Positions 1-40,266 are shown, numbered from the stretch's first letter. The stretch: 40,266 nt of DNA from Methanomicrobia archaeon DTU008 (GCA_001512965.1 LFRW01000026.1:1-40266), one strand, 5' to 3'. Program-made: numbers and translations. Notes: generated from the letters alone by a model not told the origin.

Positions 1-310
1 CTGCCTCACCGCCACGGAAGTCCGGGGTGCCGGTCGACAGGAAGTAGGGCAGCTTGGACATGGGTGGCGCCAGGCCCAGCCACATAAGGCCTCCGGGACA
101 GCATCTCTCCTTCACCTCTTTGCCAATGACCATGGGCGGGATCGTCCGGTCGGAGGCGCCCATGATCAACGCCCTGGCAACGCAACGGTCCACCTGGCCC
201 ATGGGGATCGCGCCCTCCGGCATCTCCTCTGCACCCGATACGAACAGCGGCCTTCGCTCCAGGTGGAAGTAGCGCTCGAACCTCTCGCTTATCTCAAGTA
301 GCGGAAGCAT
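1..310 (-). CDS. DUF169-family protein, N-terminal part, cut by window edge
   Basis: Reading leftward from an ATG at 310 the frame stays open to base 1, giving 103 residues of an unfinished protein. It begins MLPLLEISERFERYFHLE and later has a CCPGGLMWLGL stretch; a conserved Cys/Gly patch of this sort suggests the DUF169 (COG2043) family, whose function is unknown. A GGGTGT ribosome-binding site lies about six bases upstream. It follows ksgA by 36 bases on the same strand, so it may be the last gene of that operon. The family call is from memory of the pattern and is moderate; the reading frame itself is convincing. Confidence 0.6.
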   Translation of the reverse strand, partial: MLPLLEISERFERYFHLERRPLFVSGAEEMPEGAIPMGQVDRCVARALIMGASDRTIPPMVIGKEVKERCCPGGLMWLGLAPPMSKLPYFLSTGTPDFRGGEA

Positions 311-346
311 GTGGACACCCTAGATGGTATCGTCGTCGCGGCTATT

Positions 347-1144
347 TCATCCCATCCTCAGCTCTACGATGCTATTGGCCAGCTCGCCGATCTGCTCCGG
401 CGAGAGCGCCTCTACGCGAAGGTCCATGTATGGCAATCGGACCTTCTGCTCCGCCGTGATGATGGAACGCATCCTCAACACCGTCCCGATCTTCTTCCGT
501 CGATTCTGGAACAACGCCTCCGTCAGGCGGAAGAAGAGCTTTTCATCGATGACATGGAACGGCGGGGCTCTCGGTACCAGCTCGACTATCGCGGAGTCCA
601 CCTTGGGCACCGGCCAGAAGCGCGATCGCGGCACCTTCTCCAGCAGGCGACACTCCGCCCGATAGTATACGTTCACGGTGAGGCGCGAGTAGTCATCCGT
701 ATCCGGTCGTGCCACCAGTCTATCGGCGAACTCCTTCTGCAGCATGACCACGCCCTTGTCGAAGCTATGTTCAAGAAGCTTGAACATGATGGGCGAGGAG
801 ATCGAATATGGCAGGTTGGACACGAACCTGTCGAATCGTGGGAACTCGACGGCAAGTGCATCGCCCTCGATGAGCTCCACGTTCGAGGGAAGATGGTCAG
901 CGAGGTAAGCGGCCAGCTTTGCATCGGTCTCGATGGCGACCACCTTCTCGACCTTGTCCGCCAGGCGCCCCGTCAGCATGCCAAGCCCGGGGCCTACCTC
1001 CAGGACGGTGTCCTGGGGTGAGAGCTCTGCGTACTCGATCTGCCGGTCGGCCACCCGGTCATCGACCAGGAAGTTCTGACCCCTGCTCTTGGCCGGCGCT
1101 GCTCCAAGCTCGGATAGTATTGCCGCTACCTCTGAGGGGTTCAT
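347..1144 (-). CDS. ksgA: 16S rRNA dimethyladenosine transferase KsgA/RsmA (Dim1)
   Basis: This enzyme dimethylates two adjacent adenines in the 3'-terminal hairpin of small-subunit rRNA using S-adenosylmethionine, a late step of ribosome assembly. The 265-residue length is normal. GQNFLVDD is at residues 22-29, the SAM-binding EVGPGLG loop at about 49-55, an acidic IETD ribose-binding end at 71-74, and the catalytic NLPY motif at 110-113. The ATG overlaps the DUF655 stop codon (ATGA), so the two are translationally coupled. The order L21e-Rpo4-DUF655-KsgA is a familiar archaeal cluster. Confidence 0.96.
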   Translation of the reverse strand: MNPSEVAAILSELGAAPAKSRGQNFLVDDRVADRQIEYAELSPQDTVLEVGPGLGMLTGRLADKVEKVVAIETDAKLAAYLADHLPSNVELIEGDALAVEFPRFDRFVSNLPYSISSPIMFKLLEHSFDKGVVMLQKEFADRLVARPDTDDYSRLTVNVYYRAECRLLEKVPRSRFWPVPKVDSAIVELVPRAPPFHVIDEKLFFRLTEALFQNRRKKIGTVLRMRSIITAEQKVRLPYMDLRVEALSPEQIGELANSIVELRMG

Positions 1145-1689
1145 CGTGAGACGAATATGCGATACTTCTGGTTGGGATCGGACAGCTCATCCTCGATGCG
1201 CTTGGCTATGAGCTTCTGCGGCTGCTTCACCGTGGTCACGCGCTTGGCCAGGTCCTCGTAGTTCTGGAAAGGTCCTTTCTTGCGCTCCTCGACGATTGCC
1301 CACATGGTCTTCTTTCCAAGTCCGGGAATGAGCTCCAGCATGTGAAACCTGGTAGTGATGGCCTGGGCCTCATTGAAGAATTTGACGAAGCGCTCCTCCT
1401 GTTCTTCGACTATCTCCTGCAGGATGTATGGCAGCTCGGCCTGAGCGGCTGCGGTCAGTTCCTCGTAGCCGATCCGCCTTCTCACATGGACGATCTTGTC
1501 GCGCATTTGTGGATCCTTACCTATGTAGACCCTGTCTCCTATCGTGATGATGGCATCGGACTTGGGAACGAGTTCGAAGAGCTTGAACTCGGACTCTCCT
1601 ATTGCTAGCACCAGAGGCTCCTTTTTAAAACTCTTGTCAGTAGGCAGGCCCTGCGGTAAGTAATCTAATACAAGCGCGTAATCCTCCAT
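1141..1689 (-). CDS. DUF655 family RNA/DNA-binding protein
   Basis: This 182-residue protein belongs to the archaeal DUF655 family, which combines a nucleic-acid-binding N-terminal part with a helix-hairpin-helix region. The hairpin is visible as LIPGLGKKTMWAIVEERKKG at about residues 118-137, followed by a basic segment. No catalytic motif is apparent. Its exact role is unknown, but its fixed position between rpo4 and ksgA suggests a part in translation or RNA metabolism. It lies 18 bases after rpo4 and overlaps ksgA by four bases. Confidence 0.9.
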   Translation of the reverse strand: MEDYALVLDYLPQGLPTDKSFKKEPLVLAIGESEFKLFELVPKSDAIITIGDRVYIGKDPQMRDKIVHVRRRIGYEELTAAAQAELPYILQEIVEEQEERFVKFFNEAQAITTRFHMLELIPGLGKKTMWAIVEERKKGPFQNYEDLAKRVTTVKQPQKLIAKRIEDELSDPNQKYRIFVSR

Positions 1690-1707
1690 ATGATCAGCCC
1701 GGCTGTT

Positions 1708-2028
1708 CTATCGATAGGCTTGCACGGTAGATAATATCTGTTCGATGTTCTCTTTCTCCAGGACCATTCTTTCCTTGGAGAACAGTACACGTACGTCGTC
1801 GGGGTGGGACGGCAGGATGTCAGCGATCTTGGCACATAGGGCCTCGCTGACGAACCCCAGTTCGGCCAGTTTCCCCTGAAGCTCCTTCGCCTTATCGGCC
1901 GGGAGCTTTGTTACCTTCTGCGCGTGGTCGAGAGCAAGCTTCTGGTCTGGCGTTAGCTCTCGCTGATCCGCCGACGACTCCAGCAGCTCTTTGACCTCCG
2001 CTAAGGTCACGTAGCGCTCCTCGGACAT
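1708..2028 (-). CDS. rpo4: DNA-directed RNA polymerase subunit Rpo4 (F)
   Basis: Rpo4 forms the stalk of archaeal RNA polymerase with Rpo7 and helps in open-complex formation and RNA binding. The 106-residue length and the family pattern fit: an N-terminal tail with TLAEVKELLE, an acidic central helix and a C-terminal HRDC-like helical domain ending in ILSTVQAYR. A GAGGT ribosome-binding site lies seven bases before the ATG. It is nine bases downstream of rpl21e, within the conserved archaeal cluster. Confidence 0.93.
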   Translation of the reverse strand: MSEERYVTLAEVKELLESSADQRELTPDQKLALDHAQKVTKLPADKAKELQGKLAELGFVSEALCAKIADILPSHPDDVRVLFSKERMVLEKENIEQILSTVQAYR

Positions 2029-2037
2029 GTGGAGACC

Positions 2038-2331
2038 TCAGAGCGCCTTCTTCAAGTGTTCTGGCCTGGCGATGACCGTCTTTAGCTTGTTGCCGTCGTA
2101 GAGCTCCACGACAAAGGCGCGACCCTGCTGGCCAGTGACCACTCCGGTCTTGCCCTGGAAACGGGAGTGAGGCGTACCATAGTGTACGGAAGGGTCTATG
2201 ACCACGCTAACCTTCTCTCCCTTCTCGAAAGTTTGGAACTCATGGGTGATGGGGGTCATTCCCCTCATCCGAGGGCTCTTCCTAAAGATCTGGCGCGTCT
2301 TGCTCCGGGTGCCTCTGGATGCCTTAACCAT
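2038..2331 (-). CDS. rpl21e: Large-subunit ribosomal protein L21e
   Basis: This 97-residue basic protein is an archaeal/eukaryotic large-subunit ribosomal protein. Family marks include the N-terminal SRGTRSKTRQIFRKSPR segment and the SH3-like barrel containing VSVVIDPSVHYGTPHSRFQG and a G-x-V-T-G turn. It starts three bases after the pus10 stop codon, so translation is probably coupled. The length is typical and nothing in it is unusual. Confidence 0.97.
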   Translation of the reverse strand: MVKASRGTRSKTRQIFRKSPRMRGMTPITHEFQTFEKGEKVSVVIDPSVHYGTPHSRFQGKTGVVTGQQGRAFVVELYDGNKLKTVIARPEHLKKAL

Positions 2332-2334
2332 TAT

Positions 2335-3573
2335 TTATCCCTCGTTAACGTTATCGATGATCTGTATCACGTCCAGTGCGATCACCTGGCAGGGGACTCC
2401 GAGTAAGCCGGCCAGGGATGGCACGGTCCTTCCTTCGTCACCGCTGACGAACTCCTTGACATAGGTCCCGGACTCTGTTGTCAGTCTTAGGACGAGCTTG
2501 TCCTCCTCCATCGACTCCAGGACGAGTTCGCGGATGGTTCGTTCTCTTGCGAGGTTGGCCCGTCGATGAGCCACCCTCGATGGCGTCTGCTGGGTGATGC
2601 GCGCTTGGTTTAGCGACTCGACTACCTCATCAATCCGTTCCTTATTAACTTTGCCTTGAACCGATACTTCTGCACGGTACACCTTGTCGGGTGTCGCCGC
2701 CTTGATCTGGCGCACCTCATGGCGGTCGCTCCACCTCAATCGTGAGAAATCGGCGAGACCGTCCCCGTTCTCGTTGGCGAGCCTTTCCATCTCTCCGAGG
2801 TCAAGATGCCGCTTTCTTGGTTCGGCGATCTCGAGGACGAAGGGTCGGCCGGTGCCGAGCATGCGCGCATCGATATCCTCACGCCCCATGCCATGGAAGA
2901 AGTGGTCCTTCCCTTCGAACTGACGAACCAGTGGGTCCCCGATGAGCTCTTGCACGCTGGTCTGGTACATCTTTCCGATGCCGCCACATCTCTTGCAGCC
3001 CTTTCCCCGGCACATGCGGCACGGCCATCGCGTCTGCGGTATCTCCCTTGAATGCTTCCGGTAGCGGCCGTATATGAACAGCGGGGCGATGTTCAGTTCC
3101 ACGTTCCCGAACCGGGTGTCCACCAGCGCCACCACGTCAGGTGAGGTGAAATCGACCTCCTTCTTGACGCGCGCCTCCACCAATTTACCTATCTCCCGAT
3201 TCAGCTCCGCCTTTATCGGTTCGGCGGTCTCCCCGCCGACCTCGGACCATAGCTGCTCCTCGCGGTCCTGGAGGGCCGGATCGACCTTGGTTCCGATAAG
3301 GAACGTATCGTATTCTATCTCCGATAGCCTGCTGGCCGCAGTCTCGGCGAAGCGAGGCAGCTGCTCGAACAGGTCCCCGCAGAGCCAGCATGTCTCGTGC
3401 GGAGGCATCTCCTCGCTTCTTGCCGCCAGTTCCAGCGCCACGGCGATGCGCATGTCGCGGCCCCTCTCCTTGTTGGTGGTGCCGCTCTCCACCTGGGCGA
3501 ACAGCCGCCCCAGGCAATGGTCGCATAGGTCGTGATGAAGTGCCTTCTCGGCCCTGGCTATGATCTTGTTCAT
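2335..3573 (-). CDS. pus10: tRNA pseudouridine(54/55) synthase Pus10
   Basis: Pus10 isomerises uridines 54 and 55 in the T-loop of archaeal tRNAs. The protein has 412 residues from the ATG at 3573. That start has a GGTGA ribosome-binding site six bases upstream and a TATA-like box near 3634-3645; the frame is open further upstream but that part does not look coding. The N-terminal zinc/THUMP-like part carries CDHC and CWLC pairs; a second cysteine knot, CRMCRGKGCKRC, precedes the catalytic domain. The catalytic aspartate is probably D235 in the REDIDARMLG motif, followed by GRPFVLEI. It is the first gene of the pus10-rpl21e-rpo4-DUF655-ksgA run. Confidence 0.94.
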   Translation of the reverse strand: MNKIIARAEKALHHDLCDHCLGRLFAQVESGTTNKERGRDMRIAVALELAARSEEMPPHETCWLCGDLFEQLPRFAETAASRLSEIEYDTFLIGTKVDPALQDREEQLWSEVGGETAEPIKAELNREIGKLVEARVKKEVDFTSPDVVALVDTRFGNVELNIAPLFIYGRYRKHSREIPQTRWPCRMCRGKGCKRCGGIGKMYQTSVQELIGDPLVRQFEGKDHFFHGMGREDIDARMLGTGRPFVLEIAEPRKRHLDLGEMERLANENGDGLADFSRLRWSDRHEVRQIKAATPDKVYRAEVSVQGKVNKERIDEVVESLNQARITQQTPSRVAHRRANLARERTIRELVLESMEEDKLVLRLTTESGTYVKEFVSGDEGRTVPSLAGLLGVPCQVIALDVIQIIDNVNEG

Positions 3574-3633
3574 GAATGTCACCTGATGGCAATGCGGTCG
3601 TCCGCCGTCCTTTCCCTGGCACCCTAAGGAGGT

Positions 3634-3645
3634 TGGATATTTACT
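3634..3645 (-). promoter_or_regulatory. TATA-like box for the pus10 operon
   Basis: On the minus strand the sequence reads GTAAATATCC, about 61-72 bases above the pus10 ATG, in the 106-base gap after the KH gene. Archaeal TATA boxes sit about 26 bases above the start of transcription, which would leave a leader of about 40 bases. This suggests that pus10 and the genes after it form a transcription unit separate from aIF1A-rio1-KH. It is inferred from position and base content only. Confidence 0.45.
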
Positions 3646-3679
3646 CCTTGCCTTGTCCGCATCACCAGGGCTAGCGCGC

Positions 3680-4216
3680 TCAGGAGAAGCCCATCTCGGC
3701 GATGCGTAGCGTGGCCCTCGATCGCTCCAGGTAGCGGTAGACGGTGGCATGCTCCGAGCCTCGAAGTATCATCTCGACCGCCTTCTTTGCCACGGGCAGC
3801 TGGACCGAATTGCCGATCAATGCGACGGTGGAACCGTATACCGACATGCTCGCTCCCGTCAGGTCCTCGATGATCCTTCTCGTCTTGCCGTTGGTCCCGA
3901 TCAGGCGGGAGCGCATGCGGGTCAGCTTTTCCGACTTCTTGCCGACGAAATCGCCGATCTCCACTATCTCCAGATATTCATCCTCATCCAGTAGGCGCAT
4001 GGCCCGGTGGGGGGCGAAGCCTCTTCCGATGGCCTTGACGAGGTCCATGACCTTAAGCGCGGCGAGAGGGTCCTGAGGATTGTCCTGAATGTTGACCTCC
4101 CCCTCGCTGTCGATCCTCAATCTTACCCCGGCGCGCCGTTCGATGAGCTCCTTGGTCTCGCCGCCCTCGCCGATAAGCACGCCGACCCGGTCCTGCGGAA
4201 TGCGCACCAGTCTCAT
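3680..4216 (-). CDS. KH-domain RNA-binding protein (archaeal Dim2/Pno1/Krr1-like)
   Basis: This 178-residue protein has two KH folds. The first carries the degenerate GxxG loop IGEGGETKELIE at about residues 16-27, the second IGTNGKTRRIIEDLTG at about 107-122. Archaeal Dim2-like proteins bind the 3' end of 16S rRNA with aIF2 and are involved in small-subunit maturation. The ATG overlaps the rio1 stop codon (ATGA), so coupling to the Rio1 kinase is direct. The pairing fits, because eukaryotic Dim2/Pno1 and Rio1 act in the same maturation pathway. The length and order are typical of archaea. Confidence 0.92.
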   Translation of the reverse strand: MRLVRIPQDRVGVLIGEGGETKELIERRAGVRLRIDSEGEVNIQDNPQDPLAALKVMDLVKAIGRGFAPHRAMRLLDEDEYLEIVEIGDFVGKKSEKLTRMRSRLIGTNGKTRRIIEDLTGASMSVYGSTVALIGNSVQLPVAKKAVEMILRGSEHATVYRYLERSRATLRIAEMGFS

Positions 4217-4998
4217 TCTCCCATCTCCGTTATCTCCTTGAATATGTTCTCACGGTCCTTCACATCAACGCCACGGGAACGGAAGAATCGATTGATGTTG
4301 TCTATGTCCCTGTACAGGAAGTCCTTGGAATTGACATGGTCGACCAGGACCGCCTGTCCGACGTCGATTATGAACGCCTTGTGGCGGTAGTATAATATGT
4401 TATATTCGCTGAGGTCGGCATGGACCAGGCCCGCCTCTTGATAGGTCAGCCGCATCTGCTCCAGCAGGTCCTCGTAGATCTCTTGCGGGTTTTCCAGCAC
4501 GACGTCCTTGAGCAGCGGGGCTGGTGCCCTCTGCGTACCGATGTATCTCATCACGACCATGTTGCGATGGAATCGCAGCGGCTGGGGGACGTTCACCCCT
4601 GCTTCATACATCCGTTGTAGATTGCGGAACTCCTTGCTGGCCCAGGCCATGATTATCTTCCTCTTGGAACCGCTCAGGCCTCTGAACCGCTTATCGCCCT
4701 CGATGTAACTGGCGATGCGATTGAAGGTCGCGGTAGAGGTTCGGTATATCTTCAATGCCACCATCTTGCCCTTCGGGTCGCGGGCGGCGAAGACATTGCC
4801 CTCCTTACCTGTGGAGACGGGATATTCGAGGGTGTCGATCACCCCATCCTTCATGAGCTTGTAGATGCCCAGCATGGTGTCGTTGTCGAACACCTCGGAC
4901 ATGGTCTGGCGCTCATCGCCGGTTCGGGTGTTCTGGCGGAGCTCCATTATCTTGTGCTCGAGGGCATCGTAAGCCTCTTCCCGAGGCAATATGACCAC
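4213..4998 (-). CDS. rio1: RIO1-type serine protein kinase/ATPase
   Basis: Rio1 is an atypical kinase/ATPase that acts in small-subunit ribosome maturation. From the GTG at 4998 it has 261 residues. The nucleotide loop STGKEGNVF is at about 62-70, the ATP-anchoring lysine about K83, the catalytic loop HADLSEYN at 193-200 with D195 and N200, and the metal-binding IDVGQ at 211-215. GAGGTG immediately upstream would also suit a TTG start at 4989, so the exact start is uncertain by three residues. It begins one base after the aIF1A stop and overlaps the KH gene. Confidence 0.95.
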   Translation of the reverse strand: MVILPREEAYDALEHKIMELRQNTRTGDERQTMSEVFDNDTMLGIYKLMKDGVIDTLEYPVSTGKEGNVFAARDPKGKMVALKIYRTSTATFNRIASYIEGDKRFRGLSGSKRKIIMAWASKEFRNLQRMYEAGVNVPQPLRFHRNMVVMRYIGTQRAPAPLLKDVVLENPQEIYEDLLEQMRLTYQEAGLVHADLSEYNILYYRHKAFIIDVGQAVLVDHVNSKDFLYRDIDNINRFFRSRGVDVKDRENIFKEITEMGE

Positions 4999-4999
4999 C

Positions 5000-5365
5000 T
5001 CAGAATATGTCTAGATTCTTGGGAATGGCCTTTCTGCGGTGCAGGTAGCTCGCTTGGGTCTTGGTATATCGATACATGATGTCGGCCTTGGTAGGCTCGA
5101 ACTCCCATGGTTTCACGATGAGCAGGTCTCCCTCTCGGATCCACATTCTCTTGCGGATCTTCCCAGGGATCCTTCCCATCCTCGATACCCCGTCCTCACA
5201 CATTACCTTGATGCGAGATGCTCCCAAGAGCTGATCAGCTACACCGAACATCTCACCCTCTTTATGATTTGGAAATGGACAGCGTGTGATCTCCTCGCTT
5301 TGTTCTTCTGGTGCATATTGGGTCAATGATAGCCTCCGTGAGATGCCTTTGTGGAACTGATCCAT
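5000..5365 (-). CDS. eif1A: Translation initiation factor aIF1A
   Basis: aIF1A binds the ribosomal A site and helps to place initiator tRNA. The 121-residue product has the family's OB fold: GASRIKVMCEDGVSRMGRIPG, then RKRMWIREGDLLIVKPWEF, and a basic C-terminal tail. The ATG at 5365 was chosen because a TATA-like box lies 34-42 bases above it, leaving a leader of about a dozen bases. Longer readings of the frame would start above that promoter. It heads the aIF1A-rio1-KH operon. Confidence 0.94.
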   Translation of the reverse strand: MDQFHKGISRRLSLTQYAPEEQSEEITRCPFPNHKEGEMFGVADQLLGASRIKVMCEDGVSRMGRIPGKIRKRMWIREGDLLIVKPWEFEPTKADIMYRYTKTQASYLHRRKAIPKNLDIF

Positions 5366-5398
5366 CGGGCAAGGATGGGGGTTGACATAAACCCACCT

Positions 5399-5407
5399 TA
5401 TATAAGA
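5399..5407 (-). promoter_or_regulatory. TATA-like box for aIF1A operon
   Basis: The minus strand reads CTTATATAAG here, a near-perfect TATA sequence about 34-42 bases above the chosen aIF1A start. It fixes the start choice and implies a short leader. Confidence 0.6.
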
Positions 5408-5485
5408 ATGTAAGTGAGGTCCAGAAGATATGGCTCTAATCATGGCCGACGCCATCGCCATCCAGTGCGAGAGACGAATGAAAGA

Positions 5486-5514
5486 GGGGCGGGGTTTCAA
5501 CGAGGCCCCGCCCT
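5486..5514 (-). terminator. GC-rich hairpin at the 3' end of the ferritin-like gene
   Basis: GGGCGGGG (5487-5494) pairs perfectly with CCCCGCCC (5506-5513) around an 11-base loop. The hairpin straddles the stop codon of the large ferritin-like gene, and the minus-strand sequence after it is moderately U-rich. It probably separates that gene from the aIF1A promoter downstream. The structure is seen; the terminator role is inferred. Confidence 0.5.
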
Positions 5515-6687
5515 GAGAGCCATCTGCTCCTGGCCCTTGACGCCCTCTGACCTGCTGACCACCACCTCGGAAGGTGTCCAATCGCCGTTCAGGCGGTCGC
5601 GGTACTCGAACGATGGCCAATTCCGAGGTATCCTCTGCTCGGGCATGAACTCCATGTCGTACGGCTGGAAGTCCCTCTGCTCTTCGAGCACCTTGTTCAC
5701 GTAGTCCTTGCTCTCCTTCAACGTGATGGGTACATCGATCCTGTCGCCGCCCAGCACTTTAACGGGATCCTTGCTCTCGAACCTCTGCAACAGCTCCATG
5801 GCCTTCTGCACATGCTCGATCTCGTTCCTCATCATCGCCTCCCAGAACTGCCTGAACCGGGGGTCGCTCTCGGTCTGAGCGCACGACCAGTAATTGTACG
5901 CCTCGTTCACCTCCATCAGGAAGTTCATCTCCAACGGGGTCATGGTACCGTCCCCAAGGGATTCGTACTGGGTGACATGCTGCTCCTCGACGTCGGCTAT
6001 CTCGGTGTACAGGCCACGGGCCAGCTCGTCAGGGAACATGGGTCCGTGCGACTTGTAGTACAGTTCGGTCTGCTGCTCCGCCGATACTATGGTGAAGTAG
6101 TTCATCTTCGTCTTGGGGGACGCGGTGTTCTTGTCCCATGATCTGCGCATCTCATCCGACGGGTGCCGGTGATGCACCCTGGTAGGCCTTCCTTCCTTTA
6201 TCTCGACGGTGTCCTTCACGAACTCCTTGGCGTCTCCACCTTCCATCTGTCGATAGAGCAATGCATAGCGATACAGATGATCGAAGTCCTCCAGCAAGGC
6301 GAAGTCCAGCGTGGCCTTCTGGTATGGGTCCTCCTCGTTCTGCGCCAGGTTGGCCGTCAGGTCGACGGCCACCTGCTCATATCCCAGGGTCGTCTCCGTG
6401 ATGGACTGTTGGGCGGGGTTCAACCAGTTGATGGCCTGCTGTTGCATGGACTCCGCCCTTCTGATGATGGCCAATGCCTCCCTCACCTCGGGGTTCGGAT
6501 CGGTCCTTGCGATCGCATGTTTCGTCAATGTAGCATTGTTCTCTATCCCATTCATCAGGATGACCCGGGTCCTGGTATGTGGGTCCACGGCCATCTTGTC
6601 ATATGGTTCGGTCACCAGCTCCTTCCAGCTCATGGCCTGCTCCTCGATGGGAGCGCCCTTCTCGTCGAACGGTCTGAACGCTGCCAT
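5497..6687 (-). CDS. Large ferritin-like (di-iron four-helix) protein, function unknown
   Basis: This acidic 396-residue protein shows the spacing of a ferritin-like helix bundle. Acidic/His patterns recur in predicted helices: LEDFDHLYRY near residue 132, IADVEEQHVTQYE in the middle, and RNEIEHVQKAMELL further on, with glutamate-rich helices between. ExxH pairs of this type bind two irons in rubrerythrin- and manganese-catalase-like proteins. There is no signal peptide or membrane segment, and the C-terminal 90 residues look extended and proline-rich. The ATG has GAGGGAT five bases upstream and an A/T-rich box near 6718-6727. It stands alone between opposite or separate promoters. An oxidase, peroxide-scavenging or iron-handling role is only inference. 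Confidence 0.75.
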   Translation of the reverse strand: MAAFRPFDEKGAPIEEQAMSWKELVTEPYDKMAVDPHTRTRVILMNGIENNATLTKHAIARTDPNPEVREALAIIRRAESMQQQAINWLNPAQQSITETTLGYEQVAVDLTANLAQNEEDPYQKATLDFALLEDFDHLYRYALLYRQMEGGDAKEFVKDTVEIKEGRPTRVHHRHPSDEMRRSWDKNTASPKTKMNYFTIVSAEQQTELYYKSHGPMFPDELARGLYTEIADVEEQHVTQYESLGDGTMTPLEMNFLMEVNEAYNYWSCAQTESDPRFRQFWEAMMRNEIEHVQKAMELLQRFESKDPVKVLGGDRIDVPITLKESKDYVNKVLEEQRDFQPYDMEFMPEQRIPRNWPSFEYRDRLNGDWTPSEVVVSRSEGVKGQEQMALRAGPR

Positions 6688-6897
6688 ATGATCCCTCGAA
6701 GTCGAGGGTGCCAGCGTGATTTACTTAGCCTTTGCCCGAGGACGGAACAACACATCGGCGCATGACCATGCTTATAGCGGCCAACGGGCACTCGACGCGA
6801 GGCCAAACCTTCGCGGTGCGAGACGTCGCCGGTCAACTCTTATGCAGGCCCGGGTCGAAGAAACGATTATCACATCCCGCCGCTCAAGGAAGACGGG

Positions 6898-7512
6898 ATG
6901 TCCTTCCTGGAGCCAGGCGTGAAGATCATCGAACAGTTCATCGCAGCCATAGGATATCCCGGTCTTGCGGCGTTGATGATGCTCGACGCCACCATACTGC
7001 CTGTGCCCAGCGCATTGGTGATGGGCTTCGCCGGCCACGCCTGCTACCTGGGCCAGATGGACATCGTGGCGGTCATCATGGCAGGGGCGGTGGGAAGCGT
7101 GGTCGGCTCCATGTCCATGTATGCACTGGCACGCTGGGGCGGACGGCCCTTCCTGGATCGATACGGCCCTTATCTGGGTCTAGATGACGAAAGGCTCGCA
7201 AGGGCCGAGAGATGGTTCGAGCAGTACGGTGATCGGGCGGTCCTCGTAAGCCAGCTGTTTCCCGTGGTCCGGGACCTCATACCGTTCCCGGCGGGAGTGG
7301 CGAAGATGAGCGCTGGCCGTTACGCTCTCTTCTCCTTCCTGGGCTCTCTGCCGTTCTGCGGGGTCCTGGCCGTCGCCGGGATGATGGCCGGCCCGGCCTG
7401 GCAGGAGACCGTCGCTCTCCTTGACCGGTACGACATCGTTCTCGTGGTGCTGTTCGGGGCAGGCCTGATCGCATACTACCTGGCCAGGAGAAGGGCGGCG
7501 CGGGCGGCCTGA
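6898..7512 (+). CDS. DedA/VTT-domain membrane protein
   Basis: This 204-residue protein has about five hydrophobic segments and the DedA (SNARE-associated/VTT) pattern: an early GYPGLAALMMLDATILPVPS re-entrant segment, GAVGSVVGSMSMYALARWGG, then the F-P-V-V-R-D-L-I-P-F-P-A-G basic motif of the second half. DedA proteins act in the cytoplasmic membrane, and several have been linked to lipid carrier or phospholipid flipping. The substrate here is unknown. An A/T-rich box (CGATTATCAC) near 6862-6871 lies about 30 bases above the ATG. It is convergent with the DUF2148 gene, six bases apart. Confidence 0.9.
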   Translation: MSFLEPGVKIIEQFIAAIGYPGLAALMMLDATILPVPSALVMGFAGHACYLGQMDIVAVIMAGAVGSVVGSMSMYALARWGGRPFLDRYGPYLGLDDERLARAERWFEQYGDRAVLVSQLFPVVRDLIPFPAGVAKMSAGRYALFSFLGSLPFCGVLAVAGMMAGPAWQETVALLDRYDIVLVVLFGAGLIAYYLARRRAARAA

Positions 7513-7518
7513 CGCCGA

Positions 7519-8058
7519 TCACTTCTTGGGCTTGCGATCGAAGAACACGTTCTTCCCGGACGCGGAGAGCGGGATGCCGTGTACGATGTTCGACCCGCCG
7601 ATGCCCAGTCGCCTGGCGGCCACGCCGATGGAGTACATTATGCGGTTGTCCACGTTCATGTTCGAAGCGATCTTGGCCGCCGAACCCAGGGCGATGCCCA
7701 GGTCCAGGCATCGGATGGAACAGTTGGGGCCATCGAAGTCGCCCGACAGGGTGTGGCGGTTGAACTCCTCGCAGGTCGGATGCCCGCACGCGCCGCAGTC
7801 GAGTCCCACGCCCTTGTGGGGCAACAGCCCTATTAAGAGCACCGCATCCGAGTCCAGGACGTTCTGCCCGTCCCTTGCCAGGAAAGCGGGCATCCCTTCT
7901 TCATTGGCCAGTCTGATCATCTCGTTTCCGACCGCGACCCTCTGCTCGTCGGTCAGGAGGATGGTCTCGATGTAGTCCTGCCCGACCGCCTTGGGCGCGG
8001 TCCTGGCGGCCAGTTCCATGAGCCTGCCGACCATTCTGACGGTATCCTTGTGAGTCAT
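7519..8058 (-). CDS. DUF2148 Fe-S (ferredoxin-like) protein
   Basis: This 179-residue protein matches the DUF2148 pattern. Cysteines C88, C91 and C96 form CGACGHPTC, and C113 and C117 follow; together they probably hold a [4Fe-4S] cluster. The CGxCxxPTC core resembles the cluster site of the corrinoid Fe-S protein AcsC encoded at 26748-28067. The rest is glycine-rich and has GVAARRLGIGGSNIVHGIPLS near the end. The start at 8058 is supported by a TATA-like GGATTATAAG near 8081-8090; a longer frame exists but would include that promoter. The function of the family is not established. Confidence 0.85.
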   Translation of the reverse strand: MTHKDTVRMVGRLMELAARTAPKAVGQDYIETILLTDEQRVAVGNEMIRLANEEGMPAFLARDGQNVLDSDAVLLIGLLPHKGVGLDCGACGHPTCEEFNRHTLSGDFDGPNCSIRCLDLGIALGSAAKIASNMNVDNRIMYSIGVAARRLGIGGSNIVHGIPLSASGKNVFFDRKPKK

Positions 8059-8210
8059 GGACTCTTGATGCTCTTTCCATCTTATAATCCATGTCGGGTG
8101 GCATCGACGACAATGGCTCCTTCCATGCAATTTCAATACCGAACTTTGAGGCCGGAAACAAGGATCCACCGCTAGCTTTATCCAGACGGGGTAGCCAAGG
8201 ATTAAGTACT

Positions 8211-8221
8211 AGATTATTTAT
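8211..8221 (+). promoter_or_regulatory. TATA-like box for tRNA-Glu
   Basis: ATTATTTATCG lies about 15-25 bases above the mature 5' end of the tRNA, with A/T-rich sequence before it. The position suits an archaeal tRNA promoter with little or no leader. Confidence 0.45.
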
Positions 8222-8235
8222 CGAACCTGCCAAAC

Positions 8236-8310
8236 GCTCCCGTAGTGTAGTCCGGTCAATCATTCGGGCCTTTCGAGCCCGCCACCCGGGTTCAAATCCC
8301 GGCGGGAGCA
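8236..8310 (+). tRNA. tRNA-Glu (anticodon UUC)
   Basis: The acceptor stem GCTCCCG (8236-8242) pairs with CGGGAGC (8303-8309), followed by discriminator A at 8310. The anticodon stem is CGGGC/GCCCG around the loop CTTTCGA, giving anticodon UUC, which reads glutamate. The T arm contains GGGTTCAAATCCC. There is no intron, and CCA is not encoded. Confidence 0.95.
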
Positions 8311-8695
8311 CTTCTCTTCCACCGATCATCCCTTCTCGAAGGTCAATTCAAGGATTATCAGTTATCTGGTTCGATCTCATGATCATAGCCGTTGTAAGAA
8401 TAAGCTCGATCCCTTAGAACCAAATTTGGAGCAACAACATCGGTTAAACGAATCACAACAAATTGGCCGATCATGTGAAGTCACACTTTTAGTGGCATCC
8501 TAGTACAAATTAAGGTCCAGTCAAATCGATGATGATATCATCGAACATAATTATATTCTCAGACTGATCAAAGTGGAGCACACATCGTCTGGATGCGGCA
8601 AGTACGCCGCCATCGTGATTCCTGGTCAGTGGCAGTATGCTCATCTGAGAAGAATCATTAAGGTGGAAAACCGTTGATGCCCTGGTGTTTCTTAG
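8311..8695. other. Intergenic region with palindrome and A/T-rich boxes
   Basis: No convincing gene was found here. It holds a perfect 12-base palindrome, GATGATATCATC, at 8531-8542, followed at once by a TATA-like ACATAATTATATTC (8546-8559). A second A/T-rich box, GAATCATTAA near 8652-8661, is better placed for the HMA gene that starts at 8696. A 22-codon frame from 8593 shows no coding character. Confidence 0.5.
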
Positions 8696-8902
8696 ATGAG
8701 CGAGATCACTCTGAACGTCAAGGGCATGAAGTGCGGCGGTTGCAAGAAAAGGGTCGAAGACGCTCTCGTTTCTCTACCTGGCGTATCCTCTGTCAAGATA
8801 GACCTGAAGAAGGGCGAGGTACAGGTCGCCTACGATGAAACATCGACCGGTCCAGAGCAGATCAGGAAGAAGATCGGCGAGGCCGGGTACCAAGTGGCGT
8901 GA
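8696..8902 (+). CDS. Heavy-metal-associated (HMA) domain protein, CopZ-like
   Basis: This 68-residue protein is a single HMA fold. The metal site GMKCGGC sits at residues 10-16 with C13 and C16, as in CopZ/Atx1-type copper chaperones. The expected beta-alpha-beta-beta-alpha-beta pattern follows, ending in AGYQVA. Such proteins carry Cu(I) or related soft metals in the cytoplasm. No transporting ATPase or metal regulator is nearby, so the partner is unknown. The metal is inferred from the family. Confidence 0.9.
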   Translation: MSEITLNVKGMKCGGCKKRVEDALVSLPGVSSVKIDLKKGEVQVAYDETSTGPEQIRKKIGEAGYQVA

Positions 8903-8947
8903 GCGGCCCGGCCGCTGCAAGATGAGGCCACGGTCTTCAGCCCTGAT

Positions 8948-10666
8948 TCAGTCGTCCAGCATGGTAAGGTCGCCAAGAGGCTGGCCAAGTTCCCTTGCCT
9001 TCAGTACCCTACGCATGATCTTGCCCGAGCGGGTCTTGGGCAGGGACTCGACGAACTCGATCTCCCTGGGATATGCGTAGTAGGCCAGTCTTGTCTTGAC
9101 GAAGTTCGTTATCTCGTCTCTCAACCCATCCGATGGCGTGAATCCCGGCCGGAGGGTTATGAAGGCCTTCACGATCTCGCCCCTCAGCTCGTCTGGCTTG
9201 CCGATGACACCTGCTTCCGCGACCGCGGGATGCTCGATGAGGGTCGATTCCACCTCGAACGGACCCAGGCGCTCTCCCGACGTCTTGATGACATCGTCCG
9301 CGCGACCCATGAACCAGAAGTATCCGTCCTCATCGACATAGGCAAGGTCTCCCGATATGTACCAGCCGGGGATCTCGAAATACTCCCTGAACTTCGGCGT
9401 ATTGCGCCATATGCCGGTCATCATCGAAGGCCAGCCGGGGCGGAGCGCCAGGAACCCATAGGTTCCTGGAGGAACCTCCTGGCCGTTCTCATCGACGATC
9501 GAGGCCACCACGCCTGGGACGGGTCTCCCCATCGACCCGGGCTTTATGTCCATGCACCGGAAGTTGGCTATGCAAGGCGCTCCCGTCTCGGTCTGCCACC
9601 AGTTATCATGAATGCGCGTGCCCAGCACTTCAAGGCCCCAACGCACGACCTCTGGATTCAGTGGCTCACCGGCAGAGCATATGTGCCTCAGTTCAGATAG
9701 GTCGAACTCTCTGATGACATCGTCTCCCGCGCGCATTAGCATCCTCAAAGCGGTCGGGGCGGTGAACCAGACATTGACCTTGAACCTCTCGATGATGGAG
9801 CACCATGCTCTGGCATCGAACCTGCCTTCGTATGAGACCAGGGTGGTCCCCAGGTACCAAGGGCCGAAGATCCCGACCGATGTCCCGGTGACCCATCCGG
9901 GATCGGCGGTGCACCAGTATGTGTCATCCTCCCTCAGGTCCACCACGTACTTGCAGCCCACGAACTGCTGCACCATGGCCCGGTGCCCGAGCATAACTCC
10001 CTTGGGCTTGCCGGTGGAGCCCGAGGTATAATGTATGATGTATGGATCGGTAGGGGCCATGTTCATGGCCAGGTATCTGGGGTCTCCCAGCTCCAAGGCC
10101 TCATCGAACCTGACGGTCTTTCCTTCCGGTAACTCGTCGTCGCCGACGATTATGAACTTCTTGACGTCCAACAGTTCATCGAGGACAGGCTCCAGCCTCT
10201 GGTAGAGATAGGGGGAGGTGACGATGATGCTGGCACTGCAGTCCAGAGCACGGTCCTTCACAGCTTCTGGACCAAGGGCGGAGAAAAGGGGGCCGGCGAT
10301 CCCGCCCATCTTTGCGATGCCAACGACGGAGATGTACAGCTCAGGGATCCTGTCCAGATATACCAGGACGCGGTCGCCCTTTACCGCCCCCAGCTTCTCA
10401 AGCCCGGAGGCGAAACGACTGGTGAGGTCCGCCATCTCGCCGAAGGTGAACTTTCGCACTCCCCCGTCAGCCTGTACCGAGTAGAGAGCTATCTTGTTCC
10501 TCCTCAAGTTCTCAGCATGGCGGTCGATCGCCTCCGCGGCTACGTTATAGCGTCCGCCGTTCGACCAGGCGAAATCCTTTTCTACAGAGGCCCAGGAGAA
10601 CTCCCGATAGGTAGTCGCATAATCAGTCAGGTTCCCTGGTCCGAGTGGAGAGATCCTTGCATCCAT
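8948..10666 (-). CDS. acsA: AMP-forming acetyl/acyl-CoA synthetase
   Basis: This ANL-superfamily ligase activates acetate or another short acid through an acyl-AMP to the CoA thioester. The 572-residue product has the P-loop HYTSGSTGKPKGVM, the adenine-binding DNWWQTETG, the hinge GDLAYVDEDGYFWFMGRADD and the C-terminal lysine motif KTRSGKIMRR. The start at 10666 was chosen because a TATA-like TTTAAATAT lies near 10711-10719; a longer reading would begin above it. Acetate is the most likely substrate given the acetyl-CoA synthase cluster in this window, but propionate or other acids are possible. It is transcribed alone. Confidence 0.88.
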   Translation of the reverse strand: MDARISPLGPGNLTDYATTYREFSWASVEKDFAWSNGGRYNVAAEAIDRHAENLRRNKIALYSVQADGGVRKFTFGEMADLTSRFASGLEKLGAVKGDRVLVYLDRIPELYISVVGIAKMGGIAGPLFSALGPEAVKDRALDCSASIIVTSPYLYQRLEPVLDELLDVKKFIIVGDDELPEGKTVRFDEALELGDPRYLAMNMAPTDPYIIHYTSGSTGKPKGVMLGHRAMVQQFVGCKYVVDLREDDTYWCTADPGWVTGTSVGIFGPWYLGTTLVSYEGRFDARAWCSIIERFKVNVWFTAPTALRMLMRAGDDVIREFDLSELRHICSAGEPLNPEVVRWGLEVLGTRIHDNWWQTETGAPCIANFRCMDIKPGSMGRPVPGVVASIVDENGQEVPPGTYGFLALRPGWPSMMTGIWRNTPKFREYFEIPGWYISGDLAYVDEDGYFWFMGRADDVIKTSGERLGPFEVESTLIEHPAVAEAGVIGKPDELRGEIVKAFITLRPGFTPSDGLRDEITNFVKTRLAYYAYPREIEFVESLPKTRSGKIMRRVLKARELGQPLGDLTMLDD

Positions 10667-10710
10667 GCCAATGTGCCCCAAAGACCCACTCGCAGAGATG
10701 GAAAGCCCAT

Positions 10711-10719
10711 ATTTAAAGT
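10711..10719 (-). promoter_or_regulatory. TATA-like box for the acyl-CoA synthetase gene
   Basis: The minus strand reads TTTAAATAT, about 45-53 bases above the ATG at 10666. This argues against the upstream in-frame ATG at 10729. Confidence 0.45.
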
Positions 10720-10969
10720 GGACGAACACCGTCTGAATGAATGATATGGCTATTACGAATCATGCAGGCGCGCACCGATTCCCCTTCGGCCCCTTGGGCC
10801 GGCGTTCACCTGTCGCGAGAGCATGCCAGTCCTGGCGGTCGACCCTCTCCGCCCGGTGAACGGACACCTCGTCAGATGGGTCGGGCGGGTCATCACATGG
10901 ACCTCCTCCCAACCTAAACGTTCTCAAGCAAGGTCGATTTCATATCGTGTATCGGCCCTACTGCATGAC

Positions 10970-11290
10970 ATGAACGGAAAGGTGTCCACGGTCCTTGTGA
11001 CATACCCCGATGAGAAGACCGCGCGAGCCATCAGCAGGTCCTTGGTGGAACGACGCCTTGTGGCCTGCTCCAACATCTTCGCCATCGGCTCCATATATCG
11101 ATGGGAGGGCGAGGTTGAGGAGAGTTCTGAATTCGCCTCCCTTCTGAAGATACGGTCGGACGACTTCCCGGCCGTGGTGGGGGCCATACGGGAGATGCAT
11201 CCTTACGAGGTTCCTTGCATCGTCAGGTATGATATCGCCGGAGGCTTCGATGATTATGTCGATTGGATAAGGGAATCGACATCAAGGTAG
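10970..11290 (+). CDS. cutA: CutA1 divalent-cation tolerance protein
   Basis: This 106-residue protein is a CutA1 family member, a trimeric ferredoxin-like fold of very wide distribution. Family marks are STVLVTYPDEKTARAISRSLVE, the LVACSNIF segment, SIYRWEGEVEESSEF and the HPYEVPCI motif near the end. It was first linked to copper tolerance in E. coli; its true role is not settled. The ATG at 10970 gives the usual family length; the frame is open further upstream but that part is not family-like. Confidence 0.93.
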   Translation: MNGKVSTVLVTYPDEKTARAISRSLVERRLVACSNIFAIGSIYRWEGEVEESSEFASLLKIRSDDFPAVVGAIREMHPYEVPCIVRYDIAGGFDDYVDWIRESTSR

Positions 11291-11468
11291 AATGCGCACG
11301 AACGTCACACGCTTCTGACGGTCCTTCCCCTTCTCGGACGGTCCAACATCCCGCCACCTATCGATGCAAGAAGCAAGGAGGACCAAGGGCTTGCGTGGAG
11401 GACTAGGGGGGTCAGCGAAGCTACAGGCGGCAGGGACATGCCCAGCCCGCGGAGGATGGGTCGACCGC

Positions 11469-11963
11469 TCAGGTCGTGTAGATGAAGATGTCGCCCCGCC
11501 TCACATATGGTTGCAACCCCTCGATCGGATGCAGATAGCTGACGACCCTGGTTCCGGACCTGGCCTCTTCCTTTATCTTCCTGGCGATCCTTTCGTTCAC
11601 CCTCACTTCGTACTGGAATAGGAAGATGACGTCCGCGTCGGATATGTCCTGCCTGAACAGGTCTCCGAGTATGACCTCTGCGTCTCTGGCCCTCATCTTG
11701 GCCACAAGCCATCGGAGGGGCTCTATCTCGATTCCTTTGACATTATCACAGTATCTCGAAGCCTCGGCGAGGACGACGCCCGTCCCGCATCCAAGGTCAT
11801 AGAGGACATCATCCCGCCTGAGACCCACCATCTCAAGGGCCTCTCTAGCCTTCCTTCTTGGCGTCGGGGAGTATCCAGCGCCCCCGGTCAGCATGGGGAG
11901 GAAGATCGAGCCGACATAGTATGCAGCCATCAGGGCGAGAATGGTCACCAACAGGTCAAGCAT
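11469..11963 (-). CDS. Membrane-anchored SAM-dependent methyltransferase
   Basis: From the ATG at 11963 the protein has 164 residues. It opens with a hydrophobic segment (LLVTILALMAAYYVGSIFL), which probably anchors it in the membrane. A class I methyltransferase core follows, with YDLGCGTG at 55-62 and an acidic EIEP ribose contact after strand 2. The rest of the fold is short, like other small archaeal methyltransferases of this kind. The substrate is unknown. An upstream in-frame ATG at 12005 is also possible, adding 14 polar residues. Confidence 0.75.
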   Translation of the reverse strand: MLDLLVTILALMAAYYVGSIFLPMLTGGAGYSPTPRRKAREALEMVGLRRDDVLYDLGCGTGVVLAEASRYCDNVKGIEIEPLRWLVAKMRARDAEVILGDLFRQDISDADVIFLFQYEVRVNERIARKIKEEARSGTRVVSYLHPIEGLQPYVRRGDIFIYTT

Positions 11964-12153
11964 AATCTCATGCTTCCTATCGTCCGATGTGACCACACGG
12001 TCCATAGATGTTCGTATTTCCGACCCTCGGTCAGCCAGGAGACCCCTGGGATCGGCTCTCTTGCGCCACCTGGCGACGTTCATGCATGTCACCGTGCACC
12101 TGACGATCCATGGAGCGGTGCGAAGGGCGACGGTGGGCGCGGTCCGGCGAAGG

Positions 12154-12726
12154 TCACCTCATGGCCTGCAGGATCTCTTCCGCGGAACGCACCCTGCCCA
12201 TCCTCTTGAGGATATTGACCGAGCAATTGTGCTCTTCTTCCGACGAGGCGGTCATGGCATCCTCTGCGAACACCTGCTGGTAGCCGTACTCGTACGCGAT
12301 CCTGGCGGTTCCTTCCACGCCGAAATTGGTGGCCACCCCGCATAGGGCGATGGTGGTGACGCCTCTCCTCCTCAGCTGCGGCTCGAGCTCCGTCCCGTGG
12401 AATGCTGTCCACTGTCTTTTCGTGATCATGACGTCCGAGATCGCAGGCGACAGCTCAGGAACCAGATCTGCGAAGCCAGGTGGCGAGTCCAGGGGGTCCA
12501 GCGGAGGAAGGTCGCTCTCTGGATCGAGCGCAGCATCCTTGCTGAGCTCCATGCGCACCAGGAACACCGGGAGGCCACGCCCCCTGAAGGCCTCTAACAA
12601 TCTGGTGGCGTTGGCGATGACATTCTCGGAAGTGTGAGGCCTCAAGGATGGGTCCAGCGCGATGCCCTTCTGGAGATCGATTACGATGAGGGCGCAACGG
12701 TCCCTGTCCAACATCAACGTTGGCAT
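12154..12726 (-). CDS. Isochorismatase-fold hydrolase lacking the catalytic cysteine
   Basis: This 190-residue protein has the cysteine-hydrolase/isochorismatase fold: the catalytic-type aspartate D17 in VIDLQ and lysine K103 in ITKRQW. The usual cysteine of the NxCVxxTA motif is replaced by glycine G136 in ATNFGVEGTAR. Amidases of the family, such as nicotinamidase, need that cysteine, whereas true isochorismatases such as EntB and PhzD lack it. A vinyl-ether hydrolase or related role is therefore more likely than an amidase. A TATA-like ACATATAGG at about 12749-12757 lies some 25-30 bases above the ATG. No chorismate-pathway gene is nearby. Confidence 0.85.
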   Translation of the reverse strand: MPTLMLDRDRCALIVIDLQKGIALDPSLRPHTSENVIANATRLLEAFRGRGLPVFLVRMELSKDAALDPESDLPPLDPLDSPPGFADLVPELSPAISDVMITKRQWTAFHGTELEPQLRRRGVTTIALCGVATNFGVEGTARIAYEYGYQQVFAEDAMTASSEEEHNCSVNILKRMGRVRSAEEILQAMR

Positions 12727-12921
12727 GTACGTGCCTATGTGACCTGCACCTATATGTTCGAGTTATCCGAGAAACCGGTCCGAGGCCGCGTTGTCGTTTC
12801 GGGAAGGCGCGTCCTTTCGGTCCGCCATATTGTCCTGAGATCCTCTGGACGAGCTCCCTGCCGTTTTACAAGGCCTTCCTCAACTGCGCGAAGCGTTTGG
12901 CGTACGGCCCTGAGGGAAGTC

Positions 12922-13308
12922 TCAGCAATATGCCTGCCTGCCCTTCCTCTCCTCCCCCATACGATGGCGGTCGTCATAACCGCGCCAATATTCCACGCTC
13001 CACGGCGTAGTCGCCCTATATACATGGAAGAGGTCGTTGGATAGGAAGGCGATATCGATCTCATACACCTGACCGGCATATTCGGACGGATATTCCTGAT
13101 ACGTCGCCGTCCAGAGCTTGACCAGGTATAGGAGCTTGGCATCGGCGATGGAGGCCAGGCGAAGAAACTCATCGAGGTCGTCACCTTGCCAGAAGATCGA
13201 ACGGTCGTCCGGGAGCCAGTCGGTCTCGTAGACCTTTCGGTCCATTCCCGCCCTCGCCAGGCAGTCCTCGATGACCCTTTCCATCTCCTTCGAGTCGCGA
13301 TCGATCAT
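12922..13308 (-). CDS. Hypothetical protein, 128 residues
   Basis: The function is not recognised. The frame runs from an ATG at 13308 and gives a soluble, acidic and aromatic-rich protein (for example WLPDDRSIFWQGDDLDEFLRL, then TATYQEYPSEYAGQVYEIDI). Codon use is normal for the region and the G/C-rich third positions support coding. An A/T-rich box (CCAAATATCCC) lies near 13332-13342. There is no signal peptide or membrane segment. It may act alone, being flanked by gaps of about 190 bases. Confidence 0.6.
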   Translation of the reverse strand: MIDRDSKEMERVIEDCLARAGMDRKVYETDWLPDDRSIFWQGDDLDEFLRLASIADAKLLYLVKLWTATYQEYPSEYAGQVYEIDIAFLSNDLFHVYRATTPWSVEYWRGYDDRHRMGEERKGRQAYC

Positions 13309-13497
13309 TATGATCGGGGGTCACATGCATAGGGATATTTGGCATTTGGCCGACCGTTTTCGGAAAGCCCATCTCATGAACCGTGCGGTCTGCGACCGGT
13401 CCACTGGCTATCTGCCATCGTGAATCATGTCAGGGATGAGCGACATCGAACGCCGAACAGGTGTTCCTGGACATGGGAGGTGCCTGAGCGAACACGT

Positions 13498-14583
13498 TCA
13501 TCCAGAGCTGCCTCCCAGCTCGTTCAGCATCGATGTGTCCAGCATATATTTTGCCCTTGGTCCGATAAGGTAGACGGGCATCAGGCCGAACAGATCATGC
13601 TGGACGATGTCATACAATGCAACGGAGAGATATCGTCTTCGAATGGACCTTACGGCCTCTTCGTCGGATCCTGCGATGGCGTTCAACTCCCGCTCTATCT
13701 CCTCCAGAGCGTGGATGCGCATGGCCAGCAATCGGCGGACGAACCTCTTGCTGGCATAACCTTGTATGTGCCTCATGACCATCAGCTGGGCCACCAGAAC
13801 GATCGCGAACAGGACGATGTCCAGACGGTCAAGGAGCCGCAACGTTTCCATCAAGGCTTGAACGGTTATGCCGGGGAGCAGCAGCGCCCATAGGCCCAGC
13901 AGAGAGGTCAGAAGGCCAAGCAACACTAGCGAAGCTATCATGGCAGTGAGCACCGTGCGCAGGGGGGAGTGCAGCGACAAGGGGCGATCATGGGCGATGG
14001 ATGCAAGCCGGGTCACCCCGTGCGCCCGCGGCTCGAATAGGTAGATCAAGGCGTAAAGGAGGAAAACGAAGCCGATCTGGACCAGTACCGTGGCGGCGAT
14101 GCGGGGAGGCACCACTCCCATGAGGAACCCGTGATAGATGGTGAATACGGCCGTGACCCCGAATATCAGGCCGAAGCTCCACGCCAGCGGGATCATCCCG
14201 CTCAGGAACACCGTCAATCCGATCTCCAAGGCCAGGGGGCGGTTGCTGAGCAACAGCCGTATGGCTATCGACCTCTCCTCCAGATCCTTGGTGTCAAAAC
14301 CCTCCTCCCCCGGCCGCATCTTGGTAGTGGTCGTCGGCATGAGAAGTATGATGAAGTTGTACGAGTAGAGGAGGAAGCCGACCGAAAGCCATAGGAGGAA
14401 GATATAGGGCTGGACCACGATGGCGACCATCATGAGGGCCATCAGTGCGGCGACGGCGCCATGCGTCAACCGCTCGCCTCGATGGTGAACGCTCAACCGG
14501 CGAAGTGTCCACCCTTCGAAGGCGATCTCCCTGCTAACCTCTTTCCTCAGCTCCGAAGCACCAGCGTTTCCAACCGACCCCAT
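13498..14583 (-). CDS. Polytopic membrane protein of unknown function
   Basis: This 361-residue protein has about eight hydrophobic segments. The first pair follows a basic N-terminal stretch (FEGWTLRRLSVHHRGERLTHG); a cytoplasmic-looking charged loop (MRPGEEGFDTKDLEERSIAIR) comes next, then four to six more spans. The C-terminal 100 residues are soluble and rich in charged helices (MRIHALEEIERELNAIAGSDEE). No transporter or enzyme family is recognisable. It is transcribed alone. The coding call is strong; the function is unknown. Confidence 0.75.
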   Translation of the reverse strand: MGSVGNAGASELRKEVSREIAFEGWTLRRLSVHHRGERLTHGAVAALMALMMVAIVVQPYIFLLWLSVGFLLYSYNFIILLMPTTTTKMRPGEEGFDTKDLEERSIAIRLLLSNRPLALEIGLTVFLSGMIPLAWSFGLIFGVTAVFTIYHGFLMGVVPPRIAATVLVQIGFVFLLYALIYLFEPRAHGVTRLASIAHDRPLSLHSPLRTVLTAMIASLVLLGLLTSLLGLWALLLPGITVQALMETLRLLDRLDIVLFAIVLVAQLMVMRHIQGYASKRFVRRLLAMRIHALEEIERELNAIAGSDEEAVRSIRRRYLSVALYDIVQHDLFGLMPVYLIGPRAKYMLDTSMLNELGGSSG

Positions 14584-14715
14584 CGTTCATCCGTCTCCGC
14601 TTTGGTGCATCCCATGCCATCACATGTTCGGAGGGCACGATGGGAACGGATGGAGGCCCCAGCGAAGGTGGCGGTCACGGGCCGCCACCCCGTGGGTGAT
14701 GAAGGTACCTCTACG

Positions 14716-15048
14716 TCAGATCGGTCCGGTCAACGTGGGCAGTATGAGCCCTACCAGGGCCGTCAGGATCCATATCACGATGGCTATCGCCAGGGCTTTC
14801 AGCCAGCCGATCTTGTAAAGGCCCTTCAGCGCAAGCAGCCATACGATGCCTCCAAGTATCGCGGCCAGCAACCCATTGCCGAGCAGCCAGTATGCGACAG
14901 TATATATGATCGTTCCAACGATGGCAGCGATCAGGGCGGTTCCGATCCCTTCCTTCTCTCCGAACAGCTTGGTCACGACCCATATCACTATGGTCGAGAC
15001 TATCAGGGCAAAGATGGAGCCCAAGGCCGTCGATATGACATCAGCCAT
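14716..15048 (-). CDS. Small membrane protein with four hydrophobic segments
   Basis: This 110-residue protein is almost wholly hydrophobic, with about four membrane spans (for example IFALIVSTIVIWVVTKLFG, then GTALIAAIVGTIIYTVAYWLLG, then two near the end). A short charged loop holds FGEKEG. A GGTGAT ribosome-binding site lies about seven bases above the ATG, supporting the start. No family function can be assigned; it could be a holin-like or membrane-stress protein, but nothing proves that. Confidence 0.75.
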   Translation of the reverse strand: MADVISTALGSIFALIVSTIVIWVVTKLFGEKEGIGTALIAAIVGTIIYTVAYWLLGNGLLAAILGGIVWLLALKGLYKIGWLKALAIAIVIWILTALVGLILPTLTGPI

Positions 15049-15219
15049 TCTATATCACCCGTCAAATCTTTGGGCCAGTTGCTCAAGGCCCGCTTGCATT
15101 CATCTTCGAGCGGGAGGTATAATAATTATTGCTTGAGATAATGGTCGGTACGAGGATTCTGTAGTGGGTAGACATCGACAGCTTGCGCTGCCATGTGATG
15201 CTTGTTCTGCCCCATGGCC

Positions 15220-15401
15220 CTACCGCGCCGAGGTTGAGGCCTCGACATCCCGCGTTCTTTTCCGTATGTCCGCCTCGCCGACGTCAGCATCTGGATAATG
15301 GTCTTCTTGTGCATCTTCACATGCTCGGCCACCTCTTCCTCATCCGCCGCCTTGACGTTGAACGCACAGAACTGGCAATGGAAATGCTTTGCCGTCGGCA
15401 T
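15220..15401 (-). pseudogene. DUF1059-like small zinc-binding protein, frameshifted
   Basis: From the ATG at 15401 the frame encodes MPTAKHFHCQFCAFNVKAA followed by EEEVAEHVKMHKK, a C-x2-C...H...H pattern like small DUF1059 proteins. Near 15300 the match passes to a different frame, which continues HYPDADVGEADIRKRTRD and ends at a TAG at 15222-15220. Joined by restoring one base, the product would be about 60 residues, the usual family size. If read without correction, the first frame runs on to 15126 with a basic, unlike tail. One missing base in an ACC/CAT stretch would explain it: a real mutation, a sequencing error or, less likely, programmed frameshifting. Confidence 0.55.
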
Positions 15402-15599
15402 GTCGGCCGTTCCGACCTGGTCGGGGCGCCTACTTGCCCTTGACCATGTGGCCTCGCCCATACGATCGCGGCAGGTACATATCATCGAACGGATGCCCGG
15501 CTGGAACAGGGCAGGCCAGTACTGTATTGGCTGGTATTCCATGGTCGTAGGGCGATCGAGGAACGTCCGAAGCGTAGGGCGCGCCTCCTTGCCATCCAT

Positions 15600-16163
15600 T
15601 CAATAGAACGAACCTTGATATTGTCCGGTAACCGGGCAGCCCATGCATTTCTTCTCCATGAACGAAGGGCACTTGCGGCACTCTCCGTCCATTCCGCAGG
15701 GCGGCTCCCTTGTCTTCTCCACCTTCAATCGGGCGGGCACCACGAAATCCTTGACCGAGGTGACCACGATGTTGAAGTCCACCTCCTTGACGGTCGGGTC
15801 CGATCGTATGTGCCCATTGACGATCGATTCGAGCGTGGCCACGCTCTCGCTGAAGAAGAAGAGGCATAGATTGTGTCGTCCCGAGACGCTGAAGCCGTTG
15901 GCGAAATAGGGGCAGTTGCGGAACATGTCCAGTATGCTCTGGGGGTTCGTGGAGGACAGGTCCACCTTGGCGAGATAGAGCCCCATGCGCAGCGGGCTGA
16001 TGCCCACCTGCCTGTCCAGCGCCCCGTTCTTCTTGAGGCGGGACACACGCGCCGCCACCGAGGGCTGGGACAGCCTGATGCGCTGAGCTATCTTCTCCTG
16101 GGAGACATCGGGGTCCTCGGCGTACATGGTGATGATGATGCGATCCTTTGCGTCCAACTTCAT
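15600..16163 (-). CDS. Lrp/AsnC-type regulator with C-terminal cysteine cluster
   Basis: From the ATG at 16163 this is a 187-residue regulator. The N-terminal helix-turn-helix is Lrp/AsnC-like (KDRIIITMYAEDPDVSQEKI, then SQPSVAARVSRLKKNGAL), followed by a ligand-binding ferredoxin-like domain. The last 32 residues hold five cysteines, C156, C162, C165, C173 and C176, in the order C-x5-C-x2-C-x7-C-x2-C, which could bind an Fe-S cluster or zinc. The gene is divergent from hcp across a 131-base region with a 7-base inverted repeat between two TATA boxes. It is therefore a good candidate for a nitrosative- or redox-stress sensor of hcp. The sensing role is inference. Confidence 0.85.
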   Translation of the reverse strand: MKLDAKDRIIITMYAEDPDVSQEKIAQRIRLSQPSVAARVSRLKKNGALDRQVGISPLRMGLYLAKVDLSSTNPQSILDMFRNCPYFANGFSVSGRHNLCLFFFSESVATLESIVNGHIRSDPTVKEVDFNIVVTSVKDFVVPARLKVEKTREPPCGMDGECRKCPSFMEKKCMGCPVTGQYQGSFY

Positions 16164-16198
16164 CCGTTGCCCTGAACAGCTTGTTGGATAAAAATCCT

Positions 16199-16212
16199 TA
16201 CTATATTTTATA
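16199..16212 (-). promoter_or_regulatory. TATA-like box for the Lrp-type regulator
   Basis: The minus strand reads TTATAAAATATAG, about 36-49 bases above the regulator's ATG. It sits just left of the inverted repeat at 16225-16250, so a protein bound there could control it. Confidence 0.5.
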
Positions 16213-16224
16213 AGGAAATGCATA

Positions 16225-16250
16225 TCATTACATATATTTCATAGTAATGA
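16225..16250. promoter_or_regulatory. Inverted repeat between divergent promoters (candidate operator)
   Basis: TCATTAC at 16225-16231 is matched exactly by GTAATGA at 16244-16250, with a 12-base A/T-rich spacer. The repeat lies between the TATA boxes of the Lrp-type regulator and hcp. Spacing and symmetry suit a dimeric helix-turn-helix protein. The repeat is seen directly; its role is inferred. Confidence 0.5.
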
Positions 16251-16253
16251 CGA

Positions 16254-16261
16254 TTATATAT
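16254..16261 (+). promoter_or_regulatory. TATA-like box and ribosome-binding site of hcp
   Basis: TTATATAT at 16254-16261 lies about 34-41 bases above the hcp ATG. A GGTGAG ribosome-binding site at 16284-16289 is five bases before the ATG at 16295 and fixes the start. Confidence 0.55.
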
Positions 16262-16294
16262 CATTGGCACAAATGCACTCTTAGGTGAGTTCCC

Positions 16295-17590
16295 ATGGCT
16301 ATGTACTGCAACCAGTGTCAACAGACGGCTAAGAACATCGCATGCACGGTGCGAGGTGTGTGCGGGAAGGACGAGGATACGCAGAGTTTGATGGACACCC
16401 TCATCTTCGGCCTCAAGGGCATCGCCGCCTATGCCTATCATGCTCGCATTCTGGGCAAGACCGACCCCGAGGTCGACGCGTTCATCGAGGAGGCCCTGTT
16501 CAAGACCCTCACCAACGTCGACTTCTCCCATGAGGATGTCTGGAACACCCTCATGAGGGCGGGAACGATCAACCTCAAGGTCATGCAGATGCTAGATGCC
16601 GCCAACACCGAACATTTCGGCCTCCCGTCACCCACCAAGGTGCGCACCGGCACGGTCAAGGGCCCGGGCATACTGGTCACCGGACACGACCTCCTCGATC
16701 TGGAGGAGCTTCTCAAGCAGACCGAGGGCACTGGGGTCAACGTCTACACGCACGGTGAGATGCTTCCGGCCAATGCCTACCCGGAGCTGAAGAAGTACAA
16801 GCATCTGATAGGGAACTACGGGTCCGCCTGGCAGAAGCAGAAGAAGGAGTTCGATGAGTTCGGCGGCCCCATCCTGGTCACCACCAACTGCGTGCTCATC
16901 CCTCCTGAATCGTACAAGGGGCGCCTGTACACCACCAGCGTGGCCAGGGTTCCCGGGGTCAAGCACATCGAGGACCGCAAGGACTTCAGTCAGATCATCG
17001 AACATGCGAAGCAGATCGGCGACCTTCCAGAGCGCCGGGGTCCCGATGTCTGGACCGGGGCCCATCATAAGGCGGTGCTCTCCCTGGCGCCCCAGATCAT
17101 AGATGCGGTGAAGGCGGGGAAGATAAAGCACTTCTTCCTGGTCGGCGGCTGCGACGGCGCCACGCCTGGAAGGGACTACTACACCCGGCTGGCGGAGATG
17201 ATACCGCAGGATGCGGTCATCATGACACTGGCCTGCGGCAAGTACCGCTTCAACGATCAGGACTACGGCGACATCGAAGGCATACCGCGATTCCTGGACA
17301 TCGGCCAGTGCAATGACGCCTACTCCGCCATCGTCCTAGCGGTGGAGCTTGCCAAGGCTTTCAACGTCGAGGTGAACGAACTGCCGTTGAGCATCGTGCT
17401 GTCATGGTTCGAGCAGAAGGCGGTGGCCATCGTGCTCACGCTGCTGGCCCTGGGAATAAAGAACGTCCGAATAGGCCCCACGCTGCCTGCCTTCATCACG
17501 CCGAACAACTGGAAGCATATCCAGGAAAACTTCGGCTGGAAGGCCATCGGCGATCCGGAGCAGGACCTGAGGGACATGCTCAAGGCGTGA
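16295..17590 (+). CDS. hcp: Hybrid cluster protein (hydroxylamine reductase-like), short class
   Basis: Hcp proteins hold a conventional [4Fe-4S] cluster and an Fe-S-O hybrid cluster. They reduce hydroxylamine in vitro and are proposed to handle nitric oxide or nitrosation in vivo. This one has 431 residues, the size of the short class common in archaea and thermophiles. The N-terminal cluster ligands are C5, C8, C17 and C23 (C-x2-C-x8-C-x5-C). Likely hybrid-cluster motifs follow: VTGHDLLDLEELL, VYTHGEMLPANAYPELKKY, LVTTNCVLIPPESYKGR, VGGCDGATPGRDYY, TLACGKYRFN and DIGQCNDAYSA. It faces the Cys-rich Lrp-type regulator. Confidence 0.95.
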   Translation: MAMYCNQCQQTAKNIACTVRGVCGKDEDTQSLMDTLIFGLKGIAAYAYHARILGKTDPEVDAFIEEALFKTLTNVDFSHEDVWNTLMRAGTINLKVMQMLDAANTEHFGLPSPTKVRTGTVKGPGILVTGHDLLDLEELLKQTEGTGVNVYTHGEMLPANAYPELKKYKHLIGNYGSAWQKQKKEFDEFGGPILVTTNCVLIPPESYKGRLYTTSVARVPGVKHIEDRKDFSQIIEHAKQIGDLPERRGPDVWTGAHHKAVLSLAPQIIDAVKAGKIKHFFLVGGCDGATPGRDYYTRLAEMIPQDAVIMTLACGKYRFNDQDYGDIEGIPRFLDIGQCNDAYSAIVLAVELAKAFNVEVNELPLSIVLSWFEQKAVAIVLTLLALGIKNVRIGPTLPAFITPNNWKHIQENFGWKAIGDPEQDLRDMLKA

Positions 17591-17597
17591 TCGCAAC

Positions 17598-17625
17598 GAG
17601 GCCCTGCGCCTCCCCTTCCCCTTTT
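17598..17625 (+). terminator. Putative terminator after hcp
   Basis: GAGGC (17598-17602) pairs with GCCTC (17608-17612) around a five-base loop, followed by a pyrimidine-rich run ending in TTTT. The stem is short, so the call is tentative. Confidence 0.4.
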
Positions 17626-17720
17626 CCATCGATATCGTCCTGATATTCCACCGCTACACGGTCTCGGCTTCCTCCCGAAACTGACATAAGCCGGAACGCT
17701 GTGATGGTTCAGGTATCAAG

Positions 17721-18413
17721 ATGAAGTACGGTTCGAATGTCTTGGCGGCGCTGGGCAAGGTGGACGGCAACGGTCCCTGCGCCATCATCGTCAGGCATGC
17801 CGCGCGGCACCCCATCAAGGACATATGGCACAGCCTCGAGGTGGGATTGACGGAAGAGGGCATGAATGATGCCCGTCAGTTCGGCGCTTCCCTTATTGCC
17901 TTCCGGCAGGTGAGGTTGTTCCACAGCCCCGCGGTGCGATGCAGGCAGACCGCGGAACGGATGATGCACGGACTGGAGGGCAATGGTACATCGGTCGCCG
18001 TCATTGGGGAGGCGAGGGACCTATGCGCACCGTACCTGAAGGACGAGGCCTGCCTTGGTAGGGCGGCAGAGGCCGGGAAAGACTTCATCCGGGAATGGTT
18101 CGACGGCAAGCTGGACCGGAGATGGATCCTGGACACGTCGTCCGCCGCCGACATGGTGATGGCATCCATCATCGCTAGGTTGTCCGAGCCGGGAGGGAAC
18201 GGGCGCCTGGACATCCATGTATCCCATGACTGGGAGATCAGCCTGCTCCGGGAAGAACTGTTCGGGTTGCGTCACGAAGATGTCGGCTGGCCGCAGTATC
18301 TGGACGGCATACTCTTCTGGACCGATGGGACCCACATCAATGCGGCATATGGCCAACACGAGGTCCTATTCTCGTTCGAGGATGGGAGGCGCGGCCGGTG
18401 CGGCACCAGGTAA
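17721..18413 (+). CDS. Histidine phosphatase family protein
   Basis: This 230-residue protein belongs to the histidine-phosphatase (phosphoglycerate-mutase-like) superfamily. The phospho-accepting RHAAR motif is at residues 25-29 with H26. It is followed by HSPAVRCRQTAERM, a further phosphate-contacting arginine region. A second histidine is H169 in HVSHDW. The RHxxR form differs from RHGE of phosphoglycerate mutases and is seen in other phosphatases. The substrate is unknown. It lies 130 bases after hcp and is probably transcribed separately. Confidence 0.85.
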   Translation: MKYGSNVLAALGKVDGNGPCAIIVRHAARHPIKDIWHSLEVGLTEEGMNDARQFGASLIAFRQVRLFHSPAVRCRQTAERMMHGLEGNGTSVAVIGEARDLCAPYLKDEACLGRAAEAGKDFIREWFDGKLDRRWILDTSSAADMVMASIIARLSEPGGNGRLDIHVSHDWEISLLREELFGLRHEDVGWPQYLDGILFWTDGTHINAAYGQHEVLFSFEDGRRGRCGTR

Positions 18414-18446
18414 CCAATAAGTAAGAAGCTCTCTCAACCCACCGAC

Positions 18447-19070
18447 ATGCTCCGGGAGGATGTCTTGAGAGCAGTCGAGGAGCGCTTACGCCTCATCAGC
18501 GGCCTTAGATCGATGGAGCGCCTGGACACCGCGTTCCGTGACGAGTTGATCGAGGCGGAGAAGCGAGCGGAGGAGGAGGGCGCCCTGGGCGGGTTGATGC
18601 CCCTCACCAACGAAGGGTTCTGGCGCACGATGGAGCGGGAAGAGCAATATGCCCTCGTGCTCGACAGCACCAGCAGCGTGCTGAAGCTGACCTCCAACCT
18701 CCTGCAGCTGAAGGACGAGAAGGGGAACCTTGTAGGAGAGTGGCTGCCGACCCATCGAGCGGAAGAGCTCCGGGAGGATGAGAAGGCCCAGTTCATCTCG
18801 GACGACTTCGTGCTGTACCGCGACATTCCCTTTGGAGGGGAGACCAAGGTGGTCCTTCCGGAGGTGGAGTTTCCATTCCTGTACGGGACGGAAGGCGTGG
18901 CCAATGCGACATCGGCAAGCCCATCGGGACTGGCCGACGAGATCATCCGTTCGCGTCAGAACCTCATGGTGCCAGGTCTGCTCAGCCACCTGGTGGGGTT
19001 CGACATCGTTCTGGGATCCGATGCCGAGATGCGTCCGGCCGGTCGTGTCCTCCCCCGACGCCGCATCTGA
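18447..19070 (+). CDS. Hypothetical protein, 207 residues
   Basis: No family is recognised. The product is acidic and soluble, with a helical first third (MLREDVLRAVEERLRLISGL, then FRDELIEAEKRAEEEGAL) and a mixed second half (DDFVLYRDIPFGGETKVVLP). A box ACCAATAAGTAAG about 25 bases above the ATG suggests a leaderless transcript. It is convergent with the 534-residue gene. Third-position GC supports coding. Confidence 0.65.
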   Translation: MLREDVLRAVEERLRLISGLRSMERLDTAFRDELIEAEKRAEEEGALGGLMPLTNEGFWRTMEREEQYALVLDSTSSVLKLTSNLLQLKDEKGNLVGEWLPTHRAEELREDEKAQFISDDFVLYRDIPFGGETKVVLPEVEFPFLYGTEGVANATSASPSGLADEIIRSRQNLMVPGLLSHLVGFDIVLGSDAEMRPAGRVLPRRRI

Positions 19071-19102
19071 TCCGCGGACGGCGATCGTTCCCGCCCAGGA
19101 CG

Positions 19103-20707
19103 TCACACCCTCTTCAGCACCTGCCTCGCCGGATCGCCGGACCCCATCTCTCCTGGGGCGTTGGGCATACCATAGACGGAAAGGCAGTCAGGGCAGCCAC
19201 GATAACCGTCGGACATGGCATCATACAGGCTGAAGTAACCGATCTTCGCGTTCTCGGGGATCAGATGTGCCGACAGGCAGCCGTCGCGATGGACGAGCTT
19301 GAGCTCCCTGTCGGCCAGGAAGCGGGGCAGAGGTGAGATGGGCGGCGGTACCTCTGTGAAGGCAAGATCGGCATATACGTCGAGATAGCCGTCCCCGCTC
19401 TCCAGGCCGTCCAACCGTATCGAGGGCGTCACCCCCAGCACGGGGATGATCATGTTCTGCAAGGGAAGTTTCAATCTGACGGGTGGAAAGCTTTCCAAGA
19501 CCTGCTCCATGATCCAGGTGGACAATCTCTCGACCAGGTCCCCTGGAAGCCCCCAGTCGAGCTCCATGTCCAGATCGATATCCTCGATCTTCACCGCCAG
19601 CTCACCGTCGTCGACGAACAGTCTTGCCGTCGCCTTGACGATGCGGAGGTCGCGCTCCTCGGACAGCTCCGCGATGTCGATCACCTCGGCATCCTCACTT
19701 CCGTCCCTGCCCCTCGCCCTGATCGCGCCTTTCAACCATCCAAGGAAGCCTCTCGAGGTGGCGGCGACCATCTTTGGTCGCAGGCGGGCGCCGATGTGGA
19801 GCGGGCACCCCTCTATCTCCACCCTGCCCCCTTCCAGCAGCCGAAGGTTAGGACACCCGTACTGGATCTCTGCGTCCGCCTCGACCCATGAGCGGTCCAC
19901 CTTGATATGCCCCTTTCCAAGCCCCCTTCCCAGCAGGACATCCACCGCCTCTTTGAACACGTCGAGCAGGGAGCGAGGGTCCGGGACGTCGATCCTATCG
20001 CTGACGTTCACCACATGAGGGGCGTGCTCCCATGCGTCCGTGAGCAGTCGCTCCAGGAACGACTCGCTTATGCGCACCGCGACCTCGTGCGGATGAGCCG
20101 ATGGGCCCGGGGCCATGACCTCGCCTGCATCGGATGACGCCCCCAGGACCAGCTCCCCGTCATGGATGGCCAGGGAGCCTATCCGCGCCTCCAGCCCCCT
20201 GGAGCCGGCGGTCATGGCAGGGATGGCTATCGTGGGAACGGGCATGCTTCTGACCATCGGTCCCGCCGCCTGCTTGGAGAGCGCTCCTCGCAATATGCCC
20301 TCCATCATTGACAGGGCGAAGCGCGGGACCTCGATGCGATGGGAGAGCACCACCCTGTCCAGCTCCATGTCCCTGAACTCCATGAAGGCCTCTCCGCCCT
20401 CCATCCACACTCCGAGGCGGACGCTGGCGGACACATCGGCATCGAATCTGGTCCCCAGCAGTGCGGCCCATGCCTCCGCCCCGAAGGTCGCCATTATCGT
20501 GCCGTCGCCCAACAACGCCACCATGGGAGGGTCAATGAGCCTCATGCCTCGGTTGGACCCATCGATCTGCAGCGCTCGAGACAACAGGGAGATCAATCCA
20601 TCTCCCTGATTGGCATAGAAGGAGGCGGAAAGGGCCTCGTTGAGCACCCTCTCCTTTATCGATATGATGACCTCCGGCTCCTTCCCCGTCACGCCCCCTC
20701 CTGCCAT
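19103..20707 (-). CDS. Large hypothetical protein, possible two-domain TULIP-like lipid binder
   Basis: This 534-residue protein has no clear membrane span and no signal peptide. Two similar-looking halves each begin with an amphipathic helix (EVIISIKERVLNEALSASFY; EVAVRISESFLERLLTDAWE) and continue with long alternating strands. This recalls the tandem elongated barrels of TULIP (BPI-like) lipid-binding proteins. The resemblance is by pattern only and could be wrong. Near the C-terminus a CPDC pair may bind metal or form a disulfide. A TATA-like GATATTAAT lies near 20719-20727, about 12-20 bases above the ATG. Confidence 0.6.
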   Translation of the reverse strand: MAGGGVTGKEPEVIISIKERVLNEALSASFYANQGDGLISLLSRALQIDGSNRGMRLIDPPMVALLGDGTIMATFGAEAWAALLGTRFDADVSASVRLGVWMEGGEAFMEFRDMELDRVVLSHRIEVPRFALSMMEGILRGALSKQAAGPMVRSMPVPTIAIPAMTAGSRGLEARIGSLAIHDGELVLGASSDAGEVMAPGPSAHPHEVAVRISESFLERLLTDAWEHAPHVVNVSDRIDVPDPRSLLDVFKEAVDVLLGRGLGKGHIKVDRSWVEADAEIQYGCPNLRLLEGGRVEIEGCPLHIGARLRPKMVAATSRGFLGWLKGAIRARGRDGSEDAEVIDIAELSEERDLRIVKATARLFVDDGELAVKIEDIDLDMELDWGLPGDLVERLSTWIMEQVLESFPPVRLKLPLQNMIIPVLGVTPSIRLDGLESGDGYLDVYADLAFTEVPPPISPLPRFLADRELKLVHRDGCLSAHLIPENAKIGYFSLYDAMSDGYRGCPDCLSVYGMPNAPGEMGSGDPARQVLKRV

Positions 20708-20797
20708 GTGGTTCGAGGGATTAATATCACCTTCGTTCGTATTAATGATGTTCGACCGATCAAGGAACGATTATCTATCCGTCGAGACGTGGAAACA

Positions 20798-20953
20798 TCA
20801 GTGTTCCGTCATCGAGAGCTCGTTGCCGCCGTGCTCGAACTTGACATGAACTTCCGGTTCGTCGACCCATTCCGCGGACATCAGGCAGTTGATGTCCTGC
20901 AGGCTCAGGAGGCGAACGGTAGACCTGAACGAGGTCGGATCTACGGTCGCCAA
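20798..20953 (-). CDS. Candidate small protein, 51 residues, TTG start
   Basis: In the gap between two larger genes the minus strand holds a short frame with strong coding character. It includes STVRLLSLQDINCLMSAEWV followed by DEPEVHVKFEHGGNELSMTEH. Third positions are G/C-rich as in neighbouring real genes. The frame is closed upstream by a TGA near 20975; no ATG is available and TTG at 20953 is the best start. No ribosome-binding site is clear. It could be a real small protein or the surviving 3' end of a decayed gene. The family is not recognised. Confidence 0.35.
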   Translation of the reverse strand: MATVDPTSFRSTVRLLSLQDINCLMSAEWVDEPEVHVKFEHGGNELSMTEH

Positions 20954-21062
20954 CGGCAGGGCCTGGGCGCTTCAGTCGGGAACGTAACTCCTTCTCATCA
21001 GGGGTGGACGCCCGCCCTGCGGTGGAGCATGTCATGGATGGCAGCTGGAGGGATGCACGAGC

Positions 21063-22268
21063 ATGATCCATCATAGGTCGCTTCACCCGAACGATGCCGA
21101 GCTCGCCAATTGGTCTGGAAGCCTTGTGTTCAGGCCGAGATACGTGGGGGTGCCACGTGATGAGGAGGAGGCATGTTCCATAGTGCGTCTGGCGGCGAGA
21201 GACGGCCTCAAGGTCCGTCCCGTGGGCCGTCGCCATTCATCGTCACCCATCATCGCCACCGACGACGTGGCCGTCAGCATGGAGAACATGAGCGGTCTGA
21301 TCGAACACGATACCGAGGAGGGATGGGCGCTGGTGGGAGCGGGAACGTCCCTGGATGACATGGGGCGGGCGCTGAACGCCGTCGGGCTGGCCACGCACAA
21401 TCTTGGCGATATCAACGTGCAATCGGTGGTGGGGGCGGTGTCAACATGCACACATGGCTCCGGTCGAACGCTGACGAATCTGGCCACCATGCTGATAGGC
21501 GGCCGAATGGTGACCGCCGACGGCGAGGTCAGGGAGATCGGGAGCGACATCATACACGCGGCCAGGGGCTCATTGGGGACCCTGGGGCTGTTCACGGCGC
21601 TCAAGCTCCGCCTATTGCCTCGTTACCGGTTGCGGCGCAGGGAATGGTGCACCACCTTGAGCGAATGCTTCGAGCGATTGGAGGAGCTAAGCCATGGCAG
21701 CAGGAATTTCGACATGTACTGGTACCCGAGAAGCGACCGGGTGAAGCTGCGCACCCTGGACCCTCCAGGGGAGGGTCCTGAGGGGATCGAGGGTGCCAAA
21801 CTGGTCCTGGAGATGGAAGGTTGGAGCAACGAGGTACTGTCACGGAAGAGGGTCCTGAGGTTCGATGAGATGGAGTATGCGGTGCCGGCCGATGTGGGAG
21901 AGGAATGCTTCCTCGAGGTCAGGAAGAGGATCATGCAGCGTCATCGCAGGACGGTGGGGTGGAGGGTGCTATATCGCTATGTTGCGGCCGACGACGCATA
22001 TCTAAGCACCGCCCATGGGCGCGATACCGTCACCATATCCCTGCATCAGAACAACACCTTGCCATATGATGAATACTTCAACGACATCGAGGAGGTGTTC
22101 CTCCGGTATGGTGGGCGGCCCCACTGGGGCAAGAAGCATGGCCTGGAGGCAGAGGACCTCGAACCGCTGTATCCGAGATGGTCCGAGTTTCAGAGGGTCA
22201 GGAGGGAGCTGGACCCGGAAGGGGTCTTCCTGACCGATCATATGGGCAGGCTGCTCGAGGGGTGCTGA
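21063..22268 (+). CDS. FAD-linked oxidase, sugar-1,4-lactone oxidase family
   Basis: This 401-residue flavoprotein resembles aldonolactone/alditol oxidases, which oxidise sugar lactones or polyols with FAD and oxygen or another acceptor. The FAD-binding half contains VRPVGRRHSSSPI, where H58 may form the covalent flavin link, and later NVQSVVGAVSTCTHGSGR. The C-terminal half has the family ending, PHWGKKHG and YPRWSEFQRVRRELDPEGVF. A GGAGGGAT ribosome-binding site lies about eight bases above the ATG. Its stop overlaps the start of the ASRT-domain gene, so the two are coupled. The true substrate is unknown. Confidence 0.88.
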   Translation: MIHHRSLHPNDAELANWSGSLVFRPRYVGVPRDEEEACSIVRLAARDGLKVRPVGRRHSSSPIIATDDVAVSMENMSGLIEHDTEEGWALVGAGTSLDDMGRALNAVGLATHNLGDINVQSVVGAVSTCTHGSGRTLTNLATMLIGGRMVTADGEVREIGSDIIHAARGSLGTLGLFTALKLRLLPRYRLRRREWCTTLSECFERLEELSHGSRNFDMYWYPRSDRVKLRTLDPPGEGPEGIEGAKLVLEMEGWSNEVLSRKRVLRFDEMEYAVPADVGEECFLEVRKRIMQRHRRTVGWRVLYRYVAADDAYLSTAHGRDTVTISLHQNNTLPYDEYFNDIEEVFLRYGGRPHWGKKHGLEAEDLEPLYPRWSEFQRVRRELDPEGVFLTDHMGRLLEGC

Positions 22269-23125
22269 TGTCTGTCGGAAGCTGCACATGGGCGATACCC
22301 GGCGGCCGGATCCCGTTGAGGAGCACGGGACCAGAGCCGGAGAGCACGTCTCATGACCTGTTGTGTTTCCTCAACATAGGGAACGACGATGCATCCGTCA
22401 GCATCTGGATATATTACGGGGACAGGGACCCCGTGGGACCGTATCGGATCACCGTGATGGCAGAGAGGGTGCGGCACGTGCGCCTGAACGACCTGATCGA
22501 TCCAGAGGCCATTCCCCTGGACACGGATTATGGCGTGCTCATCCGCTCCAACGTGCCGATAATCGTGCAATTCTGGAGGCAGGACACCTCGCGAGGAAAG
22601 ACCGTCGCCACGACCATGGCAGTGCCCCTTGACCGAACCCGGAGTCTCCTTCTGCAGGATGTCTCCCTTCCTCCGGTTTCACCAGATGAACTTGGGACAT
22701 GTCGGATGGAGGAGCTTCGTATCGAGGGCCGGTCCGCCACCAGGCCGCCCGGCGAGGAGTTCGATCCATCTGCCGCTCTTATCGTGGACCATGCTTTCCT
22801 GCAGGTAGGTGAGCGCGTAAACATGTCGAGCGGCCAGATTCTATGTACCTGTAAGTGGCATCGAGATCTCATGACCACCACATGTGAGCGTTGGCTTGGG
22901 GACATACTTGCCGCCGAGGGTGTGAACATCACGGCTTCGAACCGGGAGGCGGTGGAACGTGGGATCAAGGCCGTCCTGGGAGAGAAGGTCGGCCTGGACA
23001 CGTGCACCGAGGACTGGATCATCATACGCAATCGGGTTTCCAAGGACCCCTTGGTAAGAAGCCAACTGGTGGCACGGATCAGGGAGGAGATGGAGAAAGA
23101 AAAGGTGGCGGCCCGACCAAGGTAG
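22268..23125 (+). CDS. ASRT-domain protein (sensory rhodopsin transducer superfamily) with extra C-terminal domain
   Basis: The first 130 residues of this 285-residue protein match the ASRT beta-sandwich pattern: WAIPGGRIP, SHDLLCFLNIGNDDASVSIW, YYGDRDPVGPYRI, RVRHVRLNDL, PLDTDYGVLIRSNVPIIVQF and RQDTS. ASRT-like domains have been proposed to bind small molecules, probably sugars, well beyond rhodopsin signalling. The C-terminal 130 residues are not recognised and hold five cysteines (CTCKWH, TTCERW, DTCTED) and a basic helical end. The gene overlaps the lactone-oxidase gene by one base (TGATG). No rhodopsin is in the window. Confidence 0.85.
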   Translation: MSVGSCTWAIPGGRIPLRSTGPEPESTSHDLLCFLNIGNDDASVSIWIYYGDRDPVGPYRITVMAERVRHVRLNDLIDPEAIPLDTDYGVLIRSNVPIIVQFWRQDTSRGKTVATTMAVPLDRTRSLLLQDVSLPPVSPDELGTCRMEELRIEGRSATRPPGEEFDPSAALIVDHAFLQVGERVNMSSGQILCTCKWHRDLMTTTCERWLGDILAAEGVNITASNREAVERGIKAVLGEKVGLDTCTEDWIIIRNRVSKDPLVRSQLVARIREEMEKEKVAARPR

Positions 23126-23140
23126 TCGCCGCCCTTGGAA
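23107..23140 (+). terminator. Weak hairpin at the end of the ASRT gene
   Basis: GGCGGC (23107-23112) pairs with GCCGCC (23128-23133) across the stop codon, with a 15-base loop and little U-richness after it. It may mark the transcript end. Confidence 0.3.
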
Positions 23141-23149
23141 TATATTTGC

Positions 23150-23323
23150 TCACTCGTAGTGAGCTCCCTCGGTCTCCTCCTTCCTCTCCTTGCACTTCTT
23201 CATCATCTTGGGCAGCATCTTGGACGCCATGGCAGACATGCTGCCCACGGCGGCCGATACGGCAGTGGATATGGCTACCACCATCCACATCATGATGAAG
23301 AGCCAGATCACCCTCATGATCAT
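23150..23323 (-). CDS. Small single-span membrane protein, 57 residues
   Basis: The ATG at 23323 has a near-ideal ribosome-binding site, GGAGGTG, five bases upstream. The product begins MIMRVIWLFIMMWMVVAIST, one clear membrane span, followed by an alanine/methionine-rich stretch and a charged tail (MKKCKERKEETEGAHYE). No family is recognised. It is convergent with the ASRT gene. The strong ribosome-binding site makes expression likely. Confidence 0.65.
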   Translation of the reverse strand: MIMRVIWLFIMMWMVVAISTAVSAAVGSMSAMASKMLPKMMKKCKERKEETEGAHYE

Positions 23324-23415
23324 CTTGGCACCTCCGTTATGAGGTGCGGAGGTCAAGCATTATAATCCTTTGCCACGGTCATCCTGGCCCGTTGGGGCAA
23401 TGGCCGCCACCAAAC

Positions 23416-23423
23416 CTATATAT
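23416..23423 (+). promoter_or_regulatory. TATA box for the core-MetE-like gene
   Basis: TATATATC lies about 24-31 bases above the GTG at 23447, so the transcript is probably leaderless, starting at or near the start codon. Confidence 0.5.
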
Positions 23424-23446
23424 CACAAAGGACCGGTTCAACGGCC

Positions 23447-24469
23447 GTGGCTTGGAACTGCTTACCCTGCTGTATCGGCTCGCTGCCGCATACCGACCCT
23501 GCCAGGGCGGTCGACCTCGTTCTGGAGAAATTGACATCGATACCGATATGGCCCCAGCTTCCCAACCGGGGTTTCCAGGAGAACATGTATGCCCAGTTCG
23601 CCACCCGGCTGCCTGGGGTGAACATCGACAATGCTCGCAATAAGCTCCAGGTCGACCTTCGCGACTACGATCCAGAGGCGATATACACTGCCATACTGTC
23701 CGATGACGTGGATTGGTTCTCCATGGAGAAGGATAACTTCTCTGGATTCCATGAGCTGATGTCCCGTTCTCTTCCGGAAAGCCTGGTCGCGGTCAAGGGT
23801 CAGGTGACCGGCCCCGTCTCGCTCGGCCTGCAGATGATCGATCAGGACGACAAGCCTGTCATCTACGACGAGGCATATGGGGAGATAGTAAGGAAGAACC
23901 TGAATCTGATGGCAAGGTGGCAGGAAAGGGAGCTGAGTAGGAAGTGCCCTCGCACCATCATCTTCCTTGACGAACCATACCTCAGCCTTATCGGCACCCC
24001 GTTCGCGTCGGTATCTGGACAGGATGCGACAGCATGGATAAACGAAGTGGTAGAGGGCCTGGAGGGAACGAAGGGGCTGCATTGCTGCGCCAATACCGAC
24101 TGGCCCATGGTGATGGCCACAGACATCGACCTACTTTCGTTCGACGCCTATGATTACGGGCACACCATCGCCCTATACCCTGAGGAGGCGGCCCGATTCC
24201 TCGAGAAGGGGGGCGCCTTCGCATGGGGCATCATTCCCAACAACGAAGAGACGATCGCATCGGAGGATGTGCCATCGATAGTGCGGCGCGCCGAGGAGGC
24301 ATTCCGCGGACTGATCGACAAGGGCATAGATGAGGACCTGCTGCTGAGGCGTTCGATCCTCACGCCCCAATGCGGCCTTAGCGGGTTGGACGAATCCACA
24401 TGCGCCAGGGTGCTGGACCTCCTGAACAAGGTATCGGAGGAGTTAAGGGCCCGTCACTCGCTTGACTGA
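23447..24469 (+). CDS. Core-MetE-like corrinoid-dependent methionine synthase
   Basis: This 340-residue protein matches the catalytic half of cobalamin-independent methionine synthase; the folate-binding N-terminal half is absent. It opens with IGSLPHTDP. Zinc-site residues expected from MetE are H212 and C214 (LHCCANTDW) and C309 (TPQCGLSG); the glutamate ligand may be D233 in LLSFDAYDY. Folate-independent enzymes of this type (core-MetE/MesB) take methyl groups from corrinoid proteins. Location beside the acetyl-CoA synthase genes points to the AcsCD corrinoid protein as donor. The GTG start is leaderless-like. Its stop overlaps the next gene (ATGA). The donor is inference. Confidence 0.8.
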   Translation: MAWNCLPCCIGSLPHTDPARAVDLVLEKLTSIPIWPQLPNRGFQENMYAQFATRLPGVNIDNARNKLQVDLRDYDPEAIYTAILSDDVDWFSMEKDNFSGFHELMSRSLPESLVAVKGQVTGPVSLGLQMIDQDDKPVIYDEAYGEIVRKNLNLMARWQERELSRKCPRTIIFLDEPYLSLIGTPFASVSGQDATAWINEVVEGLEGTKGLHCCANTDWPMVMATDIDLLSFDAYDYGHTIALYPEEAARFLEKGGAFAWGIIPNNEETIASEDVPSIVRRAEEAFRGLIDKGIDEDLLLRRSILTPQCGLSGLDESTCARVLDLLNKVSEELRARHSLD

Positions 24470-25227
24470 TGAACATGTCCTACGTCATCGCTGTCGCCGG
24501 CAAGGGAGGGGTGGGGAAGAGCACGCTGTCAGCGTTGCTCGTACGATCGCTCAGCGAGCTCACCGGCGAGATAGTCCTGGCCGTCGACGCCGACCCCAAC
24601 GCCAACCTCGGGGATAAGCTGGGCGTCAAGGTGGAGCGGACCATAGGGCAGCTGCGTGAAGACCTGTTGAAGCAGGCCGATGACCTGCCGGCAGGCATGT
24701 CTAAGCAGGATGCCGTGATGTACCACCTCCGCCTGGCCATGGTAGAGGGTGAGAAGTTCGACCTGGTCACCATGGGGCGCCAGGAAGGCCGAGGCTGCTA
24801 TTGCTACATCAACAACCTTCTGCGCACCTTCCTGGACGGCATAATGGACGACTACCGGTACGTCGTCATCGACAACGAGGCGGGGATGGAGCACCTGTCC
24901 CGGCGGACATGCCAGAAGATGGACATGCTGGTGATAGTCACCGACCCCACCGTCGTGGGCCTCACCACCGCCCGGCGCATCCTGGAGCTGGCAATGGAGA
25001 TGGAAGTGGCCTTCTCCCACAGCATGCTGGTGGTGAGCCGTGTCAGGGGTGAACTGTCCTCAACTCTGGTCGACGCCATCGAGGATGCCGGCTTCGAGAA
25101 ATGGACGACGATCCCGCACGACGACGAGATCGACAGGTTGGCCGAGGAGGGCCTACCATTGACCGAACTCTCGAAGGACAGTGCGGTGGCGGTCGCGGTT
25201 AGAGAACTGGTCAATATGATGCATTAA
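24469..25227 (+). CDS. cooC: CooC/AcsF-type nickel-insertion ATPase
   Basis: This 252-residue P-loop ATPase of the MinD/CooC family matures nickel enzymes. The deviant Walker A GKGGVGKST is at residues 11-19, VDADPNANLGDKLG follows, and the nickel-binding C-x-C is C110/C112 (GCYCY). CooC serves CO dehydrogenase; the related AcsF serves acetyl-CoA synthase. As acsB is close by and no CODH catalytic gene is present in the window, either role is possible. Its ATG overlaps the stop of the core-MetE-like gene, so they are coexpressed. Confidence 0.92.
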   Translation: MNMSYVIAVAGKGGVGKSTLSALLVRSLSELTGEIVLAVDADPNANLGDKLGVKVERTIGQLREDLLKQADDLPAGMSKQDAVMYHLRLAMVEGEKFDLVTMGRQEGRGCYCYINNLLRTFLDGIMDDYRYVVIDNEAGMEHLSRRTCQKMDMLVIVTDPTVVGLTTARRILELAMEMEVAFSHSMLVVSRVRGELSSTLVDAIEDAGFEKWTTIPHDDEIDRLAEEGLPLTELSKDSAVAVAVRELVNMMH

Positions 25228-25616
25228 CACTCTTCAGGCTTAATGGGTTCATAAATAAACACACATAATTCCATATGATCTCTTAATATCTCCAGCCTAG
25301 GCGGGGGGAGAAGGCATCAGACTGAAGAAGATGCATATGACAACCATCGTCATGGCGATGGTGCCGACCTAGTTCTTGATAGGTGTGCTCCCAATCTCGA
25401 GGCGAAGTGCGGATGAGTGGTTTCTGACCCGGCTGAAGGACATGTCGTCAAGGTGATCGGCTCCATGATCCATGGGGATCGATGGACGATCATCCATTGA
25501 AAAGGGCTTCAGCTCAGGTGTCGTCCGATGCTCCGCTCTCACGGTTCAGTTTGGACTATCGGCTAGTGGTATCTTTTAGCTGCATACCCATTACCGGACA
25601 ACTCTGAGGGATAGAT
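25228..25616. other. Intergenic region, no gene seen
   Basis: Both strands were read. An A/T-rich stretch just after the cooC stop (ATAAATAAACACACATAATT) may be a 3' region. No long frame has coding character; a 13-codon frame from 25330 ends in TAG. Nothing else could be supported. Confidence 0.5.
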
Positions 25617-26423
25617 TTGGACCTAAATGATGTAATTCCCTATCTGAACATCAGCTGGTTGCAGCTCCTGATCGCCATCATCATACTGGTGGTCGGGTTC
25701 GTGGTCATCAAGATCTTGATGGCGGTCTTGAACAAGATAATGATCAGGGTGGATCTGCCGGAGCTTCTGGTCGGATTCGTATCCCGGGTTCTCAGGATCC
25801 TACTGTATATAGTCCTCCTGCTGGTGTTCCTTGGAGCACTGGGCTTCGAGACGGGCTCCGCCATGCTGGCCATGTCTGCGATAGTAGGCCTGGTCCTGGG
25901 CTTCGGTCTGCAGGACACCATGAACAACTTCTTTGCCGGCGTCTGGCTGGCGATGGTCCGCCCGTTCAAGAAGGATGATTGGATCACGGTGAACGGCTTC
26001 TCCGGAAGGATAGATGCCATCGGCATCATGTCAACGGAGATGGTCACCGCGGACAACGTGTTCATCACGCTGCCAAACAAGACCGTATGGGGCAGCCCGA
26101 TAGTCAACAACAGCCATATGCCGACCAGAAGGGTCGCTGTCACGGTCGGGGCGAGCTACGCCGGGGACCTGGACAGGGCGATCTCCGTCGCCATGGACCT
26201 TCTTAACCGCCACCCCCTGATCCTCAAGGACCCTGCACCCTCCGTGATCGTCACCGAGCTGACCGACACCAAGGTGAACCTGTCCCTCAGGGCGTGGGTC
26301 AAGAACGCGGACTATTGGAAGGTCAACTGGGACCTCAGCAAGAGCGTGGTGGAGGAGTTCAGGAGGAACGGCATAGAGATCCCGCTGCCACGAATGGACG
26401 TCCGCGTCCAGGGAGAAGTCTGA
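25617..26423 (+). CDS. MscS-family mechanosensitive ion channel
   Basis: This 268-residue protein is a compact MscS-type channel that opens under membrane tension to release solutes. Two hydrophobic helices (residues about 15-35 and 55-80) come before the pore helix region AMSAIVGLVLGFGLQDTMNNF. The beta domain then has VRPFKKDDWITVNGFSGRI and ITLPNKTVWGSPIVN, and the C-terminal domain ends in IEIPLP. The start is TTG at 25617, with GAGGG seven to ten bases upstream. It lies between cooC and the convergent acs operon. Confidence 0.92.
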   Translation: MDLNDVIPYLNISWLQLLIAIIILVVGFVVIKILMAVLNKIMIRVDLPELLVGFVSRVLRILLYIVLLLVFLGALGFETGSAMLAMSAIVGLVLGFGLQDTMNNFFAGVWLAMVRPFKKDDWITVNGFSGRIDAIGIMSTEMVTADNVFITLPNKTVWGSPIVNNSHMPTRRVAVTVGASYAGDLDRAISVAMDLLNRHPLILKDPAPSVIVTELTDTKVNLSLRAWVKNADYWKVNWDLSKSVVEEFRRNGIEIPLPRMDVRVQGEV

Positions 26424-26447
26424 CCGCTTCTCCCCCCTTTCCTTTTA
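26411..26447 (+). terminator. Strong intrinsic-like terminator after mscS
   Basis: GGGAGAAG (26411-26418) pairs perfectly with CTTCTCCC (26427-26434), an 8-base stem with an 8-base loop around the stop codon, followed by a T/C-rich run (CCTTTCCTTTT). This is the clearest hairpin-plus-T-tract in the window. Confidence 0.65.
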
Positions 26448-26747
26448 TATCGTTAGAAAAGGCCTCTCTCGGCAACGACCGTAAAAAGTGCGGCCCGAGC
26501 CGGCTGAAGCGGACGCGACACGTTGCAACAGGTCGAGAAGCGACCTCCTTGATGATTTATGGGGCGTTCGTGAACGGCGCCCTTCATGGCGCGGCGACCA
26601 CCAGGCCGACCTCCATTCCTACATTTCTCTTCCAAACATATCCGACATGACGTCCTCTGGTGGACATGATGAGGAAAGGAAGAGGAGAAAGATGTATGCA
26701 GACCCATCCGCGGCGATGCGGAAGGGTCTGGACCGTTCCACTCGTCC
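26448..26747. other. Convergent intergenic region
   Basis: Between the MscS terminator and the end of acsC nothing with coding character could be supported on either strand. Open frames that exist lack a ribosome-binding site and normal codon use. Confidence 0.5.
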
Positions 26748-28067
26748 TCAGATCTGGCCGCTCTTCAACAGCTTGGGGATTCCAGACGATTCCCTTGGGC
26801 CGACCACGACCTTCAGGCCGCTGAGCTCCTGCAGTTTGCCCGACATGCGGGACAGCATTCCAGGTATGATAAGCGTACCCTTCTTGCTCCTCTCCTTCGC
26901 AGAGGTCTCTTCCAGCGCGGTGACGACGCTTTCCGCCGACAGCTTGCCGGCCGAGAACGCCGTCAGGACCGACAACCCTTCGGTATCGACGACGAGGAGC
27001 CATGCCGGGACCTTGGACTTCTCGATGTCGGCCAATACGGTGTAGTAGGTCAGTGAGAAGTTGGTAGTGAACAGTATGGGCGAATCCTCCCTTGGATCGT
27101 TCACTGGATACAGGCCGGCCTTCACCTGGATGGGCACCTGCGGGTCCGTGTAGATGTTCTGCCTCAGCACGAACAGCGGAAGCGCATGGGCGGGATCGAG
27201 GTCGTCGAGCAGCACGATGCCACCGTACTTCATGGTGGACAGCATGGCCTTGAGGACCGCTCGCTCATCGCCGCATGCGTTCAGCACTATCGGGTACCCC
27301 AGGCCGCGGAAGGTCTTCTTGACGGCGTTCTTCCGCACGATGGTGTTCTTCTCCACCAGGTCCTTTGCCCGTTGAGGGGCTAGATCGAGCATCAGGTCCT
27401 CGACGCCGGCCTTGCGGGCGCGCTCCGCCATGTCGGCCAATGTATTGAGGTCCTCGCTCCTCAGGGCGAGGGGGCATTTCAGCTCCTTTGCCACGGCGGC
27501 CATTTCCTCGACGTTCTCGGCGGTGGCGGCATACAGCAATGGCCTGGTCAGGCCGGCCGCGGCCTGTCTCAACGCCTCCGGCCTATCGGACATGAGCACC
27601 ATGGGCAACCCTTCGTTCGCCACGCGGGACGCCATGGCCGCGAACGTGCTGGCATCTCCCGAATCGTTCCTGACGGCGAGCATGTCGAGCGCTAGCGTCT
27701 GGCCAACGCGGTCGAACACGAGGTCCCGGGCCCGTTGAAGCTTCCCTTCCACCTCCTCGTCCGACGCTGAGTCCGAGATGACGATGGCATACCTGGTGGG
27801 GTGGAAGAACTTCTTCTCATGCCGGTACAGTTCGGTCTCATCGCCCAGCTCCACCTTCTTGGGTCCATCCCCGATGGTCACGAGGCGGATGGGCGGGGCG
27901 GAGGAAGCCTCCAGCTTTGCCTTCGCCTCCTCGCTCACGAAGGGGCAATCCGACAGCTTGACCTTCTGATTGGCGAGCTGCATGGCGAAGGCAAGGCAAG
28001 TGGGGAAGTTGCACTTCCCGCAGTTCTTCTTCGGTAGATGTTTGAAGATCTCTATAGCCGTGGCCAT
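26748..28067 (-). CDS. acsC: Corrinoid Fe-S protein large subunit AcsC/CdhE
   Basis: This subunit carries the [4Fe-4S] cluster that reactivates the corrinoid and, at its C-terminus, binds the cobamide; it passes methyl to acetyl-CoA synthase. From the ATG at 28067 it has 439 residues. The cluster ligands are C16, C19, C24 and C41 (KKNCGKCNFPTC...DCPF). Later segments such as FDRVGQTLALD, RQNIYTDPQVPIQV, TTNFSLTYYTV and VDTEGLSVLTAFSAGK closely resemble bacterial AcsC. GGTGA lies five bases above the ATG; a GTG at 28076 is possible but lacks a site. It starts one base after the acsD stop. Confidence 0.95.
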   Translation of the reverse strand: MATAIEIFKHLPKKNCGKCNFPTCLAFAMQLANQKVKLSDCPFVSEEAKAKLEASSAPPIRLVTIGDGPKKVELGDETELYRHEKKFFHPTRYAIVISDSASDEEVEGKLQRARDLVFDRVGQTLALDMLAVRNDSGDASTFAAMASRVANEGLPMVLMSDRPEALRQAAAGLTRPLLYAATAENVEEMAAVAKELKCPLALRSEDLNTLADMAERARKAGVEDLMLDLAPQRAKDLVEKNTIVRKNAVKKTFRGLGYPIVLNACGDERAVLKAMLSTMKYGGIVLLDDLDPAHALPLFVLRQNIYTDPQVPIQVKAGLYPVNDPREDSPILFTTNFSLTYYTVLADIEKSKVPAWLLVVDTEGLSVLTAFSAGKLSAESVVTALEETSAKERSKKGTLIIPGMLSRMSGKLQELSGLKVVVGPRESSGIPKLLKSGQI

Positions 28068-28068
28068 T

Positions 28069-29016
28069 TCACTCACCCCTCAGTTCCTCGATGGCGTCTT
28101 TCAGGATCTCCAAGCTGCGCGGATGCCGGACTATGAGCAGGTCGGCCCCAGACAGAAGGGCGGCCAGGCCGGTCGTGGCCTCCCACCATGCGCCCCTTTC
28201 CTCAGCGTCCCCCCATGCGGCGTTCTCTTCCGTGGCCTCCCTTGTCTCCCACGACGAGGTAAGGTCGCAGCACATGGGCGTCTGCAGCATGCGATCGCCC
28301 ATCAACGCGGCCAGGCGTATGCGCTCATTGACCGAGTATGAATACTCCAGTCCCACACCCAGGGCTGCCATGAGGGGGTCCATGACAACATTCTCGAGCT
28401 TGGTCCCAAAGTCGGCCAGCAGGATGTTCATCTGCTTTGCCAGATTGACGTCCAGATTGGAGTAGGCTATGAGGGCGTGGCCGTTGGCGGTGGCAGCGGC
28501 GGATATGCTCTTGTAGGCGTTCTCCTCGGCCTGCCCCAGCAGGACCCTCTCTCCGGCGCAGGCGTTGCTCACCAGCTCCATGGCATTGGCGTCCTTCTCG
28601 GTGTTCCCGCCACCATAGACCATCAGGGGCAGGTCCACTGCCTTCAGGACGCTCAGGACGGTCGCCACCGCATCTTCCGCCGGGGCATCCTTCCCTTCAG
28701 GGTCGAGGGAGCGGAGCTTCAAGCATATCATGTCCGCACCCAGCTCCTTCCAGCGTGCGGCCCACGCCACTGGATCGTTGGCGACGTCGCTGAATGCGGC
28801 GATGCTTAGCTCAGGAACGCCCTCTGTGTAGTCGAGGACCTCTCCGGCCAGGCGTTGCTTGTGCCCCAACCCTTCGTACGATAGGAACGGCATACCGCTC
28901 CCGCCACCCAGCATGATGGGGGCCGAGCGGCTGCCGCCTTCCGCGGGCGAATTGCCAATGGTAACCGTTCCTATCTTGCCTGACCATTTCTCCTTGGGTA
29001 TAGGGACCTCGACCAT
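28069..29016 (-). CDS. acsD: Corrinoid Fe-S protein small subunit AcsD/CdhD
   Basis: AcsD forms a TIM-barrel heterodimer with AcsC and helps hold the cobamide. The protein has 315 residues, close to bacterial AcsD and shorter than typical methanogen CdhD. Recognisable segments are GSRSAPIMLGGGSGMPF, GADMICLKLRSLDPEGKD, LMVYGGGNTEKD, VLLGQAEENAYKS, AYSNLDVNLAKQMNIL and MAALGVGLEYSYSVNERIRL. AGAGGA six bases before the ATG at 29016 favours that start over 29022. It follows acsB by 11 bases, within a three-gene operon. Confidence 0.94.
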   Translation of the reverse strand: MVEVPIPKEKWSGKIGTVTIGNSPAEGGSRSAPIMLGGGSGMPFLSYEGLGHKQRLAGEVLDYTEGVPELSIAAFSDVANDPVAWAARWKELGADMICLKLRSLDPEGKDAPAEDAVATVLSVLKAVDLPLMVYGGGNTEKDANAMELVSNACAGERVLLGQAEENAYKSISAAATANGHALIAYSNLDVNLAKQMNILLADFGTKLENVVMDPLMAALGVGLEYSYSVNERIRLAALMGDRMLQTPMCCDLTSSWETREATEENAAWGDAEERGAWWEATTGLAALLSGADLLIVRHPRSLEILKDAIEELRGE

Positions 29017-29027
29017 CTTCATTCCTC

Positions 29028-31172
29028 TCAGGACAGCAGGGGAGGCATGCGAAGCGCGGGATGGTCGACCTTGGCCATCCACTCCATCAGCCCTTCAGCA
29101 TCGGTGGTGACAGTCTCATCGGCTATCTTGTCCACGAAGTCTGGCTCACCCAGCTCCCTTGCCCGGGCCTCCAATGCCTCGCGCATGCTCTCTTTCAGCT
29201 CCTTCGGCATCCAGGAGATGCGCAGGAACCCGCCGTCCGCAGAGATGAATTTTCTGCTCGTTAAATACTTTCGCCCTGCGCCGATGAATCCCGGCGTCTG
29301 TTTCCCGCCTCCGACCGAGCCAGCCAAGGAGGAGAACTTCATTCCTAGCGGTATCATCCCAGGATACTCGCGGTTGACCACCACTACGGACTGCATGTCG
29401 GGCGACATGGCGACGATCACCTCGAAACAGCCGCACGAGGTCATGGGATCCTCCATGAGCGAGTAGATGTTGAACCGTTCGATCTTATGGTGTGAAGCCT
29501 CGTAGACGGCCTCATTGACACCGGCGAACTGTCCCTTCTCTGCATCGATGCATTCCCCTTTGACTATAGGCTGGTTGGGTCCGGCAGGAGCGATCTCCTT
29601 CGACGCCCTGGCATCGAGCCAGTTGATGGCTCCGCACAGCCCCAGGCGCTCCGGCGTTATGACGCAGATGTGGTCTGGTGCGAACGAGGCGCAGAGTGAG
29701 CAGGTATAGAACTCGTCGACGTTCTCATCGGTGAGCCCGGCCAGCCGGGCATCCCTTCTGCCATATATCTCCATGGCCTCGGACGATCGCCTTCGCACCT
29801 CGTCCTCATCGGTCACTATGGTGACCTGGATGCGGGATACGAGCCCGCCGAACTCCTCCTTGAACTTGGTTATGAGGATGTTCCCGAAATGCTTGAAGGT
29901 CAGCCCTGCCTCCACCGACGAACGGCTCAGCCGGATCCAGTTGAGGTTTCTCTGCCCGGTGTGCCATGCTCCCTCGGCATAATTGATGAACTGATGGATG
30001 CGGCGTTCGAGGACGCTTTCGAAGTCCTCCTCCATCTTCTTCCCGTACACATCCACGACTATCGCCAGCGCGGTCGACGATCCAGCTTCCATCTCGTCGA
30101 CGTCCTTGCCGATGAGGGTGATGCGCCCATCCTCGACCTCGTCCTCCGGCCGTGACCGGAGCAGTTCGAACGTCGGCGTCTTGGCCGCCCCGCCCGCCTC
30201 CACATAGGTGTCCGGCCGTCGGACGATCTCGCCCTCGAACGCCGGGCCGTAAGCCACTGGAATGTCCACCGGGGCTAGCTTCACGCGTATTCCCCTTGCC
30301 TCTATGGCGGCCTGCACCATCTTTTCCGGGGACACGCTCAGCAAGGCGTCCGGTATGTCCTCCACTTCCTGGTCCGTCAGCACCGGGGCGCAATTGAAGA
30401 TGGCCGCCAGGCCCACCGCGGCCATGATGTCGTCGAGCGGTCCGAAATGCAGCACGAACGTCTTCGGCCTCTTCGACAGGTAATCGCGCAAGGTCTCGCG
30501 GTCACCGCGCTGCACCCCTCCGAAGGAGAGCGCACCGCGTATGGCGAAGTTCAGGGCGTGTACGATCTGCGTACCCTCCCCAACGGGATAGAGCATCATG
30601 CCCAGCCCCATCTTGATGTTGGCGTTCCTTAGCTGCTCGATGATCTCATTGGACGCGATTATCAGCATGCCCTTGGACTGCAGGTCCCTCACTATGCTGA
30701 CCAACTGTCCCGGGTCCGGGGCCTTCCCTGCCAGCACGGCGACGCCAGGGATGGTGTCGTCGACCAGTGCGACTCCCAGCTCCCGCAGCAACTTGTCAGG
30801 GATGAATCCGCAGTAGCCAGTGCCCTCATAGGGATGCGGGTCCTCTACGTATCTAAGCGCCTCTATGATCTCGGCCGCGATCATCGTGGCCTCACCCGCG
30901 ACCAGTGCATTCTCGACCGTCGGCTCGTCGCGCAGACGGGACCTATAGTCCTCCAGCAGTGGGCGGATGTCGGATAGGTGTAGCACTTCCCGTCCATCCC
31001 AGGCATACACGGCGGGAAGCTCGTAGGCCGTTTCGGGATACTCGACCGTCCGTTCCTCGCCGTACTTTGCCACAGTGTCGTCAAGTGCGCCCGCGGCCAG
31101 CCGCAGGAGCGTTCTCGCTCCTCGTATGCCCATCTCGAAGATCTGTTCTGCGCTAGCCCTACTGGAGTTCAA
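29028..31172 (-). CDS. acsB: Acetyl-CoA synthase, long bacterial-type AcsB (beta subunit)
   Basis: AcsB joins CO, a corrinoid-bound methyl group and CoA into acetyl-CoA at the nickel-containing A cluster. It has 714 residues. A-cluster cysteines are C491, C494, C503 and C513 (TCSLCASFAPDHICVITPER then LGLCG), plus C580 and C582 (SCGCFE), matching the spacing of Moorella AcsB (506, 509, 518, 528, 595, 597). The first 310 residues form the domain that contacts CO dehydrogenase (YPETAYELP, AGEATMIAAEIIEALRY, GTQIVHALNFAIR). Archaeal CdhC usually lacks this domain, so the form is bacterial. The TTG start has GGAGG seven bases upstream. It heads acsB-acsD-acsC. Confidence 0.96.
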   Translation of the reverse strand: MNSSRASAEQIFEMGIRGARTLLRLAAGALDDTVAKYGEERTVEYPETAYELPAVYAWDGREVLHLSDIRPLLEDYRSRLRDEPTVENALVAGEATMIAAEIIEALRYVEDPHPYEGTGYCGFIPDKLLRELGVALVDDTIPGVAVLAGKAPDPGQLVSIVRDLQSKGMLIIASNEIIEQLRNANIKMGLGMMLYPVGEGTQIVHALNFAIRGALSFGGVQRGDRETLRDYLSKRPKTFVLHFGPLDDIMAAVGLAAIFNCAPVLTDQEVEDIPDALLSVSPEKMVQAAIEARGIRVKLAPVDIPVAYGPAFEGEIVRRPDTYVEAGGAAKTPTFELLRSRPEDEVEDGRITLIGKDVDEMEAGSSTALAIVVDVYGKKMEEDFESVLERRIHQFINYAEGAWHTGQRNLNWIRLSRSSVEAGLTFKHFGNILITKFKEEFGGLVSRIQVTIVTDEDEVRRRSSEAMEIYGRRDARLAGLTDENVDEFYTCSLCASFAPDHICVITPERLGLCGAINWLDARASKEIAPAGPNQPIVKGECIDAEKGQFAGVNEAVYEASHHKIERFNIYSLMEDPMTSCGCFEVIVAMSPDMQSVVVVNREYPGMIPLGMKFSSLAGSVGGGKQTPGFIGAGRKYLTSRKFISADGGFLRISWMPKELKESMREALEARARELGEPDFVDKIADETVTTDAEGLMEWMAKVDHPALRMPPLLS

Positions 31173-31201
31173 TCATCAGCCTCCATCGAAGTTACAGGAT
31201 C

Positions 31202-31225
31202 GCGCCAACCCTGAGGGGGTGGCGC
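31202..31225 (-). promoter_or_regulatory. Inverted repeat in the acsB leader
   Basis: GCGCCAACC (31202-31210) pairs with GGGTGGCGC (31217-31225) in eight of nine positions around a six-base loop. It lies between the TATA box at 31247-31258 and the TTG start of acsB, at or just after the expected start of transcription. It could be an operator or a hairpin at the 5' end of the mRNA. It is seen in the sequence; the function is inferred. Confidence 0.4.
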
Positions 31226-31246
31226 ATCCGCTCTAATGGCACCTAC

Positions 31247-31258
31247 ATAGATATATCC
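31247..31258 (-). promoter_or_regulatory. TATA-like box for the acsBDC operon
   Basis: The minus strand reads GATATATCTATG, about 75-86 bases above the acsB TTG. A leader of about 50 bases is expected. It sits in the 124-base gap after the double-ACT gene, implying that the acs operon is independently transcribed. Confidence 0.5.
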
Positions 31259-31296
31259 AGCGTGCCACCTGTTAGCAGGGAAGGGAACTGACCAGC

Positions 31297-32235
31297 CTAG
31301 ATCACGATCGGCTTGAAAGGTCCGACCTCGGACGGCGACTTGAAGGATGACAGGGCCACCTCTATCCGCGCCCGCAGCTCGTCCAGGGAGACGGAGCATT
31401 TGCTGACGTCGGCCACCACGTCCAGTGACATGCTCTCGTAATAGTTGAGCACCTTCGTGTGGAGCATCAACAGGTTGACGTTGGAGCGAGACATGGCGTC
31501 GGCGACCTGGTGGATGGCCCCTGGCTTGTCCGGGACCGTCATGTTTACCGATATCAATCTGACCGACGGATCGAGCATGGTGATGCTCAGCACATAGGAG
31601 TTCATGTCGCCGACCATCATGAACGGCCGCCCGTCCACCTCGCTCCCGAGCTCGGCCATGAACTCTTCCGGAATGACGAACTCGTTCTTTCGTATCTGCG
31701 AAGGAGTGCGGCTCTTGCGCTTGATCATCTTGGTCTTGATCGTCCGGGAGGCGGAGATGGCCCCCTTGGTATACCGGTCGGCGATGTGCGATTCGCTCAG
31801 CTTCATCGAATCGACCTTGTCCAGGGAGGACGGCGAGTTCCTCTTTGCCGAACTGAACTCGGCGATGAGGTCGTCCGGCTCGCCGAAATAGGAGAGGTCG
31901 ACCAGCATCTTCCACACCATGACCGCCCCCGAGATCATGCTCAGTGACTCGGAGTTCAATATGTCCACGTTGCGGTCTGCCAGGAATTTTGACGCCTGGG
32001 CGCATGCACCTGGCTGGTCGATCATGTTGATGGTCAGGTCGTAGAGCAAGCGGTAGTTCTCAGGTCCGAACGTGGAGAGGACGATCTCATGGGAGGAGGT
32101 GTCCTTTCCTTCGTAGCGGAACATGGTGGAGAAGACCTGGCTCCCGTTCACCAAGCCCAGTGGCTCTCCGATCTCCTGGTCGATCGTAATGCTGTTCCCG
32201 TTCAACCGTCCGAACTGCCAGAGCCTCATATCCAT
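31297..32235 (-). CDS. Double-ACT-domain protein, probably a regulator
   Basis: From the ATG at 32235 this protein has 312 residues. Two ACT domains are visible: LLYDLTINMIDQPGACAQAS at about 63-82 with its following strands, and ISVNMTVPDKPGAIHQVADA in the last third. ACT domains bind amino acids or other small ligands. The middle holds a basic segment (RTIKTKMIKRKSRTPSQIRK) and FVIPEEFMAELGSEVDGRPF. No DNA-binding fold or enzyme domain is clear. It lies just above the acs operon on the same strand. Upstream in-frame sequence to 32409 does not look coding. Confidence 0.75.
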   Translation of the reverse strand: MDMRLWQFGRLNGNSITIDQEIGEPLGLVNGSQVFSTMFRYEGKDTSSHEIVLSTFGPENYRLLYDLTINMIDQPGACAQASKFLADRNVDILNSESLSMISGAVMVWKMLVDLSYFGEPDDLIAEFSSAKRNSPSSLDKVDSMKLSESHIADRYTKGAISASRTIKTKMIKRKSRTPSQIRKNEFVIPEEFMAELGSEVDGRPFMMVGDMNSYVLSITMLDPSVRLISVNMTVPDKPGAIHQVADAMSRSNVNLLMLHTKVLNYYESMSLDVVADVSKCSVSLDELRARIEVALSSFKSPSEVGPFKPIVI

Positions 32236-32418
32236 GACCCTGAACGACCAATGGCCTTCCGGGTGATAAAGCTTGTCAGGCCATCCTCCGATGTGGAACG
32301 GCAAGCCGAAGCATGTTGCGGTCCCATGCTGAGAACTGGATGCATCGGTCTCGATCCCACGAGGGATCATAGGCGTGCAGATCGCATGCATCATATGGCC
32401 AGACCTCATGATGGCATC

Positions 32419-32871
32419 TTACATCCGGCGATCGGGCCAGAGCGTCCTCTGCTCATTCTCCTTGAACGAATATCTGCGAGGATTGGCATTTACGAACACA
32501 TAGCGGACGGGCACCCGGCGCGTCGTCCCCATCCGGAACGGGCAAACGGGACATTTCTTGCCGATGGTCACCGTCCCACCAGATATGGTGCGGTTTCGAA
32601 CCCGCTTCAGCTTCGAGCCGCACACCGGGCATGTGATCACCCGCTTTCTCCTTCGGGTGTCCCGGCTCTCGACCTCCACCTTCACCAGCCTTGCGTTTAT
32701 AGCCGTCTTGCGTACCCTTTCTTCGGTCACGCCATACATCGGGTCGATCCGCCGCAGCTCCTCCCTGACTAGATCGGTCAGTTGACGCTGCGAGCCCACG
32801 ACGTTCAAGTCTCGGATGGCGGCAGCGACCGCCGCCGCAAGGACCTCCGTCGTGGGCACCCGATACGCCAT
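32419..32871 (-). CDS. Zinc-ribbon protein with N-terminal helical domain
   Basis: This 150-residue basic protein has two CxxC pairs (CPVCGSKLKRV and CPVCPFRMG), together a likely zinc ribbon. The N-terminal 70 residues look helical and could be a winged-helix-like domain (SQRQLTDLVREELRRID then TEERVRKTAI). Such proteins are often nucleic-acid binders. The family is not recognised. The ATG at 32871 is preferred, with GTG at 32877 possible. It is divergent from the cyclic-diphosphoglycerate-synthetase-like gene. Confidence 0.75.
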   Translation of the reverse strand: MAYRVPTTEVLAAAVAAAIRDLNVVGSQRQLTDLVREELRRIDPMYGVTEERVRKTAINARLVKVEVESRDTRRRKRVITCPVCGSKLKRVRNRTISGGTVTIGKKCPVCPFRMGTTRRVPVRYVFVNANPRRYSFKENEQRTLWPDRRM

Positions 32872-32970
32872 GTTCACCGCATGGCCTCATGGATTAAAGA
32901 GGATTTCCGAAACATCGTCTCGCCGAGACCCTAATAAACCAGATAGGCACTCCCTGTGCCTCGGATCATC

Positions 32971-34302
32971 ATGGCACGCTTGAAAACCATCATCATGGGT
33001 GCCGCGGGGCGGGATTTCCATAATTTCAACACCTACTACCGCAGCAATCCGGTCTACGAAGTGGTGGCGTTCACCGCTACCCAGATACCGAACATCGAAG
33101 GGCGTCGCTACCCTCCGGAACTGGCCGGCGAAGGTTATCCGAACGGCATACCGATCGTGGCCGAGGAGGAGCTGGAACGTTTGATACGTGAGAACGACGT
33201 GGATCAAGTGGTGTTCGCCTATTCTGACATCTCCAACGCCAGGGTCATGGACATAGCTTCCAAGGTGCTTGCGGCAGGAGCGGACTTCGTGCTCATGGGC
33301 AACAAGCGCATCATGCTGCGCTCCTCGGTGCCAGTGGTGAGCATAGGGGCCGTCAGGACAGGTTCGGGGAAGAGTCAGACGACCAGGAGGGTTTGCGCCA
33401 TCCTGCAGAAGAAAGGACTGCGCGTCGTGGCGGTGAGGCATCCCATGCCATATGGCGACCTGGTCAAGCAGACCGTGCAGCGGTTCGCCAGCTACGAGGA
33501 CCTTGACCTTCATAGGACCACCATAGAGGAGAGGGAGGAGTACGAGCCACTGATCGACAATGGCATAGTCGTCTACGCCGGCGTGGACTATGAGAAGATC
33601 CTTCGGCAGGCGGAGAAGGAGGCCGACGTCGTGGTGTGGGACGGCGGCAATAACGACACGCCCTTCTACCACAGCGACCTGCACATCGTGATCGCCGACC
33701 CCCACCGGCCCGGGCACGAGATGCTGTATCATCCAGGGGAGACGAACGTGCGCATGGCCGATGTGGTGATCATAAACAAGGTGCAGACCGCCGACCGATG
33801 CAACATCAAGACTGTGCGCGACAACATCAAATCGCTCAACCCGAAGGCATGGGTCATCGAGGCGGCCTCGCCCATCACCCTGGCCGAACCGGAGATGGTG
33901 GCCGGCAAGCGAGCGCTGGTGGTGGAGGACGGCCCCACGGTGACGCATGGTGAGATGTCCTTCGGCGCCGGGCTCATTGCGGCCGAGGACGCCGGTGCGA
34001 CCGTCATAGATCCCAGGCCATTTGCGGTCGGCTCCATCGCCGAGACCTTCGAGAAGTACCCCCACCTCACCAAGGTCCTGCCGGCCATGGGTTACTCGGA
34101 GGAGCAGGTCGCCTCCCTGCAGGAGACGATCGAAAGGTCCGACTGTGATGTAGTGGTCACCGGAACCCCGATAGACATCAAGCGTCTCGTCAAGGTGAGC
34201 AACCCCATCGTCCGCGCCCGATATGAGCTGGAAGAGATAGGGCGGCCGAATCTGGAGGATATAATAGACGAGTGGTGGGAGAAGCAGAAGACGAAGGGTT
34301 GA
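32971..34302 (+). CDS. Cyclic 2,3-diphosphoglycerate synthetase family NTPase
   Basis: This 443-residue protein matches the family of archaeal cyclic 2,3-diphosphoglycerate synthetase, which uses ATP to form the cyclic compound used as a protectant and phosphate store in some methanogens. An N-terminal Rossmann-like part (IIMGAAGRDFHNFNTYYR) is followed by the P-loop GAVRTGSGKSQTTRR and by VVWDGGNNDTPF, INKVQTAD and TPIDIKRLVKVSNP. Many homologues occur outside methanogens, and their reaction is unproven. The ATG at 32971 is chosen; a GTG at 32956 is in frame. An A/T-rich box CCTAATAAACC precedes it. Confidence 0.8.
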   Translation: MARLKTIIMGAAGRDFHNFNTYYRSNPVYEVVAFTATQIPNIEGRRYPPELAGEGYPNGIPIVAEEELERLIRENDVDQVVFAYSDISNARVMDIASKVLAAGADFVLMGNKRIMLRSSVPVVSIGAVRTGSGKSQTTRRVCAILQKKGLRVVAVRHPMPYGDLVKQTVQRFASYEDLDLHRTTIEEREEYEPLIDNGIVVYAGVDYEKILRQAEKEADVVVWDGGNNDTPFYHSDLHIVIADPHRPGHEMLYHPGETNVRMADVVIINKVQTADRCNIKTVRDNIKSLNPKAWVIEAASPITLAEPEMVAGKRALVVEDGPTVTHGEMSFGAGLIAAEDAGATVIDPRPFAVGSIAETFEKYPHLTKVLPAMGYSEEQVASLQETIERSDCDVVVTGTPIDIKRLVKVSNPIVRARYELEEIGRPNLEDIIDEWWEKQKTKG

Positions 34303-34312
34303 AGAGGAGCGC

Positions 34313-34338
34313 GGCCTCCGGGGGATCGATCGGAGGCC
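34313..34338 (+). terminator. Hairpin after the NTPase gene
   Basis: GGCCTCCG (34313-34320) pairs exactly with CGGAGGCC (34331-34338), with a 10-base loop, beginning 11 bases after the stop codon. No T-tract follows, so termination is uncertain. Confidence 0.4.
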
Positions 34339-34627
34339 ACAACTCGACCCCTGACCGCATCAGCTTCGAGCGGCGTCCTGACCTTGACGCCCTCGCATCC
34401 TATCTTTTTTACACGGCCCAATGCCACATCGCCGGGATCCACCCACAAGCTCGACACCCATCGGTGGCAGCGTCTGGACGATCGCATGACAGGTTCCGCC
34501 GGTGGAAAAGGAGGCCGAGCGAGTGACGTCGATGAGGTCCAATGGACCTTCAGGATGGCGGGACCGGTCCGATCCGGGCCAATGCCGCCGAGCGTTCACG
34601 GTCGACCTCATGATGCTTGGTAGCAGA
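34339..34627. other. Convergent intergenic region, no gene seen
   Basis: The stretch between the NTPase gene and the two-span membrane protein gene carries no frame with convincing coding character. A run of six T at 34405-34410 is the only notable base bias. Confidence 0.45.
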
Positions 34628-35224
34628 TCATCGTTCTGTTAAAGCGTCCTCTCTGGGCCTGATCTCGATGGTCATCCGCTCCAGTGCTCGCAGGGCGCGA
34701 TTCTCTACCACCAGGGGGAATCGGCCGAACAGCAAGGTGTCCGCAGGCCCCCACATGGCCACCCACCCGACGATGAACAGTCCCTCGCTGAGCACGGTTG
34801 CGATCACCGGTGGCACGGACGATATGGCGGCGCTGCCCAGTATAAGGCCTAGGGCCACCGATGTGCCCAGGAAGACGAGGGCGTATGGTATCTGGAGGAG
34901 ACCGCGGCGACGGATCGCGGCCATCTCATTGAGGTTCTCCTTGATCTTGGTGGCGGTGTAACGGTCGAGCGCCGCTTCAAGCTCTTGAGAGAGGCCAGGG
35001 GTGATCTTGTCCCTTGGCATCAGGAGGATCAGTCTATGCCTTCTCTTCTTCAGACCTTTCTGCTTCTTGAAGTGTTCAAGCAACCGCTCCACAACCGACT
35101 GGCCCATATACACGTATGGTCGCTCTGAGAAGATATCGCGAGGTGGCTCGATGAGCATGTAGCGGACATCATCTATCTCCACGTGATATGTCTCGACGCC
35201 GTCTGGGTCGATGTTGCCGTTCAT
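34628..35224 (-). CDS. Membrane protein with soluble N-terminal domain, function unknown
   Basis: The first 120 residues of this 198-residue protein are soluble and charged (VEIDDVRYMLIEPPRDIFSE, then LEHFKKQKGLKKRRHRLILL). Two membrane spans follow (PYALVFLGTSVALGLILG and IATVLSEGLFIVGWVAMWGP), then a short cytoplasmic tail. No family is recognised. A purine-rich GGGGCGG precedes the ATG, and an A/T-rich box lies at 35243-35252. It is transcribed alone. Confidence 0.7.
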   Translation of the reverse strand: MNGNIDPDGVETYHVEIDDVRYMLIEPPRDIFSERPYVYMGQSVVERLLEHFKKQKGLKKRRHRLILLMPRDKITPGLSQELEAALDRYTATKIKENLNEMAAIRRRGLLQIPYALVFLGTSVALGLILGSAAISSVPPVIATVLSEGLFIVGWVAMWGPADTLLFGRFPLVVENRALRALERMTIEIRPREDALTER

Positions 35225-35360
35225 CCGCCCCGCATCGTTCTGATTTAAAAAAAGCTCGCCTCTCCATGCTCAAGAGGGAAAACTCGAGCATAGCGGGCTC
35301 CCCAGGGACCGATCCCTCATGTGTCCCAGACGGCATTTTCAGCCCATGACCTATCTGAAA

Positions 35361-35374
35361 AGAATAAAATACCA
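35361..35374 (+). promoter_or_regulatory. TATA-like box for tRNA-Leu
   Basis: AGAATAAAATACCA lies about 23-36 bases above the tRNA 5' end, the expected place for an archaeal tRNA promoter. Confidence 0.5.
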
Positions 35375-35396
35375 ACCCCCCTATGGGCACAAGCAT

Positions 35397-35482
35397 GCGG
35401 GGGTAGTCAAGCTGGACAACGGCGCGGGACTTAAGATCCCGTCCTTAGTGGTTCATGGGTTCGAATCCCATCCCCCGCACCA
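35397..35482 (+). tRNA. tRNA-Leu (anticodon UAA)
   Basis: The acceptor stem GCGGGGG (35397-35403) pairs with CCCCCGC (35472-35478), with discriminator A at 35479 and an encoded CCA at 35480-35482. The anticodon stem CGGGA/TCCCG encloses CTTAAGA, giving UAA. A long variable arm, as expected for class II leucine tRNAs, follows. The T arm contains GGGTTCGAATCCC. No intron is seen. Confidence 0.95.
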
Positions 35483-35495
35483 TTTTTCGTTCTGC

Positions 35496-36122
35496 TCAGG
35501 CTCGCGGACATCGCAAGAGTGACCATATCGTCAGCGTGGTCCCTGGTACGCTGATCGTTTGCACGATCTTGAAATGGAAGTGCTCGTAGAGGGGGATGTT
35601 GGAGGCCTCTACGGTCTCCGTGTAGATGGGCATGGAGCAACCATCCGCCAATGCCAGGAATGGTTTTATCAGTCGGGAGGCGACCCCACTCCCCCTTGCC
35701 TCGGCGGCGACCCCGATCGAGCTCAGATACATGTGGGGGCCAGGGGCATGGCGCAGCTGCAGTGCGTCAAGGGTCGAGAAGATGGTTCGGGCGTTCGAGG
35801 AAGAGGTAAGGCTAGGGTCGAGCAGGAGATCCATGTACGCCGCTTCACTCGGCCTTGATATCCAATCCCCTCCATGGCGGTCCATCACCCATATCGCCAC
35901 CCCTTGCAACGGCCTCCCGGCGCCGTACACCTCCCCGCACTCGATCCCCCTCTGCAGGAATTTTCGGAAGAACTCGGGAAGCATCCTCCTCCGCTTACGC
36001 TCGTCATGAAGAAGATGCCTCCAGAGAGGATCGTCGAAGAACGCCTGGGTCATGATGTCCACGGCATCGACGAGATCGTCCATGCCAAGCCTCCTGGGCA
36101 AGGGCAGCCCCATGGCCTTCAT
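35496..36122 (-). CDS. GNAT-family N-acetyltransferase
   Basis: This 208-residue enzyme has a GNAT fold: the acetyl-CoA-binding motif A is IGVAAEARGSGVASRLI (RxxGxG type), preceded by MYLSS and followed by CSMPIYTETVEASNIPLYEHF, the usual motif B with a conserved tyrosine. It would transfer an acetyl group to an amine; the acceptor is unknown. The ATG at 36122 is chosen; the frame is open above it. It is convergent with tRNA-Leu. Confidence 0.87.
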   Translation of the reverse strand: MKAMGLPLPRRLGMDDLVDAVDIMTQAFFDDPLWRHLLHDERKRRRMLPEFFRKFLQRGIECGEVYGAGRPLQGVAIWVMDRHGGDWISRPSEAAYMDLLLDPSLTSSSNARTIFSTLDALQLRHAPGPHMYLSSIGVAAEARGSGVASRLIKPFLALADGCSMPIYTETVEASNIPLYEHFHFKIVQTISVPGTTLTIWSLLRCPRA

Positions 36123-36381
36123 TGGAATCTGATGGTCCAATAAGGTTGCCAAGGGCGGATGCCACGTCTGCAAGGTCTCATTACATGTCGGTCGATGGAA
36201 GAAGCTGCGGCATTACGATGTTCGCCCGCCTCGGCTGACATCTCGCCCGCAAGGGTGGACGATGGGGATCGGTATGGAGCGGTTCTTCCAGCGGAACGGG
36301 CATCTCCACCTAGATACCTTTTCCTATCTTGGTTGAATTACGGTCAACGGTGAAGCATTTCCCGCCATAAGGTGACAATGA

Positions 36382-37296
36382 ATGACGACATCCTCTGCCG
36401 ATTTCAAAGAAAACATCTTAATGACGATCGGGAACACCCCGTTGGTCAGGATCAATAAGCTAAATCCCAACAAGAACGTGACCATGTATGCCAAGGTGGA
36501 GGGGTTCAATCCAACTGGCAGCATCAAGGACCGGATCGCCCTGAACATGATCCAGCAGGCAGAGGCCGAGGGCAGGCTGACCAAGGGGAAGACCATCATC
36601 GAGCCAACATCGGGAAACACCGGGGTGGCTCTGGCGATGATCGGGGCGATCAAGGGCTATGATGTGGAGATAGTCATGAGCGGCGCCGTATCGGTCGAGA
36701 GGCGGCAGATGATAAAGGCGTTCGGCGGCACCGTCACCTTGAGCGAGGGGAAGTATGGAACCGATGGTGCCATCCGGAAGGCGAGGGAGTTGGTCAAAGC
36801 GAATCCGGACAAATATTTCATGCCTGACCAGTTCTCGAACGAATACAACAAGATGGCGCATTACAGGACGACCGGGGATGAGATCTGGAAGCAAACCGGT
36901 GGTAATGTGGATTATCTGGTATCGGCGCTAGGCACCTCCGGCACGATAATGGGCATAGGCAAGGCGTTGAAGGAGCACAACCCGGACGTGAAGATCGTGT
37001 GCGCCCATCCGGTCAAAGGCCACTACATCCAGGGACTGAAGAACATGGAGGAGGCCATCGTCCCGTCGATATATGATCCAAGCCAGATCGACATCACGAT
37101 AATGGTCGAGACCGAGGTGGCATACGAGATGACCCGCCAGATAGTCAAGCAGGAAGGCATATTCGTGGGCATGAGCAGCGGCGCCGCGATGTACGCCGCC
37201 ATCGAGATCGCAAAGAAGGCCAGCTCCGGCACCATCGTGACGATCTTCCCCGACCGAGGGGAGAAATACCTAAGCACGGACCTGTTTCCTTACTAG
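36382..37296 (+). CDS. cysK: Cysteine synthase (O-acetyl/phosphoserine sulfhydrylase family)
   Basis: This PLP enzyme makes cysteine from O-acetylserine or O-phosphoserine and sulfide. It has 304 residues. The PLP lysine is K49 in PTGSIKDR; TSGNTG at 76-81 and GTSGT further on bind substrate and phosphate. The product ends SSGTIVTIFPDRGEKYLST, as in CysK. A GGTGA ribosome-binding site lies six bases above the ATG. A TATA-like TTGAATTAC is near 36334. It stands alone; no serine acetyltransferase is in the window, so O-phosphoserine is possible. Confidence 0.94.
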   Translation: MTTSSADFKENILMTIGNTPLVRINKLNPNKNVTMYAKVEGFNPTGSIKDRIALNMIQQAEAEGRLTKGKTIIEPTSGNTGVALAMIGAIKGYDVEIVMSGAVSVERRQMIKAFGGTVTLSEGKYGTDGAIRKARELVKANPDKYFMPDQFSNEYNKMAHYRTTGDEIWKQTGGNVDYLVSALGTSGTIMGIGKALKEHNPDVKIVCAHPVKGHYIQGLKNMEEAIVPSIYDPSQIDITIMVETEVAYEMTRQIVKQEGIFVGMSSGAAMYAAIEIAKKASSGTIVTIFPDRGEKYLSTDLFPY

Positions 37297-37508
37297 AGGC
37301 AACACCGCCGGGACCGATCGTCAGAGCGGTGCGGTCATGGTGAGGTCCATCACGGTGTCGTCAGGCCCATTTCAGGGCCCATATCGGTATGTGGTGGCAA
37401 CGATCTCCTCAACAATTCCGGCTCGAGCGTGGGCACCGGTCCCGATGATGATCGGCAGACCCTTCATAACGAACAATTATTAACGGATCGGAGGCCATCA
37501 TATCCGCC

Positions 37509-37937
37509 ATGGTCGCGACGCAGCAGTGCATGGTGCTGGATCAGAACAAGGAACTCATCTTCAAGGCCTATGAGGCGCTCAACCAGGGCGACATCGAGAA
37601 TTTTGGCGAGTTGCTCTCGGAGGATTTCCAAGAGATCGCCCAGAATGGAGATGGAAGGAGCAAGGAGGAGTGCCTTAACGCGTTCCGGGACCTGAGGGTG
37701 ATGATGCCCGATGTGAGGTTCGACATCAAGGAGATGATCGCAGAAGGCGACAAGGTGGTAGTGGTGGAGAACTATTCAGGCACCATGACTGGCAAGTTCA
37801 GGGCCCAAGAGCCCACTGGCCGAAAGATGAGCGTCGTTGCCGTGGACATCTACACGATCCGAGATGGAAAGATAGCCGAGCTGCAAAGTATATTTGACAC
37901 TGCCAGTGTGGTGGAGCAGCTTGGTCTGGGAGAATGA
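37509..37937 (+). CDS. SnoaL-like (NTF2-fold) protein
   Basis: This 142-residue protein shows the SnoaL/ester-cyclase pattern: an N-terminal helix pair (LIFKAYEALNQGDIENFGEL), then strands including MIAEGDKVVVVENYSGTMTG and IYTIRDGKIAELQSIFD. NTF2-fold proteins of this sort may isomerise or bind small molecules; the substrate cannot be inferred. A TATA-like AATTATTAAC at 37475-37484 is about 25 bases above the ATG, so the transcript may be leaderless. A second in-frame ATG at 37530 is possible. Confidence 0.8.
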   Translation: MVATQQCMVLDQNKELIFKAYEALNQGDIENFGELLSEDFQEIAQNGDGRSKEECLNAFRDLRVMMPDVRFDIKEMIAEGDKVVVVENYSGTMTGKFRAQEPTGRKMSVVAVDIYTIRDGKIAELQSIFDTASVVEQLGLGE

Positions 37938-38300
37938 GCGCTCTATCCTCCGATGCACCGGAGAACAGATTGACATCGAGCGTGTCAGGGGAGCTTTCGT
38001 GTCTTTAGCGCCGCACCGTCCCACCCCCCGCATCCGGATCGTTCACCCGTCCGGTAACGCCCAGCACATCCGGGCTCGAAAGCACCATTGAACGTTCTCG
38101 ACAACCCAGATCAGATGTGCTGACGAAAGATGCGATCATCTAGGGTCATATGGTCCAGGTCCCTTGTCGGACGCCGTTCGGGAGGGCATTCAACATGACC
38201 TCATCCTTCAATGGCCCCTATGGCCATCGGACCGGAGGCCGTCCATCATCCTGCACCGATATCCCGCCTATCCCATGCATGGGTCGTTATGGCCGGCGAC
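37938..38300. other. Convergent intergenic region, no gene seen
   Basis: This 363-base gap between the SnoaL-like gene and the short ferritin-like gene was read on both strands. Only short frames are present, none with family resemblance or normal codon use. No terminator-like hairpin is clear. Confidence 0.45.
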
Positions 38301-38606
38301 TCAACTCCTGATCCTCTGTATTATCTCTTTATTCTCTTCGACCGCGCTATCGTATATCTCACGTTCTTCGGGTATCACCCGGGCAAGGAGGTCCCAGAAT
38401 TGATCGGCGTGCTTCTGCTCCTCTTCCACGATGTGCATGATCACCTCTCTGATCTCTTCATCCTCGGTGGACTCCGCTATCTGCTCATAGATCTGAATGG
38501 CCTCATACTCATCCGCGATGGCCAGCCTGAGCGCTCTGGCCAGTTCTGCCCTAGTGAACCTATGGTTCAGGCTCTTGACGGAATGCGTGCTTGACATCTC
38601 GGGCAT
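38301..38606 (-). CDS. Short ferritin-like protein resembling encapsulated ferritin
   Basis: From the ATG at 38606 this protein has 101 residues and two long helices. The metal-site residues E33, E63 and H66 (ADEYEAIQIY; EEEQKH) have exactly the spacing of encapsulated ferritin (E32, E62, H65 as recalled for Rhodospirillum rubrum EncFtn). Extra acids D32 and E35 match entry-site positions. Proteins of this size must dimerise to form the di-iron site. GGGTGAT lies about five bases above the ATG. No encapsulin shell gene or obvious targeting tail is seen, so a free rubrerythrin-like role remains possible. Confidence 0.75.
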   Translation of the reverse strand: MPEMSSTHSVKSLNHRFTRAELARALRLAIADEYEAIQIYEQIAESTEDEEIREVIMHIVEEEQKHADQFWDLLARVIPEEREIYDSAVEENKEIIQRIRS

Positions 38607-38933
38607 GTTATCACCCAGATGGAATTCCATAGCGGTGGTGATAACGGTGCCCCGAGCTTTTGACGAGAATTCGGCCCGATGACGACAGGCGGGGCGAAAT
38701 ATGCGCGTCTGTCGGCCATCGATGGATGGAGCCAGGGGCAAGAACGTACATTCCAGGCGCACCAGGGAACGTTCCTCACGATCTCAAAGGCTGATTCTGA
38801 GACGCCATTTTGTCGATCGGTATTTGAACATATGGATAACGTTCTATAGGCGAATGGACCACCCAGTATGATTCTAACTCCCATATCATTCTATTTATAT
38901 TCATATTACATTCTATGAGCGAGGTAATGGCTT
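38607..38933. other. Divergent promoter region
   Basis: This 327-base gap separates the short ferritin-like gene from the MscS-related gene. The last 60 bases are A/T-rich with ATTTATATTC (38892-38901) as the probable TATA box for the right-hand gene. CATTCTAT occurs at 38887-38894 and 38909-38916, 22 bases apart, with a related GTTCTAT at 38841. No gene was found. Confidence 0.5.
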
Positions 38934-39773
38934 ATGGCCGATATCATCGAAGTGCTAAGCAATATGTTGGAGACCATTATCAACGCCCTACCGGCAATAC
39001 TCGCGGCGATAATTGTAATCGCTCTCGGGTTTGTGATCGGTTCGCTCGTTGGTAAGGCGGTGAACTATCTAGTGGGAAGGCTTGGCCTTGAAAGGGGCTT
39101 CGACCAGACCAGCGTTGGCAGGTCGTTCAGGTCATCCGGATTGGATCTGTCGAATCTGATCGGCGGTGTCGTTAAGGCGTTCATAGTGATCCTCGCCGTC
39201 ATATTGGCGATCGAGATACTGAACGTGGGAGGCACCCTAGGCGACTACCTGATCGCTATCGCGGATTACCTGCCCAGGCTGTTGGCCGGTATACTGATAA
39301 TCGTCATTGGTGCGGTGTTCGCTGACTTCTTGTCATCCTTCATTGGCAAGATGGTCAAGCCGATGTTCTCGGAGGAAAAGAGCGAGATCGCCGACATGCT
39401 GAGGAATCTGCTCTTCGTCGGTCTGATCGCATTCGTCCTTCTGCTGGCCTTCGACACCCTGCTCCTTGGCGGCAGCACCATCTACCCGCTCATCCTTGGC
39501 TTCGTCATCATCGGTGTCGGCATCTCGCTCACCGATGGGCTGATCAAGTCCATCATGGACGAACACTCCGAGTTCAAGGACATCGCGGGTTATGCAAAGT
39601 TCGTGCTATATGCCATATTCCTCATCATCGGCACCGGCGCGATCTTCGCCACCTTCCCGGGCGTCACCGACGTCATAGGCAACATCTCTTGGGCCTTCGC
39701 CATCGCACTGGGCATCATGCTGATCCCTGTCGCGTACGGGCTGACCAAGAAGGTGTCCGGTGGAATGAACTAG
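38934..39773 (+). CDS. MscS-related membrane protein with conserved TM-helix repeats
   Basis: This 279-residue protein has about seven hydrophobic helices, arranged as repeats of a helix type seen in MscS-superfamily relatives (GFVIGSLVGKAVNYLVGRLG; GAVFADFLSSFIGKMVKPMF; GVGISLTDGLIKSIMDE). It lacks the MscS beta domain found in the protein at 25617-26423, so gating by tension is not certain. GAGGT lies eight bases above the ATG at 38934. It ends at a hairpin with a T-rich tract. Confidence 0.8.
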   Translation: MADIIEVLSNMLETIINALPAILAAIIVIALGFVIGSLVGKAVNYLVGRLGLERGFDQTSVGRSFRSSGLDLSNLIGGVVKAFIVILAVILAIEILNVGGTLGDYLIAIADYLPRLLAGILIIVIGAVFADFLSSFIGKMVKPMFSEEKSEIADMLRNLLFVGLIAFVLLLAFDTLLLGGSTIYPLILGFVIIGVGISLTDGLIKSIMDEHSEFKDIAGYAKFVLYAIFLIIGTGAIFATFPGVTDVIGNISWAFAIALGIMLIPVAYGLTKKVSGGMN

Positions 39774-39815
39774 GCCTAACGGCCTTTCTTCCCTTTTTCT
39801 TCTATCTTTTCATTG
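39772..39815 (+). terminator. Intrinsic-like terminator after the MscS-related gene
   Basis: AGGCC (39772-39776) pairs with GGCCT (39781-39785) around TAAC, overlapping the stop codon, followed by a long T-rich tract (TTTCTTCCCTTTTTCTTC). The short stem plus T-tract suits archaeal termination. Confidence 0.55.
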
Positions 39816-39964
39816 CCTGACATCGTGCACGCTGTTTTCCAGAGCATGGCGCAGTTAAAGAGGATTATGGGGTCAGCACGGTCCTGGAATGTACCTTTGT
39901 ACGGCTCGTGACATCGATGCAGGTCACATGACATTCATGGCCGTACTCCCGAATCCTTCGCCCT

Positions 39965-40141
39965 ATGCCAAGATCCAACGGCCGCCCTGCCAAGGCGACG
40001 GGCGAGCCATATGTGCGTAGGTCAGGGAGGGTCACAAGGTGTTATCATGATCCGATCAAATTTATGACGGCCCTGGTCATCGCAACCGTCATCATCGCCA
40101 TCGGCTCCTTCTGGTCGATGGCAGCCGATGCGCAGATCTAA
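39965..40141 (+). CDS. Candidate small single-span membrane protein, 58 residues
   Basis: An ATG at 39965 opens a frame to a TAA at 40139-40141. The N-terminal half is basic and polar (MPRSNGRPAKATGEPYVRRS) and the C-terminal half is one membrane-span-like stretch (FMTALVIATVIIAIGSFWSM). A shorter start at 40064 would leave only the span. No ribosome-binding site is clear for 39965. No family is recognised, and the upstream half could be non-coding. Confidence 0.35.
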   Translation: MPRSNGRPAKATGEPYVRRSGRVTRCYHDPIKFMTALVIATVIIAIGSFWSMAADAQI

Positions 40142-40201
40142 AGGGTCGCGTCATATGTCGGCAAACCCTCTTGATTATTACAGAATGCTCAGCGACTCAT
40201 C

Positions 40202-40266
40202 ATGGATGATAGAAAAGTGGCTGACAGCGTCTCGTGGTTCCCGCGGGCTCGCGCACCGCAGTACAG
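40202..40266 (+). CDS. Start of a gene cut by the window edge
   Basis: An ATG at 40202 opens a frame to the window end (MDDRKVADSVSWFPRARAPQ...). A TATA-like TTGATTATTAC at 40171-40181 lies about 21-31 bases above it, suggesting a leaderless transcript. Only 21 residues are visible and no family can be named. Confidence 0.35.
   Translation, partial: MDDRKVADSVSWFPRARAPQY

Follow-up and report, generated by a model that had tools for sequence, protein, structure and literature searches.

A bacterial-type acetyl-CoA synthase operon without its CODH partner in a Methanomassiliicoccus-family methanogen

The window analyzed here, a 40,266-nucleotide stretch of DNA assembled under the name Methanomicrobia archaeon DTU008, carries a closely packed acsB-acsD-acsC operon on the minus strand at 26748-31172 (Table 1). 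A sequence-only reading had placed these three genes here, and Pfam, NCBIfam and solved relatives bear the assignment out, with profile and structure matches of AcsB, AcsC and AcsD that all lie far beyond chance. About 12 bases separate the AcsB stop from the likely AcsD start, and the GTG start of AcsC overlaps the end of AcsD. On the other strand, 1.5 kb past acsC, a CooC-like and a MesB-like gene form a conserved pair. No Pfam or NCBIfam model matched the latter (23447-24469), which is termed MesB-like because of a published account of core methionine synthases (PMC7857596) and its conserved linkage to acs genes. Upstream of acsB, the ACT-domain protein is a conserved neighbor and a possible regulator. 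The archaeal translation genes reported from the same window were found again at approximately 0.3-5.6 kb, where reading of the translations by eye gave the putative names KsgA, L21e, RIO kinase and eIF1A-like protein. At 22178-23125 on the plus strand, the window of this anaerobic methanogen also encodes a protein with an Anabaena sensory rhodopsin transducer (ASRT) domain by Pfam, preceded by a FAD-linked sugar-lactone oxidase-like gene (21063-22268).

Table 1. Genes and protein features of the acs locus, in window coordinates
Feature	Position	Strand	Basis and remarks
MesB-like core methionine synthase (putative)	23447..24469	+	Named from PMC7857596 and conserved linkage to acs genes
CooC-like nickel-insertion ATPase (putative name)	24469..25227	+	CbiA/ParA-type ATPase by Pfam; kept beside acsBDC in relatives
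acsC, 442 aa from GTG or 439 aa from ATG at 28067	26748..28076	-	NCBIfam NF003195, 543 bits; best solved relative Moorella 4djd_C
acsD, 315 aa	28069..29016	-	ATG at 29016; NCBIfam NF003376; best solved relative Moorella 4djd_D
acsB, bacterial-type acetyl-CoA synthase, 714 aa	29028..31172	-	TTG start, GGAGG 7 bases upstream; Pfam, NCBIfam, solved relatives
A-cluster nickel motif C580-G581-C582	29427..29435	-	Invariant in alignments
A-cluster cubane ligands C491, C494, C503, C513	29634..29702	-	Invariant in alignments
CODH_A_N domain, AcsB residues 29-109	30846..31088	-	Pfam PF18537, E 2.8e-27
ACT-domain protein	31297..32229	-	Pfam ACT; synteny; upstream of acsB; start taken from relatives

AcsB comprises three Pfam domains, CODH_A_N (residues 29-109), CdhC (304-459) and ACS_CODH_B_C (470-713). 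The first belongs to the N-terminal domain, ~300 residues long, by which bacterial AcsB binds CODH within the complex, and its presence confirms the earlier description of a 714-residue protein that keeps a CODH-binding domain. The same is evident from NCBIfam, in which the bifunctional alpha/beta model scored 949 bits over the full length versus 459 bits for archaeal cdhC. Over the shared C-terminal region, truncated Moorella ACS (3git) scored 525 bits versus 377 bits for Methanosarcina CdhC (9c0s_E). AcsB retains 76 of the 79 invariant residues of the A domain and 35 of the 37 of the N-terminal domain, and alignments show all six A-cluster cysteines (C491, C494, C503, C513, C580 and C582). 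The best model for AcsD is the short subfamily NF003376 (331 bits; cut-off 280), whereas the archaeal cdhD model gave 229 bits, under its cut-off of 252.9. Together with NF003195 and the Moorella structures, this agrees with the bacterial likeness claimed for AcsD at 315 residues and AcsC at 439, the latter length being that from the ATG rather than the GTG start.

The window's genome (G000) measures 1.76 Mb, is 99% complete, contains methyl-coenzyme M reductase (MCR) and belongs to a Methanomassiliicoccus-family methanogen. The nearest named relatives of its AcsB, at 87-91% identity, are those of Methanomassiliicoccus UBA345 and UBA386 and of Methanomassiliicoccales archaeon RumEn M1. The acsB gene is present in all five congeners examined, nearly the whole family and 44 of 61 relatives. 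The gene order GTPase-DUF-ACT-AcsB-AcsD-AcsC repeats in independent assemblies, followed by CooC and MesB where the stretch is long enough, and recurs in G017, from another family of Methanomassiliicoccales, where the locus carries a fused AcsA. These observations dispose of the suspicion that the contig is a chimeric or contaminated join of bacterial and archaeal DNA. The one point in favor of such a join is that the operon reads as bacterial-like, and the probability of a join is negligible given that the gene order is conserved across independent assemblies and families, that congener AcsB proteins are 79-88% identical to that of the window and that the operon is native in composition. The GC content check proposed earlier gave GC3 values of 0.78-0.83 for the operon genes versus a mean of 0.76 for the other window genes, a mean lowered by one gene cut out of frame, which accounts for the 0.43 end of the range. 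Recent transfer is likewise rejected by synteny and composition.

The distribution of the operon extends well beyond this family. AcsB was found in 42 of 391 sampled Thermoplasmatota genomes, in several other orders or classes. Trees of AcsA, AcsB, AcsC and AcsD, built by a quick method with SH-aLRT as the sole support measure and, as archaeal CdhC/D/E are not included, unrooted on archaea, each split the Thermoplasmatota from bacteria with Bacillota adjacent. One distant member (G090) falls between the two groups in the AcsB tree. The earlier suggestion of AcsB, AcsC and AcsD trees was thereby followed for bacterial and Thermoplasmatota members, and each places the latter beside Bacillota. 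A weak match in one genome (G068), considered as an archaeal CdhC for use as an outgroup, is not a CdhC. Contig C78 of this genome encodes a 237-residue protein with weak similarity to the AcsB middle domain (L156, 1563-2273, plus strand); it stands in one series with a CooC-like gene and two ATPases similar to activators of 2-hydroxyacyl-CoA dehydratase.

Judged from these comparisons, the window's operon belongs to a CODH/ACS lineage that several orders of Thermoplasmatota have in common and that is the sister group of Bacillota. This lineage was most likely brought to the Thermoplasmatota by an old interdomain transfer, the donor likely standing near Bacillota. The exchange likely ran from bacteria to archaea, a direction taken from the distribution and not polarized by the trees, because the groups are sisters and archaeal CdhC/D/E are missing from them. 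Alternatively, as the sequence-only reading also allowed, the module could be an ancient form that this archaeal lineage inherited vertically, in which case no transfer occurred. The Thermoplasmatota sequences are indeed sister to Bacillota rather than nested within them, yet AcsB occurs in only a small part of the phylum, AcsA is much more like bacterial Ni-CODH (726 bits) than archaeal CdhA (39 bits), and the order also carries bacterial-type folate-branch genes, so that vertical descent is improbable. The interdomain transfer of a whole ACS module proposed from sequence thus stands in part. Bacterial type, Bacillota-adjacent trees, the folate branch and AcsE favor it, but the module is not peculiar to this genome, and its presence in so many relatives and in other Thermoplasmatota orders and classes means that any interdomain exchange is old. 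The module is also not whole, the CODH half being missing in the window's family and fused or decayed in relatives.

A search for CODH in the 61 relatives and for AcsA in the 15 genomes of the window's family found no AcsA-clade CODH in any of the 15. The sole CODH of the window's genome is a stand-alone CooS (contig C16, 78615-80444) with intact ligands, which belongs to a Methanomassiliicoccales clade of its own. A hybrid-cluster-protein-like gene (putative, HCP) on the window's contig, at 16295-17590 on the plus strand, matches the CODH model weakly; it was rejected as a CODH, and HCP accounts for the weak CODH-model matches in this genome. No Ni-CODH of any kind was found in four other members of the family (G006, G007, G008 and G011), each rated 99% complete, nor in a single-contig genome of another family (G027) in which AcsBDC is present. 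In the window's family, AcsA has been lost, while AcsB, AcsCD, AcsE, AcsV and CooC have been retained. CO-tunnel residues in the AcsA-less AcsB proteins are mostly still small, with changes near 250-263, a signal too weak to build on. Solved structures (1ru3 and 7nyp) show that ACS can occur as a monomer with no CODH.

In related lineages, the two enzymes are joined. Families f3, f4 and f6 and other lineages of Thermoplasmatota have one uninterrupted frame of 1362-1396 codons, with a complete Ni-CODH, including its C-cluster and cubane ligands, in the N-terminal half and AcsB in the C-terminal half. Two such fusions lie on records titled chromosomes (CP070732.1 and CP070751.1), and in some Thermoplasmata (L067, L158 and L159) acsA and acsB are adjacent and unfused. 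Elsewhere in Methanomassiliicoccales, a decayed AcsA part stays fused to an intact AcsB. As read from aligned columns, the fused CODH half of G048 is full length without the histidine, C295, C333 and most cubane ligands, and that of G060 has an internal deletion. In genus g6, family f5 and part of family f2, only an AcsA remnant of ~300 residues is left. Profile comparison matched the g6 remnant to the C-terminal part of AcsA (E 3e-8, probability 95%) and, more weakly, the f2 remnant to AcsA (E 3.5e-5, probability 72%). Selection on the g6 remnant is relaxed but purifying, with a dN/dS of 0.19 versus 0.10 for AcsB in the closest pair, more distant pairs being near synonymous saturation. The top fold matches of a predicted remnant model were all Ni-CODHs, with an E value of 0.005 at best and one of five models confident; this result is not independent because CODH rows stood in the alignment. 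A fold search with the whole decayed protein gave mainly ACS matches.

Counted on the AcsB tree, AcsA was lost a minimum of two times. Genera g13 and g20 each hold both fused and AcsA-less members, and convergent acceleration or exchange may therefore distort that tree. The arrangement suggests, with a little less than even probability, that CODH/ACS was dismantled stepwise in Methanomassiliicoccales, from fusion, through a metal-less pseudo-enzyme acting as a scaffold on a working ACS, to deletion as in the window. In genus g12 (Methanomethylophilaceae-like, three genomes), a divergent ACS with all six A-cluster cysteines persists without CODH or corrinoid iron-sulfur protein. On this reading, ACS would be a free-standing methyl/acetyl exchanger in methanogens, possibly with new partners.

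Several other AcsB genes have unusual forms. Divergent full-length AcsB proteins of ~35% identity are encoded at L137 (G026, 8016-10049, minus strand) and L162 (G039, 8603-10687, plus strand); both have all six A-cluster cysteines, with CSC in place of CGC, and are adjoined by a CooC-like gene. A CdhD-family corrinoid protein, AcsE and MetF were looked for in G026, G032 and G039, and none was found. Intein-like insertions stand directly before the C580 equivalent at L160 (G071, contig C36, 2899-5568, minus strand; ~168 residues) and directly before the C494 equivalent at L176 (G008, contig C3, 12407-16009, minus strand), the latter larger and with LAGLIDADG-like motifs. In a Treponema MAG (L134, 7941-11453, plus strand), AcsB and AcsD share a single 1171-codon reading frame.

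The remaining pathway genes of the window's genome bear on how an ACS without AcsA might be used. Contig C24 encodes FTHFS, MetF and homologues of AcsE and AcsV, and a putative FolD-like protein was recognized by reading its translation. Methanomassiliicoccales are reported to have no type of methionine synthase other than MesB, for which the corrinoid iron-sulfur protein is the predicted methyl donor (Price et al., PMC7857596). In Dehalococcoides, AcsB and AcsCD without CODH split acetyl-CoA for the core methionine synthase, and the CO leaves the cell (PMC7005905, PMC11334346). By analogy, ACS and the corrinoid protein are probably uncoupled from CODH in these methanogens and would move methyl groups among acetyl-CoA, folate and methionine by cleavage and exchange. 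We infer activity, flux direction, the fate of CO and MesB function as follows. The nickel A-cluster would still interconvert acetyl-CoA with methyl-corrinoid protein and CO, but the CO would no longer pass through a channel shared with an attached CODH. The main activities of AcsB would be acetyl-CoA decarbonylation and methyl exchange, with acetate-derived acetyl-CoA being split and the methyl group passed to AcsCD. From there, the methyl group could go to homocysteine through MesB or to folate through AcsE, and CO would be oxidized by the stand-alone CooS where present and otherwise lost.

The same genes could also run in the synthetic direction. FTHFS, FolD and MetF would convert formate or CO2 to methyl-THF, AcsE would methylate AcsCD and AcsB would join the methyl group to CO from the separate CooS, giving a two-piece CODH and ACS for carbon fixation. 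As the genome encodes AcsE as well as a folate branch that supplies methyl groups from formate, these need not derive from acetyl-CoA, and because this genome, unlike Dehalococcoides, makes methyl-folate and has a CooS, synthesis from CO is still conceivable. The presence of FTHFS, MetF, AcsE, AcsV and the FolD-like protein and the intact ligands of the CooS on C16 are consistent with this direction. However, the CooS clade differs from complex-forming AcsA, its gene lies on another contig and near-complete relatives retain AcsBDC and AcsE without any Ni-CODH, which together make the synthetic reading rather unlikely. It is less probable still, at perhaps a slight chance, that the stand-alone CooS has replaced AcsA and binds the AcsB N-terminal domain to restore a normal CODH/ACS complex. 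The retention of that domain with nearly all of its invariant residues would fit such a replacement, but CooS is only ~39% identical to fused AcsA, occurs also in two genomes in which fused AcsA is intact (G040 and G054) and is missing from several family genomes that retain AcsB. Cleavage or exchange by an uncoupled ACS remains the more probable reading.

CODH/ACS ranks with the most ancient enzyme complexes. As a tunnel carries CO from one half to the other, the two are usually regarded as one unit. With a lineage in which the halves became fused and CODH was then inactivated or dropped while ACS stayed under selection, the role of a lone ACS becomes testable. Metabolic reconstruction also needs caution here, since the presence of AcsB in these methanogens does not in itself point to CO2 fixation by CODH/ACS. 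ACS/CODH with a folate branch has been reported before in Methanomassiliicoccales (PMC6147122, PMC10804542), as has MesB with the Wood-Ljungdahl pathway (PMC7857596). Within the open papers surveyed, none was found to describe AcsA fused to AcsB, a CODH remnant or the recurrent lack of AcsA.

The closest published account within the order concerns the MAG MALP, for which ACS/CODH and a folate pathway were reported (Speth and Orphan 2018, PMC6147122). In the available parts of that paper, ACS/CODH is taken as complete for acetate cleavage, and loss, fusion or decay of AcsA is not described. Compared with the archaeal ACDS complex (CdhA-E), the window's system has homologous A-cluster chemistry, and CdhC, CdhD and CdhE are homologous to AcsB, AcsD and AcsC. 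Unlike the 714-residue AcsB, CdhC is without the N-terminal domain. By score, the proteins of the window fit bacterial-type models better, and no CdhA match above cut-off was found in the 61 relatives. The CODH/ACS of Moorella and Carboxydothermus is similar in AcsB domain order, A-cluster ligands and the sizes and families of AcsC and AcsD, and the window's genome likewise has AcsE, AcsV, a CooC-like protein and the folate methyl branch. The window's family differs in being without AcsA, and the single AcsA-AcsB polypeptide of its archaeal relatives was not seen in the bacterial CODH/ACS loci examined. The incomplete Wood-Ljungdahl pathway of Dehalococcoides mccartyi resembles the present system in having AcsB and AcsCD without a complex-forming CODH and a putative MesB-type gene nearby. 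However, the window's genome is that of a methanogen with a stand-alone CooS, and it has the MetF and AcsE that are missing in Dehalococcoides.
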